A stretch of 64,000 bases of DNA from assembly GCF_002938425.1 (NCBI RefSeq), contig NZ_POQU01000001.1, positions 1-64,000 of the forward strand, in the 5' to 3' direction. The stretch's first letter is position 1; every line of letters begins with the position of its first letter. The notes below the pieces were generated by a model that was not told the origin of the DNA, searched no databases, and saw nothing but the letters and a program-made list of their open reading frames with translations. Source of the stretch: Blastococcus atacamensis. Its GTDB lineage: Bacteria; Actinomycetota; Actinomycetes; Mycobacteriales; Geodermatophilaceae. A program made the translations under genes and the position numbers. Shown here piece after piece: positions 1 through 64,000 of this stretch.

Positions 1-402
1 TCTCTACAATGTCCTCTTCGTCGTCGGCGTCAAGGGTTTATAAGAGACTTCGTCGACTCGACGCGCTCGGGGCAGGGGACGATCGTCGCCGCCTACAGCC
101 CGCGGATCCGCCGCGGGCTGCCCGTTTCCTTCCCGGTCGGCTGGGACGAGCTGGACGACGCCCGGCCCGCCGACTTCACGGTGACGACGGCGGCCGGACT
201 GCTCGGCGACCGCGATCCGTGGGCCGAGGCGCTCCCGGAGCCCCAGCGGCTGCCGGCGGACCTGGTCGCCGAGGGCCACACCATCCCGGTGGCCCGGGTG
301 CAGGCCATGCACGAGGGGAAGCGCCGCAAGCGAGCGGCAGCGGGAGCCGAGGAGGGGCGCGTGAGCGACTCCGCGGAGGCCGACGTCGAAGCCTGGTCCT
401 GA
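1..402 (+). CDS. LigD-type DNA polymerase/primase domain, C-terminal fragment
   Basis: The frame is open from the window edge to the TGA at 400-402. From about position 43 it reads like the end of the archaeo-eukaryotic primase-like polymerase domain of LigD, which fills gaps during non-homologous end joining: FVDSTRSGQGTIVAAYSPR, then a PVSFPVGWDEL block, then DFTVTTAAGLL and DPW, which are the usual C-terminal blocks of this domain. A basic tail (GKRRKR) follows. The start and the catalytic aspartates lie outside the window, so it cannot be told whether this is a stand-alone polymerase or the end of a ligase fusion. The first 40 or so bases fit the family poorly and read more sensibly in another frame that stops with TAA at 41-43, so the gene may already be interrupted there. 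Confidence 0.6.
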   Translation, partial: SLQCPLRRRRQGFIRDFVDSTRSGQGTIVAAYSPRIRRGLPVSFPVGWDELDDARPADFTVTTAAGLLGDRDPWAEALPEPQRLPADLVAEGHTIPVARVQAMHEGKRRKRAAAGAEEGRVSDSAEADVEAWS

Positions 403-597
403 CCTTCCTCGGCGGAGCGTGGCTGGCGGCCGCCGCCGCCCACGTGCTCCGGCTCGATCCGGCGCCGGCGGCCGGCTCGACCGGTGGCCGGAGCACCTCC
501 GCGGAGGCCGGCGGTCCGCGAGTCCCCAGGCCCGGGCCGCGTCCACAGGTCCGCCACGGGCGCGCGATCTGTCGGTGCCGGCACCGAAGCTGTCGGC

Positions 598-1083
598 ATG
601 ACGCAGGATCCGCAGACCATCGCCTGGCTCGACCAGGAGGACGCACGGCTCGCGCAGGTCATCCGGCGGCACCGGGTGGCCGTCCAGTACGTCGCCGCCG
701 GCGAGGGCAGCGGCGAACCGTCCTTCGGGTACACGGTCGGGCTCTTCGGGGTGGGGCATCCCGAGCTGGTCGTGGTCGGCGTGGGGTACGAGACGGCGTG
801 CGGCGTGCTCAACACTGTCGCGGACATGGTGCTCGACGGTCGTGACCTCGTGCCGGGTGAGGTCGTCGCCGACGACGACGGGACCCCGGTGATCGCGATC
901 GAGGAACTGCCCAACCCCGGGGAGGTGCTGTTCTCGGCCAACCGCTTCTACGGGCGACCCGACGAGTTCTCGGTCCCCGCCTACCAGCTCACCTGGGCGC
1001 TGCCGGGTGGCCTGTTCCCGTGGGACGCCGGCTACCCGTGCGAGGAGGACTGCCAGCCTCGGCCCGGCACCTGGCGGGCATAG
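598..1083 (+). CDS. DUF4262 domain protein
   Basis: This 161-residue cytoplasmic protein has the layout of the DUF4262 family: an N-terminal helix ([19 protein letters not shown]), then a sheet region with [21 protein letters not shown] at about residues 41-60, and a mid-protein NRFYGRP segment. The GYTVGL...HPEL pattern is the family hallmark. Its biochemical role is unknown. I chose the ATG at 598 because family similarity begins immediately after it, although the frame stays open further upstream. It stands alone and is convergent with bcp; the 195 bp before it show no credible gene. Confidence 0.82.
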
Positions 1084-1162
1084 GAGAAGGTTCGTCCGGG
1101 TCGGCCGCCCTGCAGATCGGCGTCGTGAGCCTGCGAGTGGCGGGGGGCAGGGCGGTCCTTCC

Positions 1163-1651
1163 TCAGTCCAGGCCGAGGTCGCGCCGGAGCTTGGCCACGT
1201 GACCGGTGGCCTTCACGTTGTACGAGGCCTTCTCCACCCGGCCCTCGGCGTCGATCACGAAGGTCGAGCGGATGACCCCGACGACCTCCTTGCCGTAGAG
1301 CTTCTTGGTGCCGTATGCGCCGTAGGCCTTGAGCACGTCCTTGTCCGGGTCGGAGACCAGCGTGATGGCCAGCTTCTCCTCGTCCCGGAACCGCAGCAGC
1401 TTCTCCACCGGGTCGGGCGAGATCCCGACGATGTCGAGCCCGGCCTCGGCCAGGTCGCCCGCGGCGGCGGTGAAGTCCACCGCCTGGGTGGTGCAGCCGG
1501 GCGTGAGGGCGGCGGGGTAGCAGTAGACGATCACGCGACGGCCCCGGTAGTCGCCCAGCGAGACCTGGTTGCCCTCGGCGTCGGGCAGCGTGAACTCCGG
1601 CGCGGGGTCGCCGGCGGTGAGGCGGACGGGCGCTGCGTCGGTTCCGGTCAT
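1163..1651 (-). CDS. bcp: Thioredoxin-dependent thiol peroxidase (Bcp/PrxQ type)
   Basis: A 162-residue peroxiredoxin of the Bcp/PrxQ class, which reduces hydrogen peroxide and organic hydroperoxides in the cytoplasm. It opens with [19 protein letters not shown] and has the peroxidatic site [13 protein letters not shown] with Cys53. The [19 protein letters not shown] segment and a [14 protein letters not shown] block complete the thioredoxin-like fold. In many Bcp proteins a resolving Cys sits five residues after the peroxidatic one (TPGCTxEAC); here that position is Val58, so the enzyme should work in a 1-Cys manner or use another thiol as resolving partner. It is transcribed leftward, with yjbQ upstream on the same strand. 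Confidence 0.93.
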
Positions 1652-1702
1652 GCCGGGAATCCTGCCGTGTCCCTGCGCACCACCCGCAAGGGGGCGGTTC
1701 GA

Positions 1703-2107
1703 TCAGCCCCGGAGGAAGGAGAACCGCACGTGCCGGGTGGGGTTGTCCACGTTCGTGTCGACCAGGCAGATGCGCTGCCAGGTGCCGAGCTGCATGCGGC
1801 CCTCCAGCACCGGCACCGAGGCGTGCGGGGGGACGAACGCCGGGAGCACGTGGTCACGGCCGTGACCCGAGCTGCCGTGCCGGTGCCGCCAGCGGTCGTC
1901 GCGGGGGAGCAGTTCGTCGAGCTGGGCGAGCAGGTCGTCGTCGCTGCCCGATCCGGTCTCCAGGATGGCCAGGCCGGCGGTGGCGTGCGGCACGAAGACG
2001 TGCAGCAGCCCGTCGGCCTCCGCGCGGACGAACTCCGCGCACTCGTCGGTCAGGTCGACGACGACGGGTACGGCTCCGGTGCGAACGGCGCGCAGCTCCG
2101 ATCTCAT
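1703..2107 (-). CDS. YjbQ family protein (UPF0047, secondary thiamine-phosphate synthase enzyme)
   Basis: This 134-residue protein belongs to the YjbQ/UPF0047 family, small trimeric beta-barrel proteins some of which have weak thiamine-phosphate synthase activity; the true role is unsettled. Visible signatures are VVVDLTDE near the N-terminus, [17 protein letters not shown] at about residues 35-51, the acidic [15 protein letters not shown] stretch, and [16 protein letters not shown] near the end. The histidines and acids in these blocks are typical metal or ligand positions. I chose the ATG at 2107 over an upstream in-frame GTG because a GGGGAGGA ribosome-binding site sits 7-8 bases before it. 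It lies upstream of bcp on the same strand and is divergent from rph. Confidence 0.86.
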
Positions 2108-2185
2108 GGAACGGATCCTCCCCACCGGCCCGAGCCCACGGCGACCCGACGCCCCCGCGCCGGCACCGCACTACTGTCGGCACAC

Positions 2186-2941
2186 GTGACGCAGCCTCGA
2201 ACCACCGCCCGCTCCGACGGTCGCTCGGCCGACCAGCTCCGCCCGGTGACCATCACCCGCAACTGGCTCGACCACGCCGAGGGCTCGGTGCTCGTCGAGT
2301 TCGGCCGCACCCGGGTGCTGTGCGCGGCCAGCGTGACCGAGGGGGTGCCGCGCTGGCGCAAGGGCTCGGGCCTTGGTTGGGTCACCGCCGAGTACTCGAT
2401 GCTGCCGCGGGCGACGCACACCCGCAGCGACCGCGAGTCGGTGCGCGGCAAGATCGGCGGTCGCACGCACGAGATCAGCCGGCTCATCGGCCGGTCGCTG
2501 CGTGCCTCGATCGACCTCGGCGCACTGGGGGAGAACAGCATCGCGATCGACTGCGACGTCCTGCAGGCCGACGGCGGCACTCGGACGGCAGCGATCACCG
2601 GGGCCTACGTGGCGCTGGCCGACGCGGTCTCCTGGCTGGGCGAGCGCAAGAAGCTGGCCAAGCCCAACCCGATGGTGCAGTCGGTCGCCGCGGTGAGCGT
2701 CGGCGTGATCGACGGCGAGCCGCGGCTGGACCTGCACTACGAGGAGGACGTGCGCGCCGGTACCGACATGAACGTCGTCTGCACCGGGGACGGCGGGTTC
2801 GTCGAGGTGCAGGGCACCGCCGAGGGCGCGGTGTTCGACCGCCCGACGCTGGACGCGTTGCTGGACCTCGCGGTCGCCGGCTGCGGCGAGCTCACCCGAC
2901 TGCAGGCCGAGGCGCTGGCCTCGCCTCCGGCGAAGCGATGA
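2186..2941 (+). CDS. rph: Ribonuclease PH
   Basis: A 251-residue phosphate-dependent 3'-to-5' exoribonuclease that trims tRNA and other RNA 3' ends in the cytoplasm. The sequence follows the family closely: [22 protein letters not shown], the [18 protein letters not shown] block, [16 protein letters not shown] (phosphate-binding region), [21 protein letters not shown], and [23 protein letters not shown]. Length matches the usual 240-260 residues. The GTG at 2186 gives this length; the open frame continues far upstream but antisense to bcp and yjbQ, so that part is not coding. The stop overlaps the ATG of rdgB (ATGA), a common actinobacterial pair implying translational coupling. Confidence 0.97.
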
Positions 2942-3549
2942 GCACCCGGCTGCTGCTCGCGACCCGGAACCCGGGAAAGCTCGCGGAGCTGCAGCGGCTC
3001 CTGGCGACCGCGGTGCCCGGCGTCGACGTGGTGGGACTGCGCGACGTCGAGGAGTACCCGGAGGCGCCGGAGACCGGAGCCACGTTCGCGGACAACGCGC
3101 TGCTCAAGGCCCGGGAGGCGGTGCGGCACACCGGGCTGCCCGCGGTGGCCGACGACTCGGGCCTCAGCGTGGACGCGCTCAACGGGATGCCCGGGGTGCT
3201 GTCGGCGCGGTGGTCGGGGCGGCACGGCGACGACGACGCCAACACCGCGCTGCTGCTGGGCCAGCTGGCCGACGTGCCGGACGAGCGGCGGGGCGCGGCG
3301 TTCGTGTGCGCGGCGGCGCTGGTGACGCCCGACGGCATCGAGCGGGTGCTGGAGCGGGAGTGGCGCGGGCGGGTCGTGCGGGAGAAGCGGGGCAGCAACG
3401 GCTTCGGCTACGACCCCGTGTTCGTCCCGGAGGGCCTGGAGCTCACCTCCGCGGAGCTCTCGGCGGCCGAGAAGGACGCGCGCAGCCACCGGGGCCAGGC
3501 GTTCGCCGCGCTGGTGCCGGTGCTCGCGGAGGTGCTGGGCGCCCGGTGA
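2938..3549 (+). CDS. rdgB: XTP/dITP diphosphatase (RdgB/HAM1 family)
   Basis: This 203-residue enzyme hydrolyses non-canonical purine triphosphates (ITP, dITP, XTP) to monophosphates, keeping them out of DNA and RNA. Family motifs are all present: [18 protein letters not shown] at the N-terminus, [30 protein letters not shown] with the catalytic aspartates, [23 protein letters not shown] and the C-terminal SHRGQAF. The ATG overlaps the rph stop by 4 bp, so both are translated from one message. The gene is followed by a short convergent hypothetical gene. Confidence 0.97.
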
Positions 3550-3562
3550 GCCGCGCGGGGCG

Positions 3563-3784
3563 TCAGCGGAAGCTGAACCCCAGCCAGGCCAGCGAGTCCT
3601 CCTCCTCCGGCTCGGCGTGCCGGCCGGGGCGGACCAGCTCCTCCTCGGTGGCCATCTGGACGCCGCCGAACTCCGGAGCGCGGTGCCGGCCCCGGGCGGG
3701 GGCGGCAGCGGGGGAGTGCAGCACGGCGGCACGCACCAGAGCGGCCGGGAGCCAGGTGGCGTTCGGGGAGGCGCTGGAGGTCAT
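3563..3784 (-). CDS. Small acyl-CoA carboxylase-epsilon-like hypothetical protein
   Basis: A 73-residue protein, Ala/Pro-rich in the first half and acidic near the end, finishing with EEEDSLAWLGFSFR. The ATG at 3784 has an AGGAG ribosome-binding site 4-5 bases upstream, which makes real translation plausible. I cannot assign a function; the short length, basic-then-acidic layout and Trp-containing tail only loosely recall small actinobacterial accessory subunits, so treat the name as a size comparison and not an assignment. It has no transmembrane segment or signal peptide and is convergent with rdgB. Confidence 0.45.
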   Translation of the reverse strand: MTSSASPNATWLPAALVRAAVLHSPAAAPARGRHRAPEFGGVQMATEEELVRPGRHAEPEEEDSLAWLGFSFR

Positions 3785-3897
3785 GCACTCCTGATCGACC
3801 GGCCCGCCGGGGAACCGAAGACCCGGCGGCCCCAGCCCCCCCAGCTGGGTGAACCGGGTGACACAGCGCACCCGGAGCGGCTCGCTAGCCTGCCGGA

Positions 3898-4272
3898 ATG
3901 GAGTTCGTGCGTCTTCTCCTCGTCGTCGTCCACATCCTGGGGCTGTCCCTCATCATCGGGCCGTTCCTGTTCCAGGTGAGCCGCAAGGCCGGCTTCGAGC
4001 CGCGGCTGATGCAGATCGGTGCGCTGGTCCAGCTGGTGTCGGGGCTGGCACTCGTCGGCGTGCGCGAGGCGGACGACCTGCCGGTGGACCACGCGAAGAT
4101 CGGCGTCAAGCTCGTCGTCACGGTGCTCGCCGTCGTCACGGTCTTCCTCGCCGCGCGCAAGCAGCGGGCGGCCGCCGCCGGTCAGGCGGACCCGAAGTCG
4201 CCGTTGCCGTTCTTCCACGCGACAGGGGCGCTGGCGATCCTCAACGTGCTGATCGCCGTCCTGTGGACCTGA
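3898..4272 (+). CDS. Four-helix integral membrane protein, unknown function
   Basis: A 124-residue protein with four predicted membrane helices: residues about 5-24 (LLLVVVHILGLSLIIGPFLF), 40-56 (IGALVQLVSGLALVGV), 70-86 (KLVVTVLAVVTVFLAA) and 108-123 (TGALAILNVLIAVLWT). Short charged loops (READDLPVDHAKIG, RKQRAAAAGQADPKS) separate them. The first-helix His and the AKIGVKL motif look like those of small conserved actinobacterial membrane proteins, but no function is known to me. ATG at 3898 places the first helix directly at the N-terminus. The gene is monocistronic in appearance. Confidence 0.75.
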   Translation: MEFVRLLLVVVHILGLSLIIGPFLFQVSRKAGFEPRLMQIGALVQLVSGLALVGVREADDLPVDHAKIGVKLVVTVLAVVTVFLAARKQRAAAAGQADPKSPLPFFHATGALAILNVLIAVLWT

Positions 4273-4324
4273 CCGCGACCGATCCCTGACCTCCCGCCGC
4301 CGCCGACCGCTAGCGTCCGGCGGC

Positions 4325-4840
4325 GTGACCATTCCCGCGCGTGTGCGACCGCCCGGTGACGGCGACGAACGGACCCAGGTGCTCGGCTGGCTGAACCTGC
4401 AGCGCTCCGTCGTCCACCAGAAATGCGAAGGCCTCGACGACGCTGCGGCGCACCGGCCGCTGGTTCCGACGTCGCCGCTGATGACGGTCGCGGGCCTGGT
4501 GTCCCACCTGCGCTGGGTGGAGCACTGCTGGTTCCAGGTGCTCTTCCTCGACCGCGGCACGGAGGACAACCCGCAGTTCGGAGGCGTGCCGGACGCCGAC
4601 TTCCAGGTGGACGGGATCCCGCTCGCCCAGCTGCTCGAGGAGTACGCGCGGCAGTGCGCCGACTCCGACGCGGTGGTGGCAGCTGCCTCCCTGGACGATC
4701 GGGGGCGTAACCGGGAGCACGGCACCGATCAGCTCTCCCTGCGCTGGATCCTCGGCCACATGGTCGAGGAGGTGGCCCGCCATGTCGGGCACCTGGATCT
4801 CCTCAGGGAGATGACCGACGGGGAGAGGGGCTACTACTGA
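4325..4840 (+). CDS. DinB-like (DUF664) four-helix protein
   Basis: A 171-residue cytoplasmic protein of the DinB/DUF664 group. The family is a four-helix bundle that holds a metal with three histidines and includes mycothiol- and bacillithiol-dependent transferases. Here the histidines expected for the metal site are in LVSHLRWVEHCWF (about residues 59-67) and ARHVGHLDLLRE (about 151-162), separated by the usual loop. The C-terminal half IDQLSLRWILGHMVEEVARH resembles other actinobacterial members. GTG at 4325 gives the normal length. It may act in low-molecular-weight thiol chemistry, but no neighbour points to a substrate. Confidence 0.8.
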   Translation: MTIPARVRPPGDGDERTQVLGWLNLQRSVVHQKCEGLDDAAAHRPLVPTSPLMTVAGLVSHLRWVEHCWFQVLFLDRGTEDNPQFGGVPDADFQVDGIPLAQLLEEYARQCADSDAVVAAASLDDRGRNREHGTDQLSLRWILGHMVEEVARHVGHLDLLREMTDGERGYY

Positions 4841-4887
4841 CCAGCGCGCCGGACCATCCGGAGGGGGACGCTCCGCACCGCTGCCCT

Positions 4888-5073
4888 CTGGCACGCCGTC
4901 GCTGGACCGTCGCCGAGGGCGTCGAGGACCAGGCCCCCGGAATGCCCTGAACGCGCTGGGCTGCGATGTGGGCGCAGGGTTACCACATGGCCCGGCCGAT
5001 GCCGGTGGTCGAACTGGAACGCTGGCTGGACGGCCGGCTGGCCGCCGTCCCCGGTCCGACCGCCGGGGCGTGA
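4888..5073 (+). pseudogene. Decayed EAL-domain (cyclic-di-GMP phosphodiesterase) C-terminus
   Basis: Read across two frames, this stretch reconstructs the end of an EAL domain: LARRRWTVAEGVED (family: VTVVAEGVED), then after a frame change ALNALGCDV, then after one extra base QGYHMARPMPVVELERWLDG. These are the conserved end blocks of the family in the right order and spacing. At least two frameshifts and the absence of the N-terminal two thirds show it is a dead fragment. Its TGA overlaps the GTG of the next gene. An intact EAL gene lies at 9200-10321. Confidence 0.7.
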
Positions 5074-6023
5074 CCGCCGCGCCCCCGGGGCACTTCCGCT
5101 CCGTGCGGGTCTACGTGGAGGCTGCCAGGCAGCTGAGGTTCGACGACGGGACGCCGGTGACGGCGGCCTCCGGGGTGGCGCCGCTGGGCGACGGGTGGCT
5201 GATCGCCCAGGACGACTCCGTGATCGCGGCGTGGCGCCGCGACGGCGGCGTCACGCCGATCCGGGTGCTTCCTCCGGTGGAGGGCCATGACACCTTCAGC
5301 GAGGCCGCCGGGACGAAACGCCTCAAGCCCGACCTCGAGGTCGCCTGCCCCGCCGAGGTCGACGGGAAGGCCGCCGTGCTGCTGCTCGGCTCGGGTTCCT
5401 CGCCGCGGCGGATGCGCGGTGTCCTGGTGCGACTGGTCGACGGCGCGCCGGAGGTGCGGGCCGCCGAGCTGGGTCCGGTCTACCAGCGCGTCGCCGAGCG
5501 GCTCGGCCTGCCGATGGACCACCTGAACCTCGAGGGGGCCAGCAGGCACGCCGGCACGGTCCGCCTGTTCAACCGGGGCAACCTCATGGCCGGGGTGCGA
5601 TCGGCCAGCGTGGACGTCCCGCTGCAGGGACTGGTCGCGGCCGTGCTGGGCCGCGGTGAGGCCGCCGCGGTGCCGGTGGAGCGGCCGATGGAGTACGAGC
5701 TCGGCGAGGTCGAGGGCGTGGGGCTGGCCGTCACCGATGCGATTTCCCTGCCCGACGGGCGGGTGCTGCTGAGCGCCGCCGCGGAGGACACGCCCAACGC
5801 CGTCGACGACGGGCCGGTGGTCGCCACGGCGATCGCGCTGCTGGACGACGACGGGGTTCTGGCCGTCGCGCCCATCCCCGAGGTCGACGGCCACGTGCAC
5901 AAGGTCGAGGGGCTGGCCGTGCGCCGGGTCGAGGGCGGCACGGTGCACCTGCTCGCCGTCGTGGACGACGACGATCCGATGACGCCCGCGGCGGAGCTGG
6001 ACCTGCGCGTCGATCTCGACTGA
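5070..6023 (+). CDS. Probable beta-propeller protein (DUF6929-like)
   Basis: A 317-residue protein with no signal peptide or membrane helix. It is built from repeated short strands with turns such as GDGWLIAQDDS, GKAAVLLLGSGSSPRRM, DGRVLLSAAAEDT and GTVHLLAVVDDDDP, spaced as in a beta-propeller. The SGSSPRRMRG segment and the EGHDTFSEAAGTKRLKPDLE block match, from memory, actinobacterial proteins grouped as DUF6929 and resemble phytase-like esterase propellers. Substrate unknown. I chose the GTG at 5070 because family-like sequence (FRSVRVYVEAARQLRF) begins right after it and upstream codons belong to the EAL remnant. Confidence 0.72.
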   Translation: MTAAPPGHFRSVRVYVEAARQLRFDDGTPVTAASGVAPLGDGWLIAQDDSVIAAWRRDGGVTPIRVLPPVEGHDTFSEAAGTKRLKPDLEVACPAEVDGKAAVLLLGSGSSPRRMRGVLVRLVDGAPEVRAAELGPVYQRVAERLGLPMDHLNLEGASRHAGTVRLFNRGNLMAGVRSASVDVPLQGLVAAVLGRGEAAAVPVERPMEYELGEVEGVGLAVTDAISLPDGRVLLSAAAEDTPNAVDDGPVVATAIALLDDDGVLAVAPIPEVDGHVHKVEGLAVRRVEGGTVHLLAVVDDDDPMTPAAELDLRVDLD

Positions 6024-6152
6024 CTCGAATCGCCCGGGCGGCGAGCGTCGGGCCGTCGACGGAGAGGTCGACTCTCCGCGTGACCTGACCGATGAGCTTC
6101 CCGCGCCGTTCCGGTCTGCACACCGAGCACCGACTCATGGAGGGCTGGCGCC

Positions 6153-6420
6153 GTGGGAAAGCTGACCTTCGGCATGAACGTGAGCCTGGACGGCTACATC
6201 GCCACGCCCGGCGGCGACCTCGGCTGGAGCGTGCCGAGCCACGAGCGGTTCTCGTGGTGGTCCGACCGGGTCGGGGCGACCGGCACGGCCCTGTACGGGC
6301 GGAGACTGTGGCAGACGATGAGCTCGCACTGGCCGACCGCCGACCAGCAGTCGGGTGCCACGCCGGCGGAGATGGAGTTCGCCCGCCGCTGGCGGGACAT
6401 GTCGAAGGTGGTGTTCTCCT
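6153..6420 (+). pseudogene. Truncated dihydrofolate reductase family (RibD C-terminal-like) gene
   Basis: The first about 90 codons are a good start of a DHFR/RibD-like NADPH reductase: GKLTFGMNVSLDGYIATPGGDLGW, then an ALYGRRLWQTMSSHW block and KVVFSSEL. A full protein needs about 180-190 residues. From about 6420 the frame continues to 6662 but with no family resemblance, because an insertion-sequence fragment on the other strand begins here. The gene is therefore interrupted and its C-terminal half is not found downstream. GTG at 6153 is the likely original start. Confidence 0.72.
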
Positions 6421-6490
6421 CGGAACTCTTCCGAGTAGACCTTCCGTGGCTTGGGGGTCTGCCCCAGCACAGCGGGCTCCTTCCGGTAGG
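6417..6490 (-). mobile_element. Remnant of an IS3-like transposase OrfA N-terminus
   Basis: Read leftward, the stretch gives VLGQTPKPRKVYSEEFR, which matches the opening of IS3-family OrfA proteins (typically a PKPRKxYSxEFR motif before the helix-turn-helix). Homology ends abruptly at the junction with the DHFR-like gene, where a short inverted motif (TCGGAA/TTCCGA) is seen. Only about 20 codons survive. It is the probable agent, or a scar of the agent, that cut the reductase gene. Confidence 0.5.
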
Positions 6491-6672
6491 CGGCTACCGA
6501 CCAGGGTGCAGAAGGACGGGCGGTGTCTGGTGGCGAACCGTGGGGGCGGTCCGTGACGCCGTCCCGGTGCGGATGAAGAGGACCCGCCTCTCGGCTCAAC
6601 ATGCGGCAGCCTGTCCGCTCACTGAAGATCGTTTCAGCCGTCGGCGCAGGCGGCGTGAGTGAAGGAGGAGTC

Positions 6673-7068
6673 GTGTCGCGCTCGAAGAACCGGCCCCGGT
6701 TCACAAAGGCTTACTCATTCGGCATTGTGACCGGGTTGCTATTCCTGCTGTCCTGGCTGGGACAGTTCCTCTTTCAGTTGGCCGAGGTGAGCAACGACGC
6801 GGCCGAGCACGGGACGAACTTCGAATGGTCTGAGTTCTGGCCGCAGTTCTTCTCGGCAACTTTTGAGAACTGGCAGTCGGAGTTCTTGCAGTTGGTGTGG
6901 CAGGCGGCTGGCCTGTCCCTCTTCTTCTTCTGGGGTTCGTCTCAGTCCAAGGAGGGAGACGAAAGACTGGAAGCCAAGATCGACCGGCTTCTCACAGAGC
7001 AGGGTGTCGACCCTGCCGAGTTTGAGTATCGGGAAGAAGAGAAGGCCGAAGCAGAGCAGCGCGTCTGA
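6673..7068 (+). CDS. DUF6766 family membrane protein
   Basis: A 131-residue protein with two membrane helices, about residues 15-33 (GIVTGLLFLLSWLGQFLFQ) and 74-90 (LVWQAAGLSLFFFWG). Between them lies the block FFSATFENWQSEFLQ, the clearest mark of the DUF6766 family, followed by SSQSKE and an acidic, helical tail (EEEKAEAEQRV). Function unknown. GTG at 6673 is preferred over an upstream ATG at 6601 because a strong AAGGAGG sits 5-6 bases before it. The DNA is visibly lower in GC and richer in A/T-ending codons than its surroundings, which suggests acquisition by transfer. Confidence 0.78.
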   Translation: MSRSKNRPRFTKAYSFGIVTGLLFLLSWLGQFLFQLAEVSNDAAEHGTNFEWSEFWPQFFSATFENWQSEFLQLVWQAAGLSLFFFWGSSQSKEGDERLEAKIDRLLTEQGVDPAEFEYREEEKAEAEQRV

Positions 7069-7118
7069 GCCGCTTGCATGGGCCTGATCTTGCAAGCTTC
7101 GAGGGGAGATAATTCTCG

Positions 7119-7415
7119 ATGCCGCGCCGTGACGTCATCCACGTCGTTCCCCAGGACCACGGCGGTTGGGTCGTACGCCGGGAGAGCGGCAAAGAGCCGA
7201 TCGCGATCTACCGGACCCAGGGTGAGGCGCAGGAAGAAGCGCGCCGAATGGCGCGAGAGGAATGCGTCGAGTACGTCCTGCATGGTCGGAAGGGGCAGGT
7301 CGAGCAGTGTGACGGTTACGACGACGACCTGTCCGGCGTCAGGGGTAATCGGCGGACCGCGCGCGGCACGTCCATCTTCTTGAGGCCACACCGATCCACA
7401 AGCTGCATCGAGTAG
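7119..7415 (+). CDS. DUF2188 domain protein with altered C-terminus
   Basis: The first about 75 residues are a standard DUF2188 domain: MPRRDVIHVVPQDHGGWVVRRE, a helix TQGEAQEEARRMARE, then EYVLHGRKGQV. The family normally ends within a few residues after a Gly-Tyr/Asn-Asp turn. Here about 22 unrelated residues follow, ending in TAG at 7413-7415, exactly where the IS3-type element begins. The natural end was probably replaced when the element arrived. GAGGGGAGA upstream of the ATG can serve as the ribosome-binding site. Function of the family is unknown; it is common on actinobacterial plasmids and islands. Confidence 0.75.
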   Translation: MPRRDVIHVVPQDHGGWVVRRESGKEPIAIYRTQGEAQEEARRMAREECVEYVLHGRKGQVEQCDGYDDDLSGVRGNRRTARGTSIFLRPHRSTSCIE

Positions 7416-7433
7416 GTGAACCGCCCCGGGTTC
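7416..7433 (+). repeat. Left terminal inverted repeat of the IS3-type element
   Basis: 18 bp, GTGAACCGCCCCGGGTTC, identical to the reverse complement of the right end. Confidence 0.85.
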
Positions 7434-7467
7434 GATGGAGGCACTGAAGCCACGGGAGAGTGGGCCA

Positions 7468-7876
7468 GTGCCAGCACCGAAGAAGTACCCCGACGAGCTG
7501 CGTGACCGGGCCGTGCGGATGGTGTTCGAGACACGGGAGCGGACGGGCGAGAAGCGCGGGCCGTTGACCCAGGTCGCGAGGTGTTCGAACTCCGGCGGGC
7601 GAACTCGATCCTGAAGAGCGCGTCGGCTTTCTTCGCGTCAATGCCGCCGCCGAGAGCCTCAACGGGCTCTACAAAACTGAACTCATCCGCCGCCGCGGCC
7701 GCTGGCGGGGTCTCGACGACGTGGAACTCGCGACCCTCGAGTACGTCGACTGGTTCAACCACCGCAGACTCCACAGCCACTGCGGCGACATCCCGCCCGT
7801 CGAGTTCGAGGACAACTACTACCGTCAGATCGCCGGCCTCACCGAGGACCAACCGGCAGAACCGAGCCTCTACTGA
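7468..7876 (+). pseudogene. IS3-family transposase, doubly deleted remnant
   Basis: Three pieces of IS3 proteins can be read in order. From GTG 7468: MPAPKKYPDELRDRAVRMVF, the start of OrfA, ending at GPLTQVA. Then, after a deletion and frame change near 7576, FELRRANSILKSASAFFA, the end of OrfA with its leucine-rich coil. Then, after a larger deletion near 7645, AAESLNGLYKTELI and EYVDWFNHRRLHSH, the end of the OrfB DDE domain with the downstream part of the catalytic core, finishing at TGA 7874-7876. The first two catalytic aspartates are lost, so no transposase can be made. Confidence 0.8.
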
Positions 7877-7892
7877 ACCCGGGGCGGTTCAC
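7875..7892 (-). repeat. Right terminal inverted repeat of the IS3-type element
   Basis: 18 bp, perfect complement of 7416-7433. The last OrfB codons run into it, as is common in IS3 elements. Confidence 0.85.
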
Positions 7893-8005
7893 ACCCGTCT
7901 ACGACCCGATGTTGGGTTGCGGGTTGGGTTACGGCTCGACTCACGCCGCTGTGATCCGGAAGTCCTGGCGAGCCATTCAGCCGCTGGCCAGGGGAGACGC
8001 ACTAG

Positions 8006-8086
8006 TGCGGGAGGCGGGAGTCGAACCCGCACGCCCGAAGGCACCAGATCCTAAGTCTGGCGTGGCTGCCGTTACACCACTCCCGC
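8006..8086 (-). tRNA. tRNA-Leu (anticodon UAG)
   Basis: Read leftward from 8086 the sequence folds as a class II tRNA: acceptor stem GCGGGAG/CTCCCGC, D-arm TGGTGTAACGGCA, anticodon stem CCAGA/TCTGG with loop CTTAGGA (anticodon TAG), a long variable arm (TGCCTTCGGGCG), and T-arm GCGGGTTCGACTCCCGC, ending with discriminator A. CCA is not encoded. A TAGACT hexamer about 10 bases upstream could be the -10 element. It lies directly beside the accessory patch at 6.4-7.9 kb; I saw no copy of its 3' end on the far side that would mark an integration event. Confidence 0.95.
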
Positions 8087-8174
8087 GTGGCCGCCGAGTC
8101 TAGGAGTGCCCCGACCGGGTGTCGTCGAGGACGGTCGGCGCGCTGACCCGTGCGCCGTCTGGCAGGCTGTCGCC

Positions 8175-8405
8175 GTGCCTCGCGACCCACGACAGATTCA
8201 GCTGGAGATCGACTCGGCCCGGGAGTCGTTGGCCGCCACGCTGGACCAGATCGCCTACCGGACCAGCCCGACCCGCCTCAAGAGCAAGGGCAAGGACGCC
8301 GTCCAGCGCTTCCTGCAGACCCCGGCCGGCCAGGCGACGGTCGGCGCCGTCGGCCTGCTGATCACGTTCGTCGTCGTGCAGAAGGTCCGGCACCGGAAGC
8401 GCTGA
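8175..8405 (+). CDS. DUF3618 domain protein
   Basis: A 76-residue protein: PRDPRQIQLEIDSARESLAATLDQIAYRTSP is the DUF3618 signature (paired helices with IExxRxxLAxTLDxL), followed by a basic linker and one membrane helix at about residues 52-68 (VGAVGLLITFVVVQKV). It probably anchors at the membrane with the DUF3618 helices in the cytoplasm. Role unknown. I chose GTG 8175 over an upstream start because family similarity begins there. A strong palindromic terminator follows. Confidence 0.85.
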   Translation: MPRDPRQIQLEIDSARESLAATLDQIAYRTSPTRLKSKGKDAVQRFLQTPAGQATVGAVGLLITFVVVQKVRHRKR

Positions 8406-8425
8406 CCGCGCACACCCTCAGACGT

Positions 8426-8463
8426 CGAAGGCCGGTCCACCCCGCGGGGTGGACCGGCCTTCG
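8426..8463. terminator. Bidirectional terminator, 38-bp perfect palindrome
   Basis: Two 19-bp arms (CGAAGGCCGGTCCACCCCG and its complement) meet with no unpaired base between them. The position between the convergent DUF3618 and TetR genes makes it a terminator for both, although no T-tract follows on either side. Confidence 0.8.
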
Positions 8464-8478
8464 TGCGTTCTCAGCGGA

Positions 8479-9093
8479 TCAGGCGGTGGCCCGGATCAGG
8501 GGCAGGACGACCGAGTCGAGGACCTGGTCGGCGAAGGTCTCGTCGACGGTGCGGCCGGTGAGCAGCCAGCGCTGCACCAGCAGGGCGCTGACGGTCTCGG
8601 CGGCGATCGACGTGCGGAAGGTGGGGGAGACCTCGCCGCGCGCCTCCGCCTTGTCGAACACCGCCTCGAAGGACTGCTGCCAGACCGCGAGCGGGCCGTT
8701 GTGGAAGGCCTCGGCGAGAGCCGGCTGACGCGGGACGGTGGACAGCAGGGAAAGGGTGGCCGCACCCGTCGGGCCGTTCACGACGCCGACCAGCGTGCGC
8801 AGCAGCTCCCGCAGGTCGCCCTCGAGGGAGCCGGTGTCGGGAGTTTGGGCCTCGGCGCGGTTGAGGTCGGAGATCGTGTCGACGACGAGGTCCTGCTTGG
8901 TCCGCCAGCGGCGGTAGATCGTCGCCTTGCCCACGCCGGCCTCGGCCGCGACCGCATCCATGGTCAGCGCGCCGTACCCCACGTCGGCGAGCAGCTGCAG
9001 GATCGCGGCGCGGATGACGCCGTCCCGGCTCGGATCGCGCGGACGGCCGCCGCGGCTGGGTCGGGTTTCTTCGGCTGTGGGGAGAGCGGCCAT
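8479..9093 (-). CDS. TetR/AcrR family transcriptional regulator
   Basis: A 204-residue repressor-type regulator. The N-terminal helix-turn-helix spans about residues 25-72: IRAAILQLLADVGYGALTMDAVAAEAGVGKATIYRRWRTKQDLV, with the KATIYRRW recognition helix. The C-terminal part (TetR_C, ligand binding) carries TGAATLSLLSTVPRQPALAEAF. I chose ATG 9093 over a TTG two codons upstream. The region before it contains TTCAAGTTGTGAA (9110-9122), a TTCA/TGAA dyad that may be its operator, in the space shared with the divergent EAL gene. Target genes and ligand are unknown. Confidence 0.88.
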   Translation of the reverse strand: MAALPTAEETRPSRGGRPRDPSRDGVIRAAILQLLADVGYGALTMDAVAAEAGVGKATIYRRWRTKQDLVVDTISDLNRAEAQTPDTGSLEGDLRELLRTLVGVVNGPTGAATLSLLSTVPRQPALAEAFHNGPLAVWQQSFEAVFDKAEARGEVSPTFRTSIAAETVSALLVQRWLLTGRTVDETFADQVLDSVVLPLIRATA

Positions 9094-9199
9094 GGCCAAA
9101 CCTTAGACATTCAAGTTGTGAACATGTTGCAGATCCCCTGCGAGTACCCCCGGAAGTGGATCGGATACAGCAGCGCGCCTATACCGAACGCCCGCGGGC

Positions 9200-10321
9200 G
9201 TGAGTCACCCTCTTCCCGTGGGAACGATCTGCGGCGGAGTCTGTGGCTGCCGCCAGAACTGGGAGGTCCCCGGGCGTGCCACCCGGGCGCTGCTCGCCAC
9301 CTCGATCGGGCACGTGCTGCCGCATGTGTCGCGCACCGCGAAGGCGCTCGGCCTGACCGTCCACTCCGCGCCCCAGCTGGTCGACATCGTCGACGACCGG
9401 GGCGGTCGCGGTCTGGAGACCCTGTTCCAGCGGCTGGCCCGTGAGCTGACCGCCGCGGAGACCGAGGCCGTGCGGGTGGCCACGAACCCGCCGGACGACG
9501 GCGTCGCGCTCACCGCCCGGCTGCTGACCGCCCCCACGCTGGCCGTCGAGCTCGCCCGGCGAGGGGTGACGGTCGAGGTCGGCGTCCTGGCCGAGGCGGA
9601 GTTCTGGTCGGTCTACCAGCCGATCGTCTCGCTGGCCGACCGATCCGTGGTCGCCCACGAGGCGCTGCTGCGCGGACTGGTGGACGGACGCGAGGTAGGT
9701 GGTGGGGACCTGTTCTTCGTCGCCGAGTCCGCGGGCTGGCTGCACCGCCTGGACCGGATCGGCCGGGAGTCGGCAATCGCCGGGGCCGTGCCGTGGCTCG
9801 GGGACGACGACCTGTTCGTGAACTTCAACCCGACCTCGATCTACCGGCCGCAGGTCTGCCTGGCCAGCACCGAGCGGGTGGCCCACGACGTCGGGATCGC
9901 CCCCGGCCAGCTGGTCTTCGAGGTCGTCGAGTCCCACGCGATCGCCGACCGCGGACACCTCGTGTCGGTGCTCGAGCACTACCGCTCGCTGGGCTGGCGG
10001 GTCGCGCTCGACGACGTCGGCGCCGGCTGGTCGAGCCTGTCCCTGCTGGCCGCCGTCAGGCCGGACGTGGTGAAGCTGGACAAGGGGTTGGTGCAGGAGC
10101 TGCCAGACGACGGCGCCCGCACGGTGCTGAAGGCGGTCACCGACCTCGCCCACCAGCTCGGGGCCGTCGTCGTGGCGGAGGGCATCGAGACCGAGCAACT
10201 GGCCGACGAGATGACCGCGCTGGGCGCGGACATGGGTCAGGGCTGGCTGTTCGGCCGCCCGGTGCGGCCCCAACCGCCGGTCGAGGAGCCCGAGGGGCGC
10301 TGGCAGCCGGTCACCCGCTGA
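9200..10321 (+). CDS. EAL-domain cyclic-di-GMP phosphodiesterase
   Basis: A 373-residue protein. Residues about 130-360 form an EAL domain with all expected catalytic and metal residues: QPIV, HEALLRG (EAL at 154-156), LFVNFNPTSIY, FEVVESH, ALDDVGAG, VKLDKGL, VVAEGIET and GQGWLFGRP. It should hydrolyse c-di-GMP to pGpG. No GGDEF domain or membrane helix is present. The N-terminal 120 residues are an unassigned sensory region opening with a cysteine cluster (Cys11, Cys15, Cys17 in CGGVCGC), which could bind a metal or respond to redox. GTG 9200 is the start; a GTG six codons later is an alternative. Confidence 0.92.
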   Translation: MSHPLPVGTICGGVCGCRQNWEVPGRATRALLATSIGHVLPHVSRTAKALGLTVHSAPQLVDIVDDRGGRGLETLFQRLARELTAAETEAVRVATNPPDDGVALTARLLTAPTLAVELARRGVTVEVGVLAEAEFWSVYQPIVSLADRSVVAHEALLRGLVDGREVGGGDLFFVAESAGWLHRLDRIGRESAIAGAVPWLGDDDLFVNFNPTSIYRPQVCLASTERVAHDVGIAPGQLVFEVVESHAIADRGHLVSVLEHYRSLGWRVALDDVGAGWSSLSLLAAVRPDVVKLDKGLVQELPDDGARTVLKAVTDLAHQLGAVVVAEGIETEQLADEMTALGADMGQGWLFGRPVRPQPPVEEPEGRWQPVTR

Positions 10322-10349
10322 CCCCACGGTGCTCCCGGCACGACGTCGG

Positions 10350-10931
10350 TCAGCCCAGGGCCCACCCGGTCAGCACCGGCCGGCCGTGCTCGTGCCCCAG
10401 GACGCCGTAGCGCCCGGCGGGCAGCGCGAACAGCGCGCCGGCCTGCGGCTCCAGCTCCAGCCAGCGGGCGGTCAGTACACGCAGCACGTGCCCGTGGGCC
10501 ACCAGCGCGACGTCTCCGTCGGCCAGCCGTTCCCGCACCCGGTCGAGCACCCGGTCCACCCGGACGCCGACGTCGGCGAGCGACTCACCCGGCTTCTCGG
10601 CACCGACCGTCCCGTCCCGCCAGATCGACCACTCGCGGCCCAGCTCCTCGCTGATCTCGGCGGTGGTCCGGCCCTCGTAGCCGCCGTAGTCGATCTCCAC
10701 GAGGTCCCGGTCGACGTCGGTGGCGGCGAGCCCGGCGAGCTCGGCCGTCCGCCGGGCCCGCTGCAGCGGACTCACCCGGACCTCGACGAACTCCCGCGCC
10801 GTCATGGCCGGGCGCAGCGAGCGGGCCTGCTCCTCGCCCTCGTCGAGCAACGGGAGGTCGGTCGTGCCGGTGTGCTGCCCGGTCCGGCTCCACTCGGTCT
10901 GCCCGTGCCTCAGTACGACGAGTTCGCCCAT
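10350..10931 (-). CDS. Histidine phosphatase family protein (phosphoglycerate mutase-like)
   Basis: A 193-residue enzyme of the histidine phosphatase superfamily. The catalytic phosphohistidine motif is LVVLRHGQTEWS at the N-terminus (His10), followed by RVSPLQRARRTAEL, EIDYGGYEGRTTAEI and the second histidine in VALVAHGHVLRVL. The short length and the GYEGRTT motif place it with broad-specificity phosphatases rather than with the glycolytic mutase. The ATG at 10931 sits right before the motif, as usual. It is convergent with the EAL gene and divergent from the aldo/keto reductase. Confidence 0.9.
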   Translation of the reverse strand: MGELVVLRHGQTEWSRTGQHTGTTDLPLLDEGEEQARSLRPAMTAREFVEVRVSPLQRARRTAELAGLAATDVDRDLVEIDYGGYEGRTTAEISEELGREWSIWRDGTVGAEKPGESLADVGVRVDRVLDRVRERLADGDVALVAHGHVLRVLTARWLELEPQAGALFALPAGRYGVLGHEHGRPVLTGWALG

Positions 10932-10988
10932 GCCGCCATCGAACACGCCCGCGGGAACACACGCGCGTCGTCCCGTGCTGGCCCTGGC

Positions 10989-11843
10989 ATGACCACCGCA
11001 CAGCTCAGTGACACGTTCAGCATCGGCGGAGACCTCCCCGTCCACCGGCTCGGCTACGGCGCCATGCAGCTCCCCGGCCCCGGCGTCTGGGGCGAGCCGG
11101 CCGACCGCGCCGCCGCCGTCCGCGTGGTGAAGGCCGCGATCGAGCAGGGCGTCGACTTCATCGACACCGCCGACTCCTACGGCCCCGAGGTCAGCGAGCA
11201 GATCATCGCGGAGGCGCTGCACCCCTACCCCGAGAACCTGGTCATCGCGACCAAGGCCGGGCTCACCCGCCAGGGCCCCGGCATCTGGACGCCCGTCGGC
11301 CGTCCCGCCTACCTCAAGCAGCAGGTTGAGCTCTCGCTCCGGCACCTCAAGGTCGACCGCATCGACCTCATCCAGCTGCACCGCATCGACGCCGAGGTGC
11401 CCCTCGCCGACCAACTGGGTGCCTTCGCCGAGCTCAAGGAGCAGGGCAAGGTCCGGCACATCGGCGTCTCCGAGGTCTCGGTCGACGAGCTGAAGGCCGC
11501 CCGCGAGATCACCGAGATCGTCAGCGTGCAGAACCTCTACAACCTCACCACCCGGCAGAGCCAGGACGTCCTGGACTACGCGACCGCCGAGGGCATCGCC
11601 TTCATCCCGTGGTTCCCGATCGCCACCGGTGACCTGGCCTCGCCGGACAGCCCCGTGGCCGACATCGCCCGCGAGCTCGACGCGACGCCGTCGCAGGTCG
11701 CGCTGGCCTGGCTGCTGCAGAAGTCGCCGGTCATCCTGCCCATCCCGGGCACCAAGTCGGTCGACCACCTGACCGAGAACCTCGGCGCCGCCCGGCTCAC
11801 CCTGTCCGGCGAGGACATGGCCCGCCTGGACGCCCTCGCCTGA
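10989..11843 (+). CDS. Aldo/keto reductase
   Basis: A 284-residue NADPH-dependent oxidoreductase of the AKR (alpha/beta)8 barrel family. The catalytic tetrad is visible: Asp and Tyr in FIDTADSYGP, Lys in LVIATKAGL and His in IDLIQLHRID. The cofactor region near the end, PIPGTKSVDHLTENLGA, is the usual phosphate-binding loop. Many relatives reduce aldehydes or act on oxidised sugars and pyridoxal; the actual substrate is unknown. ATG at 10989. It appears to be a single gene. Confidence 0.93.
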   Translation: MTTAQLSDTFSIGGDLPVHRLGYGAMQLPGPGVWGEPADRAAAVRVVKAAIEQGVDFIDTADSYGPEVSEQIIAEALHPYPENLVIATKAGLTRQGPGIWTPVGRPAYLKQQVELSLRHLKVDRIDLIQLHRIDAEVPLADQLGAFAELKEQGKVRHIGVSEVSVDELKAAREITEIVSVQNLYNLTTRQSQDVLDYATAEGIAFIPWFPIATGDLASPDSPVADIARELDATPSQVALAWLLQKSPVILPIPGTKSVDHLTENLGAARLTLSGEDMARLDALA

Positions 11844-11975
11844 CGCGCTCGGCGCCGCTGGGCACGGTCGCGACGAGTGGGGCCCGGAGGGTCCCGCGAG
11901 GAACGACGGACCGGCTCAGCGGCGTCTGCGTGGGTACCTGGTCGCGGTGTCGTCCGGTAGGACGACAATGTCGTC

Positions 11976-13130
11976 GTGGACGCCGAGGACTTCCGCCAGA
12001 TCAAGGACGCCGTTCGCCAGCTGGTCCGTGAATCGGTCCTGCCCCTCGAGGAGCAGATCGAGGAGGAGGACCGCATCCCCGACGAGCTGCGCGCGCAGAT
12101 CGCCGAGATGGGCCTGTTCGGCTACGCGCTGCCCGAGGAGTACGGCGGGCTCGGCGTCACGATGAGCGAGGACGTCGAGCTCGCGATGGAGTTCGGCTAC
12201 ACGACGCCGGCCTTCCGCTCGCTGTTCGGCACGAACAACGGCATCTCCGGTCAGGTCATCGCCCGCTTCGGCGACGACGACCAGAAGAAGAAGTACCTGC
12301 CCGGCCTGTCCGCCGGGGAGCTGATCGGCTCCTTCGCCCTCACCGAGGCGGAGGCCGGCTCGGACCCCTCGGCCCTGCGCACCAGCGCCCGCCGGGACGG
12401 CGACTCCTGGGTGATCAACGGCAGCAAGCGGTACATCACCAACGCCCCGCTGGCCGACCTGTTCGTCGTCTTCGCGCGCACCAACCCCGAGGAGAAGGGT
12501 GGGCGGGGCATCTCCAGCTTCGTCGTCGAGACCTCGACGCCGGGCGTCACCGTCGGCCCCAAGGACAAGAAGATGGGGCAGGCCGGCGCCTGGACCGCCG
12601 AGGTCTGGTTCGACGACGTGCGGGTTCCCGCCGAGGCGCTGATCGGCGAGGAGGGCCGCGGGTACGCCAAGGCGCTCACCGTGCTCTCCCGCGGCCGGCT
12701 GCACATCGCCGCGCTCTGCGTCGGGATGGCGCAGCGGGTGCTCGACGAGTCCGTCGCCTACGCCGCCACCGCCAAGCAGGGCGGGGCGCCGATCGGCCGC
12801 TTCCAGCTCGTGCAGGCAATGCTCGCCGACATGCACGCCGAGCTGCTCGCCGGCCGGAGCATGGTGCGCGACGTCGCCGCCCGGTACGACTCGGGCGCGG
12901 ACACCTCGGTCGGCCCGTCGTCGGCGAAGCTGTTCTGCACCGAGATGGTGGGCCGCGCGGTCGACAAGGCGGTGCAGGTGCACGGCGGCATGGGCTACCT
13001 GCGGACGACGCCGGTCGAGCGCTTCTACCGGGACGCCCGCCTGTACCGCCTGTACGAGGGCACCAGCGAGGTGCAGCGGGTGATCATCGGCGGCGCGCTG
13101 CTGCGCGAGGCCGGCATGCCGCGTGCCTGA
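11976..13130 (+). CDS. Acyl-CoA dehydrogenase
   Basis: A 384-residue FAD enzyme that introduces the alpha-beta double bond into an acyl-CoA. It has the N-terminal helical domain (GLFGYALPEEYGGLG), the middle FAD domain signature ALTEAEAGSDPSALRTSA, the NGSKRYITNA substrate loop, and the C-terminal helical domain VQVHGGMGYLRTTPVERFYRDARL. The catalytic Glu at about residue 361 is in LYEGTSEVQR, the position used by short- and medium-chain and related types. GTG start. The stop overlaps the next gene's GTG, so it is coupled with a thioesterase; the pair probably serves one acyl-CoA pathway. Confidence 0.93.
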   Translation: MDAEDFRQIKDAVRQLVRESVLPLEEQIEEEDRIPDELRAQIAEMGLFGYALPEEYGGLGVTMSEDVELAMEFGYTTPAFRSLFGTNNGISGQVIARFGDDDQKKKYLPGLSAGELIGSFALTEAEAGSDPSALRTSARRDGDSWVINGSKRYITNAPLADLFVVFARTNPEEKGGRGISSFVVETSTPGVTVGPKDKKMGQAGAWTAEVWFDDVRVPAEALIGEEGRGYAKALTVLSRGRLHIAALCVGMAQRVLDESVAYAATAKQGGAPIGRFQLVQAMLADMHAELLAGRSMVRDVAARYDSGADTSVGPSSAKLFCTEMVGRAVDKAVQVHGGMGYLRTTPVERFYRDARLYRLYEGTSEVQRVIIGGALLREAGMPRA

Positions 13131-13788
13131 CGACCGCGCGATCCGGCGGGAGGCCGTCGGCGAGCTGGGTGAGGCGTTGCGCGACCTGGTCGACGCCGCC
13201 GTCCGCACCGAGGTGCCGCTGGACCGGCTGGCCGAGGCGGCCCGGGCGGCGCGCGAGCTCACCGCGCTGCTGTCGGAGGACCTGCGCGAGGTGCACGAGA
13301 TCGCCTCCGTCGACGACCCCGAGTCGGGTCAGCGCTGGTACAGCCCGGTGTACGGGCCGGGCAGCCCGGTGGCGCCGCCGATGGTCGTCGAGGACTTCCC
13401 GGACGAGGGCCGCTGCGTCGGGCACGTCACGGTGGGGAAGAAGCTCGAGGGCCCGCCCGGGCTGGTCCACGGCGGCGTCGTCGCCACCCTGCTGGACCAC
13501 GTCCTCGCCCGGTCCGCCCGCGGCGCCGGGCACGGTGGGTTGACCGCGACGCTGACGGTGACCTTCCGGCGTCCGGTGCGCCTCGGGGTGCCGCTGGTGG
13601 TCACCGGCGAACTCGTCTCGATCGAGGGCCGGCGGGCCACCGCGACCGCCCGGCTCGTCGCCGAGGCCGACCCCGACACCATCCTCGCCGAGGGCGAGGC
13701 ACTGCTCGTCGCGCTGCGTGCGGAGCGGGCGGCGGAGGTCTTCGCCCGGACCGGCCGGGTCGTCGGCGCCTGGAGCGAGCGGACCTGA
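13123..13788 (+). CDS. PaaI-type hotdog thioesterase
   Basis: A 221-residue protein whose C-terminal half is a hotdog-fold acyl-CoA thioesterase: GHVTVGKKLEGPPGLVHGGVVATLLDHVL carries the LVHGG signature, followed by TATLTVTFRRPVRLGVPL and the EGRRATATARL strand. The N-terminal about 75 residues are a helical extension (AVGELGEALRDLVDAAVR) seen in actinobacterial members. It overlaps the acyl-CoA dehydrogenase by 8 bp, and the two very likely act together on the same acyl-CoA, releasing a free acid. Confidence 0.88.
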   Translation: MPDDRAIRREAVGELGEALRDLVDAAVRTEVPLDRLAEAARAARELTALLSEDLREVHEIASVDDPESGQRWYSPVYGPGSPVAPPMVVEDFPDEGRCVGHVTVGKKLEGPPGLVHGGVVATLLDHVLARSARGAGHGGLTATLTVTFRRPVRLGVPLVVTGELVSIEGRRATATARLVAEADPDTILAEGEALLVALRAERAAEVFARTGRVVGAWSERT

Positions 13789-13870
13789 CCTCCCGCGTGG
13801 AAACTGGCGGACGGCACCCGCTGGTTCCGCTACGGTCCGTCGACCCACGACGACCGGAGGACAGCACCCG

Positions 13871-15283
13871 ATGAGCGACTCGGCGTACAGCTCGGAGCTG
13901 CGCCTGACCTTCCACGACGACGAGGCCGCCGGCGCCGCTGCCCGGCACGGGTCGAGGAGCGGCCGCAGCTCTCGCGGCTCCTCGCCGGTCACCTGGGCTC
14001 CGCCGCCGACGGGCTCGACGTCGTGGAGGAGAACTGGCCCGGCTACGAGCACGTCAACGTGCAGGCGGGCCTCGACGCGTGGCTGGCGTCGCCGGGGCGG
14101 GCGCACGCACTGGTGGGCATCGCGGGGTTCCAGCACGCCGTCTTCGGTCTCGGTGAGCTGCTGGGGCAGGACGGCGAGCGCTTCCACCACGGGCTGCGCC
14201 CTGGCAACCCGGCCACGGTGAACCTCGCCAGCGGGCCGGACGGCGAGGTGCGCGCCTGCCAGCGGTGCGCGATCTACCTCGTCACCGAGCCGGACGGGAA
14301 CCGAACCGCCCTGCTGCTGCGCGGTTCGTCCCCGGAGTTCGGCACACCGCACGTCTCGATGCAGGTGGTCAGCACCGACGCGGCCGCCGCCGCCCGCGCG
14401 GCCGCCGAGATCCGCGCCGCGGGTATCGAGCACAACGTGTTCCGCGACCAGGTGCTGTCCTTCGGCCAGGAGGTGTTCGGTCACGGGTAGACGCTCCTGC
14501 AGTTCCACCGCCGTCCGCAGATGCGGGCCGACCAGCTGATCCTGGCGGCAGAGACGCTGGCGGAGATCCAGCGGCAGGTCGTCGACGTCGCCCGCCACAA
14601 GGCGCGGCTGCTCGCCGCGGGCCAGCACCTCAAGCGCGGGCTGCTGCTGTACGGGCCGCCCGGGGTCGGGAGACCCACACGGTCCGCTACCTGGTCAGCA
14701 GCCTGCGCGACACCACCGTCATCCAGCTCACGGGGAACGCGCTGCACCTCATCGCCCAGGCCCCGTCCCGCGGCTCGCACCGAGCTTGCGAGGTGTGAGG
14801 AGGACGGGGTCCCTCTGCTCATCGCGGAGGACCGCGGCATGCACCCGGGGCAGCACCCGCTGCTGTTCCAGCTGCTCAACGAGATGGACGGGTTGGCCGA
14901 GGACGCCGACGTCGTCTTCGTCCTCACGACGAACCGGGCCGACCCGCTGGAGCCTGCGCTGGCAGCGCGTCCCGGCCGGGTCGACCAGGCGGTGGCGCTC
15001 GAACTGCCCGACGCGACCGCCCGGCGGGCGCTGTTCGACCTCTACCGCGGCACGCTCGAGGTCGACGTCAGCGGTCTGGACGACGTCATCGCCCGCACCG
15101 GCGGGGTGACGGCGTCGAACCTCTGCGGAACTGCTGCGCCGGGCGGCGCTCGTCGCGGCCACGCGGACCCCGGCCGGGGACGGCCTCGCCGTGTCGGCCG
15201 CGGACCTGACCGCGGCCCTGGACGGGCTCCTGGACATCCGGAACGCGATGACCCGCACCCTGCTGGGCAGCGCGCCCGACTGA
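13871..15283 (+). pseudogene. AAA+ ATPase, broken by several frameshifts and a stop codon
   Basis: Reassembled over three frames the DNA encodes an AAA family ATPase of about 470 residues. ATG 13871 has a GGAGGA site and starts MSDSAYSSELRLTFHDDE. A frame change near 13945 leads to LSRLLAGHLGSAADGLDVV and a regular N-domain, stopped at TAG 14488-14490 (GHG*TLLQFHRRP, consistent with GAG to TAG). Then LKRGLLLYGPPGVG loses one base at about 14670 inside Walker A, and KTHTVRYL continues in another frame. Two further shifts occur near 14780 and 15115. LLFQLLNEMDG, the sensor-1 region VVFVLTTNRAD and LEPALAARPGRVD remain clear. No functional product is possible. Confidence 0.85.
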
Positions 15284-15285
15284 GG

Positions 15286-16404
15286 TCAGTTCGCCCGCGG
15301 GCCCGGTGCGTTGGCCGGGTCGCCGGCGGGGTCGAGCGAAGGACCGCCGGCCGGGCGGAACAGGGCGCCCGGTGCGCCGACCCCGTCGCCGAGCGCGGCC
15401 ACGAACTGCCGCAGGACCTCGTCGCCGCGGTGGAACGGGGCCCAGGCCAGCAGCTTCCGGGCCCGGTTGGTGTCCAGCGCCGGCACCTGCGTGCCGATGT
15501 CCAGCCACCCGGGCTCGGTCGGCACCACGTGCGCCGCGTGCGCGGCGGCGAGGCCGGCCCGCAGCGCGATCGCGGGCGTGGGCAGCCGGAAAGTCCCCAG
15601 AGCCTTGGCCAGGGCGTCGGCGTCCATCAGCGGCTCGGCGGCCAGGTTGAACGGGCCGGGGGCGCGACGGTCGATCATCCGCTCGATCGCGTCGGCCACG
15701 TCGTCGGCGTGCACGAAGGAGATGGCCAGCGCCGGCAGGGGGAGGGGCAGCAGCTTCGCCACCGGACCGGGCAGCATGCGGGCGGCGCCGAGGAGCAGGG
15801 GCCCGAGGAAGTAGCGGCCGATCTCGCTGCTCGCCGCCGGCTGGAGCACCAGCGTCGGGCGGACGACGGTCACCGTGGTGTCCCGGTGCCGGCCGAACAC
15901 CTCGCGGACGACCCGCTCGGCCGCGGACTTGTCGCGGCTGTACTGGGCGCTCGGGATGCCGGTGGTGGGCCAGTCCTCGGTGACCCGGTGCCCGCGCGCC
16001 CCGCCCGCGTAGGCCCCGATGGAGCTCATGTGCACGAAGTGCTGCACGCCCGCCGCGGCGGCCGCCCGGGCGACCCGGCGGGTGCCCTCGACGTTCACCT
16101 CGTGCAGCAGCTCCGGGTCGCGGCCGGGCTGCAGTGCCCACGCCAGGTGGACGACGACGTCTGCGCCCTCGACGAACTCGGCCAGCTCGCGCTCGCTGGC
16201 CGCTTCACCCAGATCGGCGAGGTGCCAGCGCACGCCGTCGTAGGGCTCGACGGACGGCGGGCGGCGGCGGGACAGCGCCCGCACCTCGGCCGCCCCGGCG
16301 GACGGCGCGGTCAGGCGGCGCAGCAGCGCGGTGCCCACGTTGCCGCTGGCCCCGGTGACGGCGACCGTCTTCCCGGCGAGCTGACCGGGCGTGAAGTTCG
16401 GCAT
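15286..16404 (-). CDS. NAD-dependent epimerase/dehydratase family protein (extended SDR)
   Basis: A 372-residue extended short-chain dehydrogenase. The Rossmann motif is VAVTGASGNVGTALLRRL at the N-terminus, a DVVVHLAWAL segment follows, and the active site has Ser in HMSSIGAY and the YSRDK (YxxxK) pair at about residue 158. The C-terminal half (FVHADDVADAIERMIDRRAPGPFNLA) is the substrate-binding part typical of sugar-nucleotide or steroid-type members. The Pro/Gly-rich last 30 residues are probably disordered. Substrate unknown. It lies tail to tail with the ATPase pseudogene. Confidence 0.9.
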   Translation of the reverse strand: MPNFTPGQLAGKTVAVTGASGNVGTALLRRLTAPSAGAAEVRALSRRRPPSVEPYDGVRWHLADLGEAASERELAEFVEGADVVVHLAWALQPGRDPELLHEVNVEGTRRVARAAAAAGVQHFVHMSSIGAYAGGARGHRVTEDWPTTGIPSAQYSRDKSAAERVVREVFGRHRDTTVTVVRPTLVLQPAASSEIGRYFLGPLLLGAARMLPGPVAKLLPLPLPALAISFVHADDVADAIERMIDRRAPGPFNLAAEPLMDADALAKALGTFRLPTPAIALRAGLAAAHAAHVVPTEPGWLDIGTQVPALDTNRARKLLAWAPFHRGDEVLRQFVAALGDGVGAPGALFRPAGGPSLDPAGDPANAPGPRAN

Positions 16405-16413
16405 GCCCTGCCG

Positions 16414-17775
16414 CTACCCGCCCTTCCCGGTGCCAACCGGTCGGGCCGCCGGGTCGTGGTCCAGGGCCTTGCCGCGGAGCTCGGGCAGCCCGAGCGCGGC
16501 CAGCGAGCCGAGCACGAAGAAGGCGGCGAAGGCGCCGAACACCGCGCCGGTTCCCCCCGCGCCGATCAGCGGCGGGACGCACAGCGGCGCCGCGATCGAG
16601 GCGAGCCGGCCGAACCCGGCCGCCGCGCCGGCGCCGGTCGCCCGCAACGAGGTCGGATACACCTCGGGCGTCACGGCGTACAGGGCGCCCCAGGCCCCGA
16701 GATTGAAGAACGACAGCACCATGCCGGTGACCAGCACCGCGGTGTCGCCGTCGGCGGCCGAGAACATCGCCGCGCCGGCGGCCGACCCGACGAGGAACGT
16801 GACCAGCGTGGGACGCCGGCCCCACTTCTCGATCAGGAAGGCGGCCGCGGCGTACCCGGGCAGCTGGGCGAGGGTGATGTAGAGCGTGTACTCGAAGGAC
16901 TTGACCAGCGAGAAACCGTCGTTGAACAAGAGCGTGGGCAGCCAGATGAACGCGCCGTAGTAGGCGAAGTTGATGCTGAACCACACCACCCACAGCGCCG
17001 CCGTGCGGCGGCGGGTACCTGCAGCCCACAGCGCGCGGGGCCCGGGAGAGGGCACCGGCCTGGCGGGCGGGGAGTCGACCGGCTCGACGCCGGCCGCGGA
17101 CTCGAACCGGCGCACCGCGGCCTCGGCCTCCTCGGTGCGCCCGCGTTGCTCCAGGAAGCGCACCGACTCGGGCAGCCCCCGGCGGACGACGACGGCGTAC
17201 AACGCCGGTGCCGCGCCGAGCGCGAGCGCCCAGCGCCACCCGTCGTCGCTGCCGGGTACGACGAAGTAGCCGATCAGCGCCGAGAGGGTCCAGCCCACGG
17301 CCCAGAACGCCTCGAGGAGGACGACCAGCCGGCCGCGGATGCGGGTCGGGGCGAACTCGCTGACCAGGGTCGAGGCCACCGGGAGCTCCGCGCCCAGGCC
17401 CAGCCCGATGAGGAAGCGGAAGACCAGCAGGGCGCCGACGGACCACGACAGCGCCGCGGCGCCGGTGGCCAGGCCGAAGACCAGCAGGGTGAGGGCGAAT
17501 ACCTGGCGCCGGCCGAAACGGTCGGCCAGCAGCCCGCCGAGAGTGGCGCCCAGGGCCATCCCGGCGAAACCGATCGACCCGATCCACGACAGCTCCGTGG
17601 AGGAGAGCCCCCACTGGACGGCGAGGGCCGCCATGACGAAGGAGATGAGGCCGACGTCCATCGCGTCGAGCGCCCAGCCCACGCCGGAACCGACGACCAG
17701 CCGCCCGTGCTCGCGGGTGTAGGGCAGGCGGTCGAGGCGCTGCGCCCGGGTCAGCGGGGACCTCGTCTGCGTCAT
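16414..17775 (-). CDS. MFS transporter, sugar-porter/NiaP-like
   Basis: A 453-residue membrane protein with 12 predicted helices in two six-helix halves. Diagnostic motifs are the helix 1 DAMDVGLISFV, the loop 2-3 GGLLADRFGRRQVF, helix 4-5 LGLGAELPVASTLVSEFAPTRIRGR (PESPR-like turn) and the second-half IEKWGRRPTLV. This pattern fits the group of sugar porters and NiaP-type niacin or aromatic acid transporters; the substrate cannot be fixed. Only 9 bp separate it from the downstream epimerase/dehydratase gene, so the two may be co-transcribed. Confidence 0.9.
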   Translation of the reverse strand: MTQTRSPLTRAQRLDRLPYTREHGRLVVGSGVGWALDAMDVGLISFVMAALAVQWGLSSTELSWIGSIGFAGMALGATLGGLLADRFGRRQVFALTLLVFGLATGAAALSWSVGALLVFRFLIGLGLGAELPVASTLVSEFAPTRIRGRLVVLLEAFWAVGWTLSALIGYFVVPGSDDGWRWALALGAAPALYAVVVRRGLPESVRFLEQRGRTEEAEAAVRRFESAAGVEPVDSPPARPVPSPGPRALWAAGTRRRTAALWVVWFSINFAYYGAFIWLPTLLFNDGFSLVKSFEYTLYITLAQLPGYAAAAFLIEKWGRRPTLVTFLVGSAAGAAMFSAADGDTAVLVTGMVLSFFNLGAWGALYAVTPEVYPTSLRATGAGAAAGFGRLASIAAPLCVPPLIGAGGTGAVFGAFAAFFVLGSLAALGLPELRGKALDHDPAARPVGTGKGG

Positions 17776-17801
17776 GCGCGGCAGTCTCCCAACCGGGCGG
17801 G

Positions 17802-18629
17802 TCAGGCGCGCACGTGGGCGGTGACGAGCTCGGCCGTCCGCTCGGCGGCGAGTTCGGGGATCCAGTGGGTCACGTCGTCGAGCACCTCCAGCCGGTAGAA
17901 GGCGTCGACGAAGCGGGCGGTGTCCTCCGTGGCCTTGCGCCCGAGGAAGGCGTCGCCGGTGCTCCAGACGTGCAGCGTGGGCACCGTCACCGTGCCGACC
18001 GGGTCGCGCCCCGTCCACGGCAGCGCGCGGTACCAGCCCAAGGCGGCCGACAGCGCCCCCGGCTCCTGCATCCTCCGCACGTACCGGTCGACGGCATCGT
18101 CGGGCAGGCCGCCGTGCCGCAGCATCCGGCGCAGCGCCGCCCCGTCGCCGGCGAGCAGCAGCCGCTCCGGCACGACGGGCAGCTGGAAGAGCCCCATGTA
18201 GTACGAGCGCAGCCCCTGGTCGCTGGTCACCATGGCACGGGCCATGGCCCCTGGGTGCGGCACCGAGAGCGCGGTGAGGGTGCGCACCCGGTCGGGGTAC
18301 CAGGCGCCGAGGCCCCACCCCACGATGCCGCCCCAGTCGTGCCCGACCACGTGCGCGGACTCCAGTCCGGCGGCGTCCAGCAGAGCGAGGACGTCGTTCA
18401 CCGTCTCCCGCAGCTGGTAGTGCACCCGGCCGCGCGGACGCGCCATCGGGGAGTAGCCGCGCTGGTCGGGTGCGAGGGTGCGCAGCCCGTGCTGGTGCAG
18501 GGCGGGTGCCACCCGATCCCACGCCGTGGAGTCCTGCGGAAAGCCGTGCAGGAGGACGACGGGCTCGCCGTCGCGCGGTCCGGCGTCGCGGACGTCGAAG
18601 GTCAGGCCGTCTCGGCGGAAGCTGTCCAC
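17802..18629 (-). CDS. Alpha/beta hydrolase, epoxide hydrolase-like
   Basis: A 275-residue alpha/beta hydrolase. The oxyanion region is VVLLHGFPQDSTAW and the nucleophile elbow VGHDWGGIVGW carries Asp, as in epoxide hydrolases and haloalkane dehalogenases instead of the Ser of esterases. The catalytic His is in DDVTHWIP near the end. A helical cap spans about residues 130-210 with the Tyr residues (LRSYYMGLF) expected of epoxide hydrolases. I chose the GTG at 18629, with a G-rich ribosome-binding site, over an upstream GTG at 18665. It is divergent from idi. Confidence 0.88.
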   Translation of the reverse strand: MDSFRRDGLTFDVRDAGPRDGEPVVLLHGFPQDSTAWDRVAPALHQHGLRTLAPDQRGYSPMARPRGRVHYQLRETVNDVLALLDAAGLESAHVVGHDWGGIVGWGLGAWYPDRVRTLTALSVPHPGAMARAMVTSDQGLRSYYMGLFQLPVVPERLLLAGDGAALRRMLRHGGLPDDAVDRYVRRMQEPGALSAALGWYRALPWTGRDPVGTVTVPTLHVWSTGDAFLGRKATEDTARFVDAFYRLEVLDDVTHWIPELAAERTAELVTAHVRA

Positions 18630-18711
18630 CCCCGTGACTGTGCCCCGAGCCGTCGTCGACCGCACGGGGACTGCCCGGGCACGCAGGCGGCCGATCGGGG
18701 ACGATGGACCG

Positions 18712-19251
18712 GTGACTGCGTCCCCGATCGAGCTGATCGTCCTGGTCGACGAGGAGGGTCACTCGATCGGCACGATGCCCAAGCCGGAGGTGCACCACGG
18801 TGAGACGCCGCTGCACCGGGCATTCTCGGCCTATCTCTTCGATGACGAGGGCCGGCTCCTGGTCACCCGCCGCGCGGAGGGCAAGCAGACGTTCCCGGGC
18901 ATGTGGACCAACACCGTGTGCGGTCACCCGGGGCCCGGCGAGGACGACGCCGACGCCATCGCCCGGCGGGCCGCCTTCGAACTGGGCCTCGGCGTCGAGG
19001 GCATCCGCCCCGCCCTGCCCGGCTACCGCTACCGCGCGGAGTTCCTCGGCGTCGTCGAGAACGAGGTGTGCCCGGTGTACGTGGGCCGGTTCATGGGCAC
19101 GCCGGCGCCCGAGCCCTCCGAGGTGGAGGAGTGGGAGCTCCTGGACTGGGCGGCGTTCCGCAGGCGCCAGGAGACCGAAGGCGACGCCTGGTCGCCGTGG
19201 TGCCGGGAGCAGGCGCGGCTGATCGAGCAAGCCGGGCTGCACACCGCCTGA
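18712..19251 (+). CDS. idi: Isopentenyl-diphosphate delta-isomerase, type I
   Basis: A 179-residue Nudix-fold enzyme that interconverts isopentenyl and dimethylallyl diphosphate for isoprenoid synthesis. The sequence has RAFSAYLFDDEGRLLVTRRA, the catalytic Cys in WTNTVCGHPGPGE, the Nudix-like region AIARRAAFELGLGV, and the catalytic Glu in FLGVVENEVCPVY. The C-terminal WSPWCREQARLIE is typical. Length fits type I enzymes. Start is the GTG at 18712. No other isoprenoid gene is nearby. Confidence 0.95.
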   Translation: MTASPIELIVLVDEEGHSIGTMPKPEVHHGETPLHRAFSAYLFDDEGRLLVTRRAEGKQTFPGMWTNTVCGHPGPGEDDADAIARRAAFELGLGVEGIRPALPGYRYRAEFLGVVENEVCPVYVGRFMGTPAPEPSEVEEWELLDWAAFRRRQETEGDAWSPWCREQARLIEQAGLHTA

Positions 19252-19351
19252 CGGTCACCCAGCGCGCTCGTCCGCTCGCGGCACGAACCGGTCCGGCGCG
19301 TCGTCCTGCGCCTTCCCGGGCTCCTGAGCCCGGCTCACTACGTTCCGCGGC

Positions 19352-20200
19352 ATGGACCGACGACGGTTCCTGCTCGCCCTCGCGGCCGGTCTGGCAGGCA
19401 CAGCAGTGGCGCACGGCGCGGCCGGGCTCGGCGATCCCCTCGCCCCGCCGCCGGCTCCCGTCGGACCCCCGGTCCCGGCCAGTGCGCTCGAGGCGGTGGC
19501 GCCGCGGGGCGTTCCCGGCCTGGTGCCCGTGCCGCCGCCGGTGGGCGTGGTCGACGCGCTGCCGGGCGAGGGCACGTTCCTGGCCCTGAGCATCGATGAC
19601 GGCACCAGCACCGAGGTCGTGGCCGCGTTCGCCCGGTTCGCGAAGGACAGCGGCGTCCGGATGACCTTCTTCCCCAACGGCCGGTACGCCAGCTGGCAGG
19701 ACAACGCGCCGCAGCTGCGCTCGCTCATCGAGTCGGGGCAGGTCGCGATGGGCAACCACACCTGGTCCCATCCCGACCTCACGACCCTCGGCGACCTCGA
19801 GGTGGCCGAGGAGATACGCCGGAACCAGGAGTTCCTCGCCACCACGTTCGGGGTGCGCGACAGCCCGTTCCTCCGTCCGCCGTTCGGCGCGCACGACGAG
19901 CGCACCGACCGGATCGCCGCCGACCTCGGCCACCCGACGATCGCCATGTGGAACGGCACCCTGGAGGACTTCCGGGTGCTGACGCCCGAGGAGCTGATGG
20001 CCGCGGCCCGCCGCTGGTTCACCCCGCAGACCATCGTCGTGGGGCACGCCAACCACCCGGCCGTGACCACCGTCTACGAAGAGCTCCTGGAGCTCATCGC
20101 CGAGCGCGGCCTGCGCACGGTCACCCTCGCCGACGTGTGGGCCACCCCGGGCCAGCGGATCCGTGGCGCCACCGCTCCGGGCAGCGTGACGACCGGTTAG
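19352..20200 (+). CDS. Secreted polysaccharide deacetylase (NodB-like)
   Basis: A 282-residue protein with an export signal: MDRRRFLLALAAGLAGTAVAHG, with paired arginines and an AHG/AVA-type cleavage region, possibly Tat. A Pro-rich linker follows (about residues 28-70). The NodB domain shows the metal-binding Asp in LSIDDGTS, the His pair in MGNHTWSHPDL, the FLRPPFGAHD motif and the C-terminal TIVVGHANH. It should remove N-acetyl groups from cell-wall or extracellular polysaccharide outside the membrane. The His-rich ends and arginine are intact, so activity is expected. Confidence 0.9.
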   Translation: MDRRRFLLALAAGLAGTAVAHGAAGLGDPLAPPPAPVGPPVPASALEAVAPRGVPGLVPVPPPVGVVDALPGEGTFLALSIDDGTSTEVVAAFARFAKDSGVRMTFFPNGRYASWQDNAPQLRSLIESGQVAMGNHTWSHPDLTTLGDLEVAEEIRRNQEFLATTFGVRDSPFLRPPFGAHDERTDRIAADLGHPTIAMWNGTLEDFRVLTPEELMAAARRWFTPQTIVVGHANHPAVTTVYEELLELIAERGLRTVTLADVWATPGQRIRGATAPGSVTTG

Positions 20201-20284
20201 CGGTCCTCCCGGGTCCGACCTGCGATCCTGCCCGTCGTCGGAGAGGCTGTCGACGACGGCAGACGCACGACGAGAGGGAGTTCG

Positions 20285-21058
20285 ATGGACACGCTGCTGA
20301 AGGGCCGGGTCGCACTGGTGACGGGTGGGGCCAGTGGACTGGGCCGGGCCACCGCGCTGGCGCTCGCGGAGGCCGGCGCGCACGTGGCCATCGGCGACAT
20401 CGACGCGGCCGGCAGCGAGGAGACGTTGGGCCGGGTGACGTCGGCCGGCGGCTCCGGCGAGGTCGTCGCCCTCGACGTCACCGACGACGGCAGCCGGCGG
20501 GCGGTCGTGGCGCAGCTCTTCGACCAGCACGGTGATGCCTTCGACGTCCTGGTCAACGTCGCCGGCATCGACCGGCCGGGATACATCACCGACATCGACC
20601 TCGACGACTACCGGCGGGTCATGGCGGTCAACTGCGAGGGGCCGATCTTCCTCACCAGCGAGTTCACCAAGCGGGTGCAGCACCTGCCCGAGGGGCGGAC
20701 CGCCGACGTCGTGCACGTCGTCTCGCTCTCGGCGATCACGTCCGGCAGCGGCGCCATCGCCTACAACGGTTCCAAGGCCGGGTTCCTCAACGCCACCAAG
20801 TGCATCCAGCGGGAGCTGCGGGAGAAGGCGATCCGCATGGACGACGGCAGCGAGCGGCCCTTCCCCTGCCGGGTGCAGAGCGTCATCCCGGCGGCGATGG
20901 ACACCCCGATGATGGAGCAGTGGGGGATCCCGGGGCACCTGATGATGCCGCCGGCCGCGGTCGCCGACGCCATCCGGACGCTGGTCACCCTGCACCCGAC
21001 GGCGTTCATCCCCGAGATGCAGATCGTCCCCCGGCTCGAGCCGAACTTCCCCCGCTGA
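20285..21058 (+). CDS. Short-chain dehydrogenase/reductase
   Basis: A 257-residue classical SDR. The cofactor motif is ALVTGGASGLGRATALAL, followed by GDIDAAG (an acidic residue after strand 2, suggesting NAD), the NVAGIDRPG segment and the active site Ser in VVSLSAITSG with YNGSK (YxxxK). The C-terminal region PAAMDTPMMEQW is the usual substrate loop. A GAGAGGGAG ribosome-binding site precedes the ATG. Substrate unknown; a small acidic protein gene follows closely. Confidence 0.92.
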   Translation: MDTLLKGRVALVTGGASGLGRATALALAEAGAHVAIGDIDAAGSEETLGRVTSAGGSGEVVALDVTDDGSRRAVVAQLFDQHGDAFDVLVNVAGIDRPGYITDIDLDDYRRVMAVNCEGPIFLTSEFTKRVQHLPEGRTADVVHVVSLSAITSGSGAIAYNGSKAGFLNATKCIQRELREKAIRMDDGSERPFPCRVQSVIPAAMDTPMMEQWGIPGHLMMPPAAVADAIRTLVTLHPTAFIPEMQIVPRLEPNFPR

Positions 21059-21079
21059 CCCACGGTGAGGAACAGTCGC

Positions 21080-21331
21080 GTGAACGCCCCCGACGACCCC
21101 ACCCCCGACACCGCGATGGCCTCGGACGCGGACGCCGGCTGGCTCGGCGGCCACCTCGGCCCCGGCGACCTGGCCCCGGACGAGGAGCGGCTGCTCGCCG
21201 CGCTGGAGCGCGACGCCCGGTCGGGGAGGCCGTCGCTGGAGGCCACGACCGCCGTCGTCCCGGCGCCGCAGGGCGCCGGACCGCCGGACGACGGGCTGAC
21301 CCCGACGTTCACCGCCCCCGGGGCCGACTGA
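21080..21331 (+). CDS. Small acidic hypothetical protein
   Basis: An 83-residue protein, rich in Asp, Ala, Gly and Pro, with one likely helix (LAPDEERLLAALERDAR). No domain is recognised. GTG 21080 is preferred to GTG 21065 because GAGGA stands 8 bases upstream. It starts only 22 bp after the SDR gene on the same strand and ends before the convergent M20 peptidase gene. Coding status rests on codon use and position only. Confidence 0.5.
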   Translation: MNAPDDPTPDTAMASDADAGWLGGHLGPGDLAPDEERLLAALERDARSGRPSLEATTAVVPAPQGAGPPDDGLTPTFTAPGAD

Positions 21332-21343
21332 CCCCGGCGGAGG

Positions 21344-22438
21344 TCAGCGCGGCCACCGGGCGGCGACCCCGGTGAGCAGCGTGGCCGCGTCCTCCAGCTC
21401 GCTCAGCTCCGCGTACTCGTCGACGGCGTGCATGACCGCCGGCGTGCCGGGCCCCCAGACCACGATCGGGGCGCCGCCGACCACCTGACCGAGCACGGAC
21501 GCGTCCGTGAAGTACGTGGCCGGGGTGGTGAGCACCGGCGCGGGCAGGGCGGCCACCCACGGGTCGTCGGCCGGGGTGCCGACCGGGGGGAGGTCCACGC
21601 GGACCTCGACGTCGGCGATCTCGGGTTGGCCACGCCACCAGGCGAGGAGCTCGGCGCCGTCGGTGACGGTGCGCATGTCGATGACCGCCTCCGCCCGGTC
21701 GGGGACCACGTTGGGCACCGTGCCGCCGGAGACGATCCCGCAGTTCCACGTCTCCGACCCCAGGAAGGAGTGGCTGCCCAGGGGAAGCGCGCCGGGAACG
21801 CGGGAGAGGACCGCGACCAGGTCCAGGACGGCGTTGTGGCCGCGCTCCGGGGTGCTGCCGTGCGCCGCTCGCCCGGCGGTCCGCACCGCCAGCCACAGTG
21901 CGCCCTTGTGCCCGAGGACGACCTGGTTCCCGGTCGCCTCCGGGACGATGACCGCACCCACCGACTGCTCGGCCACGGCCACGGCCGCGGCGGCGGCTCC
22001 CTTCGAGCCGATCTCCTCGTCGCTGGTCAGCAGCAGGGCGACGGGCACCTCCGGGTCCGTGGCGGCCAGCGCGGCCGCCGCGGCGACGAGCCCCGCCTTC
22101 ATGTCGCTGGCGCCCCGGCCCCACACTCGGCCGTCCTCGAGGTCGGCTCCGAACGGGTCGCGCTGCCAGGCCGCGGGATCGGGAACGGGGACGGTGTCGA
22201 CGTGGCAGGCCAGCAGGAGTTGCGGGCGATCGGGGTCGGTGGGTGTCCGGAGCAGGGTCCACGGCTGGTCCGGGTCGCGGCCGACGCGGACGTCGAGGTG
22301 CGGGGCTCGCTCACGGAGCACCTCGGTGACCGTTCCCATGCAGTCCCGCTGGGCGGTGGCGCTCCCCGAGACCGTCGGCCGGCGGACCAGCTCACGAACC
22401 AGGGCCGACGCGTCCAGTTCCGCGGTTCCAGCGCTCAT
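21344..22438 (-). CDS. M20 family metallopeptidase (ArgE/DapE/CPG2-like)
   Basis: A 364-residue dizinc amidohydrolase. Metal ligands are visible in LLLACHVDTVP (His-Asp), GRGASDMKAGL (bridging Asp), the general base pair in LLTSDEEIGSKG (Glu-Glu), and the late His in TPAVMHAVDEYAEL. The inserted dimerisation domain spans about residues 170-280 (AVRTAGRAAHGSTPERGHNAV). Such enzymes hydrolyse acyl-amino acids or small peptides. ATG at 22438 is preferred over an ATG five codons upstream. Convergent with the small acidic gene. Confidence 0.9.
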   Translation of the reverse strand: MSAGTAELDASALVRELVRRPTVSGSATAQRDCMGTVTEVLRERAPHLDVRVGRDPDQPWTLLRTPTDPDRPQLLLACHVDTVPVPDPAAWQRDPFGADLEDGRVWGRGASDMKAGLVAAAAALAATDPEVPVALLLTSDEEIGSKGAAAAAVAVAEQSVGAVIVPEATGNQVVLGHKGALWLAVRTAGRAAHGSTPERGHNAVLDLVAVLSRVPGALPLGSHSFLGSETWNCGIVSGGTVPNVVPDRAEAVIDMRTVTDGAELLAWWRGQPEIADVEVRVDLPPVGTPADDPWVAALPAPVLTTPATYFTDASVLGQVVGGAPIVVWGPGTPAVMHAVDEYAELSELEDAATLLTGVAARWPR

Positions 22439-22516
22439 GGTCCGATCCTGCACGGGTGCCGCTGCCCGCGCAGGTCTCGCCGACCAGCCGGTGCGTCGGC
22501 GTCGGGCGTGGGCCGG

Positions 22517-24880
22517 TCAGCGCTCCGCGCGGTGCAGCCGGACGGCGACGAGGGCGACGTCGTCCTCCGCGCCGTCGGGCAGCACCCGCCGGATGAGCCG
22601 GTCGCACAACCGCTCGACCGGTAGATCGCGCAGGTGGGCGAGCGCCTCCCCGAGGAGCTCGATGCCGTCGTCGAACACCTGGTCGCGGCGCTCGACGAGC
22701 CCGTCGGTGTAGAGCAGCAACGTCGAGTCCCGCTCGATCTCGACCTCGTGGTCGGCGCGCGGCACGCTCGGGGCGACGCCGAGGAGCAGGCCCGGGCGAC
22801 CGGAGTCCAGCAGCCGCTGCCGACCGTCGGGGGCGACGACGAGCGGGGGCAGGTGCCCGGCGTTCGCCCAGCGCAAGCGGGTGACCCCGCGGGCGCGCTC
22901 GTCGGCGGTCTGGTCCAGCCGGCCGACCAGGACGGTGGCCAGGGCGCCGAGCCCCAGTCCCTCGATGGTGGCGTCCAGCCGGGAGAGCACGCGGGCGGGG
23001 CCCTCCGCGTTGTCGTAGGCGATGCCGCGCAGCAAGCCGCGCAGCTGGCCCATGGTGGCGGCGGCCTGGGTGTCGTGCCCGACGACGTCGCCGATCACCA
23101 GCATCGTGGAGCCGTCGGGTTGTTCGAACACGTCGTACCAGTCGCCGCCGACCTGGGCCTCGCGCGTGGCCGGCACGTAGCGCACGCCGACCTCCAGGTG
23201 CGCGCGCTCCGGCGGATCGGACAGCAGGCTGCGCTGCAGCGTCTCGGCGGCCCGCACGATGCTGCGCGAGCGGGCGTACAGCGCCTCGAGCAGGTGGGTG
23301 CGCAGCTCGGTGGCCTCGGTGATCTCCTGCGCCGTCCAGGACTCCGAGCGCCCCCGGACGGTCTCCCGCCAGCGGTCGAAGGACTTGCGCGGGCTGAGCC
23401 GGACCTCGTCCCCCTCGCGTTCGGCGATCGCCTTGTTGTGCGGGTCGCCGCCCCAGTCGATGTGCCGCACGGCCTCGCCGCGGAACCAGAGCACGTACTG
23501 CCCCTCGGGCAGGGGCAGGACCAGCGCGCCGCAGGCCAGCTCGGTCGGAGCGGCCAGATGCGGTGCGTCGGTGGCCAGGGCGTCGGTGGTGACGACGTCG
23601 TTCCCACAGCCCGCCGCCCATGCCGCGATGCCGTCGGCGAGGGCGGGGGGCAGGTCGGCACCGGCGGTGCCGCGGTGCCGCTGCAGGTTCACCACGACGC
23701 CGTCGGCGTCCAGCACGTCGAGCAGGTTGGGCCGGCCGAGCAGGGTCTCGCTGAGCATCCGGTCCTCGTCGAGGGTGGCGGCGGTGAGCCACGCCAGGTT
23801 GGACCGCACCCGCAGGGCGCGCTGGATCTCGTCCTGGGACGCGCGGTCGATCAGGCGCACCGACAGCGTCGAGCCGAGGAATTCCGCCGCCGCGCGCGTC
23901 GCGTAGGGCGGGGCGTGCGGGCCGCTGTAGTGGTGGCAGGCGATGAGCCCCCAGAGCTTGTCGTCGCGCAGCAGCGAAATCGACATCGAGGCGCGCACGC
24001 CCATGTTCTTCAGGTACTCGACGTGGATGGGCGAGACGCTGCGCAGGGTCGAGAACGTGAGGTCCAGCGGCCGGCCGGTGACGGGGTGGTCGGCCGGGCT
24101 GATCGGGACCGGGTCGTAGTCGACGTCGGAGATCAGCCGGATCCAGTTCTTCTCGTACAGCGCCCGCGCCTGGGCCGGGATGTCCGAGGCGGGATAGTGC
24201 AGACCGAGGAAGGGGTTGAGGTCCTCCCGCTTCGCCTCCGCGACGACCTCGCCGTTGTACTCGGTGTCGTAGCGGTAGACCATCACGCGGTCGAAGCCGG
24301 TGAGGGAGCGCACGGCCTGCGCGGTGATGTCGTAGAGCTGCGGCAGCGACGAGGCGCGGTCGAGGTCGGCCACCGTGCCGCGCACCGCCTGGTAGGTGTT
24401 CGGGAACGAGAAGGGCCGCGGTCCGCGTGCCGGCTCCAGCTCCACGACGACGCTGGACAGCGGCCCGGCGCCGGTCGCCACCAGGCCGTCACCCGCGTCC
24501 GCACTGCCCTGCTCGACCAGCGCTCGGTGCAGCAGGGCGTCCACCGGGACGGGGCCCCCGTCGACGTCGAGCGTGATCTCGACCGGGTTGCGCTCGCGGA
24601 GGTCGCCGAACGCGCTCGCCGAGCGGATCACCGCACCGGCCGCGGCTTCGCCCAGCACCTCGGCGAGCGGACGCCCGATCGCGTCCCGCCACGCCATCCC
24701 GGTGAGGTCGCCCAGGTTCTCCGACACCTGCTGGACGATCCAGTCGAGGTCGCGCACGGTGATCAGGACCCCGCGCGGCTGGGTGCTGCCGGGGATGTGG
24801 ATCGGTTCCCGCTCGCAGTTGGACAGGTCTACGGGGTCGCCGGGGGCGAGAAAGTCGATCGTCGCGTCCGCGCCGGTCAC
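22517..24880 (-). CDS. bphP: Bacteriophytochrome with PP2C/SpoIIE phosphatase output
   Basis: A 787-residue red/far-red photoreceptor. Order: PAS domain with the chromophore Cys in LSNCEREPIHIPGS (about residue 22), GAF domain with the PASDIPAQARALY motif and the His in SPIHVEYLKNMG, PHY domain with the tongue motifs WGG and PRKSF, then a helical linker and a PPM/SpoIIE phosphatase. The phosphatase keeps its metal acids in GGDWYDVF, VIGDVVGHD, LYTDGLVE and EDDVALVAV, so it should be active. There is no histidine kinase domain. One oddity is STQPRG where most phytochromes have SIQPHG. GTG start overlaps the bphO stop (GTGA), so translation is coupled to biliverdin supply. Confidence 0.93.
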   Translation of the reverse strand: MTGADATIDFLAPGDPVDLSNCEREPIHIPGSTQPRGVLITVRDLDWIVQQVSENLGDLTGMAWRDAIGRPLAEVLGEAAAGAVIRSASAFGDLRERNPVEITLDVDGGPVPVDALLHRALVEQGSADAGDGLVATGAGPLSSVVVELEPARGPRPFSFPNTYQAVRGTVADLDRASSLPQLYDITAQAVRSLTGFDRVMVYRYDTEYNGEVVAEAKREDLNPFLGLHYPASDIPAQARALYEKNWIRLISDVDYDPVPISPADHPVTGRPLDLTFSTLRSVSPIHVEYLKNMGVRASMSISLLRDDKLWGLIACHHYSGPHAPPYATRAAAEFLGSTLSVRLIDRASQDEIQRALRVRSNLAWLTAATLDEDRMLSETLLGRPNLLDVLDADGVVVNLQRHRGTAGADLPPALADGIAAWAAGCGNDVVTTDALATDAPHLAAPTELACGALVLPLPEGQYVLWFRGEAVRHIDWGGDPHNKAIAEREGDEVRLSPRKSFDRWRETVRGRSESWTAQEITEATELRTHLLEALYARSRSIVRAAETLQRSLLSDPPERAHLEVGVRYVPATREAQVGGDWYDVFEQPDGSTMLVIGDVVGHDTQAAATMGQLRGLLRGIAYDNAEGPARVLSRLDATIEGLGLGALATVLVGRLDQTADERARGVTRLRWANAGHLPPLVVAPDGRQRLLDSGRPGLLLGVAPSVPRADHEVEIERDSTLLLYTDGLVERRDQVFDDGIELLGEALAHLRDLPVERLCDRLIRRVLPDGAEDDVALVAVRLHRAER

Positions 24881-25515
24881 GCGCGGACCTGCTCGGGCCG
24901 CGCGGCCGGTGCGCACCACAGCGCCAGTGCGCGGAAGGTGTCCCGCGCGGCGGACACGATGCGGTCGATGTCGCCGCCGGCGGTCACGTGAGCCCGGGTG
25001 GTCCGGCGGAAGGCGGCCCACATCGCGCCGGTCTCCGCGCCGTAGGGGGAGAAGGCGCGGATCCGCACGCCGGAGAGGGCGGGGAGCGTCGCCAGGTGCC
25101 GGTCGATGAACGCGCCGCCCAGGGTGGATCCCTCCAGCACGTACAGCCGGCCGAGCGCCTCGTCGGTGCCAGGGATCGCCGGCAGCCGCGGGGTGCCGGC
25201 CATCCGGTCGGCGTCCAGGGCGCGCAGGTCGGCGGCGAACAGCTCCGCGCGGCGTCGGCGGGACCAGTCGACGGCGGCCGCGTCGTCGGGGCAGCCGGCC
25301 GCCCAGTCGTCGAGCCCCTGCTCCGCCGCGATCCAGAAGCCGTGCATCAGCGTCAGCGCGGAGGTCAGCCGGTCGCGGTCCAGGCGCGCGTCGAGGAGGT
25401 CCAGCGTGCGCTCGACCGCCTCGTGCTCGGCGGCCGTTCCCGTTCGCAGCAGGCGCAGGACGTCGTCGCGGTCGCTGCGGTCGTCCTGGTGGTGGAAGTC
25501 GTCATCCGCAGCCAT
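24877..25515 (-). CDS. bphO: Biliverdin-producing heme oxygenase (BphO)
   Basis: A 212-residue heme oxygenase that opens heme to biliverdin, the phytochrome chromophore, releasing iron and CO. The proximal heme ligand is His31 in TAAEHEAVERTLDL, and the distal helix is LYVLEGSTLGGAFIDRHL with the conserved Gly residues. Length and low similarity to secreted or eukaryotic types fit the bacterial BphO group. The stop codon shares four bases with the GTG of bphP, so chromophore enzyme and receptor are made together. It starts 29 bp downstream of the pruC stop on the same strand. Confidence 0.93.
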   Translation of the reverse strand: MAADDDFHHQDDRSDRDDVLRLLRTGTAAEHEAVERTLDLLDARLDRDRLTSALTLMHGFWIAAEQGLDDWAAGCPDDAAAVDWSRRRRAELFAADLRALDADRMAGTPRLPAIPGTDEALGRLYVLEGSTLGGAFIDRHLATLPALSGVRIRAFSPYGAETGAMWAAFRRTTRAHVTAGGDIDRIVSAARDTFRALALWCAPAARPEQVRA

Positions 25516-25543
25516 TGCGACGAGCGTAGGTGACCGGTTCGGG

Positions 25544-26698
25544 TCAGGTGTGGTCGAGCCGGGGAAGGTGCGCCGCACGCAGTCCGGTGTGCAGCAGCAG
25601 CCGGTCGTCCCCGTCGGCGAGGTCCAGGCCGGTGAGCGCGGCGATCCGGCCGAGGCGGTAGTACAGCGTCTGCCGGTGGATCCGCAGGACCTCTGCCGTG
25701 CGGACCGCGCTGCCCGCGCAGTCGAGGTAGGTCTCGGCCGTCCCGGCGAGCACCGGGTCGGCCAGCAGGGGCAGCACCGCCGGGTCCGGCCCGGCGAGCT
25801 CGGTGACCGGGCGCCAGGCGCCGAGCTCGGCCCAGTGGGCGACGGGCGAGAAGCGATCGACCGCCGCGGCCACCCGTGCCGCGGCACGGGCCTCCCGCCA
25901 CTGCTCGGCCAGCTCGCCGGTGCCCCGGCGCACGGCCGAGACGCCCGCGGTGCTGCCGGGCCGGAGGGACCGCAGCGAGGCCGCGGCCAGAGCTCCGGCC
26001 GGGCGGAGGTCGGTCGTCGAGGGCAGCGGGACGAGGACGGCCACGGGGCCGTCGTCCACGAGGGTGGCGACCGCGCCGGCGGCCGGGAGCTGCCAGTCGA
26101 CGGACAGCTCATCCGCCGGGCAGAGCGCCACGAGCACCTGGGCGCCGTCCTCGGTCAGCCGGTCGGCCAGTCGGCGACCGGCCTGGGCCCGGGCCGCGGG
26201 GCGGCCGGTGAGGGCGTCGGCGAGAAGCCGGCCCAGGTCGTCGGGTGGCCGGCCGGCCAGCAGCCGTCCGGCGCGGGCGGCGAGGTCCATCGCGCGGGCC
26301 AGTGCGGGGTCGGCGTCGTCGTCGGGGTCGATCCGCCCGCCGTCGAGCAGCCACAGGTAGCCCCGGGTGCCGCCCTCGTGCCGCACCGGCAGCACCAGGC
26401 GGGTGAGGATGCCGGCCTCCGGGTCCGCCGGCGTGCGCAACGGCCGGGTCGCCGAGGCGATGCCGAAGTCCTCGAACCAGCGCCGGGTCTCCAGCGCCGA
26501 TCCGCAGGTGAGGATCGACCGGGTCCGGACGGCGTCCATCGGGTCCGCGCCGCTGTCGTCGTGGGCGCAGAAGGCGAGCAGCGTGAAGGCCGAGTCCTCG
26601 AGCGTGGCGGGGGCGGCCAGCACCCGCGACACCTCGTCGACGAGTTCCTGCAGGTCGTCCCGCACGTCGTCCTCCCCACTCCGGGCGCTTGGTGCCAT
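25544..26698 (-). CDS. pruC: PucR-family transcriptional regulator of proline use (PruC-like)
   Basis: A 384-residue regulator with an N-terminal sensory part, a GGDEF-like middle region of the CdaR/PucR group (about residues 160-290) and a C-terminal PucR helix-turn-helix: CAGSAVRTAEVLRIHRQTLYYRLGRIAALTGLDL. It is divergent from pruB-pruA, the same arrangement as mycobacterial pruC, which activates the proline genes. I therefore infer a proline- or P5C-responsive activator; the family link is seen, the ligand is not. A 24-bp palindrome lies 5 bp before its ATG. The downstream bphO-bphP genes on the same strand may be partly read through from this promoter. Confidence 0.88.
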   Translation of the reverse strand: MAPSARSGEDDVRDDLQELVDEVSRVLAAPATLEDSAFTLLAFCAHDDSGADPMDAVRTRSILTCGSALETRRWFEDFGIASATRPLRTPADPEAGILTRLVLPVRHEGGTRGYLWLLDGGRIDPDDDADPALARAMDLAARAGRLLAGRPPDDLGRLLADALTGRPAARAQAGRRLADRLTEDGAQVLVALCPADELSVDWQLPAAGAVATLVDDGPVAVLVPLPSTTDLRPAGALAAASLRSLRPGSTAGVSAVRRGTGELAEQWREARAAARVAAAVDRFSPVAHWAELGAWRPVTELAGPDPAVLPLLADPVLAGTAETYLDCAGSAVRTAEVLRIHRQTLYYRLGRIAALTGLDLADGDDRLLLHTGLRAAHLPRLDHT

Positions 26699-26703
26699 GG
26701 CCG

Positions 26704-26727
26704 GATCTCGTACAGCTGTATGAGATC
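26704..26727. promoter_or_regulatory. Probable PruC operator, near-perfect 24-bp palindrome
   Basis: Half-sites GATCTC and GAGATC flank a TACAGCTGTA core, with one mismatched pair (G at 26710 against T at 26721), so 11 of 12 pairs match. It lies between pruC and pruB, 5 bp from the pruC start and about 100 bp before pruB, suiting autoregulation plus activation. Confidence 0.65.
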
Positions 26728-26823
26728 AGACGGGGAGAATCCCGACATCTGTCCCTGGCCCCGACGGGTGGGGGTGCCTAGCGTCCTCAGGTGTTGCGGT
26801 CGGTCGTCGCTGGAGGTGTCGTC

Positions 26824-27753
26824 GTGTTGCAGAAGGTCCTGCTGAGCGCCTCCCGGCGGCACGGTCTCCGCGCCGCCGTCACCGGCACGCCGGCCACCCG
26901 GCGGGTCGTCGACCGGTTCGTCGCCGGAGAGACGCTCGACGACGCGCTGCGCGCCGTCCGCGAGCTGTCCGCCGACAGCATCGCGGTGACCCTCGACCAC
27001 CTCGGGGAGGACGTCACCGACCGATCCCAGGCGGTGCGGTCCCGCGACGCCTACCTGGCCGCGCTGGAGGGTCTCGCACCGCTCGGTCCCGGACCGGCCG
27101 CCGAGGTGTCGGTCAAGCTCTCGGCCTTCGGCCAGGCGCTTCCCGACGGCGGGCACGACATCGCCCTGGAACTGGTGCGCCCGGTCGTCGAGGCCGCCAC
27201 CGCGATCGGCACCACGGTCACCCTCGACATGGAGGACTCCCGCACCGTCGACTCGACGCTGGCCGCGGTCGCCGAGCTGCGCAAGGACCACCCCGGCACC
27301 GGAGCCGTGCTGCAGGCGATGCTGCACCGCACCGAGGACGACGCCAAGGCGCTCGCGGTCACCGGCTCGCGGGTGCGGCTGGTCAAGGGCGCCTACGACG
27401 AGCCGGCGTCGGCCGCGCATCAGCGGAAGGCCGACGTCGACGCCGCCTACCTGCGCTGCCTCGAGCTGCTCATGGCCGGCCCCGGCTACCCGATGGTCGG
27501 CTCGCACGACCCGGCGATCGTGGCGCGTGCCCACGAGCTGGCCGCCCAGCACTCCCGCGCCGCCGACTCGTGGGAGGTGCAGATGCTCTACGGGATCCGC
27601 CCCGACGAGCAGCGCCGGCTGGCCGCCGCCGGCACCCGCGTCCGGGCCTACGTGCCCTACGGCGCCGACTGGTACGGCTACTTCATGCGCCGGCTGGCCG
27701 AGCGCCCCGCCAACGTCGCCTTCTTCCTGCGCTCCCTCGCCACCCGACGCTGA
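26824..27753 (+). CDS. pruB: Proline dehydrogenase
   Basis: A 309-residue flavoenzyme that oxidises L-proline to delta1-pyrroline-5-carboxylate and passes electrons to quinone at the membrane. Barrel motifs are intact: EVSVKLSAFGQ, TLDMEDSRTVDSTL, QAMLHRTEDDA, RLVKGAYDEPA (catalytic Lys), PMVGSHDPAIVARA, EVQMLYGIRPDEQRR and RAYVPYGADWYGYFMRRLAERPAN. It is the monofunctional, short form, not a PutA fusion. I chose the GTG at 26824 because GGAGG sits 7 bases upstream; an in-frame GTG at 26791 is less good. Followed after 13 bp by pruA. Confidence 0.95.
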   Translation: MLQKVLLSASRRHGLRAAVTGTPATRRVVDRFVAGETLDDALRAVRELSADSIAVTLDHLGEDVTDRSQAVRSRDAYLAALEGLAPLGPGPAAEVSVKLSAFGQALPDGGHDIALELVRPVVEAATAIGTTVTLDMEDSRTVDSTLAAVAELRKDHPGTGAVLQAMLHRTEDDAKALAVTGSRVRLVKGAYDEPASAAHQRKADVDAAYLRCLELLMAGPGYPMVGSHDPAIVARAHELAAQHSRAADSWEVQMLYGIRPDEQRRLAAAGTRVRAYVPYGADWYGYFMRRLAERPANVAFFLRSLATRR

Positions 27754-27766
27754 ATCGAGGTTCCCC

Positions 27767-29392
27767 ATGGACGCCATCACCCGGGTGCCGGCCCCCCGCA
27801 ACGAGCCGGTCCTGACCTACGCGCCGGGTGCGCCGGAGCGCGAGGAGCTGCAGCGGCGCCTGGCCGAGCTCGCCGCGGAGCCGGTGGAACTGACCAGCAC
27901 TCTCGGCGGGCGGCAGCGCATGGCCGCCGGCGAACGGTTCGACGTCGTCCAGCCGCACCGGCACTCCGCCGTCCTGGGCACCGCGGCGCACGCCACCCAC
28001 GCCGACGCGCAGGAGGCGATCCGCTGCGCCAAGGAGGCGGCACCGGGGTGGTCGGACCTCTCCTTCGACGACCGCGCCGCCGTCTTCCTCCGCGCCGCCG
28101 ACCTGCTCGCCGGCCCGTGGCGGCAGACGCTGAACGCCGCGACGATGCTCGGCCAGAGCAAGACCGTGCAGCAGGCCGAGATCGACAGCGCGTGCGAACT
28201 GATCGACTTCTGGCGCTACAACGTGCACTTCGCCCGTCAGATCCTGGCCCAGCAGCCGGGGTCCTCGCCCGGCGTGTGGAACCGCAGCGACCACCGGCCG
28301 CTGGAGGGCTTCGTCTACGCGATCACGCCGTTCAACTTCACCGCGATCGCCGGCAACCTGCCCACCGCGCCCGCGCTGATGGGCAACACCGTCGTCTGGA
28401 AGCCCGCGCCCACCCAGCAGTTCGCCGCGCACTTCCTGATGCGGCTGCTGGAGGAGGCCGGGCTCCCGCCGGGCGTGATCAACCTGGTGACCGGCGACGG
28501 GATCGCCGTCTCCGAGGTGGCCCTGGCCGACCGCGACCTCGCCGGCATCCACTTCACCGGGTCCACGCCGGTCTTCCAACACCTGTGGCGGACCGTGGGC
28601 GAGAACATCGCCTCCTACCGCGGCTACCCGCGGATCGTCGGCGAGACCGGCGGCAAGGACTTCGTCGTCGCCCATCCCTCCGCCGACGTCGACGTGCTGC
28701 GGACGGCGCTGGTTCGCGGCGCGTTCGAGTACCAGGGGCAGAAGTGCTCGGCGGCCTCCCGGGCGTACGTTCCGCGCTCGGTGTGGGGCCGGCTGCGCGA
28801 CGACCTCGTCGGGGTCACCGAGTCCCTGACGATGGGCGACGTCACCGACTTCTCGAACTTTCTGGGCGCGGTGATCGACCGGAGATCGTTCTCCAAGCTG
28901 TCCGGGGTCCTGGACCGGGTGGCGGGCGACCCGGCGCTGTCGATCGTCGCGGGCGGCACCGCCGACGACAGCGAGGGCTTCTTCGTGCGGCCGACGATCA
29001 TCGAGGGCACCGACCCGGGCCACGACGTCTTCACCACCGAGTACTTCGGCCCGGTGTTGGCGGTGCACGTGTACGAGGACGCCGAGTACGACGCGGTGCT
29101 GACCCAGATGGAGTCGGTCGCGCCCTACGCGCTCACCGGGGCGGTCATCGCGCAGGACCGGGCGGCCATCGCGCACGCGCAGAAGGTCCTGCGGCACGCG
29201 GCGGGCAACTTCTACGTCAACGACAAGCCGACCGGGGCCGTCGTCGGCCAGCAGCCCTTCGGTGGGGGGCGCGCCTCGGGGACCAACGACAAGGCCGGCG
29301 CCGCGCAGAACCTGCAGCGCTGGACGTCGACCCGCTCGATCAAGGAGACGTTCACGCCGCCGACGGACCACCGCTACCCGCACATGCACTGA
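27767..29392 (+). CDS. pruA: L-glutamate gamma-semialdehyde (P5C) dehydrogenase
   Basis: A 541-residue aldehyde dehydrogenase of the pruA (1-pyrroline-5-carboxylate dehydrogenase) type, converting the semialdehyde to glutamate with NAD. The cofactor region is ITPFNFTAIAGNLPTAPAL, the general base Glu293 is in IVGETGGKDF, and the nucleophile Cys327 is in YQGQKCSAASRAYV. The C-terminal NFYVNDKPTGAVVGQQPFGGGRASGTNDKAG is diagnostic of this subfamily. Starts 13 bp after pruB with a short AGG site, so both enzymes come from one message and perform proline to glutamate together. Confidence 0.96.
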   Translation: MDAITRVPAPRNEPVLTYAPGAPEREELQRRLAELAAEPVELTSTLGGRQRMAAGERFDVVQPHRHSAVLGTAAHATHADAQEAIRCAKEAAPGWSDLSFDDRAAVFLRAADLLAGPWRQTLNAATMLGQSKTVQQAEIDSACELIDFWRYNVHFARQILAQQPGSSPGVWNRSDHRPLEGFVYAITPFNFTAIAGNLPTAPALMGNTVVWKPAPTQQFAAHFLMRLLEEAGLPPGVINLVTGDGIAVSEVALADRDLAGIHFTGSTPVFQHLWRTVGENIASYRGYPRIVGETGGKDFVVAHPSADVDVLRTALVRGAFEYQGQKCSAASRAYVPRSVWGRLRDDLVGVTESLTMGDVTDFSNFLGAVIDRRSFSKLSGVLDRVAGDPALSIVAGGTADDSEGFFVRPTIIEGTDPGHDVFTTEYFGPVLAVHVYEDAEYDAVLTQMESVAPYALTGAVIAQDRAAIAHAQKVLRHAAGNFYVNDKPTGAVVGQQPFGGGRASGTNDKAGAAQNLQRWTSTRSIKETFTPPTDHRYPHMH

Positions 29393-29400
29393 CCCGGCAG

Positions 29401-29488
29401 CCCATGGTGATGAGGTCTCCTGATCACCATGGGTCCTGGCTCGCGGTCGACGGTGAGCCAGGACCCGGAACGATCAGGTCTCCTGATC
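29401..29488. terminator. Three consecutive hairpins between pruA and the DUF488 gene
   Basis: Hairpin 1 at 29401-29433 has arms CCCATGGTGAT/ATCACCATGGG; hairpin 2 at 29434-29463 has arms TCCTGGCTC/GAGCCAGGA; hairpin 3 at 29472-29488 has arms GATCAG/CTGATC. The loop side of the first and the stem of the third share the direct repeat AGGTCTCCTGATCA. Convergent gene ends on both sides suggest a bidirectional terminator; the third hairpin overlaps the DUF488 stop codon. Confidence 0.65.
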
Positions 29489-30013
29489 ATCAGCGCGCGG
29501 CCAGTGGGGGACGCCGTCGAGCAGGACGGCGCCCTCGGACGGGCGGTGCGGGGTGAGCCGGCCGTCAGGCATCAGGTGGACGACGTCGTACCCCCGCGCC
29601 AGGACGGCGACGTCGGCGATCAGCCGCCGGTGGCACCGCCACCACACGCTCTCGCTGCACATCACCGCCACCGTTCGCCCGTCCGCCTCGGCCAGCACCT
29701 CGTCCAGCGCCGCGACGAACTCCGGCGTCCGGGTGTGCGCGGCGTAGGCGGCGAACTGCGCGACCGTCCACCAGTCGTCCACCACCGGGGTTCCCGCGGG
29801 CAGGGCGCGCCGCCCGCCCAGGCGCTCCTCCCATCGGTAACCGACGCCGGCGGCCGGCAGCCACTCCGCCAGGGCCTCCCGCCGGACGTCGGGGTTGTTC
29901 CGGCTGCCCGGGAAGCGGCGCACGTCGACGACCACCTCCACCCCGGCGGCGGTGAGGCGCGCACCCAGGCTCTCGCGGTCCTCCGGTCCGTGCCCCACGG
30001 TCATCAACGCCAC
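29474..30013 (-). CDS. DUF488 family protein
   Basis: A 179-residue protein of the DUF488 family. The pattern is clear: MALMTVGHGPEDRESL, VVDVRRFPGSRNNPDV (VDVR..P.S in the family), the middle GVGYRWEERLGGRR, and the C-terminal AVMCSESVWWRCHRRLIAD with Cys and His residues that may bind metal. Function is not established; proposed roles involve nucleic acid binding. The stop lies inside the third hairpin of the preceding element. Divergent from an MFS gene. Confidence 0.88.
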   Translation of the reverse strand: MALMTVGHGPEDRESLGARLTAAGVEVVVDVRRFPGSRNNPDVRREALAEWLPAAGVGYRWEERLGGRRALPAGTPVVDDWWTVAQFAAYAAHTRTPEFVAALDEVLAEADGRTVAVMCSESVWWRCHRRLIADVAVLARGYDVVHLMPDGRLTPHRPSEGAVLLDGVPHWPRADDQET

Positions 30014-30090
30014 GCCTCCTGCCTACCCGAGCACCGCGGCCCCCGCCCCGGCAGTCATGCTCGCGGGCACGGATTCGGGGATGGAGGAGT

Positions 30091-31263
30091 GTGGACGGCG
30101 GAGCGGCAGAGGCGCGGACCTCGATGTGGCGGTCGCGCGGGGTGCGGGCGCTGGTCGGCGTCACCTCCCTCGGGTTCGCCAGCTACTGCCTGACGCTGGC
30201 GTCCCTGCCGACGTACGCGGTGGCGGGCGGGGCAGCGGAGAGCACCGCGGGCGTGGTGACCGCCGTCTTCCTCGTGGTGACCATCGCCGCCCAGTCGGTG
30301 GTCCCGGCGCTCACCGCGAGATTCGGCACCGGACCGGTCCTCGCCGCCGGGCTGGTAGCGCTCGGGCTCCCCGCGCCGCTGTACGTGCTCGACGACGGCG
30401 TCGCCTGGATATCGGCGCTCTCCGCTGTGCGCGGCGTCGGCTTCGGGGTGCTCACCGTCCTCGGTGCGACCCTCGCCGTGCGGGTGGCGCCGCCAGGCCG
30501 GCGCGGCGAGTCCATCGGCCTCTACGGCCTCGCCATCGCGATCCCGAACATGCTGGCCGTCCCGGCCGGAGCCGCCCTGGTGCTCGCGGACCACGTGGGC
30601 TGGCTGTCCTGGCTGGCGGCCTCACCGCTGCTCGGGCTGGTCTTCCTCCCGATGCTGCTGCGCTCGGTCCGCCAGGGGGAGGCGGCCGGCCCGACGGGGA
30701 GCGGGGGGGCCGCGGTGCGCGCCGCGGTCGCGCCGTCGGTGGTGCTCCTGGTGGTGACCACCGCCGGCGGGGGGCTGGTCACCTTCCTGCCGATCGAGCG
30801 GCCCGACGGACAGCTGGCCACCGCGGCGCTGCTGCTCTGGGGGCTGACCGGGGCACTCACCCGGTGGCGGGCCGGCGTGCTCGCCGACCGCGTCGGCAGC
30901 GCCCTGCTCCTCCCGCTGGGGCTGCTGGTCGCGGCGCTCGGCCTGGCGCTGACCGGTATCGGCCTGCGCTTCGGGCCGGTCTGGGTGCTGGGCGGCGCGG
31001 CGGTGTTCGGCGCCGGGTTCGGAGCGGTGCAGAACCTGACGCTGCTGCGGGCCTTCGCGCGCGCCGGGGACGGCGGCACGACGTCGGCCAGCGCGATGTG
31101 GAACGCCTCGTTCGACGCCGGGACCGCGAGCGGTGCGCTGCTGCTGGGCCTGCCCTACGCCGGCCTCGGCCTTCCGTCCACGCTCGTGCTCATGGCCGTG
31201 GTGCTCGCCCTGGCGCTGCCGATCGCGCGGGCGTCGGCCCGCCCCGCGCTCGGCCGCACCTGA
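30091..31263 (+). CDS. MFS transporter
   Basis: A 390-residue integral membrane protein with about 12 helices, many of them Ala/Leu/Val rich, for example LVGVTSLGFASYCLTLASLP, VVTAVFLVVTIAAQSVVPAL, RGVGFGVLTVLGATLAVRV and VWVLGGAAVFGAGFGAVQNL. The loop RVAPPGRRGESIGLYG fits drug- and sugar-efflux MFS groups. Substrate unknown. The frame begins with GTG 30091 after GGAGGAG, with tight spacing; ATG 30124 is a possible alternative. It is convergent with a DUF3592-like gene. Confidence 0.82.
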   Translation: MDGGAAEARTSMWRSRGVRALVGVTSLGFASYCLTLASLPTYAVAGGAAESTAGVVTAVFLVVTIAAQSVVPALTARFGTGPVLAAGLVALGLPAPLYVLDDGVAWISALSAVRGVGFGVLTVLGATLAVRVAPPGRRGESIGLYGLAIAIPNMLAVPAGAALVLADHVGWLSWLAASPLLGLVFLPMLLRSVRQGEAAGPTGSGGAAVRAAVAPSVVLLVVTTAGGGLVTFLPIERPDGQLATAALLLWGLTGALTRWRAGVLADRVGSALLLPLGLLVAALGLALTGIGLRFGPVWVLGGAAVFGAGFGAVQNLTLLRAFARAGDGGTTSASAMWNASFDAGTASGALLLGLPYAGLGLPSTLVLMAVVLALALPIARASARPALGRT

Positions 31264-31275
31264 GCCGGCGGGCGC

Positions 31276-31716
31276 TCAGCGCCGTCGCAGGACCCGGACG
31301 GCGACGGCCAGGAGCCAGATCACGACGGCCAGGACCAGCGCGCCCGTGGCGATCGCGACGTTGACCAGCACGGTGTGCACGTGCGCGCCGTCGGCGTGCC
31401 CGGCGATGTCGGTGCGGGCCATCACCTGCTGCGGGTCCTGCGGGTCGTAGACGACCTCCAGGGGCGCGGCGTACTGGTAGCTGCCCGCGCGCCAGACGGA
31501 GTTCCAGCGGTCGCGCGGCTCGTACTCGGCGAGCACGCGGCTGAAGCCCGTGGCCCCGGCCGTGACGCGCTCGCCGTCCACGGTGGTGAAGGTGACATCC
31601 AGCTCCCGACGGGCGTTTCGCCGGGACAGCTCCTCGCGCACCTCGATGGCGGTCACCGTGACGCCCCTGCTCTCCAGCCGGCGCGCCAGATCGGCGTCGG
31701 GCTCCTCGGATAACAC
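31276..31716 (-). CDS. DUF3592-like membrane protein, start uncertain
   Basis: As annotated, 146 residues: an extracytoplasmic region with WRAGSYQYAAPLEVVYDPQDPQQVMA, where the VVYDPxDPxxV block is the hallmark of DUF3592-type proteins, then one membrane helix at about residues 120-138 (VAIATGALVLAVVIWLLAVAV). Upstream of the GTG at 31716, in the same frame, codons read LLAVAGLIWLLAGTGFLV, an obvious first membrane helix that the family needs, but no ATG, GTG or TTG precedes it in frame. The true start is either a rare codon or lies beyond a small indel. Role unknown. Confidence 0.65.
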   Translation of the reverse strand: MLSEEPDADLARRLESRGVTVTAIEVREELSRRNARRELDVTFTTVDGERVTAGATGFSRVLAEYEPRDRWNSVWRAGSYQYAAPLEVVYDPQDPQQVMARTDIAGHADGAHVHTVLVNVAIATGALVLAVVIWLLAVAVRVLRRR

Positions 31717-31864
31717 CAGAAAACCGGTGCCGGCCAGCAGCCAGATCAGTCCCGCGACGGCGAGCAGGACCGACGTACCGGGCAGCTGCCAGGGCGGGGC
31801 GAGCCGGCCGCGCCGCCACCAGCCGGGAGCGCGGGCGCGGGGGCCTGAGTGGCCGGTGCCACCG

Positions 31865-32209
31865 TCAGGGCAGCCGGGCGACGATCGCCTGCAGCGAGCG
31901 GATGAAGAGGATCTCCTCGGCGCCGCGCCGGAGCCACGTCCGCAGCCCGTCCGGATCGGAGCGGTTGGCGTCGCGCAGCTGACCGAGCTTGAGCTGGCGG
32001 GTGCTGGCCTGGGCCCGCTGAGCGGTGGGGAGCACGCGGCCCTCGGCGCGGGCGATGGCGGTGAGCCCGGCGCCGACGAAGACGAGGTCGCGGACGTCGG
32101 TCAGCTCGGCCAGGAGCGCGTCGACGGCGTCGTCCTCGCCCTCGGAGAGATGGGCGAGCAGCACTTCGGCACGGCGGCGGCCCTCGGCCGCGGGGTCATG
32201 CGTGGTCAC
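31865..32209 (-). CDS. Helical hypothetical protein
   Basis: A 114-residue soluble protein, mainly helical: AEGRRRAEVLLAHLSEGEDDAVDALLAEL, then VRDLVFVGAGLTAIARAE, then basic QASTRQLKLGQLRDANRSD and a C-terminal RRGAEEILFIRSLQAIVARL. I do not recognise a family. GTG at 32209 starts the regular coding pattern; sequence upstream in this frame belongs to a terminator hairpin. It lies downstream of the ABC transporter genes on the same strand. Confidence 0.6.
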   Translation of the reverse strand: MTTHDPAAEGRRRAEVLLAHLSEGEDDAVDALLAELTDVRDLVFVGAGLTAIARAEGRVLPTAQRAQASTRQLKLGQLRDANRSDPDGLRTWLRRGAEEILFIRSLQAIVARLP

Positions 32210-32216
32210 GGCACCA

Positions 32217-32247
32217 CTGTGCCCCGGCCGGGGTGGCCGGGGCACAG
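32217..32247. terminator. GC-rich terminator hairpin after the ABC transporter genes
   Basis: Perfect 13-bp arms CTGTGCCCCGGCC/GGCCGGGGCACAG with a 5-base loop. A second hairpin, CCCTTCC/GGAAGGG with a 3-base loop, lies at 32276-32292. Both sit just after the permease stop in the direction of transcription. Confidence 0.75.
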
Positions 32248-32303
32248 CGGGTGCTCGGTGCGACGCTCGCCGACTCCCTTCCGGGGGAAGGGGGGGTCCT
32301 TCC

Positions 32304-33136
32304 TCAGGCGTCGCGATGCCGGAACGCCAGGTACGCGACGAGCAGGACGGCGGCAACCTCGGCGCAGAACACCGCGAAACCCACCCAGGGGTCGAGCAGG
32401 AAGGGGTTGAACGAGACCGGGGTGGCGATCGAGGAGCCCGCGTTGCCCGGCATGAGCTTCGACGTCCACTCGCCCCAGGCGCCGGGCAGCAGGACGACCA
32501 GGGTGCCGACGACGAACACCAGCGCCAGCACGATCGACAGCGCCGCCGCGGTGTGCCGCACCAGCAGGCCGACGCCGGCGGCGAGCAACCCCAGCCCGGC
32601 CATGTACAGGCCGCTGCCGAGCATCGAGCGCAGTACGCCGTCGTCGGACAGCGCGAGACCGACGCCCTCCCGGTCGAGGAAGAAGTTGCCGCCGAGGTAC
32701 CCGGCGACGGCGGTGACCGTGCCCGCGACGAACAGCGTGCCGACGAGGACGAGGGCCTTCGCCGCCAGGACCGCTCCGCGGCGCGGCGTCGCGGCCAGCG
32801 TCGCGCGGATCATGCCCGTCCCGTACTCGGTCGTGACGGCCAGGGTGCCGAGCACGATCGCGGTGATCTGGGCGAACGTCACCCGAAGGTGATGAACGAG
32901 CCCGGGTTCTCGTCGGCCTCGCTGCTGGCCAGCCACTCGGCGTTCGTCGCGCAGATCAGGGTCGTGAGGCCCGCACCCAGGACGAGCATGGCGATGACCG
33001 ACCAGGTGGTGGAGCGCACCGACCAGAACTTGAGCCACTCGGCGCGCAGCGTCTCGGGGAAGCCCGGTCGGCGCATGCCCGGGACGTTGCGGTTCGGGTC
33101 GAGGCGGACGGTCGTGTCGGCCGAGGTGACGGTCAT
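32304..33136 (-). pseudogene. ABC-2 type transporter permease, frameshifted
   Basis: Two frames together make one permease of about 275 residues. From ATG 33136 the first reads ETLRAEWLKFWSVRSTTWSVIAMLVLGAGL and ends GSFITFG followed by TGA at 32879-32881. The other frame continues VTFAQITAIVLGTLAVTTEYGTGMIRATLAATPRR, then helices through FVVGTLVVLLPGAWGEW to FRHRDA. The junction is consistent with loss of one base (ITFG-VTFAQ). All other features, including the TEYxxGxIR coupling motif of this family, are intact, so this is a recent mutation or a sequencing error. ATG overlaps the stop of the ATPase gene. Confidence 0.82.
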
Positions 33137-34077
33137 CGGGAGGTCCCTGCGGGAGTGACGGGCGCGGAGGGGGCCATCGGGGAGGCCGAGTACTCCACGC
33201 TGTCGGCGGTCAAGGTCATGAAGGCGTCCTCGAGGGAGGACCGGACGAGCGTGAGCTCGTGCAGCAGCAGGCCGCTCTTCCCGACGAGCTCGCCGACGGC
33301 GGCGGCGGCGAGGCCCTGCACGCGCAGCTCCTCGTCGTGCACGGCGACGTCGAGCCCGTGCCGGCGGAGGAGCTCGGCGACCTCGCCCCGCTGGGGGCTG
33401 GCGACCCGCACGTAGGAGGCGGCGTGCTCGGCGATGAACTGCGACATCGAGCAGTCGGCCAGGATCCGGCCACGGCCGACGACGACCAGGTGGTCGGCGG
33501 TCAGCGCCATCTCGCTCATCAGGTGGCTGGACACGAACACGGTGCGCCCCTGCGCCGCGAGTTCCCGCGCGAGGGTGCGGACCCAGCGGATGCCCTCGGG
33601 GTCCAGCCCGTTGACCGGCTCGTCGAGCACGACGACGGGCGGGTCGCCGAGCAGTGCGACGGCGATGCCGAGTCGCTGGCCCATGCCGAGGGAGAACTTG
33701 CCCACCCGCTTGTCCGCGACGCTGTCGAGGCCCACGAGGTCGAGGACCTCGTCGACCCGCGCCCGCGGGATGCCGTTGCTGGCCGCCAACCAGCGCAGGT
33801 GGTCGCGCGCCGAGCGGCCGGGGTGCAGGGTCCGCGCCTCCAGGAGCGCGCCGACCTCGCGCAGCGGCGCGGCATAGTCCTGATAGCGGCGGCCGTTGAC
33901 GGTCACGCTGCCGGAGGTGGGCCGGTCCAGGCCGAGGATCATGCGCATGGTCGTCGACTTGCCCGCGCCGTTGGGGCCCAGGAAGCCGGTGACCCGGCCG
34001 GGCTCGACGGTGAACGTGACGCCGTCGACGGCGGGCTCGGCGCCGTAGACCTTGGTGAGGCTGCGGGCGGCGATCAT
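33133..34077 (-). CDS. ABC transporter ATP-binding protein
   Basis: A 314-residue ATPase of an ABC-2 exporter. Walker A is GFLGPNGAGKSTTM, the Q-loop region is LLEARTLHPGRSARDHL, the signature is FSLGMGQRLGIAVALL, Walker B is VVVLDEPVNGLDP, and the switch His is in VSSHLMSEM. The C-terminal 90 residues (LRRHGLDVAVHDEELRV) are the usual accessory domain of DrrA-like exporters. It is translationally coupled to the permease by an ATGA overlap. If the permease frameshift is real, the pair is inactive. Confidence 0.92.
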   Translation of the reverse strand: MIAARSLTKVYGAEPAVDGVTFTVEPGRVTGFLGPNGAGKSTTMRMILGLDRPTSGSVTVNGRRYQDYAAPLREVGALLEARTLHPGRSARDHLRWLAASNGIPRARVDEVLDLVGLDSVADKRVGKFSLGMGQRLGIAVALLGDPPVVVLDEPVNGLDPEGIRWVRTLARELAAQGRTVFVSSHLMSEMALTADHLVVVGRGRILADCSMSQFIAEHAASYVRVASPQRGEVAELLRRHGLDVAVHDEELRVQGLAAAAVGELVGKSGLLLHELTLVRSSLEDAFMTLTADSVEYSASPMAPSAPVTPAGTSR

Positions 34078-34190
34078 GCGAACGCCGCCCTGCTGGTCAG
34101 GTGATGAGTCATGCCGGAAGCCTGTCGGGGCGGCTGTCCCGGATCCATCGGGGAGCGCCCTGATCGGACCCTGAACCGTCCCTGACGGGA

Positions 34191-35285
34191 TCAGGCGCTG
34201 CGGGGCAGGGGAGCATTCGGGCCGAGCTCGCGGCGCAGTGCCCGCGCGGCGGCCTGGCCGGCCCGGTTGGCGCCGATCGTGCTGGCCGACGGGCCGTAGC
34301 CGACCAGGTGCAGCCGCGGTTCGCCGACGACCTGGGTGCCGTCGAGGCGGAAGCCGCCGCCGGGCTCCCGGAGGTGCAGCGGGGCCAGGTGGCCGACGGC
34401 GGCCCGGAAGCCGGTGGCCCAGAGGATCACGTCGGCGGCGACGAACCGGCCGTCCTCCCACGCGACGCCGTCGGGGGTGATCCGGTCGAACATCGGCAGC
34501 CGGTCGAGGACTCCGCGGTCGAGGCCGTCGCGGATGTAGGGGGTGGAGACCAGCAGGCCGGTGAGACCCACGACGCTGCCCGGCCGGCGGCCCTCGCGGA
34601 CCGCCTGCTCCACCTTGGCCACCACCTCGCGGCCGGCGTTCTCGTCGAACACCCCCTCGCGCCACACCGGAGGCCGGCGGGTCACCCAGGTGGTGCCGGT
34701 GACCAGAGAGATCTCGCCCAGCAGCTGGGTGGCCGACGCGCCACCCCCGACGACCACGACGTGCTGCCCGCGGAACTCCTCTGCGGTCCGGTAGTCGACG
34801 GTGTGCAACTGCCGGCCGCGGAAGACGTCCTGCCCCGGATAGCGGGGGACGAACGGGCGGCTCCACGTGCCGGTGGCGTTCACCACCGCGCGCGCCGTCC
34901 AGTCGCCGTCGTCGGTGGACAGCCGGAATCCGCCGTCGTCGGTCCGGTGGACCGAGGTCACCCGGACCGGACGGACGACGGGGAGCTCGAAGTGCTCCTC
35001 GTAGGCAGCGAAGTAGGCCGGGACCGACTCGACGGCGGGTGCGCGGTCGTCGTCCGGGACGAACGGCAGGCCGGGCAGGTCGTGCACCCGGTGCGTCGTG
35101 CCGAGGGTCAGCGAGGGCCAGCGGTGCCGCCACGCCCCACCGGGCGCGGGCTCGCCGTCGAGGACGACGAAGCCGGTGCCGCGCTCGAACCCCTGCCGCG
35201 CCAGCGCCCAGGCCGTGGACAGGCCGGCCTGACCCGCACCGACCACCACGACGTCGACGTCGCGGGCTGGAGGCCGGTGCGTCAT
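34191..35285 (-). CDS. Flavin-containing monooxygenase/oxidoreductase
   Basis: A 364-residue FAD/NAD(P)-dependent oxidoreductase. The FAD motif is VVVVGAGQAGLSTAWAL, the second dinucleotide motif is VVVVGGGASATQLLGEI, and the ATGTWSRP and ILWATGFRAAVGHL segments are typical of the flavin monooxygenase and CzcO-like group. The conserved Trp and PGxxxR loop (WRHRWPSLTLGTTHRV) support it. ATG at 35285 is preferred over a GTG far upstream. It is divergent from the ATP-grasp gene; ACCAACCGACCGGT in the 147-bp gap may be regulatory. Confidence 0.88.
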   Translation of the reverse strand: MTHRPPARDVDVVVVGAGQAGLSTAWALARQGFERGTGFVVLDGEPAPGGAWRHRWPSLTLGTTHRVHDLPGLPFVPDDDRAPAVESVPAYFAAYEEHFELPVVRPVRVTSVHRTDDGGFRLSTDDGDWTARAVVNATGTWSRPFVPRYPGQDVFRGRQLHTVDYRTAEEFRGQHVVVVGGGASATQLLGEISLVTGTTWVTRRPPVWREGVFDENAGREVVAKVEQAVREGRRPGSVVGLTGLLVSTPYIRDGLDRGVLDRLPMFDRITPDGVAWEDGRFVAADVILWATGFRAAVGHLAPLHLREPGGGFRLDGTQVVGEPRLHLVGYGPSASTIGANRAGQAAARALRRELGPNAPLPRSA

Positions 35286-35432
35286 GCCGGGGAAACCGCA
35301 GGCCGACCCGCGTCCTTCCCACCGGCTGCCGGGCGTCGCCCGATCGTGATGGGACGTGTCGGTTCCTCTTCCCTGTGAAACCAACCGACCGGTATGGTCC
35401 GGCCCTCTCATCGAGCGGACGGGGGCACCACG

Positions 35433-36746
35433 ATGGCGGGGTCGGGCGCAGGCGGTCGGAAGTTCTCCTCGCGGGATCGCTGGTTCGTGTCCGTGGAGCT
35501 ACTCCGGCGGTCGTCCGCCGTGCGCCCCGAGCTCGGGGTGGGGGAGCGGCTGGACGCCCCGGGTGTGGCTCAGCTGGAACGGGCCCGGGCGCGCGGGCTG
35601 CAGACGGCGGTCCTGGTCGGCGACCGGGCGTTCTACGGAGACGACGCGGACTGGCTGGTCGACCGGTGGGTGGAGTGCGACACCCTGGACCCCGCGGCGA
35701 TCGTGGCGGCGGTCGACGAGCTCGGCGGCGTCGTCCTCGCCGTCACGAGCACCGTCGACTCCTTCCTCGCACCGACGGCCGCGGCGGTCCGGGCGCTCGG
35801 GCTGCGCGGCCCGACGCCCGGCACCCCCGTGCTCTCCGACGACGAGGCGGTCCTCCGCGCGGCGATGGCGGACGCGGGCGTCGCCGTCGCCCCCTGGGTG
35901 TCGGTGTGCGCGGGCGAGCCCGGGCTCGCCTCGGCCGTGGGCTATCCCTGCGTCGTCGCGCCGGTGGACGGCTCCCGGCGGTGGGACGTCGCGCTGGTGG
36001 GGGATGACCGGGAACTGCGGGCGCTGGCCACCCGGCACGGGGGGCGCAGCACCTACGGCCGGCAGGTCCGCCCTCGCCACCGGCTGCTCGTCGAGCAGTA
36101 CGTGCACGGGCCGCGGTACGCCGCCGACGGGTTCGTCGTGGAGGGGCGGCCGGAGGTCCTCGCCTGGTCCGAGCAGGTCATGACGCTGCCGCCGGAGTTC
36201 ACCGAGCTGGCGCTGACCGCGACGCGGCAGGCGCCCGTCGGGATCGCGCCCGCGTACGTGGAGGCAGCGCTCGCCGCCGCCGGGCACGACTCCGGGCCGT
36301 TCCACCTGGAGTTCGTGCTGGGCCCGGCGGGGCCGGTGCTGGTCGCGCTGCACGCGCGGCCGGCCGCGCCAGGAGCCCAGCTGTGCGTCGACCACGTCAG
36401 TGGCGTGGACACCGCGGACCTCGCCGTCGCGTTGCTGCTCGGGGAGCCGGTGCCCGTCGCGCGACCCGACCCGGCCGTGGCGGCGTGCACCCGCATGTAC
36501 CTGATGTCGCACCACGCCGGGCGGGTCCGCGAGGTCTCCGGCGTGCGCGAGGTCGCGGCCATCCCCGGTCTCGTGCTGGCCGAGGTCTTCACCGACGTGG
36601 GCGGTGGCATCGAGCTCCCCGGATCGCCCGCCGGCTACCTCGGGCACGTGATCGCCGCGGGCGCCACGCCGGAGCAGGCGCGGCGCCGGGCCGTGTTCGC
36701 GCTGAACGGCATCCGCGTGGACGTCGAGGTGCTGCAGACCGTCTGA
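35433..36746 (+). CDS. ATP-grasp domain protein with altered metal-binding end
   Basis: A 437-residue protein with the ATP-grasp layout: an N-terminal Rossmann-like preATP domain (LQTAVLVGDRAFYGD), a middle VLRAAMADAGVAVAPWVSV hinge, the ATP-binding sheet LLVEQYVHGPRYAADGFVV, and a C-terminal FHLEFVLG. Such enzymes couple a carboxylate to an amine or thiol at the cost of ATP. The usual Mg-binding motif ExNxR after that strand is here VALHARPA: the second Glu is Ala and the Asn is His or Ala. Either the metal is held differently or the protein is not catalytic. The last 100 residues resemble the carboxylate-amine ligase C-terminal domain. Confidence 0.8.
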   Translation: MAGSGAGGRKFSSRDRWFVSVELLRRSSAVRPELGVGERLDAPGVAQLERARARGLQTAVLVGDRAFYGDDADWLVDRWVECDTLDPAAIVAAVDELGGVVLAVTSTVDSFLAPTAAAVRALGLRGPTPGTPVLSDDEAVLRAAMADAGVAVAPWVSVCAGEPGLASAVGYPCVVAPVDGSRRWDVALVGDDRELRALATRHGGRSTYGRQVRPRHRLLVEQYVHGPRYAADGFVVEGRPEVLAWSEQVMTLPPEFTELALTATRQAPVGIAPAYVEAALAAAGHDSGPFHLEFVLGPAGPVLVALHARPAAPGAQLCVDHVSGVDTADLAVALLLGEPVPVARPDPAVAACTRMYLMSHHAGRVREVSGVREVAAIPGLVLAEVFTDVGGGIELPGSPAGYLGHVIAAGATPEQARRRAVFALNGIRVDVEVLQTV

Positions 36747-37074
36747 CCGCCTCACCTGCTGCGTTGATGTACCGGACCACCCAGTCGTTGTCGACCTCGA
36801 TCAGCCCGACTGGCTGGACTCGAGAGTCGGAGACTCCTCGTCGACCTGCTCGTCGGTTCACCGCCGGCTCGTCACGACCCCTCTTGCCTGCCCATCAGCC
36901 CCCCTGCACCGGCGGTCGACCCATCGGTCATCCAGATACCGGTTGCCATCCGCCGTGCGCAGCCGCGATGTCGCACCATTGCGGAGTTGTCTGCTCGGCG
37001 ACCTCGCTCAGCAGCAGTCGCCCGTATCGGGCAGGCTGGTCCCCGGGGCCGTGACGGCAGGACCGGAGGTAGAA
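36747..37074. other. Intergenic region with a possible PAS-domain remnant
   Basis: 328 bp without an intact gene. On the minus strand at about 36755-36850 the codons read PVGLIEVDNDWVVRYINAAGEAV, resembling the start of a PAS sensory domain. No start or continuation is present. The right half, up to the SDR ribosome-binding site at 37065, shows nothing recognisable. Confidence 0.4.
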
Positions 37075-37830
37075 GTGAGCGGGGCGACAGGGCTGCGCGG
37101 ACGGGTCGCGCTGGTGACCGGTGGCAGCAGCGGCCTGGGCAGGGCAACGGCTCTGGCCCTGGCTGGAGACGGCGCCGATGTCGCGGTACTGGCCCGCGGA
37201 TCCGCCGATCTGGATCTGACGGCCGAGCAGGTCCACGCCCGTGGCGTGCGAGCGAGCGCGGCGGTGGTGGATCTCGCCGATGCCGATGAGATCGAGCGGG
37301 CGGTATGTCAGGTGCACGCCGACCTCGGCCGCGTCGACGTCCTGGTCAACGCGGCCGGAACCGATGTGCCTGGTCCGGTGGCCGAGCTCGACGTCGCAGC
37401 TTGGGATCGGGTGCTCGCAGTGAATCTGCGCGCGTCATTCGTGTTGGCCAAGGCAGTCTGGCCGGACATGCGTGAGAACGGCGGCGGAACCATCGTCAAC
37501 GTGTCCTCGGTGGCCGGCCGGCGCGGCTGGGCGAACGCCGCCGCGTACTGCTCCGCCAAGTTCGGGCTGACCGGCCTCACCCAGGCACTCGCGGCCGAGG
37601 GCAAACCGCATCGGATCCGCGCCTGCCTGGTTTATCCGGGCGCCATGGACACCAGCTGGGGCGTCTGGTCACCGGAAGATCGGACCGGCTCTGCTGAGCC
37701 GGCCCTGCCCGCCGACGCATTGGCACCCGATCAGGTCGCCCGCCTGATCAGCTGGATCGCCGCCGCCCCACCGGATGTGGTGCTCAACGAGGTAACCGTC
37801 ACCCCGCTGCTCGAGCAGGGATGGCCGTGA
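37075..37830 (+). CDS. Short-chain dehydrogenase/reductase
   Basis: A 251-residue classical SDR. Cofactor motif ALVTGGSSGLGRATALAL, then NAAGTDVPGP, active-site Ser in VNVSSVAGRRG and YCSAK (YxxxK). The C-terminal PGAMDTSWGVW is the substrate loop. GTG 37075 has a near-ideal CGGAGGT site 4-5 bases before it. Codon use is somewhat less GC-extreme than neighbours. Substrate unknown; closest in style to 3-oxoacyl reductases of the FabG group but without pathway context. Confidence 0.9.
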   Translation: MSGATGLRGRVALVTGGSSGLGRATALALAGDGADVAVLARGSADLDLTAEQVHARGVRASAAVVDLADADEIERAVCQVHADLGRVDVLVNAAGTDVPGPVAELDVAAWDRVLAVNLRASFVLAKAVWPDMRENGGGTIVNVSSVAGRRGWANAAAYCSAKFGLTGLTQALAAEGKPHRIRACLVYPGAMDTSWGVWSPEDRTGSAEPALPADALAPDQVARLISWIAAAPPDVVLNEVTVTPLLEQGWP

Positions 37831-37859
37831 GCCAGCGTGCATTGATCGACCCCGCGTTC

Positions 37860-37886
37860 GATCAGCAGGATCAGCAGGATCAGCGG
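37860..37886 (+). repeat. Three tandem 9-bp units
   Basis: GATCAGCAG occurs twice followed by GATCAGCGG, directly after the SDR gene. In one frame this reads DQQDQQDQR, but no supported gene is present. Confidence 0.6.
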
Positions 37887-38098
37887 GTCACCGGGGTGGG
37901 GCTGGGGCTGGTCGAGACGATCCGGTGCCTGCGAGCCTCCGGCGGGCAAGCGTCCTCCGGCGGCGATGCACCGGAGGGGCGGTCCCGTCCCGAGTGGCCG
38001 GAGAACCGGGTGAGGGTTGTCGATGGCCGAGCGCGAACCACGGTCGCCGCGGCGGGAAATCGCCTTGCGCGGACGTGCCGGCGAAGCCGGTGGTGAAG

Positions 38099-38171
<73 letters not shown>

Positions 38172-38348
38172 GGATGCACCGGCGTGCCGGGCAACGAGGC
38201 AGAACGATACCAGCGTCGCGCCGCGTCCATCGCAGGTGGTCGGGGAGGGCTTCGCCACACGTGGCGGCCACCGCGATGTCGTCCGTGCGTGGACACTGAT
38301 GAGGAGCGCTCGCCCCAGGTGGGGCGAGGCGGGAGGACAGAGGAGCCG

Positions 38349-39569
38349 GTGCAGGTGCGACGGACAGCCGCGATGATCGCCGCGGGGACGCTGGTCCTCC
38401 TGGCCGGGTGCAGCGGGGACGACACCGCGAAGTCCGGTGAGCCCACCGCGCAGGCCGAGCCGGCGACTGTCGAGCTCGCCGTCGCCGACGGATCGGTCGA
38501 CGTCTCTCCGGTGGTGCCGCTCGAGATCTCGGTCGACGGCGGTGAGCTCTCCGAGGTGACGGTGACCGACGGCGAGGGCGCGCCCGTGCCCGGCGCCGTC
38601 GCGCCGGCCGCCGACGAGGAGCCGGCCACCGACGACGAGGCCGCCGAGGACGGCGCGGCCGCCCAGGTCTGGACGCCGGAGACCCCGCTGGCCTACGGCA
38701 CGAGCTACACGCTGACGGCCACCGCCACCAACGGCGACGACGAGACGACCACCGGGACGTCGACCTTCACCACGGTCACCCCCGAGTCCGTCACGACCCC
38801 CTCGGTCGGCCCGCTCGACGGCCAGACGGTCGGCGTCGGCATGCCGATCCGCGTCTACTTCGAGGAGCCGGTGGCCGACAAGGCCGCCGTCGAGAGCCAC
38901 CTCGCGGTGACCAGCACGACCCCGACCGACGGTGTGTGGAGCTGGCTCAACGACACCGAGGTGCACTTCCGGCCGTCGCAGTACTGGCCGGAGAACATCG
39001 AGGTCACCGTCGACGCCGACCTGTACGGCGTGAACTTCGGCGACGGGGTGTGGGGCGAGAAGAACCGCTCGGTGTCCTTCTCCATCGGCGAGCGGCACGT
39101 CTCGATCGCCGACGCCGCCACCCACACCATGGAGGTGTTCGACGGCGACCAGCTGGTGCAGACCTTCCCGATGAGCGCCGGTGGCTCGGACTTCCCCAGC
39201 CGCAACGGGGCGCACGTGGTCACCGAGCTGAACCGGGACCGGATCATGGACTCCAGCACCTACGGCACCCCGGTCGACAGCCCCAACGGGTACCGGACGC
39301 CCGTCGAGTACGCCGTCCGCCTGTCCAACAACGGCGAGTTCGTGCACGCCGCACCGTGGTCGGTGGCGCAGCAGGGGCGCGAGAACGTCTCGCACGGCTG
39401 CATCAACCTCTCCACCGACCGGGCAGCCTGGTTCTTCAACTTCTCCCAGCCCGGCGACGTCGTGGAGATCAAGAACTCCGAAGGACCCGCGCTCTCGGCG
39501 GCCGACGGGGACATCTACGACTGGGCGATCTCCTGGGAGGAGTGGCAGGCCGGCAGCGCGCTGAAGTGA
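38349..39569 (+). CDS. Lipoprotein L,D-transpeptidase
   Basis: A 406-residue cell-wall enzyme that forms 3-3 cross-links in peptidoglycan outside the membrane. The lipobox is LVLLAGC with Cys21, giving a lipid anchor. Two immunoglobulin-like domains follow (about residues 40-140 and 145-240, as in mycobacterial Ldt proteins), separated from the signal by an acidic Ala-rich linker. The YkuD domain starts at RHVSIADAATHTMEVFDGD and has HAAPWSVAQQG and the catalytic SHGCINLS with Cys351. GTG 38349 is the start directly before the signal peptide, with GAGG upstream. Confidence 0.93.
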   Translation: MQVRRTAAMIAAGTLVLLAGCSGDDTAKSGEPTAQAEPATVELAVADGSVDVSPVVPLEISVDGGELSEVTVTDGEGAPVPGAVAPAADEEPATDDEAAEDGAAAQVWTPETPLAYGTSYTLTATATNGDDETTTGTSTFTTVTPESVTTPSVGPLDGQTVGVGMPIRVYFEEPVADKAAVESHLAVTSTTPTDGVWSWLNDTEVHFRPSQYWPENIEVTVDADLYGVNFGDGVWGEKNRSVSFSIGERHVSIADAATHTMEVFDGDQLVQTFPMSAGGSDFPSRNGAHVVTELNRDRIMDSSTYGTPVDSPNGYRTPVEYAVRLSNNGEFVHAAPWSVAQQGRENVSHGCINLSTDRAAWFFNFSQPGDVVEIKNSEGPALSAADGDIYDWAISWEEWQAGSALK

Positions 39570-39641
39570 TCACCGGTGAGCAGGGGGCGTTTCTCCCTCT
39601 GTGACCACGGGCACCCTTCCGCCGACTCGAGGAGGGTGGTC

Positions 39642-40052
39642 ATGGAGACCTGGAAGATCGTGCTCATCGTCGCCGTCGCACTGGTGCTGGTCGCACTGCT
39701 GGTGCTGGCGCTGCTCAAGCGGGCGCGGGTCGCACGCGTGCAGCGCGAGGCGCAGCACCGCGAGCAGGCGCGCGAGAACCTGCAGGAGGCGCAGCTCCGG
39801 GCAGCCCGGGCGGACAAGGAGCAGGCGCTCGCCGAGGAGCAGGCCGCGGCGGCCCGGCGCGAGATTGCCGAGGTGCAGGAGCGTTCGGCGCTGGCCGAGC
39901 AGGAGGCCCGGGAGCGGGCCGCCCGCGCCGGTGAGGACCGCACGGCCGCCGAGCAGCTGCGGTCCGAGGCGCAGCGACTCGCACCCGACCTGACGGGCGA
40001 CGGGCACCACCCGCAGCACGGTTCTCCTGACGGTGGTGCCACCCGCCGCTGA
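39642..40052 (+). CDS. Single-pass membrane protein with long coiled coil
   Basis: A 136-residue protein: one N-terminal membrane helix (residues 4-25, WKIVLIVAVALVLVALLVLALL), then a basic patch and a long Ala/Glu/Arg-rich coiled coil from about 30 to 115 (REQARENLQEAQLRAARADK and onward), ending in a polar tail. Likely cytoplasmic with an N-terminal anchor. No family name is certain. The ATG at 39642 has GGAGG 7 bases upstream. Its place after an L,D-transpeptidase hints at a cell-envelope role, which is inference. Confidence 0.78.
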   Translation: METWKIVLIVAVALVLVALLVLALLKRARVARVQREAQHREQARENLQEAQLRAARADKEQALAEEQAAAARREIAEVQERSALAEQEARERAARAGEDRTAAEQLRSEAQRLAPDLTGDGHHPQHGSPDGGATRR

Positions 40053-40107
40053 GTTTCGCCGGCCCCGCCGGTCAAACCTTTCGAGGACGTCGACTCGGAG
40101 GGGTGTC

Positions 40108-41190
40108 ATGACCGATCTGCTGGCCATCGGTACGCGCAAGGGGCTGTTCCTGGCCCGCAGTGACGACGGGCGCCGGACCTGGACGCTGGACGGGCCGCAC
40201 CTCCTGGCTCAGGAGGTCGCGGCCGTCTGCGTCGACACCCGCCGGGCAGGCCCGCGCATCCTGGCGGGCATCCAGTACGGGCACTGGGGACCGACCGTGA
40301 TGTGGTCCGACGACCTGGGTGCCACCTGGGACGAGACTGATTCCGGCGCGATCCGGTTCCCCGCCGACACCGGGGCGGCGCTGGCACGGGTCTGGCAGCT
40401 CCGGCCCGACTCGGCCGACCGGCCCGACGTGGTGTGGGCCGGGTGCGAGCCGCACTCGCTGTGGCGCAGCACCGACGGCGGTTGCAGCTTCTCCCTCGTC
40501 CGCGGCCACTGGGACCACCCGCACCGGCCCGAGTGGGAGCCCGGCGGCGGCGGGGGAGCGGTGCACACGATCCTGCCCGACCCGGCCTCGGACCGGGTCA
40601 CCATCGCGATGAGCGGCGGTGGCGTCTACCTGAGCGACGACGGCGGCTCATCCTGGGAGCCGCGCAATCGCGGGATCAGCGCCGTCTTCATGCCCGAGCC
40701 GGCGCCGGAGTACGGGCAGTGCGTGCACAAGGTGGCCGTCGACGCCGCCGGCCCGGACACGATGGTCGCGCAGAACCACTTCGGGGTGTTCCGCACCGAG
40801 GACGCCGGGCGGACCTGGTCCTCCATCGCCGGCGGGCTCCCGGCGGACTTCGGCTTCCCGATCGCGACCTCGCCGATCACGCCCGGGACGGCGTGGGTGG
40901 TGCCCCTGGTGGCGGACATGCAGCGCGTGCCACCGGGCGGGAAGCTGCGCGTCCACCGCACCCGCGACGCCGGGGCCACCTGGACCGAGGGCGGCGTCGG
41001 CCTGCCCGATGCCGCGTGGACCGCGGTCATGCGGGACGCGTTCTGCGTGGACGAGGGCGATCCGACCGGCGTCTACGTCGGCACCCGCGACGGCTGCGTC
41101 TACGCCAGCGCCGACGAGGCGGAGTCCTTCACCCTCGTCGCCGACCACCTGCCCGACGTGCTCGCGGTGCGCGCGGTGCGACTCCCGTGA
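40108..41190 (+). CDS. BNR/sialidase-like repeat beta-propeller protein
   Basis: A 360-residue propeller protein without signal peptide. It carries the BNR/Asp-box pattern SxDxGxTW repeatedly: RSDDGRRTW, WSDDLGATW, STDGGCSF, LSDDGGSSW, RTEDAGRTW and TRDAGATW. Such proteins are often labelled exo-alpha-sialidase or photosystem-assembly-like (YCF48), but the catalytic arginine triad of sialidases is not evident, so no reaction is claimed. ATG 40108 has GGAGGGG upstream. Its stop overlaps the GTG of a MoaD-like gene. Confidence 0.85.
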   Translation: MTDLLAIGTRKGLFLARSDDGRRTWTLDGPHLLAQEVAAVCVDTRRAGPRILAGIQYGHWGPTVMWSDDLGATWDETDSGAIRFPADTGAALARVWQLRPDSADRPDVVWAGCEPHSLWRSTDGGCSFSLVRGHWDHPHRPEWEPGGGGGAVHTILPDPASDRVTIAMSGGGVYLSDDGGSSWEPRNRGISAVFMPEPAPEYGQCVHKVAVDAAGPDTMVAQNHFGVFRTEDAGRTWSSIAGGLPADFGFPIATSPITPGTAWVVPLVADMQRVPPGGKLRVHRTRDAGATWTEGGVGLPDAAWTAVMRDAFCVDEGDPTGVYVGTRDGCVYASADEAESFTLVADHLPDVLAVRAVRLP

Positions 41191-41468
41191 CCGTGCAGGT
41201 CCTGCTCCCCGGCGTGCTCGCCGACCTCGCCGGCGGCGCCAAGCACCTCGACGTCGAGCCGGCGGGGGACACCCTCGCCGACGTGCTGGACGAGCTGGCC
41301 GCTCGGCACCCCATGCTGGGGCGGCGGCTCCGCGACGAGACGGGCACGGTGCGGCGGTTCGTGAACGTCTACGTGGACGGCGACGACATCCGCTACGCCG
41401 GCGGCCTGACGACGACGGTGCGCGACGGCGCCCAGGTGCAGGTGCTGCCCTCGATCGCGGGCGGCTGA
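41187..41468 (+). CDS. MoaD/ThiS family ubiquitin-like protein
   Basis: A 93-residue beta-grasp protein. It begins VTVQVLLPGVLADLAGG, has LADVLDELAARHPMLGRRL, then RFVNVYVDGDDIRYAGG and ends VLPSIAGG. The terminal Gly-Gly is the site of adenylation and thiocarboxylate formation used in molybdopterin, thiamine and some cysteine pathways. The extra loop with DDIRYAGGL is typical of the stand-alone actinobacterial group rather than canonical MoaD. It overlaps the propeller gene by 4 bp (GTGA), a recurring actinobacterial pair; partner activating enzyme not seen here. Confidence 0.9.
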   Translation: MTVQVLLPGVLADLAGGAKHLDVEPAGDTLADVLDELAARHPMLGRRLRDETGTVRRFVNVYVDGDDIRYAGGLTTTVRDGAQVQVLPSIAGG

Positions 41469-41481
41469 GGGGGCAGGGGGC

Positions 41482-41724
41482 TCAGAGGGAGGCGAGCTGC
41501 GCGCAGTTCGGGCACAGCTGCTGCTCCTCGTAGCCCTCGGGGGGCCAGGGGAGCTGCTCGTCGATGGAGACGTAGGCGCCGCACAGGGCCTTGCGGCTCT
41601 GCCCTGCCACCCGGCCGATCGTGGCGTGCGCCGGGCCGATCTGACGGGGCGTGAGGCCCTCCGCACCGAAGGAGCCGACCATCACGACCGCGTGGGCTGT
41701 TCCGTACGCGTAAACGGTGGTCAT
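41482..41724 (-). CDS. Small cysteine-containing hypothetical protein
   Basis: An 80-residue protein with CGAYV in the middle and LCPNCAQL at the end; these three cysteines, and a histidine earlier, could form a small zinc site. Segments VYAYGTAHAVVMVGSFG and GPAHATIGRVAGQSRKALCG are mostly strand-forming. I chose the ATG at 41724; an in-frame GTG at 41793 would add 23 residues. No family recognised. Convergent with the MoaD-like gene. Confidence 0.55.
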   Translation of the reverse strand: MTTVYAYGTAHAVVMVGSFGAEGLTPRQIGPAHATIGRVAGQSRKALCGAYVSIDEQLPWPPEGYEEQQLCPNCAQLASL

Positions 41725-41841
41725 GTCGACAGGGTCCGGGCCCGTCCGCCGGGAGACCAGCACCGCCGGGTACGTGTTCGGCGCAGCCGCCACATCCGCC
41801 CCGTCCGTACCGGGATCCGCGCAGATCGGTGGTATCCGGCT

Positions 41842-42144
41842 CTATCGCTCGTCGGCGTCGACGATCTCGCGCAGCGCGCGCACGTGCCCCGCGTAGGCCC
41901 GAGCTCCCTCGCGGGTGAGCGAGAGCCACAGCCGGCTGCGCGAGTTCCGCACGGCGCGCTCCTGCTGCACGTACCCGGCGTCGACGAGGTGCGCGAGCTG
42001 CTTGCTCAGCGCCGACTTCGACAGTCCCAGGCGGTCCTGGAGGACGCCGAACTCGATGCTCTGCGCGGCGCTGAGCATCGCGCAGATCCGCAGGCGCTGC
42101 GGCGCGTGGATGACCTCGTCGAAGGCGACCGTCTCAGCGTCCAT
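41842..42144 (-). CDS. Winged-helix transcriptional regulator (MarR/HTH_27-like)
   Basis: A 100-residue DNA-binding protein consisting of one winged helix: IHAPQRLRICAMLSAAQSIEFGVLQDRLGLSKSALSKQLAHLVDAGYVQQER, recognition helix SKSALSKQLAHL, then a wing RNSRSRLWLSLTREG. This is the 'winged helix DNA-binding domain' group that lacks a separate sensor domain. Its ATG overlaps the end of the membrane protein gene upstream, so the two are co-expressed. It is the best candidate to bind the inverted repeat at 42583-42631, a common arrangement for this family. Confidence 0.88.
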   Translation of the reverse strand: MDAETVAFDEVIHAPQRLRICAMLSAAQSIEFGVLQDRLGLSKSALSKQLAHLVDAGYVQQERAVRNSRSRLWLSLTREGARAYAGHVRALREIVDADER

Positions 42145-42592
42145 CGCCGTAGATCTTCACGTAGCGGTATCCGGTGACGAGCACGATCGCGGCAGCGACG
42201 GCGGCGCCGACCAGGAACACCCACCGGGCACCGGTCGTCTCGTCGAGCACCAGGCACAGCAGGTAGGTGCCCGAGGTCCCGAGCAGGAACGGGACCATGT
42301 CCGCGGGCCGTGGCGTGACCCACGAGACGCCGTCGCGGTTGAGCCAGTACCGGTGCCCGAGCCCACCCGCGCCGGCGGCGATGGCCACGATCGCCACCAG
42401 CTGGGTCATCCGGCCGGCGTCGGAATCCGGTAGCAGCTGCACCAGGTGGAGGCCCGCGATGGCGGCCGCCATGGCGACGAAGAACCAGTACGGGATGGGC
42501 GGGTACCGCACCGCGTCCTGGTCCTCGGCGAGCTGTCGCAGCGACTCGCGCGCCTCGTCCGGCGTGGGGGAGTGCCGCGATGGGGTTTCCAT
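42134..42592 (-). CDS. Four-helix membrane protein partnered with a winged-helix regulator
   Basis: A 152-residue protein. After a polar N-terminus (about 30 residues) there are four helices: IPYWFFVAMAAAIAGLHLV, TQLVAIVAIAAGAGGLG, FLLGTSGTYLLCLVL and FLVGAAVAAAIVLVTGY. Membrane-protein/PadR- or HTH_27-type pairs like this are frequent in actinobacteria, but their function is unknown. The start codon itself lies inside the left arm of the inverted repeat at 42583-42631, so binding there would block transcription or translation start. Its end overlaps the regulator gene by 11 bp. Confidence 0.78.
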   Translation of the reverse strand: METPSRHSPTPDEARESLRQLAEDQDAVRYPPIPYWFFVAMAAAIAGLHLVQLLPDSDAGRMTQLVAIVAIAAGAGGLGHRYWLNRDGVSWVTPRPADMVPFLLGTSGTYLLCLVLDETTGARWVFLVGAAVAAAIVLVTGYRYVKIYGDGR

Positions 42593-42631
42593 GCAGGAAA
42601 CAGTAGCGCAGAGTTTCCTGCATGGAAACCC
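42583..42631. promoter_or_regulatory. Perfect 19-bp inverted repeat, probable double operator
   Basis: GGGTTTCCATGCAGGAAAC at 42583-42601 and its complement at 42613-42631, 11 bp apart. Each arm contains its own dyad TTTCC-N5-GGAAA (42586-42600 and 42614-42628, centres 28 bp apart). It covers the start of the membrane protein gene and lies just after the fadD stop, so it could also act as a fadD terminator hairpin. Confidence 0.7.
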
Positions 42632-42640
42632 TTGATCGGA

Positions 42641-44431
42641 TCAGGACGCGTAGATCTTTTCCACCTCGGGAGCGAACTCCTTCATCACCACCGAGCGCTT
42701 GAGCTTCAGCGACGGCGTCAGCTGCCCGCCCTCCACCGTCCACTCGACCGGGAGGACCGCGAAGTTGCGGATCGACTCCGCCGTCGACACCGAGGCGTTC
42801 GCGGCGTCGACGGCGGCCTGCACCTCCGCCATGACCTCGGGGTCGTCCACCAGCTGGTGCATCGGGGTGTCGGCCGGACGCCCCTTGGCCTCCAGCCAGG
42901 CCGGCAGCGCCTCGGCGTCGAGGGTGATCAGGCAGCCGATGTAGGGGCGGTTGTCGCCCACGACGATGCACTGGCTGACCAGCGGGTGGGCGCGGATCTT
43001 GTCCTCGAGCACCGCGGGGGAGACGTTCTTCCCGCCGGAGGTCACCAGGATCTCCTTGATCCGGCCGGTGATCGTCACGTAGCCCTCGCTGTCGAGGACC
43101 CCGATGTCGCCCGTGGCGAACCAGCCGTCGCGCATGGTCTCGGCGGTCGCGGCCGGGTTGTTCCAGTAGCCCCGGAACACCTGCGGGCCGCGCACGAGGA
43201 TCTCGCCGGTGTCGTCGATGCGCACCGACGAGCCGGGGGCGGCCCGCCCGACGGTGCCGACCTTGAGCGCCTCCGGCCCGCTGACGGTGGCCGGGCCGGC
43301 GGTCTCGGTGAGGCCGTAGCCCTCCAGGATGGTGACGCCGATGCCGCGGAAGAAGTGGCCCAGCCGCTCGCCCAGCGGCGCGCCTCCGGAGAGCGCGTAC
43401 TCGACCTTGCCCCCCATGGCCGCGCGGAGCTTGCCGTAGACCAGGGCGTCGAACAGCTTGTGCTGGAGATTCAGCCCCATCCCGGCGCCGCCGGTGTCCT
43501 GCGCCTTGGACCACGCGACGGCGACCCGCTCGGCCCGGTCGAAGATGGCGCCCTTGCCGGCGGCGTGAGCCTTCTGCCGCGCCCCGTTGTAGACCTTCTC
43601 GAACACGCGGGGCACGGCCACGAGGAACGTCGGCTGGAAGGTGCCGAGGTCGGCCAGCAGCGAGGCGAGGTCGCCGGTGTGGCCCAGCCGCGCGCCGTTC
43701 TGGATGCAGCCGACCTCGATGATGCGGGCGAAGACGTGCGCCAGGGGGAGGAAGAGCAGCGAGCTCCCGCCCTCGGCGCTCATCGCGGGGATGACCGCCG
43801 GCGCGAGCTCGGCGACGTAGAGCAGGTTGCCGTGGGTGAGCTCGCAGCCCTTCGGGCGCCCGGTCGTCCCGGAGGTGTAGATGATCGTGGCCAGGCTCTC
43901 CGTGGAGAGGGTCGCCCGCCGCTCGTCGAGCACCGTGGCGGGGGCCTCGTCGGCGCGGGCGGCCAGGGTGTCGAGGTCGCCGGACTCGATCTGCCACACG
44001 TCGCGCAGGCCGGGCACGTCCGCGCGTACCGACTCGACGAGTGCCTCGTGCACGGGCGTCTCCACGACGACGGCGACGGCGCCGGAGTCCGACAGGATCC
44101 ACTGGGCCTGCTCGGCCGACGAGGTCTCGTAGATCGGCACACCCACGCCGCCCGCCGTCCAGACGGCGTAGTCGGCCAGCGTCCACTCGTAGCGTGTCCT
44201 GGACAGGATCCCGACCCGGTCGCCGGCCTGGACGCCGGCGGCGATCATGCCGCGCGCGAGCCGGGCCACCTGGTCGGCGAACTCACGGCTGGTCACCGGC
44301 ATCCACGTGCCCCCGGCGTTGCGGCTCAGCGCCACCCGGTTCGGGTGCGCGGCGGCGTTGCTGGTCACCGCGTCCGGTAGAGCGGCGGAGGGCGGGATCT
44401 CGAACGTTGCGGGGATGGAGTACTCCTGCAT
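42641..44431 (-). CDS. fadD: Long-chain acyl-CoA synthetase (AMP-forming)
   Basis: A 596-residue ANL-family ligase that activates fatty acids through acyl-AMP. The P-loop is TIIYTSGTTGRPKGCELTH, the A5 region GYGLTETAG, A7 FATGDIGVLDSEGYVTITGR and the hinge IKEILVTSGGKNVSP, with the catalytic Lys in the final TPSLKLKR. The whole is like mycobacterial FadD15-type synthetases and related bacterial long-chain enzymes. It stands divergent from an acyl-CoA dehydrogenase-thiolase-FadB operon and would supply its acyl-CoA. Two dyads lie in the shared promoter region. Confidence 0.95.
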   Translation of the reverse strand: MQEYSIPATFEIPPSAALPDAVTSNAAAHPNRVALSRNAGGTWMPVTSREFADQVARLARGMIAAGVQAGDRVGILSRTRYEWTLADYAVWTAGGVGVPIYETSSAEQAQWILSDSGAVAVVVETPVHEALVESVRADVPGLRDVWQIESGDLDTLAARADEAPATVLDERRATLSTESLATIIYTSGTTGRPKGCELTHGNLLYVAELAPAVIPAMSAEGGSSLLFLPLAHVFARIIEVGCIQNGARLGHTGDLASLLADLGTFQPTFLVAVPRVFEKVYNGARQKAHAAGKGAIFDRAERVAVAWSKAQDTGGAGMGLNLQHKLFDALVYGKLRAAMGGKVEYALSGGAPLGERLGHFFRGIGVTILEGYGLTETAGPATVSGPEALKVGTVGRAAPGSSVRIDDTGEILVRGPQVFRGYWNNPAATAETMRDGWFATGDIGVLDSEGYVTITGRIKEILVTSGGKNVSPAVLEDKIRAHPLVSQCIVVGDNRPYIGCLITLDAEALPAWLEAKGRPADTPMHQLVDDPEVMAEVQAAVDAANASVSTAESIRNFAVLPVEWTVEGGQLTPSLKLKRSVVMKEFAPEVEKIYAS

Positions 44432-44456
44432 CGGGTGCGCTCCTCGGGCTCGAGCC

Positions 44457-44476
44457 GCGTCACGCCGGTGTGACGC
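44457..44476. promoter_or_regulatory. Dyad GCGTCAC-N6-GTGACGC in the fadD/fadE promoter
   Basis: Perfect 7-bp arms with a 6-bp spacer, 26 bp upstream of fadD. It may be an operator for one of the TetR proteins; no -10/-35 can be fixed with confidence. Confidence 0.5.
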
Positions 44477-44492
44477 AGATCGCGAAGATACA

Positions 44493-44513
44493 GAACATGT
44501 GGTCTGTATGTTC
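44493..44513. promoter_or_regulatory. Dyad GAACAT-N9-ATGTTC in the fadD/fadE promoter
   Basis: Perfect 6-bp arms, with the wider ACAGAACAT/TCTGTATGTTC echo around them, in an AT-richer stretch about 50 bp before the acyl-CoA dehydrogenase start. Consistent with a regulator site controlling the divergent genes. Confidence 0.5.
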
Positions 44514-44564
44514 GGGATTCCGGCGCGGTGGTCGCCGGGGCTCGTCGATCTCCTGGGGGTAGCT

Positions 44565-45707
<1,143 letters not shown>

Positions 45708-45740
45708 GCACCTCCCCGAAGCGATCCTGAGAGGACCCGT

Positions 45741-46955
45741 ATGACCGCCGAGGCGTTCCTCTACGACGCCGTGCGCACGCCGCGCGGCAAGGGCAAGAAG
45801 ACCGGTGCCCTGCACTCGGTCAAGCCGATCAGCCTGACCACCGGCCTCATCGACGCCGTCCGCGACCGCAACCCCGGTCTGGATCCCGACTCCGTCGACG
45901 ACATCGTCCTCGGCGTCGTCTCGCCGGTCGGTGAGCAGGGCGCCGTGATCGCCCGGACCGCGGCGCTGGCCGCCGGCCTTCCCGACACGGTCGCCGGCGT
46001 GCAGATCAACCGGTTCTGCGCCTCCGGGCTGGAGGCGGTGAACCTGGCCGCGCAGAAGGTGCGCTCCGGCTTCGAGGACCTCGTGCTCGCCGGCGGCGTC
46101 GAGTCGATGTCGCGCGTGCCGATGGGTTCCGACGGCGGCGCCTGGCCGATGGACCCGGAGACCGCCGCGCGCACCGGCTTCGTGCCCCAGGGCATCGGCG
46201 CCGACCTGATCGCGACGCTGGCCGGGTGGAGCCGTGAGGACGTCGACGCCTACGCCGCCGAGTCCCACGCCCGCGCCGCCAAGGCGTGGTCCAACGGGTA
46301 CTTCGACCGCTCGGTGGTCCCGGTGACCGACCGCAACGGCACCGTCGTCCTCGACACCGACGAGCTGGTCCGCCCCGGCACCACCGTGGAGTCCCTCGCC
46401 GGGCTGCCCTCGGCCTTCGCCGGCATCGGCGACATGGGCGGCTTCGACGCCGTCGCGCTGAACGAGTACCACTGGGTCGAACGGATCGACCACGTGCACA
46501 CCGCCGGCAACTCCAGCGGCATCGTCGACGGCGCCGCGCTGACGGTGATCGGCACCGAGGAGGCCGGCAACCGCAACGGGCTGACCCCGCGCGCCCGCAT
46601 CTTGAGCACCGCGGTCTCCGGCGCCGACCCGGTGATCATGCTGACCGGCCCCGCGCCGGCCACGTTCAAGGCGCTGGCCAAGGCCGGGCTCACCGTCGAC
46701 GACATCGACCTGGTCGAGATGAACGAGGCGTTCGCCGCTGTCGTCCTGCGCTTCATGGCCGACACCGGGTTCGCCTCCGAGCAGGTCAACGTCAACGGCG
46801 GCGCCATCTCGATGGGGCATCCGCTGGGCGCCACCGGCGCGATGATCCTGGGCTCGCTCGTCGACGAACTCGAGCGGCGCGACCTGCGCTACGGCCTGGC
46901 CACCCTGTGCGTCGGCGGCGGCATGGGCATCGCCACCGTGATCGAACGCGTCTGA
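45741..46955 (+). CDS. fadA: Acetyl-CoA C-acyltransferase (thiolase)
   Basis: A 404-residue thiolase performing the last, thiolytic step of beta-oxidation. The nucleophile Cys93 is in [15 protein letters not shown]; the later active-site motifs are GEGHP-like [16 protein letters not shown] and [14 protein letters not shown] with the second Cys. [13 protein letters not shown] is the usual internal signature. An AGAGGA site precedes the ATG. It sits between acyl-CoA dehydrogenase and FadB with short gaps, as in trifunctional beta-oxidation operons where FadA and FadB form a complex. Confidence 0.95.
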
Positions 46956-46978
46956 GCGCGAGTCTGAGGAGCACCCCG

Positions 46979-49144
46979 ATGAGCGACAGCACCATCCGCT
47001 GGGAGTCCGACGCCGACGGCGTCGTCACGCTCACCCTCGACGACCCCTCGTCGTCGGCGAACACCATGAACGACGCGTACGTGCGCTCGATGGCCGAGAC
47101 CATCGACCGGCTGGAGCGCGAGAGGGAGACCATCCGCGGCGTGGTCGTCACCAGCGCGAAGAAAACCTTCTTCGCCGGCGGCAACCTCGGCAGCCTGGTC
47201 CAGGCCACGCCCGACACCAAGGACGCCGTCCTCGCCCAGGTCACCCTGGTGAAGGGCCAGCTCCGCCGGCTGGAGACTCTCGGCGTCCCGGTGGCGGCGG
47301 CGATCAACGGCGCCGCGCTGGGCGGTGGCCTGGAGATCGCGCTGGCCTGCCACCACCGTGTCGTCCTCGACGACACGAGGATCAGGCTCGGCCTCCCCGA
47401 GGTCACCCTCGGCCTGCTGCCCGGTGGCGGCGGGGTCGTCCGCACCGTCCGGCTGCTCGGCCTGACGACGGCGCTGCTCGAGCTGCTCCTGCAGGGCCAG
47501 CAGCTGCGCCCCTCGAAAGCGATGGAGCTGGGCCTGGTCCACGAGCTCGCCGCCGACCGCGACGAGCTGGTGGCCAAGGCGCGCGCCTGGGTGCTCGCCC
47601 ACCCCGACGCCGCCCAGCCGTGGGACACCTCGGGCTACAAGGTGCCCGGCGGCACCCCGTCGAGCCCCTCCCTGGCCAGCACGCTGCCGGCGTTCCCGGC
47701 GAACCTGACCAAGCAGCTCAAGGGCGCGCCCTACCCGGCGCCCTACGCGATCCTCTCGGCCGCGGTGGAGAGCCTGCAGGTCGACGTGGACACCGCGTTC
47801 ACCGTCGAGGGGCGCTACTTCGTCGACCTGGTCGCCGGCCAGATCTCGACCAACATGATCCAGGCGCTGTGGTTCGACCTGAACGCCGTCAACGGCGGTG
47901 CCTCCCGTCCGACCGGGCCGGAGAAGTACGCGGCGAGCAAGGTCGGCGTGCTGGGCGCCGGGATGATGGGCGCCGGCATCGCGCACGCCTTCGCCAAGGT
48001 CGGGGTCGAGGTCGTGCTCAAGGACGTCAGCACCGAGGCCGCGCGGAAGGGCAAGGCGCACGTCGAGGGTCTCGTCGGCAAGCAGGTCTCCCGCGGGCGC
48101 ATGAGCCAGGAGACGGCCGACGCGTTCCTCGCGCGGATCACCCCGACCGGCGACGCCGCCGACCTGGCCGGCTGCGACGTGGTCGTCGAGGCCGTCTTCG
48201 AGGACCAGGCGCTCAAGCACCGCGTCCTGAGCGAGGCGGAGGCCAACGCCGCGCCGGACGCGCTGCTGGCGTCCAACACCTCGACGCTGCCCATCACCGG
48301 GCTCGCCGAGGGCGTGCAGCGGCCGGACGACGTCGTCGGCATGCACTTCTTCTCGCCGGTGGACAAGATGCCGCTGGTCGAGCTGATCGTGGGGGAGCGG
48401 AGCTCCGACGAGGCACTGGCGCGCGCCTACGACGTCGTCCGGCAGATCGGCAAGACGCCGATCGTCGTCTCCGACAGCCGGGGTTTCTTCACCAGCCGGG
48501 TGTTCGGCACGTTCGTCCTGGAGGGCGCCGCGCTCCTGGCCGAGGGCCTGGCGCCGATGAGCATCGAGCGCGCGGCACTGCAGGCCGGCTTCCCGGCCGG
48601 CCCGCTCACCCTGCTCGACGAGGTGACCCTGACCCTGCCGCTGACGATCAACGAGGAGGCGGCCAAGGCCGGCGCCACCCAGGAGCACCCGGGCATCGCC
48701 GTCCTGCGCGCGCTGGTCGATCAGGGCCGCACCGGCAAGTCCGCCGGGCAGGGTTTCTTCGACTGGCAGCCGGAGAAGCGCGTGTGGAGCGGGCTTCCCG
48801 AGGTCTTCCCGACCCGGAACCCCGACGACGGCGCCGCCGTGCCCTTCGCCGACGCGCAGGAGCGGCTGCTGTTCGTCATGGCGGTGGAGACGGCGCGGTC
48901 CGTGGAGGAGCAGGTGCTCCGCAGCGTCGAGGACGCCAACATCGGCTCGATCATGGGCATCGGCTTCCCGCCCCTGTACGGCGGCGTGCTGCAGTACGTC
49001 GACCAGTACGAGGGCGGGGTCGCCGGGTTCGTGGCGCGGGCCGACGAGCTGGCCGACCGCTACGGCGAGCGCTTCCGGCCGCCGGCGATCCTGCTCGAGC
49101 GCGCCGTCCCCGCGGGCAGCCTCCGCGCAGCGGTGTCGGGCTGA
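46979..49144 (+). CDS. fadB: Fatty acid oxidation multifunctional protein (enoyl-CoA hydratase/3-hydroxyacyl-CoA dehydrogenase)
   Basis: A 721-residue two-enzyme protein. The N-terminal crotonase domain (about 1-200) has KTFFAGGNLGSL and INGAALGGGLEIALA (oxyanion hole) plus LPEVTLGLLPGGGG with the hydratase Glu. From about residue 320 the dehydrogenase has the NAD motif VGVLGAGMMGAGIAHAFA, the SNTSTLPIT and GMHFFSPVDKMPLVE motifs with the catalytic His, and C-terminal HAD domains through GIGFPPLYGGVLQY. Together they hydrate enoyl-CoA and oxidise the product. It ends the operon whose other subunit is the thiolase. Confidence 0.95.
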   Translation: MSDSTIRWESDADGVVTLTLDDPSSSANTMNDAYVRSMAETIDRLERERETIRGVVVTSAKKTFFAGGNLGSLVQATPDTKDAVLAQVTLVKGQLRRLETLGVPVAAAINGAALGGGLEIALACHHRVVLDDTRIRLGLPEVTLGLLPGGGGVVRTVRLLGLTTALLELLLQGQQLRPSKAMELGLVHELAADRDELVAKARAWVLAHPDAAQPWDTSGYKVPGGTPSSPSLASTLPAFPANLTKQLKGAPYPAPYAILSAAVESLQVDVDTAFTVEGRYFVDLVAGQISTNMIQALWFDLNAVNGGASRPTGPEKYAASKVGVLGAGMMGAGIAHAFAKVGVEVVLKDVSTEAARKGKAHVEGLVGKQVSRGRMSQETADAFLARITPTGDAADLAGCDVVVEAVFEDQALKHRVLSEAEANAAPDALLASNTSTLPITGLAEGVQRPDDVVGMHFFSPVDKMPLVELIVGERSSDEALARAYDVVRQIGKTPIVVSDSRGFFTSRVFGTFVLEGAALLAEGLAPMSIERAALQAGFPAGPLTLLDEVTLTLPLTINEEAAKAGATQEHPGIAVLRALVDQGRTGKSAGQGFFDWQPEKRVWSGLPEVFPTRNPDDGAAVPFADAQERLLFVMAVETARSVEEQVLRSVEDANIGSIMGIGFPPLYGGVLQYVDQYEGGVAGFVARADELADRYGERFRPPAILLERAVPAGSLRAAVSG

Positions 49145-49155
49145 GTGACATCGCC

Positions 49156-49800
49156 GTGACCACCCGTCCGCCGCTCCGCCGGACCCAGGCGGAGCGGCGG
49201 GCGGTCACCCGGGACGCGCTGGTGCGGGCGACCGTCGACGCGCTGGTCGAGCTGGGGTACGCCCGCACCACCACCCAGGAGGTACAGCGCCGGGCCGGGG
49301 TGTCCCGCGGGGCGCTCACCCACCAGTTCACGTCGAAGGCCGAGCTGGTGCTGGCCGCCGTCGACCACCTCTACGAGGAGTTCAGCGCCAGCGTCCGGGC
49401 GGCCGCTGCCGCGCTCCCGGCGGAGTCGGCGGCCCGCGTGCGGCTCGGCGTCGAACTGATCTGGCAGCGGTTCCACGGGCCGCTGTTCGTGGCCGCGATG
49501 GAGCTGTGGACGGCGGCCCGGACCGATCCGGAGCTGCGCGCGGCGCTGTTGCCGCACGAGCGGCGGCTCGGCGCGCAGCTGCGGGCGCTGGCGTTCGAGG
49601 TGTTCGGCGAGGAGGTCGCCCGACACCCGGCCGCCGAGTCGATGTACCAGGTGCTGCTCACCTCGATGCGCGGGCAGGCGCTGACCTACGCGCTGCAGCC
49701 CGACGCCCCCCGGGGCCAGTTCCTCCAGCACTGGCTGGCCATCATCGAGGCGCTCACCCCGCCCTCGGAGCAGCGCTCCACGGAAGGCGGGGGTGCATGA
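49156..49800 (+). CDS. TetR family transcriptional regulator
   Basis: A 214-residue regulator. The helix-turn-helix is at about residues 14-60: RDALVRATVDALVELGYARTTTQEVQRRAGVSRGALTHQFTSKAELV, with recognition helix SRGALTHQF. The C-terminal domain (WQRFHGPLFVAAMELWTAARTDPELRAAL) is the ligand-binding dimer part. GTG at 49156 begins 11 bp after fadB, so it belongs to the same transcript or the next gene pair. It is the local candidate to bind the dyads near fadD and could sense acyl-CoA. Its stop overlaps the monooxygenase ATG (ATGA). Confidence 0.9.
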   Translation: MTTRPPLRRTQAERRAVTRDALVRATVDALVELGYARTTTQEVQRRAGVSRGALTHQFTSKAELVLAAVDHLYEEFSASVRAAAAALPAESAARVRLGVELIWQRFHGPLFVAAMELWTAARTDPELRAALLPHERRLGAQLRALAFEVFGEEVARHPAAESMYQVLLTSMRGQALTYALQPDAPRGQFLQHWLAIIEALTPPSEQRSTEGGGA

Positions 49801-51284
49801 CGAGCGTGGCGATCATCGGGACCGGGTTCGGCGGCATCGCGGCGGCGGTGCGCCTCATGGAGGCCGGCGTCACCGACCTCGTGCTGTTCGAGAAGAGCCT
49901 GGACGTCGGCGGGGTGTGGCGGGAGAACACTTATCCCGGAGCGGCGTGCGACGTCCCCTCGCACCTCTACTCGCTGTCCTTCGCTCCCAAGCCCGATTGG
50001 TCGCGCCGCTTCGCCCCGCAGGCGGAGATCCACGCCTACCTGCGCGAGGTCGCCCGGGACTTCGGCGTGCTCCCGCACATCAGGTTCGGCACCGAGGTCC
50101 TCTCGGCCGCCTTCGAGGAGGAAGCCGCACGGTGGCGGCTCACCCTCCCCGGCGGTGAGGAGCACGAGGCCGACGTGCTGATCACCGCGACCGGACAGCT
50201 CAGCCGGCCGAGCCGGCCCGACATCGCGGGGCTGGACCGGTTCGAGGGCACGATGTTCCACTCGGCGCAGTGGGACCACGACCACGACCTCACCGGCGAG
50301 CGGGTCGCCGTGCTCGGCACCGGCGCCAGCGCCATCCAGTTCGTGCCGGCGGTCGCCCCGCGCACCGCGCGGCTCGCGGTCTTCCAGCGGTCGGCGCCCT
50401 ACGTGCTGCCCAAGCCCGACCGCGCCTACCAGGACCGCGCCAAGCGCGCGTTCGCGCGGGTGCCCGGGCTGCTGCGGCTCAGCCGCGGGGTCAACTACGG
50501 CGCCAACGAGCTGCGGTCACTGGGCTTCAACACCGAGCCGCGGCTGCTCTTCGCCCACCGGGCGCGCTTCCGGAAGTACCTGGAGGCCGCGGTGCCCGAC
50601 CCGGGGCTGCGGACGAAGGTCACGCCCACCGACCCCATGGGCTGCAAGCGGATCCTCCTGTCCAACGACTGGTACCGCGCGCTCCAGCTGCCGCACGTCG
50701 AGGTGGTCACCGAGGCGATCAGCGAGATCCGGCCGCACTCGATCGTCACCGCCGACGGCACCGAGCGCGAGGTCGACACGATCGTGCTGGGCACGGGGTT
50801 CGCCGCCACGGAGTTCCTCGCGCCGATCCGGATCACCGGCCGAGGCGGGCGCGACCTGCACGAGCAGTGGGCCGACGGCGCCAGCGCCTATCTGGGCACC
50901 GTCGTCCCCGGCTTCCCGAACCTCTTCGTGCTGTACGGACCGAACACCAACCTCGGCCACAACTCGATCATCTTCATGCTCGAGGCGCAGGTGCGGTGGG
51001 TCGTCCAGGCGGTGCGCCACCTCCAGCAGGGCCGCGTGCGGTGGCTCGACGTGCGGCGCGACGTCGCGGAGGCCTTCGACTCCTGGGTGCAGCGCCGGCT
51101 GCGCGGCACGGTGTTCGCCGGCGGGTGCCGCAGCTGGTACCTGACCGAGAGCGGCCGGAACACCCAGAACTGGCCGGCGTCCACGATCGCCTTCCGGCGC
51201 CGGTTGCACCGGCTGCGCCCGGAGGACTTCGCGCCGGCCCCGGCCGCCGTCCCGGTGGGAGGTGACCGTGCCGAGCCCGGTTGA
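49797..51284 (+). CDS. Flavin-containing monooxygenase (Baeyer-Villiger/AlmA-like)
   Basis: A 495-residue FAD/NADPH monooxygenase. FAD motif VAIIGTGFGGIAAAVRL, then GGVWRENTYPGAACDVPSHLYSLSF, a segment shared by Baeyer-Villiger monooxygenases and AlmA-type alkane monooxygenases, then the second Rossmann motif VAVLGTGASAIQFVPAV. The fingerprint region reads FEGTMFHSAQWDH, close to the FxGxxxHxxxW of these enzymes. It may add oxygen to ketones or hydroxylate long alkanes; the neighbouring fatty-acid genes suit a hydrocarbon route. It is coupled to the TetR gene. Confidence 0.9.
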   Translation: MTSVAIIGTGFGGIAAAVRLMEAGVTDLVLFEKSLDVGGVWRENTYPGAACDVPSHLYSLSFAPKPDWSRRFAPQAEIHAYLREVARDFGVLPHIRFGTEVLSAAFEEEAARWRLTLPGGEEHEADVLITATGQLSRPSRPDIAGLDRFEGTMFHSAQWDHDHDLTGERVAVLGTGASAIQFVPAVAPRTARLAVFQRSAPYVLPKPDRAYQDRAKRAFARVPGLLRLSRGVNYGANELRSLGFNTEPRLLFAHRARFRKYLEAAVPDPGLRTKVTPTDPMGCKRILLSNDWYRALQLPHVEVVTEAISEIRPHSIVTADGTEREVDTIVLGTGFAATEFLAPIRITGRGGRDLHEQWADGASAYLGTVVPGFPNLFVLYGPNTNLGHNSIIFMLEAQVRWVVQAVRHLQQGRVRWLDVRRDVAEAFDSWVQRRLRGTVFAGGCRSWYLTESGRNTQNWPASTIAFRRRLHRLRPEDFAPAPAAVPVGGDRAEPG

Positions 51285-51363
51285 GCACGTCGTCGTCGTC
51301 GGGAGCGGCTTCGGCGGCAGCACCGCGCGCGCCCCGAGGAGCGGCGAGACGCGATCGGCCTGA
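51268..51363 (+). pseudogene. Stub of a GMC/cholesterol-oxidase-like FAD oxidoreductase
   Basis: GTG 51268 begins [20 protein letters not shown], the usual N-terminus of a GMC-type FAD oxidoreductase ([10 protein letters not shown]), but only 31 codons are present before TGA at 51361-51363, and the sequence after GSTA shows no family match. The rest of the gene has been deleted. It overlaps the end of the monooxygenase gene by 17 bp, as an intact downstream neighbour would. Confidence 0.65.
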
Positions 51364-51407
51364 ATGGTTGTGCTCAATACATCGTCGGCGTTGCCGATAG
51401 AGCTGCC

Positions 51408-52727
51408 ATGGCCGACGTGATCCCCGGTGTTCCGCAGCGGCGCGGTTCCTGGACGAGCATCCCCCGCGGTGCGCGCCTGGACGAGTCCGGTTTCCGCCGC
51501 CGGCATCGGATCATCTGCGCGGTGCTGGCGCTCCATCCGCCCGTGCTGGTGGGGATCGCCCTGGCCCGGGACGTGGCGGGGTGGGCCCTCTGGGGCCAGC
51601 TCGCGGCGTTGGTCGCGCTGCTGGGAGCGGCCCTGGTCCTGCGCGGCATGCTCGCGCGGGCCGGTGCGGCCAGCCTCGGGCTGATGTTCGGCGCCGACCT
51701 CCTCGTGCATGTCGGCGGCGGCCTCACCGACCTGCACATCTGGTTCTACGCCCTGCTGGTCCTGGTGGCGCTCTACCAGCTCTGGACGCCGTTCCTGCTG
51801 GCCGTCGTCTTCGTCGCCGTCCACCACGTCCTGACCAGCCTGATCGCTCCCGAGGCGGTGTACTCGACCCAGCAGGCGCAGGAGAACCCGATCCTCTTCG
51901 CCCTGCTGCACGCGGTCTTCCTGCTGGCCGAGGCGTTCTTCCTGGCCTACTCGTGGAAGTTCACCGAGGAGGCGGACCACGGCCGTCGCGCGGAGGGGCT
52001 GCGGGCCGAGCAGCAGGCCAGGGCCCAGGCGCAGGCCCAGGCCGAGCTCGCTGCCGAGCGGGCCCGGACCGCCGAGGAGGCCGCCTGCAGGCTGGCCGAC
52101 CAGGAGAAGCGGGCCGCCTCCCTCGAGGAGCGACTCGCCGGCCTGGTCGAGGCTGGCCGACGGCTGGACGACAACGTGGGCACGGCGACCGATGTCATGA
52201 CCGGACTGCGGGCCGCCATCTCCGAGATCGCGGCGGCCGCGAGCTCCGCGACGACGACGGCGAACCAGGCCAGCCAGGGGTCGCGCGAGAGCGCCGAGAC
52301 GATCGAGCGGCTGGCGGCCACCATGGTCGAGATCGACCAGATCGCCGGGAGCATCTCCTCGATCGCCGACCAGACCAATTTGCTGGCCCTCAACGCGACG
52401 ATCGAGTCCGCGCGCGCCGGTGAGGCGGGCAAGGGTTTCGCCGTCGTCGCAGGGGAGGTGAAGGACCTCGCCTCGGAGACGGCCAGGGCGACCGAGCGGA
52501 TCCGGGGTGTCGTGGTGACCGTGCGCGGCGACGTCGAGGCCGCCGGTGTCGCGCTGGCCAACGTCCAGGAGGTCATCCAGGGCGTGGTCGAGGCGCAGAC
52601 CACCATCGCCGCCGCCGTCGAGGAGCAGAGCGCGTCGACGGCGCAGGCCCAGGACGCCATCGTCGGCGCGTCCCGCGAGGCCTCCCGCGTGGCCGAGGAC
52701 CTGCGGAGCATCGTCGACGGCATGTGA
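51408..52727 (+). CDS. Methyl-accepting chemotaxis-type signalling protein
   Basis: A 439-residue protein with five or six N-terminal membrane helices (about residues 35-190, beginning [19 protein letters not shown]), without a large extracellular sensor loop. A helical linker of Arg/Glu/Ala repeats follows, then the cytoplasmic signalling domain with the tip [38 protein letters not shown]. No canonical C-terminal pentapeptide for CheR is present. Histidines in LLVHVGGG and HHVLTSL may bind a ligand or metal. No che or flagellar gene is nearby, so it may signal to something other than flagella or to genes elsewhere. Confidence 0.9.
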
Positions 52728-52745
52728 GCCGCCCTCGTCGCGTGC

Positions 52746-54116
52746 TCAGCCGACCGGCAGTCCCACCAGGCCGGCCGTGAGGCCCAACGCCGCGCAGGTC
52801 CCCAGGGTGCGGAGCACCGACCACTTCAGCCGGAAGAGCAGCACCGCGGCGACCAGCGCGATGACCACGGCGAGCGGCCGCAGGGAGTCGACCTCGGGCA
52901 GCTCCACGTGCAGCGGACCGGCGTTCACCCGGGAGGAGTCGGAGAAGAGCGTGTGCACCGCGAAGTAGATGCCGAGGTTCGCGATGACGCCGACGACGGC
53001 GGCGGTGATCCCGGTCAGCGCCGAGGACAGCGACCGGTTGCCGCGCAGCCGCTCCATGTACGGGGCGCCGAGCAGCACGAACAGGAAGCTCGGCACGAAC
53101 GTCACCCAGGTCACCAGGAGCGAGGCGAGCACCGCGGCCACCCACGGATCGAGATCACCCGGCGCGCGGTAGGCGCCCAGGAACGCGACGAACTGGACCA
53201 CCATGATCAGCGGACCAGGCGTCGTCTCGGCGAGGGCCAGGCCGCGCACCATCTCGCCGGGCGACAGCCAGCCGTACGTGGCGACCGCCTGCTGGGCGAC
53301 GTACGCGAGCACGGCGTAGGCGCCGCCGAAGGTCACCACCGCGGTGCCGGAGAAGAACAGACCCTGCTCGGTGAGCGTGCCGTGCGCTCCGGCCAGGGCC
53401 GCCACGATCGCCAGCGGTACCCCCCACACGAGCAGTCCGACGAGGAGCACCCGCAGCGTGCGGCGAGCCGTCGGCGCCTCGGCGTGCAGGACGTCGTCGG
53501 AGATGACCGGCTGCGGACCGGCGTCGGCGTCGGGCTCCTCCGGTGCGGCCGGGCGCCGGCGGCCGAGCGCCCAGCCGGCCAGACCCGCCGCGGCGACGAC
53601 GCCCGGGAAGGGGACGCCGAACAGCGCCAGCGCTCCGAACGCCGCAACGGCCAGGGCGACCAGCTCGGGCCGGTCGAGGACCTTCCCGGCGATCCGGACG
53701 ACGGCCTGCGCCACGATCGCCAGGACGGCGGGAGCCAGCCCGGCGAACAGCGCCAGCACGGCGGTCGTCGTCCCGAACGCCACGTAGATCGCCGAGAGGG
53801 CCAGCAGCGCGAGGACGCCGGGCAGCACGAACAGCCCGCCGGCGACGAGCCCGCCACGGGTGCCGTGCAGCAGCCAGCCGACGTAGGTGGCGAGCTGCTG
53901 GGCCTCGGGACCGGGCAGCAGCATGCAGTAGTTCATCGCGTGCAGGAACCGGCGCTGACCGATCCACCGCTTCTCGTCGACGAGAGTGCGCTGCATGACC
54001 GCGATCTGGCCGGCGGGCCCGCCGAAGGTCTGCAGCGAGATGAGGAACCAGGTCCGGACGGCGCTGCGGAACGGCACCAGTGTCGGCTCGTGCCGGGGAC
54101 CGGCATCGCCGGTCAT
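52746..54116 (-). CDS. chrA: Chromate transporter ChrA, two-domain form
   Basis: A 456-residue membrane protein made of two chromate-transport halves. The first half begins WFLISLQTFGGPAGQIAVMQR, with the FGGP..Q motif, and contains LPGPEAQQLATYVG; the second carries FFSGTAVVTFGGAYAVLAYV and the matching LAETTPGPLIMVVQF. Ten to twelve helices are expected. The family exports chromate or takes up related oxyanions. ATG 54116 is preferred over a GTG 24 codons upstream. Convergent with the chemotaxis-type gene; no chrB regulator is next to it. Confidence 0.92.
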   Translation of the reverse strand: MTGDAGPRHEPTLVPFRSAVRTWFLISLQTFGGPAGQIAVMQRTLVDEKRWIGQRRFLHAMNYCMLLPGPEAQQLATYVGWLLHGTRGGLVAGGLFVLPGVLALLALSAIYVAFGTTTAVLALFAGLAPAVLAIVAQAVVRIAGKVLDRPELVALAVAAFGALALFGVPFPGVVAAAGLAGWALGRRRPAAPEEPDADAGPQPVISDDVLHAEAPTARRTLRVLLVGLLVWGVPLAIVAALAGAHGTLTEQGLFFSGTAVVTFGGAYAVLAYVAQQAVATYGWLSPGEMVRGLALAETTPGPLIMVVQFVAFLGAYRAPGDLDPWVAAVLASLLVTWVTFVPSFLFVLLGAPYMERLRGNRSLSSALTGITAAVVGVIANLGIYFAVHTLFSDSSRVNAGPLHVELPEVDSLRPLAVVIALVAAVLLFRLKWSVLRTLGTCAALGLTAGLVGLPVG

Positions 54117-54254
54117 GCCGGGTGCGCGGTCGGTCGAGCCCGAGCCGTCCGAGCCGCCGCCACGCGACGATGCAACCAAAGCGCGCACGACTCCGTCCAG
54201 CCGTGTCCGGTTCCACCCCGGCGCGGTACCGGCACGGGCGGCCCCGGATGACCG

Positions 54255-54443
54255 CTACTCGCGGACGACCCACACCTCGGCCTGGCCCTGAGCGGTGGGC
54301 TGCTTCCGGACCGGCTGGAACTGCTCGTACACGCCGAACCACTTGGGGCCGTCGTAGACCAGCGTCGAGGAGAGCAGCGACTCCGCGGGCAGTTCGTCGA
54401 CCTCGCCGTGTCGCGGGCCGCCCCAGTGGAAGACGAGCGTCAT
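54255..54443 (-). CDS. Small conserved hypothetical protein
   Basis: A 62-residue protein: MTLVFHWGGPRHGEVDELPAE, then STLVYDGPKWFGVYEQFQPV and a C-terminal QAEVWVVRE. It appears to be a compact beta-rich domain with several Trp residues, seen in other actinobacteria as far as I recall, with no known role. ATG at 54443. It stands alone between chrA and the HAD gene on the same strand. Confidence 0.65.
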   Translation of the reverse strand: MTLVFHWGGPRHGEVDELPAESLLSSTLVYDGPKWFGVYEQFQPVRKQPTAQGQAEVWVVRE

Positions 54444-54532
54444 GGCTGAACCGTAGGGGAGCCGGCGCTCGGGCGACCGCGCCGGGGGCGCGCCGGGACG
54501 GCGTCCCTCGTGCCGATCGGATCCGTTCTTGG

Positions 54533-55273
54533 TCAGCACAGGACTGCCTCCACATCGGCCCACGACTCGACGACCACGGCCACACCGGCCGCACGGAGGG
54601 CGTCGGCGCGGGCAGGGCGATCGACCTCCGGCACGAATTGGAGGATGCCGATCGTCGGGTAGCCGGCAGCCACCGCCGATCGGGCACCGTTGACGGAGTC
54701 CTCGACGGCCACGGCCTGCGCCGGACCCACGCCGAGCGTGCGGCCGGCGTGCAGGTAGACGGCGGGGTCCGGCTTGCTGGTGGGCTCGGGCAGCGAGTCC
54801 TCGGCGCTGAACCTGCGATCCGAGGGGAACAGCGGATCCAACGCGGTCACGTCGAGGCAGGCCGCCAGCCGCGAGCACGCGCTGGAGGTCACTGCCGAGA
54901 GGGTGAACCGCTGGGCCAGGCGCTCCAACGGCCCCCGCACCCCGTCGTCGGGACGGAGGACCGTCCGCAGGTGCGCGGTGACGACGTCCTTCTCCTCGCT
55001 GACCCAGGAGTCAAGATCGGCGCGGGTCAGGTCGCGGCCACGGGCGGCGGCCAGCTCGGTGGCCGCCCCCCGGAAGTTCTTCCCGTTGGTGAGGCGCTGC
55101 AGCTCGTCCGGCGCGAAGGCCCGGTCCACGCCCAGCCCGGCCAGGAAGCGGTTGGTGACGTCGGCCGAGGCGGCGTAGGCCGGTTCCTCGGAGGGGAACA
55201 GCGTGCCGTCGGCGTCGCACAGAAGGGTCGTCACCGCGAGTACGTCGAGCCGGCGGACGGGTGCGGCGGTCAT
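54533..55273 (-). CDS. HAD-superfamily phosphatase (beta-phosphoglucomutase-like)
   Basis: A 246-residue HAD-IA hydrolase. Motif I is TLLCDADGTLFPSEEP with the nucleophile Asp20 and Asp22, motif II LSAVTSSACSRL, motif III with Lys in PTSKPDPAVYLHAGRTL, motif IV VAVEDSVNGARSAVAAG. A helical cap lies between I and II. Such enzymes dephosphorylate sugar or polyol phosphates. The ATG overlaps the stop of the mannitol-type dehydrogenase by 4 bp, so a sugar-alcohol phosphate substrate is a good inference. Confidence 0.92.
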   Translation of the reverse strand: MTAAPVRRLDVLAVTTLLCDADGTLFPSEEPAYAASADVTNRFLAGLGVDRAFAPDELQRLTNGKNFRGAATELAAARGRDLTRADLDSWVSEEKDVVTAHLRTVLRPDDGVRGPLERLAQRFTLSAVTSSACSRLAACLDVTALDPLFPSDRRFSAEDSLPEPTSKPDPAVYLHAGRTLGVGPAQAVAVEDSVNGARSAVAAGYPTIGILQFVPEVDRPARADALRAAGVAVVVESWADVEAVLC

Positions 55274-56778
55274 GCCCTCGCACCCGCGGCCAGGAACTCC
55301 TCGATCATCTCGCGCGGACCGGTGCGGTCCAGGCCGGTGAGCGCCCGCTGCACGCACTCGGCGAAGCGGGGGTCCGTGCCGATGTGGTCGAAGACCGAGT
55401 GCTCGGACAGCATCGGAGTGGCGTCGCCGCCGCCCTCCTGCGCGATCGGGACGAGGTCGGGACGCGGACCCTCGATCGGCACCTCCTCGCCGGCGTAGTC
55501 GGCGCCGCGCAGGAACCGGAGCCAGCCCGCCACCGCGAGGCACAGCAGCTGGTGCGGCCGGTCCTGCTCGATCGCGGAACGCACCGTCGGGAGGATGTAG
55601 TTCGGGATCTTGCTGGAGCCGCGCCGGCCCAGCCGGGCCAGCTGGTCGGCCATCCGCGGGTTGGCCAGCCGGTCGAGGAGGGTGGCCTGGTACTCGGCGA
55701 GGTCGACGCCGGGGACCTGGGGCAGGTGCGGTGCGATCTCGTCGGCCATCAGGCGGGTCATGTACGTGCGGAAGACCGGGTCGGCCATGACCTCGTCGGT
55801 GGTCCGGTAGCCGGCGAGGTAGCCGAGGTAGGCGAGGGCGCTGTGCCCGGCGTTGAGCAGCCGGGTCTTGACCAGCTCGTACGGCGACACGTCGTCGACG
55901 AACTGCACGCCGACCGCCTCCAGCGGGGGCCGCCCGTTGCAGAAGGTGTCCTGGATGACCCACTGGCTGAACGGTTCGGTGACCACCGGCCACCGGTCGT
56001 CCACACCGATCGCGGCGGCGATGGCGTCCCGGTCGTCGGGGCTGGTGCTGGGGGTGATCCGGTCGACCATGCTCTCGGGAAAGGCGACGTTGTCGTCGAT
56101 CCACTCGGCCAGTGCCGCGTCGCGCAACCGCGCGAACGACACCACCGCGCCGCGGGCCGCGGTCCCGTTGGACTGCATGTTGTCGCAGGAGAGCACGGTG
56201 AACGGGGGAAGGCCCGCCTCGCGGCGCCGGTGCAGGGCCTCGACGAGGAAGCCGAACACCGTGTGCGGCCGGCCGGGCTCCTCCAGGTCGCGGGCGATCT
56301 CGGGGTCGTCGGCGTCGAACTCGCCGGTGTTGGCGTCGATGCGGTAGCCGGTGCTGGTGATGGTCAGGGTCACCACGCGGGTCTCCTCGGCGGTGAGTGC
56401 CGCGAGGACCTTCTCCGGCCCGTCCGGTGCGTAGAGGTAGTCGGTGAGGACGCCCACCACGGTGGCGCGGTCGCCCTCGGCCGCGCGCTCGACCACGGTC
56501 CACAGGCGGTCCTGGTCGGCGAGGACCTCGCCGATCGCCCGGCTGTGCAGGCCCACGCCGATCACTCCCCAGTCGGTCGCTCCCCGGCGGGCGAGTTCCT
56601 CCAGGTAGACGGCCTGGTGGGCGCGGTGGAAGCCGCCGACGCCGATGTGCACGATCGCCGGGCGCAGGGCGGACCGGTCGTAGGTCGGGACGGACACGTC
56701 GGGCGGGAGATCTCCCAGCGTGCGGTCGGACAGGGGGACGGCGGGAGCCGCGGCCCGGGTGGAGGCAGACGTCGTCAA
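55270..56778 (-). CDS. Mannitol dehydrogenase family protein
   Basis: A 502-residue NAD-dependent polyol/uronate dehydrogenase. The N-terminal Rossmann part has IVHIGVGGFHRAHQAVY, and the C-terminal helical domain has the catalytic Lys region YELVKTRLLNAGHSALAYLGYLAGY. The NMQSNG and WVIQDTFCNGRPP segments are typical of mannitol/arabinitol-type members. The start is a TTG at 56778 without a good ribosome-binding site; LSDRTLGDLP right after it matches the normal family N-terminus. Coupled to a HAD phosphatase downstream, suggesting use of mannitol, arabitol or sorbitol. Confidence 0.92.
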   Translation of the reverse strand: MTTSASTRAAAPAVPLSDRTLGDLPPDVSVPTYDRSALRPAIVHIGVGGFHRAHQAVYLEELARRGATDWGVIGVGLHSRAIGEVLADQDRLWTVVERAAEGDRATVVGVLTDYLYAPDGPEKVLAALTAEETRVVTLTITSTGYRIDANTGEFDADDPEIARDLEEPGRPHTVFGFLVEALHRRREAGLPPFTVLSCDNMQSNGTAARGAVVSFARLRDAALAEWIDDNVAFPESMVDRITPSTSPDDRDAIAAAIGVDDRWPVVTEPFSQWVIQDTFCNGRPPLEAVGVQFVDDVSPYELVKTRLLNAGHSALAYLGYLAGYRTTDEVMADPVFRTYMTRLMADEIAPHLPQVPGVDLAEYQATLLDRLANPRMADQLARLGRRGSSKIPNYILPTVRSAIEQDRPHQLLCLAVAGWLRFLRGADYAGEEVPIEGPRPDLVPIAQEGGGDATPMLSEHSVFDHIGTDPRFAECVQRALTGLDRTGPREMIEEFLAAGARA

Positions 56779-57009
56779 GGAGGAACTTTCGGGTGAAGGG
56801 GCGGACCGGGGTGCTGTTCACCCGCATCCGCGCTGTCCGCCTCATGCCCAGCCCTGGGGTGTCCCAACCCGGGAGCGGCCCGGATGTGGTGAACACCTCC
56901 CCGACGGCCGTCGACGGACGGCCGCCACGACCGGCGAGCTGGTGCGGGGTGCCGGTCCGACGGGCATACTCACCCGAGTCCGGTTGGGCACAATTGAAAG
57001 GCGCGGAGC

Positions 57010-57729
57010 GTGGCTGAGGCGGGCCGGTCTGCTGCGGACGGGGGGCAGGACGTCCTCGAGTTGCTCGAAGAGTTCGCCGACGTCGCATCGTTCCTCGATC
57101 TGCTGGTCACCTGGGCCGTGGTGCAGACCCCGGGAGCCGAGGCCTGCGGGGTGACCCTGGAGCAGGACGGGCGCGGTCGGACGGTCACCTACAGCGGGGA
57201 GCTCGCGGCCGCCGGGGACGAACGGCAGTACGAACTCGACGACGGGCCCTGCCTGCAGGCGCTGCGGTCCGGCGAACTGGTCGCCGTCGCCGACACGGCC
57301 GTGGAGCAGCGTTTCGGGCTGTACCCGCAACGAGCGCTGGAGGCAGGCGTGCGCTCGTCCCTGTCCTTCCCCCTGGAGCTGGGGGATCGGGCCCGCGGCG
57401 CGCTGAACCTGTACGCCAGCCGGCCCGATGCGTTCACCCCGGCGGACGAGGTCGCCGGACGGATCTGGGCCGGGCAGGCCGGCGGGGCGCTGTCGGTGGC
57501 CTGGCAGATGGCGGCGCGGGACGAGACGGTCGACCTGCTGACCACGGGCATGGTGACCCGGCAGGTGATCGGTCAGGCCGTGGGCCTGCTGATGGCGCAG
57601 CGCCGGTGCACCGCCGAGGAGGCCTTCGACATGCTCAAGGCGGCCAGTCAGCGCAACAACCAGAAGCTGCGGGACGTCGCCGCGCGGATGGTCGCCGGTC
57701 ACGAGGAGGACGTGCGCGCCTCCCGGTGA
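57010..57729 (+). CDS. GAF-ANTAR domain RNA-binding regulator
   Basis: A 239-residue protein: a GAF domain (about residues 15-165; DVASFLDLLVTWAVVQTPGAEACGVTL, GPCLQALRSGELVAV, SSLSFPLELGDRARGALNLYA) followed by an ANTAR RNA-binding domain (about 180-235; TRQVIGQAVGLLMAQRRCTAEEAFDMLKAASQRNNQKLRDVA). ANTAR proteins bind tandem hexaloop RNA hairpins and prevent transcription termination in target leaders. GTG at 57010. No such twin hairpin is obvious beside it, so the target is probably elsewhere. The 231-bp gap before it holds no gene I can support. Confidence 0.93.
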   Translation: MAEAGRSAADGGQDVLELLEEFADVASFLDLLVTWAVVQTPGAEACGVTLEQDGRGRTVTYSGELAAAGDERQYELDDGPCLQALRSGELVAVADTAVEQRFGLYPQRALEAGVRSSLSFPLELGDRARGALNLYASRPDAFTPADEVAGRIWAGQAGGALSVAWQMAARDETVDLLTTGMVTRQVIGQAVGLLMAQRRCTAEEAFDMLKAASQRNNQKLRDVAARMVAGHEEDVRASR

Positions 57730-57808
57730 CCATCCTCGTTGCGGCGGGTACGTTCCGGACGGTGAACTCGGAGCGGCTCAGCGCTTCTCCTCCGGCTCGG
57801 GCGTTCCG

Positions 57809-58975
57809 GTGAACGCGGCCACCCGCCTGCCGGCGCTCCTCGTGGCCGCCGCCCTCACGGCCACGCTCGCTGGCGCGGCGCCGCGCACCCTCACGGCGTC
57901 GGGCGTGCACCTGGTGTCCGAGACCCGGATCGACACCTCCGGCGACGGGGCGATGCAGTACCGGGTGCCCGCCCTCGCGATCACCGCCCGCGGCGTGCTC
58001 GTCGCCTGCTACGACGCGCGCAACGTGTCCGTCGCCGATCTGCCCAACAACATCGACATCGTGTGCCGCCGCTCCTTCGACGGCGGGGAGACGTGGGCGG
58101 AACGGCAGGTCGTGGCCCGCCATGCCGAGTCCGACGTCCCGGAGCTGGCGTTCGGGGTGGGGGATCCCAACCTGACCTACGACCGCGACACCGGCCGGCT
58201 GTTCCTCTTCCACATCGGCGCTCCGCCCGGCGTCGGCTTCGCCGGGGCGCTGCCCTCGGACCGGCCGGACGACCGCACCACCCTGCACCCCTGGTACCGG
58301 TTCTCCGACGACGACGGAGCCACCTGGTCGGACACCGTCGACCTCACCGCGCAGCTCAAGGAGCCGGGCATGGGCGGCATCATCGCCTCCGCCGGCAAGG
58401 GGACGCAGCTGGCCGACGGGACGCTGGTCGTGCCGTACCTCTACCGGCGCGACGGGAGCAACGTCGGCGCGTTCGCGGTGTCGGCCGATCACGGCCGCAC
58501 GTGGCGGATGACCGAGCCGCTGCCCGGCACCATGGTCGACGAGCACAAGGTCGAACAGCTGGCCGACGGCTCGCTGATCTCCAACGCCCGGCCCGGGGTG
58601 GGCGCCGGGCCGTACCGGCGGACCGCCACCGCCCCCGGCATCGACGGGCCGTGGACCGTGCCCGTGGCGCGGCTGGGGCTGCCCGACCCCGGGTGCAACG
58701 GCGACATCCTCCGCGTCGACCCGGATCCGGACGGGCCCCGAGCGGACTGGCTGCTGGCCTCGAACCCGGCCTCGCAGACCGACCGGACCCACCTGGTGGT
58801 CCGGCTGTCGAAGGACGGCGGGGCGAGCTGGCCTGAGGAGTACGCCGTGGAGACCGGGCCGTCGGGCTACTCCACGATGGTCGCCCTGCCCGACGGGTCC
58901 TTCGCGGTGCTGTTCGAGCACACCGTCCCGGACTCGCTCAAGTTCGTGCGCTTCGGGCTCGACCGGTTCGAGTGA
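57809..58975 (+). CDS. Secreted exo-alpha-sialidase
   Basis: A 388-residue six-bladed propeller sialidase. The N-terminal signal peptide (residues about 5-26, LPALLVAAALTATLAGAAP) exports it. The first Arg of the triad is in YRVPALAITARG (FRIP-like), and four Asp boxes are seen: SFDGGETW, SDDDGATW, SADHGRTW and SKDGGASW. HVE-like acid and further arginines (ISNARPG, GPYRRTA) fit the active site. The first residues after the signal (VSETRIDTSGDGAMQYRVPAL) match bacterial NanH-like enzymes. It would cleave terminal sialic acid or a related nonulosonic acid outside the cell. GTG start; weak ribosome-binding site. Confidence 0.9.
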   Translation: MNAATRLPALLVAAALTATLAGAAPRTLTASGVHLVSETRIDTSGDGAMQYRVPALAITARGVLVACYDARNVSVADLPNNIDIVCRRSFDGGETWAERQVVARHAESDVPELAFGVGDPNLTYDRDTGRLFLFHIGAPPGVGFAGALPSDRPDDRTTLHPWYRFSDDDGATWSDTVDLTAQLKEPGMGGIIASAGKGTQLADGTLVVPYLYRRDGSNVGAFAVSADHGRTWRMTEPLPGTMVDEHKVEQLADGSLISNARPGVGAGPYRRTATAPGIDGPWTVPVARLGLPDPGCNGDILRVDPDPDGPRADWLLASNPASQTDRTHLVVRLSKDGGASWPEEYAVETGPSGYSTMVALPDGSFAVLFEHTVPDSLKFVRFGLDRFE

Positions 58976-58996
58976 TCCGCGCGGACGCGCGCCTGG

Positions 58997-59773
58997 TCAT
59001 GTCAGGAGTTCCACGAGCAGCTGGGTGGCGATCAGCGTGGCCACGGCCAGCACCAGCCACGCGAACCAGCGTCGCATCCGAGGGGTGTCCATGCGTGCGC
59101 CGAGGCGTCCGGCGGCGACGGCGGAGATGACGGCCGCGCCGGTGAAGGCGAGCGTGACCGGCACGTCGAGCGGCACCTCGCCGGCGTGCGCGGAGAAGCC
59201 GGCGGCGGAGTTGATCGCCACGACGACGAGGGACGTGCCGATGGCGGTCGGCATCGGCAGGCCCAGGGCCAGGACGAGCACGGGGATGATCAGGAATCCG
59301 CCGCCGACGCCGAGCATGCCGGTGAGGAAGCCGACGACGAGCCCGCCGGCGAGCGTGCGTGGCAGGCAGCGCCGCCAGTTGACCCGGCCCCCGTCGATCG
59401 CGCAGGCCGTGCCGGTCGCCGGTCTCTCCTGCAGCATCCGGAGTCCGGCGCCGACCATCAGGGCGGCGAACAGGGCCAGGGTCACCGCGTCGGGCAGCTG
59501 TCGGTTGACCGCGGCGCCGGCGACGGCGGTGGCGGCGCCGGCCGCGCCGAACAGCAGCCCGATCCGCCAACTGATCTGCCGTTCCCGCAGCCGGGGGAGG
59601 ACCGCGACGACCGCGGTGATGCCGACCACCAGCAGCGAGGTGGCGACCGCTTGCTGCAGGTCCTGTCCGGCGAGGTAGACCAACGCCGGCACCGCGAGGA
59701 TCGAGCCACCTCCGCCCAGCAGCCCGACGAGGACGCCGATGACGAGGCCGATGACGATCATCAGGGCGATCAT
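58997..59773 (-). CDS. TauE/SafE family sulfite/anion exporter
   Basis: A 258-residue membrane protein with about eight helices. The family motif GVLVGLLGGGGSILAVPALVYLAG opens it, and the duplicated half has GFLTGMLGVGGGFLIIPVLVLALGLP. TauE/SafE proteins move sulfite, sulfoacetate or thiosulfate. It is the last gene of a leftward sulfur operon (rhodanese, persulfide dioxygenase, MMPL, 55-aa protein), so it probably exports the sulfite or thiosulfate these make. It begins 28 bp after the small cysteine-rich gene. Confidence 0.92.
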   Translation of the reverse strand: MIALMIVIGLVIGVLVGLLGGGGSILAVPALVYLAGQDLQQAVATSLLVVGITAVVAVLPRLRERQISWRIGLLFGAAGAATAVAGAAVNRQLPDAVTLALFAALMVGAGLRMLQERPATGTACAIDGGRVNWRRCLPRTLAGGLVVGFLTGMLGVGGGFLIIPVLVLALGLPMPTAIGTSLVVVAINSAAGFSAHAGEVPLDVPVTLAFTGAAVISAVAAGRLGARMDTPRMRRWFAWLVLAVATLIATQLLVELLT

Positions 59774-59801
59774 CGGGCTGCAGCCACGCCGGTGGTCGAC
59801 A

Positions 59802-59969
59802 TCAGCGGCGGCCGAGGAGTCTGCTCAACCAGTTCCCGGACCGCTCGGGGCGGGGGTGCCCGGGGCATCGCTGCGCGGTGGGGACGCGGGCCATGACCTG
59901 ATCGACGTGCTGGCCGCAGCCGGCCCAGGTCGTCTTGCCGCAGGTACGGCAGGGGACTGCTCGACACAT
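59802..59969 (-). CDS. Short cysteine-rich protein with a conserved CxxCGKTTWAGCG core
   Basis: A 55-residue protein: MCRAVPCRTCGKTTWAGCGQHVDQVM and then RCPGHPRPERSGNW. Four cysteines (C2, C7, C10, C18) plus His20 suit a zinc or metal site. Similar tiny proteins with the KTTWAGCG core are widespread in bacteria and eukaryotes, generally unnamed. GAGGAG 8-9 bases before the ATG at 59969 decides the start; longer frames upstream lack support. Its place between an MMPL transporter and TauE in a sulfur operon suggests a thiol or metal role, which is inference. Confidence 0.8.
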   Translation of the reverse strand: MCRAVPCRTCGKTTWAGCGQHVDQVMARVPTAQRCPGHPRPERSGNWLSRLLGRR

Positions 59970-60012
59970 GGTGGATCTCCTCGGTAGGTGGTGGCGGCGG
60001 TCGGCCACCCGG

Positions 60013-62169
60013 TCAGTCGTGGGCGAAGCGGATGTTGGGCAGCACCCGGGTGAGCCACGCCGGGCTCCGCCAGGCGGCCGCGCCGGTGAGCCGGAGCATC
60101 ACGGGAAGCAGCACGAGGCGGACGAGGAAGGCGTCGAGCAGTACTGCGACGCCGAGGATGATCCCCATCTCCTTGGGTGGTAGCGGCCCGGACAGGGCGA
60201 AGGTGAAGAACACCGCGACCATGACCGCGCCGGCGGCGAAGATGACCCGCCCGGAGTGCGCCAGCGCCCCGATCATCGCTTCGCGCGGGTCGCCGGACCG
60301 CTCGTAGTGCTCCTTGGCGCTGGCGAGCAGGAAGACGGTGTAGTCCATCGCGATGGCGAAGATCATCGCGAAGAAGAACACCGGGGCCCAGGCGTCGAGG
60401 AAGCCCTGGCTCTCGAACCCGAACAGCCCGGACCCGATGCCCTCCTGGAAGACGAGGCGGGCGACGCCGAACGCGGCGGCGGTGGACAGCAGGCTGGCGA
60501 GGGTGCCGAGCAGCGAGATCAGCGGCGCCTGGAGTGCGACGAGCAACAGCAGGAAGCCCAGCACCAGCACGACGCCGATCACCAGGGGTGTGGATTCGTC
60601 GAGCTGGGCCTTGAGATCCAGGTTCTCCACCGGTGCACCGCCCACCAGGGCGGAGTCGGGCAGCTCGGCGCGCAGTCGGTCGACCAGCGCGGACAGCGCG
60701 GGATCGGAGGGGTCCACCGTGGGGACGGCCTGAATCATCGCGTGGCTGCTGCCGTCGGGCGCAGGCATCGCCGGCAGCACGCCGGCCACGGCAGGGTCGT
60801 CGCCGAGGCTCACGGCTGCTGCTGGAGCATCGTCGGGGTCGACGACGATCTGCAGCGTGCCGGGGGCGCCGTCGCCGAAGGACTCCTGCACCTGGTCGTA
60901 GCCGATCCGGGCGCTCGCGTCGGCCGGGAGCACCTTGATCGAGGGCATCGCCGTCTTCAGGCCGACGATCGGCGCGGCCAGGGCGAGCAGGACGACGAGC
61001 GCGCCGATTCCGAACACCAGGGGCCGCTTCCACAGCCGCTCCCCCCAGGCGGCGAACCGCGGGGAGCGGTGCTCGCCGGCGCGTGCCCAGGGCAGCGCGA
61101 TCCGGTTGATCTTCAGGTCCAGTTTGAACAAGACCAGCGGGAGCAGCGTCAGCGTCGCGGCGAGGACGAAGACGACGGCCAGCATGATGCCGCCGGCCAT
61201 CGACCGGAACGACGGCGACGGCACCAGCATCACCGCCGAGAGGGAGACGAGCACCGTCGCGCCCGACAGCAGCACTGCCTTGCCGGCGGTGTCCATTGTC
61301 TCGGCGACCGCCCGCACCTGCGACGCGCCCCCGCCCATCCGGGCCGCGCGGTAGCGGACGACCAGGAAGAGCGCGTAGTCGATCCCGAGCGCCAGGGCGA
61401 ACATCATCGCGAAGTTCATCGCCCAGATGGAGACCGGGACGAGCTCGTTGATCAGCACCAGCGACCCGGCCGAGGCGACCAGACCGGCCAGGGTCAGCAG
61501 CAACGGCAGACCGGCGGCGACCAGTGCGCCGAAGGCCAGCACCAGGATGCCGAGGGTCACCGGCCAGGACAGCATCTCCGACGTCAGCATCGCGTCGAGG
61601 TTGGCCTCGTTGAAGTCCGACCACAGCAGGGACGCCCCGGTCGGGTTGACCTCCACCGTTCCGGTGGACAGCGCCTGCAGGGGGCTCTTGAGATCGTCGG
61701 CGACCCGGACCATCTCGTTGGTGTCGGCGCCGGCGCCGGCGAGCAGCACGGCGGTGGTGCCGTCCGGGCTGAGGGTCGCCCCGGGCTGTGGCTGCAGCAC
61801 GGTGCCGATGCGGTCATCGGCCGAGAGCAGGTCGGTGGCTCGGGCGAGAACGTCCGCGCCGGCGCCCTCGGTGACCGCGCCGTCGGAGCTCTGTACGACG
61901 ACCTGGATGGCGGAGCTGGCGTTCCCTCCGAAGTGGTCGACCGCGAGTTCGCGGACCGCGACGGATTCCGAGCCATCGGCCTGCCAGCCGGCGCCGGAAA
62001 GTGCGGCCTCCACGCGCGGTGCGAAGGAGCCGAGGCCGACGATCAGCAGCAGCCAGACGACAGTCGTCGTCCTGGCGTGCGCGGTGACCCACACCCCGAG
62101 TCGGCCGAGCGGGCCGGGGCGCGAGGGCGAGGAGGGCGGAGCGGGCTGGCGGCTGCGAGCCGTCGTCGT
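60013..62169 (-). CDS. MMPL family RND transporter
   Basis: A 718-residue membrane protein with two repeats of one helix, a periplasmic domain and five helices. The first TM is TTTVVWLLLIVGLGSFAP; the core SIWAMNFAMMFALALGIDYALFLVVRYR carries the GIDYALF motif with the proton-relay Asp and Tyr, repeated as FFFAMIFAIAMDYTVFLLASAK. Periplasmic part about residues 60-200. MMPL proteins move lipids and other large molecules; substrate unknown here. GTG start at 62169. It lies 53 bp after the persulfide dioxygenase gene in the same operon, an odd association for a lipid-type exporter. Confidence 0.93.
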   Translation of the reverse strand, partial: TTTARSRQPAPPSSPSRPGPLGRLGVWVTAHARTTTVVWLLLIVGLGSFAPRVEAALSGAGWQADGSESVAVRELAVDHFGGNASSAIQVVVQSSDGAVTEGAGADVLARATDLLSADDRIGTVLQPQPGATLSPDGTTAVLLAGAGADTNEMVRVADDLKSPLQALSTGTVEVNPTGASLLWSDFNEANLDAMLTSEMLSWPVTLGILVLAFGALVAAGLPLLLTLAGLVASAGSLVLINELVPVSIWAMNFAMMFALALGIDYALFLVVRYRAARMGGGASQVRAVAETMDTAGKAVLLSGATVLVSLSAVMLVPSPSFRSMAGGIMLAVVFVLAATLTLLPLVLFKLDLKINRIALPWARAGEHRSPRFAAWGERLWKRPLVFGIGALVVLLALAAPIVGLKTAMPSIKVLPADASARIGYDQVQESFGDGAPGTLQIVVDPDDAPAAAVSLGDDPAVAGVLPAMPAPDGSSHAMIQAVPTVDPSDPALSALVDRLRAELPDSALVGGAPVENLDLKAQLDESTPLVIGVVLVLGFLLLLVALQAPLISLLGTLASLLSTAAAFGVARLVFQEGIGSGLFGFESQGFLDAWAPVFFFAMIFAIAMDYTVFLLASAKEHYERSGDPREAMIGALAHSGRVIFAAGAVMVAVFFTFALSGPLPPKEMGIILGVAVLLDAFLVRLVLLPVMLRLTGAAAWRSPAWLTRVLPNIRFAHD

Positions 62170-62222
62170 CACTGGTCGGTCGCTTTCGTAGCAGGGGTGG
62201 GGAAGCCGGCGGAGCCGAGTGG

Positions 62223-63602
62223 TCAGCGGGTGGCGGAGTCGTCGTGCAGGCCGGCGGCGGCCGCACCGGAGTCGGGGTCGCCGTAGCCGCCGTTGACCAA
62301 CACGGGGCGGCGTCCGGTGCGGGCGAGCAGGGAAGCGGCGATCGAGGCGCGGTAGCCCGAGCCGCAGTAGACCCACGGGTCGCCGGCGGGAACCTCGTCG
62401 ATGCGGTCGGCCAGTTCGTGGATCGGGATGTGCAGCGAGCCGCGAACGCCGCCACCGCTGCGCTCGTCGGCCCGGCGGGCATCGATGACCACCAGCGACG
62501 GGTCGGTGGCCATCGCGACCGCGAGGCCGGCGAAGTCGCTGACCGGGTGGGAATTCAGCTCGAGGCCGGCGGTCAGCTGCTCGGGGCTGCCGACCGCGGC
62601 GCCGGCCAGACGGTCGATGCCGATGCGGACCAGCTCCCGGCGGGCGTCGGCGACCTGTTCCTCGGACTCCCCGATGAGGGTCAGCGGCGCACCCCAGGGG
62701 ACCAGCCAGCCGACGTAGGTGACGAAGTTGGCGATGGCCAGTTCGAAGTTCAGCGCGCCGGGCAGGTGACCGGCGGCGAAGGCGGTGCGGCTGCGCAGGT
62801 CGATCACCCATTCGCCGGCGGCCAGCCGGCCGGCAAGTTCCTCCGGGTCGACGAGCCGGGGCGTGGACAGGTCCACCGGCGCCGGTCCGGCGGCGTTGCC
62901 CGGGCCCATGTGGCTGTACCAGGCGGGGATGGCGGTGAGCCCGGCGATCAGCTGGTCGACGAAGGCCTGCTCGTCCTGGGTGAGTGCCGGGTTGACCGAC
63001 ACCTGGTCGCCGACGGTGGAGGAGTCGCCGCTGGTCGGGGTGGCCGAGCAGAAGCTGCCGAAGCCGTGGGTGGGAAACACCGGGGTGCCCGGCGGGAGTT
63101 CCTGGGCGAGGCGGCGCACGGAGTGGTACTGGGCGTGGGTGAGCTCGTCGGTGTGCTCGGGTCCGACCAGGTCGGTGCGGCCGGTGGAGCCGTAGAGCAT
63201 GGAGCCGCCGGTGAACACCGCCCGCACGTCACCGTCGGCGTCGGCGAGCACGTAGCTGACGTGGTGGTGGGTGTGCCCGGGGGTGTGGAGCACGCGCAGC
63301 CGCATCGGGCCGGCCTCGAGCAGGTCGCCGTCGGCGGCCGGCACCCGCTCGTAGGCGACGGTGTCCCCGGCCGGGACGGCGTAGTCCGCGCCCACGGTGG
63401 CAGCGAGTTCCAGCCCACCGGTCAGGTAGTCGTTGTGAAGGTGGGTCTCCAGTACGAGCGCGATGTGGACGGCTCGCTTCTCGGCGAGGGCCAGCACCCG
63501 GTCGATGTCGCGCTGCGGGTCGATGACCACGCCGGCGCCACCGGCGCTGACCAGATAGCTGCGGTCGCCGAGCCCGGTTGTCTCGATGATGTCGATCTGC
63601 AC
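62223..63602 (-). CDS. Persulfide dioxygenase-rhodanese fusion (MBL-fold hydrolase)
   Basis: A 459-residue fusion. Residues 1-240 are a metallo-beta-lactamase fold with the iron ligands in ETHLHNDYLTG, TPGHTHHHVSY and VFTGGSMLYG, and the loop VFPTHGFGSFC; this is the ETHE1-like persulfide dioxygenase group, which oxidises glutathione- or mycothiol-type persulfide to sulfite. Residues about 250-350 are an inactive rhodanese domain, and about 360-450 an active one with Cys in VYCGSGYRAS. The layout equals CstB/BlhA-type enzymes. Active rhodanese would combine sulfite with sulfur to give thiosulfate. Confidence 0.93.
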   Translation of the reverse strand: MQIDIIETTGLGDRSYLVSAGGAGVVIDPQRDIDRVLALAEKRAVHIALVLETHLHNDYLTGGLELAATVGADYAVPAGDTVAYERVPAADGDLLEAGPMRLRVLHTPGHTHHHVSYVLADADGDVRAVFTGGSMLYGSTGRTDLVGPEHTDELTHAQYHSVRRLAQELPPGTPVFPTHGFGSFCSATPTSGDSSTVGDQVSVNPALTQDEQAFVDQLIAGLTAIPAWYSHMGPGNAAGPAPVDLSTPRLVDPEELAGRLAAGEWVIDLRSRTAFAAGHLPGALNFELAIANFVTYVGWLVPWGAPLTLIGESEEQVADARRELVRIGIDRLAGAAVGSPEQLTAGLELNSHPVSDFAGLAVAMATDPSLVVIDARRADERSGGGVRGSLHIPIHELADRIDEVPAGDPWVYCGSGYRASIAASLLARTGRRPVLVNGGYGDPDSGAAAAGLHDDSATR

Positions 63603-63657
63603 GAGGACTCCTAATACGGTACGGGGCAGGGGTATCTGTCGAGCAAATGGAAAGGTG

Positions 63658-63963
63658 TCAGACGGTGGGACGGTTCTCGGCCATCCACTGGGTCATGCCG
63701 CCGTCGAGATTGGCCACGTCGTAGCCCTGCTCCGCGAGAAACTGTGCGGCCTGTGAACTGCGCCCGCCGCTGCGGCAGACGGTGATGACGGGCCGGCTGC
63801 GGTCGAGCTCGAAGGCGCGGGCGGGCAGCTGGCCGAGTGGGATGTGGGTGCTGCCGGCGATGCGGCCCTCGGCCAGTTCACTGGCTTCGCGGACGTCGAG
63901 CAGGACGGCCTCGGTGCGGTCAGCGGCCTGAGAGGGGGTGAGCTGGGGAATTCGCGAGTTCAT
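63658..63963 (-). CDS. Single-domain rhodanese sulfurtransferase
   Basis: A 101-residue rhodanese. Motifs are VLLDVREASELAEGRIAGSTHIPLGQL, the active loop VITVCRSGGRSSQAAQFL with Cys63, and LDGGMTQW near the end. The CRSGGRS loop fits GlpE/YgaP-type sulfurtransferases that pass persulfide sulfur. It is 55 bp upstream of the persulfide dioxygenase on the same strand and probably feeds it. The last codons of another leftward gene seem to end at 63978, just upstream. Confidence 0.92.
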   Translation of the reverse strand: MNSRIPQLTPSQAADRTEAVLLDVREASELAEGRIAGSTHIPLGQLPARAFELDRSRPVITVCRSGGRSSQAAQFLAEQGYDVANLDGGMTQWMAENRPTV

Positions 63964-64000
63964 GGTTGCTCCGGGGGTCAGGCGAGGGAGAGGAACAGGC

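Follow-up and report, generated by a model that had tools for sequence, protein, structure and literature searches.

Conflicting trees for the sensor and phosphatase halves of a bacteriophytochrome, and a predicted red-light partner switch, in Blastococcus atacamensis

The bacteriophytochrome encoded by bphP in the soil actinobacterium Blastococcus atacamensis (BphP1) joins a PAS-GAF-PHY sensor to a SpoIIE/PP2C phosphatase, where a kinase would be usual, and the trees obtained for these two halves conflict. This conflict is the new finding of our analysis and, judging from the sequences, the sensor and the phosphatase of BphP1 differ in ancestry, the best reading being that in the Geodermatophilaceae the effector of this protein was replaced by another phosphatase of the cell. 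The explanation that we favor as a whole, and that we consider fairly probable, is that of a red-light-gated phosphatase, with an effector swapped in this family, that would feed an anti-sigma partner switch; we infer light control of BphP1, as well as its sign, the substrate and the sigma factor concerned. Red-light control of a stress-type partner switch through a phytochrome-phosphatase is apparently uncharacterised in the papers searched, and many actinobacteria, including mycobacteria, have such a protein. Our search, which was limited to the open-access literature, turned up no functional work on phytochrome-SpoIIE proteins, and red-light sensing in mycobacteria was not encountered in it.

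The bphO-bphP locus and its products

The stretch of DNA analyzed here (the window) comprises 64,000 nucleotides, positions 1 to 64,000 of the forward strand of contig NZ_POQU01000001.1, from the RefSeq assembly GCF_002938425.1 of B. atacamensis (Geodermatophilaceae), a genome of 3.9 Mb in 163 contigs that is 99.99% complete. The bphO and bphP genes (Table 1) lie where the original prediction had placed them and overlap by 4 bases, as they do in 12/12 Blastococcus genomes compared, an arrangement that fits translational coupling without proving it. Their synteny is equally constant, with bphO found immediately 5' of bphP in the same 12 congeners and in all 10 named loci of the BphP1 clade. BphO matches the Heme_oxygenase family (PF01126) above the cut-off, and bphO was the sole haem oxygenase gene detected in the genome when the family model and bphO's own sequence were used as queries, although strongly divergent haem oxygenases could escape such a search, because the model scores bphO itself barely above the cut-off. 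Near the operon no sigma-70-type promoters or terminators were found. On the strand that bears bphO, a PucR-type regulator gene (window 25544-26698, minus strand) lies 28 bases upstream of it; this regulator gene is divergent from a gene for proline dehydrogenase, and in the window species it may be cotranscribed with bphOP. Downstream of bphP, a small conserved gene (window 21080-21331, plus strand) is present in 12/12 congeners, encodes 72-91 amino acids in relatives, and has no Pfam match.

Table 1. Features of the bphO-bphP locus (window coordinates; residues are those of BphP1)
Feature	Position	Strand	Evidence or remark
bphP (bphP1), PAS-GAF-PHY-SpoIIE bacteriophytochrome phosphatase, 787 aa	22517-24880	minus	GTG start
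bphO, haem oxygenase, 212 aa	24877-25515	minus	ATG start; Pfam Heme_oxygenase 3.4e-7; probable biliverdin source
PAS_2 domain, residues 22-120	24521..24817	minus	Pfam 2.4e-17
GAF domain, residues 179-337	23870..24346	minus	Pfam 2.9e-16
PHY domain, residues 372-537	23270..23767	minus	Pfam 3.2e-41
SpoIIE/PP2C phosphatase domain, GHD type	22520..23248	minus	Pfam PF07228 5.5e-41; fold match to RsbU domain of Rv1364c; tree position
Cys22 codon, predicted biliverdin attachment site	24815..24817	minus	Invariant in alignment; aligns with the SaBphP1 Cys
STQPRG motif, residues 32-37	24770..24787	minus	QPRG clade-wide; T33 private to the species
PASDIP motif, residues 230-235	24176..24193	minus	Conserved
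PRKSF (PRxSF) tongue motif, residues 497-501	23378..23392	minus	Conserved
Continuous linker helix from PHY to phosphatase, residues 517-552	23225..23332	minus	AlphaFold model; heptad-like periodicity; fixed spacing
AETLQRSLL motif, residues 545-553, inferred swap junction	23222..23248	minus	Similarity crossover
D580 codon (GGDWYD), predicted metal ligand	23141..23143	minus	Invariant
D598 codon (GDVVGHD), predicted metal ligand	23087..23089	minus	Invariant
D603 codon, D of GHD	23072..23074	minus	Gly in other phytochrome-linked SpoIIE domains with readable motif
D726 codon (TDG), predicted metal ligand	22703..22705	minus	Invariant
D773-D774 codons (EDDVA), predicted metal ligand	22559..22564	minus	Invariant in one alignment, nearly so in another

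With its PAS-GAF-PHY order, N-terminal Cys, DIP and PRxSF motifs, BphP1 has the sequence marks of a bacteriophytochrome, and its sensor has a fold match to solved members of this group, such as SaBphP1 (1.2e-42). The SpoIIE domain with its metal-binding aspartates (D580, D598, D726 and D773/D774) places the output among the SpoIIE/PPM (PP2C) phosphatases. These results agree with the original prediction, in which the chromophore Cys, PASDIP and PRxSF were said to be kept and all the metal acids to be present, and the three sensor motifs are invariant or nearly so in relatives. The predicted lack of a histidine kinase was also confirmed, as Pfam identifies no such domain in BphP1; the NCBIfam equivalog model for kinase-type BphP (NF041576) scores only 323 bits where the cut-off is 1040, with a match limited to residues 15-532 and hence to the sensor, and BphP1 is therefore not a kinase-type BphP. 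Whether a phytochrome rests in the Pr or the Pfr form is a question for which no sequence criteria were found in PMC12362586.

The change from SIQPHG to STQPRG pointed out earlier is real, but it is not a notable one, given that QPRG occurs in 36 of the 66 relatives with a readable motif and that only the Ile-to-Thr replacement (T33) is unique to the window species; the motif was consequently rejected as a functional lesion. T33, which takes the place of a conserved Ile/Val, could nonetheless be read as a sign that BphP1 is no longer a photoreceptor, and persists as an apo-protein or as a redox or temperature sensor. We regard this as very unlikely, in that Cys22, PASDIP, PRxSF and the pocket residues are all retained, and that bphP is accompanied by a coupled haem oxygenase gene in every relative of the clade.

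The PAS-GAF-PHY-SpoIIE architecture is widespread in Actinobacteria, and neither isolated nor unusual. Full-length relatives occur in Geodermatophilaceae, Mycobacteriaceae, Cellulomonadaceae, Promicromonosporaceae, Georgenia, Nocardioidaceae, Kineosporiaceae and Frankiaceae, and among 396 genomes drawn evenly over the phylum three, the window's own included, gave matches with E below 1e-90. Moreover, the class is already in print, as SpoIIE/PPM phosphatases appear among the bacteriophytochrome effectors in Fig 2 of PMC9587094 (2022). Those proteins resemble BphP1 in combining a PAS-GAF-PHY sensor with a SpoIIE output; they are, however, listed in a tree without functional data, and the phosphatase of BphP1 comes from another clade than that of the other actinobacterial phytochrome-phosphatases. 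The exceptional status initially given to a phosphatase output directed at an anti-sigma switch thus did not hold, while a phosphatase output that plausibly drives such a switch is supported by the domains, the residues, the AlphaFold model, and the STAS and HATPase genes that accompany sister proteins. A more distant likeness is to HltA of Synechococcus, a GAF-PP2C phosphatase required for high-light tolerance in this cyanobacterium (PMC9430166), which shares with BphP1 a GAF sensor domain and a SpoIIE phosphatase, but which has a single GAF, lacks PHY, and is not a phytochrome.

Different histories of sensor and phosphatase

In the sensor tree, for which kinase phytochromes, cyanobacterial ones among them, served as the root, the Mycobacteriaceae BphP-SpoIIE proteins form the sister group (99/94) of the 22 BphP1 proteins, and both groups are nested in a larger clade (43 rows, 100/100) of phytochrome-phosphatases from actinobacteria. 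The phosphatase tree, in contrast, places the BphP1 domain among the cell's own PAS/GAF-SpoIIE proteins, in a clade (GHD) whose members carry the motif GDVxGHD as opposed to GDVxGHG; the non-phytochrome phosphatases sampled in these trees are those of one genome, plus eight others, and the inner branches of the broad GHD family are poorly resolved. A constraint that placed every phytochrome-linked phosphatase domain in a single clade was rejected, with a difference of 75.8 log units (AU p = 0.0001), and was rejected again when the longest branches were left out and outside sequences were added (65.3 log units, p 0.0007), although these p-values are somewhat optimistic in that the group was put to the test after the conflict had become visible in the motifs and in a first tree. 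The size of the likelihood differences, together with a crossover in similarity along the protein, is stronger evidence for the conflict than the p-values. This crossover falls at residues 545-553, within a shared AE.LQRSLL motif, where the closest similarity of BphP1 shifts from the mycobacterial phytochrome-phosphatases to the GHD-type phosphatases.

On these grounds, we propose that an actinobacterial phytochrome-phosphatase would have lost its original phosphatase in an ancestor of the Geodermatophilaceae, and that the domain taking its place would have come from the GHD-type PAS/GAF phosphatases of the cell itself, without a shift in the register of the linker. Alternatively, the Geodermatophilaceae might have gained a phytochrome sensor, alone or together with an effector, and linked it in a fresh fusion to a phosphatase that they already had, with no swap in place. 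All the trees show is that the two halves had different histories, which such a fusion would explain as well, and horizontal transfer of phytochromes has been argued for in PMC9587094; every other sampled member of the sensor's clade, however, already bears a SpoIIE domain, and the spacing between sensor and phosphatase is unchanged, as would be expected of a replacement at the junction motif. The nesting of the sensor and the constant spacing therefore favor replacement in place, and we hold a fresh fusion to be somewhat unlikely. It would in any case bear on the origin of BphP1 only, and is compatible with the mechanism proposed below.

The GHD motif itself deserves consideration, because the change from GDVxGHG to GDVVGHD lies near a metal-binding Asp and is clade-wide, and might indicate that this form of the phosphatase is catalytically altered or weak, with BphP1 serving as a binding adaptor in the manner of E. 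coli RssB. Such a role appears improbable to us, as the metal aspartates are all intact and conserved, and the GHD family is large and present in other families of the order. A defect of bphP1 itself was likewise rejected as the meaning of the motif, which is common to the whole clade and to a large paralog family.

Linker and proposed mechanism

PRxSF and GGDWYD are spaced 81 residues apart in 71 of 73 proteins, and this holds on either side of the swap; W515 is invariant. Hydrophobic residues between positions 517 and 552 recur with a heptad-like period (62 of 10,000 shuffles were equally strong), and the AlphaFold model of BphP1, a monomer, has a single helix over the same residues (pLDDT 83.7). 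Spacing and helix fit the proposal put forward in PMC12143880, according to which PPM phosphatases are governed by dimeric coiled-coil linkers that also allow sensors to be interchanged, and of which an effector swap with an unchanged linker would be a natural test. The phosphatase domain modelled alone (pLDDT 87.5) finds its best fold match in the RsbU domain of M. tuberculosis Rv1364c (PDB 3ke6; Z 29.0, 2.1 A over 221 residues), which is also the nearest solved phosphatase domain, at 29-30% identity. The two proteins differ in their sensors, PAS in Rv1364c (PMC12143880) and phytochrome in BphP1, and in that an RsbW domain is fused to Rv1364c but no anti-sigma domain to BphP1.

In the mechanism that we envisage, biliverdin made by BphO would attach to Cys22 of BphP1, as its conserved residues suggest, and red or far-red light would then switch the phytochrome, with movement of the PRxSF tongue and of the PHY domain. 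The coiled-coil-like helix would pass this change into a dimeric SpoIIE/PP2C phosphatase, which would dephosphorylate a STAS anti-sigma antagonist; the dephosphorylated antagonist would in turn capture an RsbW-like kinase, and a sigma factor of the SigB/F/G type would be freed. RsbU and RsbP of B. subtilis provide a precedent in terms of control, with a sensor and a SpoIIE/PPM phosphatase joined by a helix and the same predicted mode of regulation (the linker mechanism of PMC12143880), but they depend on the partner proteins RsbT and RsbQ, while in BphP1 the protein's own chromophore would do the switching. In the phytochrome-activated diguanylate cyclases (PadC; PMC9587094), a PAS-GAF-PHY sensor similarly drives an enzyme via a length-constrained coiled-coil linker; their output, however, is a GGDEF domain and their linkers come in several lengths, whereas one spacing is nearly universal in BphP1 and its relatives.

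Partner-switch genes and a second phytochrome-phosphatase

A search of the genome for STAS and anti-sigma partners, as suggested earlier, returned 19 SpoIIE, 9 STAS and 17 HATPase_c_2 domains above cut-off, along with one SigBFG-type sigma factor, so that partner-switching genes are indeed present. None of the STAS genes is on the window's contig, where a lone HATPase_c_2 match, below cut-off, lies at 103 kb, and no STAS, anti-sigma or sigma gene adjoins BphP1 in 12 Blastococcus neighborhoods and 10 further named loci, in keeping with the earlier claim that no anti-sigma partner is encoded nearby. The partner of BphP1 would therefore have to be a shared one, encoded in another part of the genome, and the substrate proposed for BphP1 rests on analogy. 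In this regard, STAS genes lie within two genes of a phytochrome-phosphatase in 16 of 42 loci outside the BphP1 clade, and are found in 17 of 158 near genes versus 5 of 355 far genes (Fisher 6e-6, an optimistic value, the loci being related), whereas in 10 of 10 named loci of the BphP1 clade bphO is present and STAS is absent. Phytochrome-SpoIIE genes are also borne by genomes of Mycobacterium and Mycolicibacterium, and in M. asiaticum STAS and HATPase genes follow directly downstream.

The sigma factor gene (C35:7540-8472), located on a contig other than the window's, overlaps an RsbW-like gene and adjoins a gene whose product combines SpoIIE, HATPase and STAS domains, and roughly 1.1 kb past the latter lies one more STAS gene; this region (L050:4541-9554) is likely the hub of the stress switch. 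It is possible that BphP1 is light-gated and that its substrate is not a STAS protein, with the GHD-type phosphatases acting on other Ser/Thr phosphoproteins, such as the targets of Hanks-type kinases. BphP1 and most GHD-type paralogs have no adjoining partner-switch gene, and SpoIIE domains far outnumber STAS domains, an imbalance (19 to 9) that counts against our main explanation in terms of specificity. Three GHD-type phosphatases of the genome, however, are linked to such genes, being fused to HATPase (C144), beside STAS (C117) and beside HATPase (C162), and the sister phytochrome-phosphatases that carry the older domain often adjoin STAS genes; we thus consider a different class of substrate rather unlikely. 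The location of sister proteins, among them the one described next, beside STAS and HATPase genes, and the likeness to the fold of Rv1364c, support a role of BphP1 in partner switching.

A second phytochrome-SpoIIE protein, BphP2 (C100:23619-25808), is 41-44% identical to BphP1, and its locus (C100:23619-26690) includes a STAS gene 9 bases upstream, followed by a divergent HATPase_c_2 gene for an RsbW-like ATPase, an arrangement kept in most Blastococcus genomes. We predict this locus to be a compact red-light partner switch. No SigB/F-type promoter pattern was found upstream of its STAS gene, nor upstream of bphO. Because a single haem oxygenase was detected, bphO may supply both BphP1 and BphP2. 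BphP2, the single haem oxygenase and the different ancestry of the two halves of BphP1 were all absent from the original prediction.

In the Geodermatophilaceae, the exchange of the phosphatase of BphP1 at the helix-end motif, with the exact spacing kept, might have re-routed red light from a dedicated STAS/anti-sigma pair to a shared, multi-sensor phosphatase network, with BphP2 keeping the dedicated switch and both proteins possibly using the biliverdin of BphO, a scenario for and against which we would give even chances. With two phytochrome-phosphatases in one cell, a dedicated pathway could be set directly against a shared one. In two congeners the protein is split into two ORFs (G001:C5) or only partly matched (G005:C7), so that BphP2 may be decaying in some species; full-length BphP2 was not seen in a third (G007).
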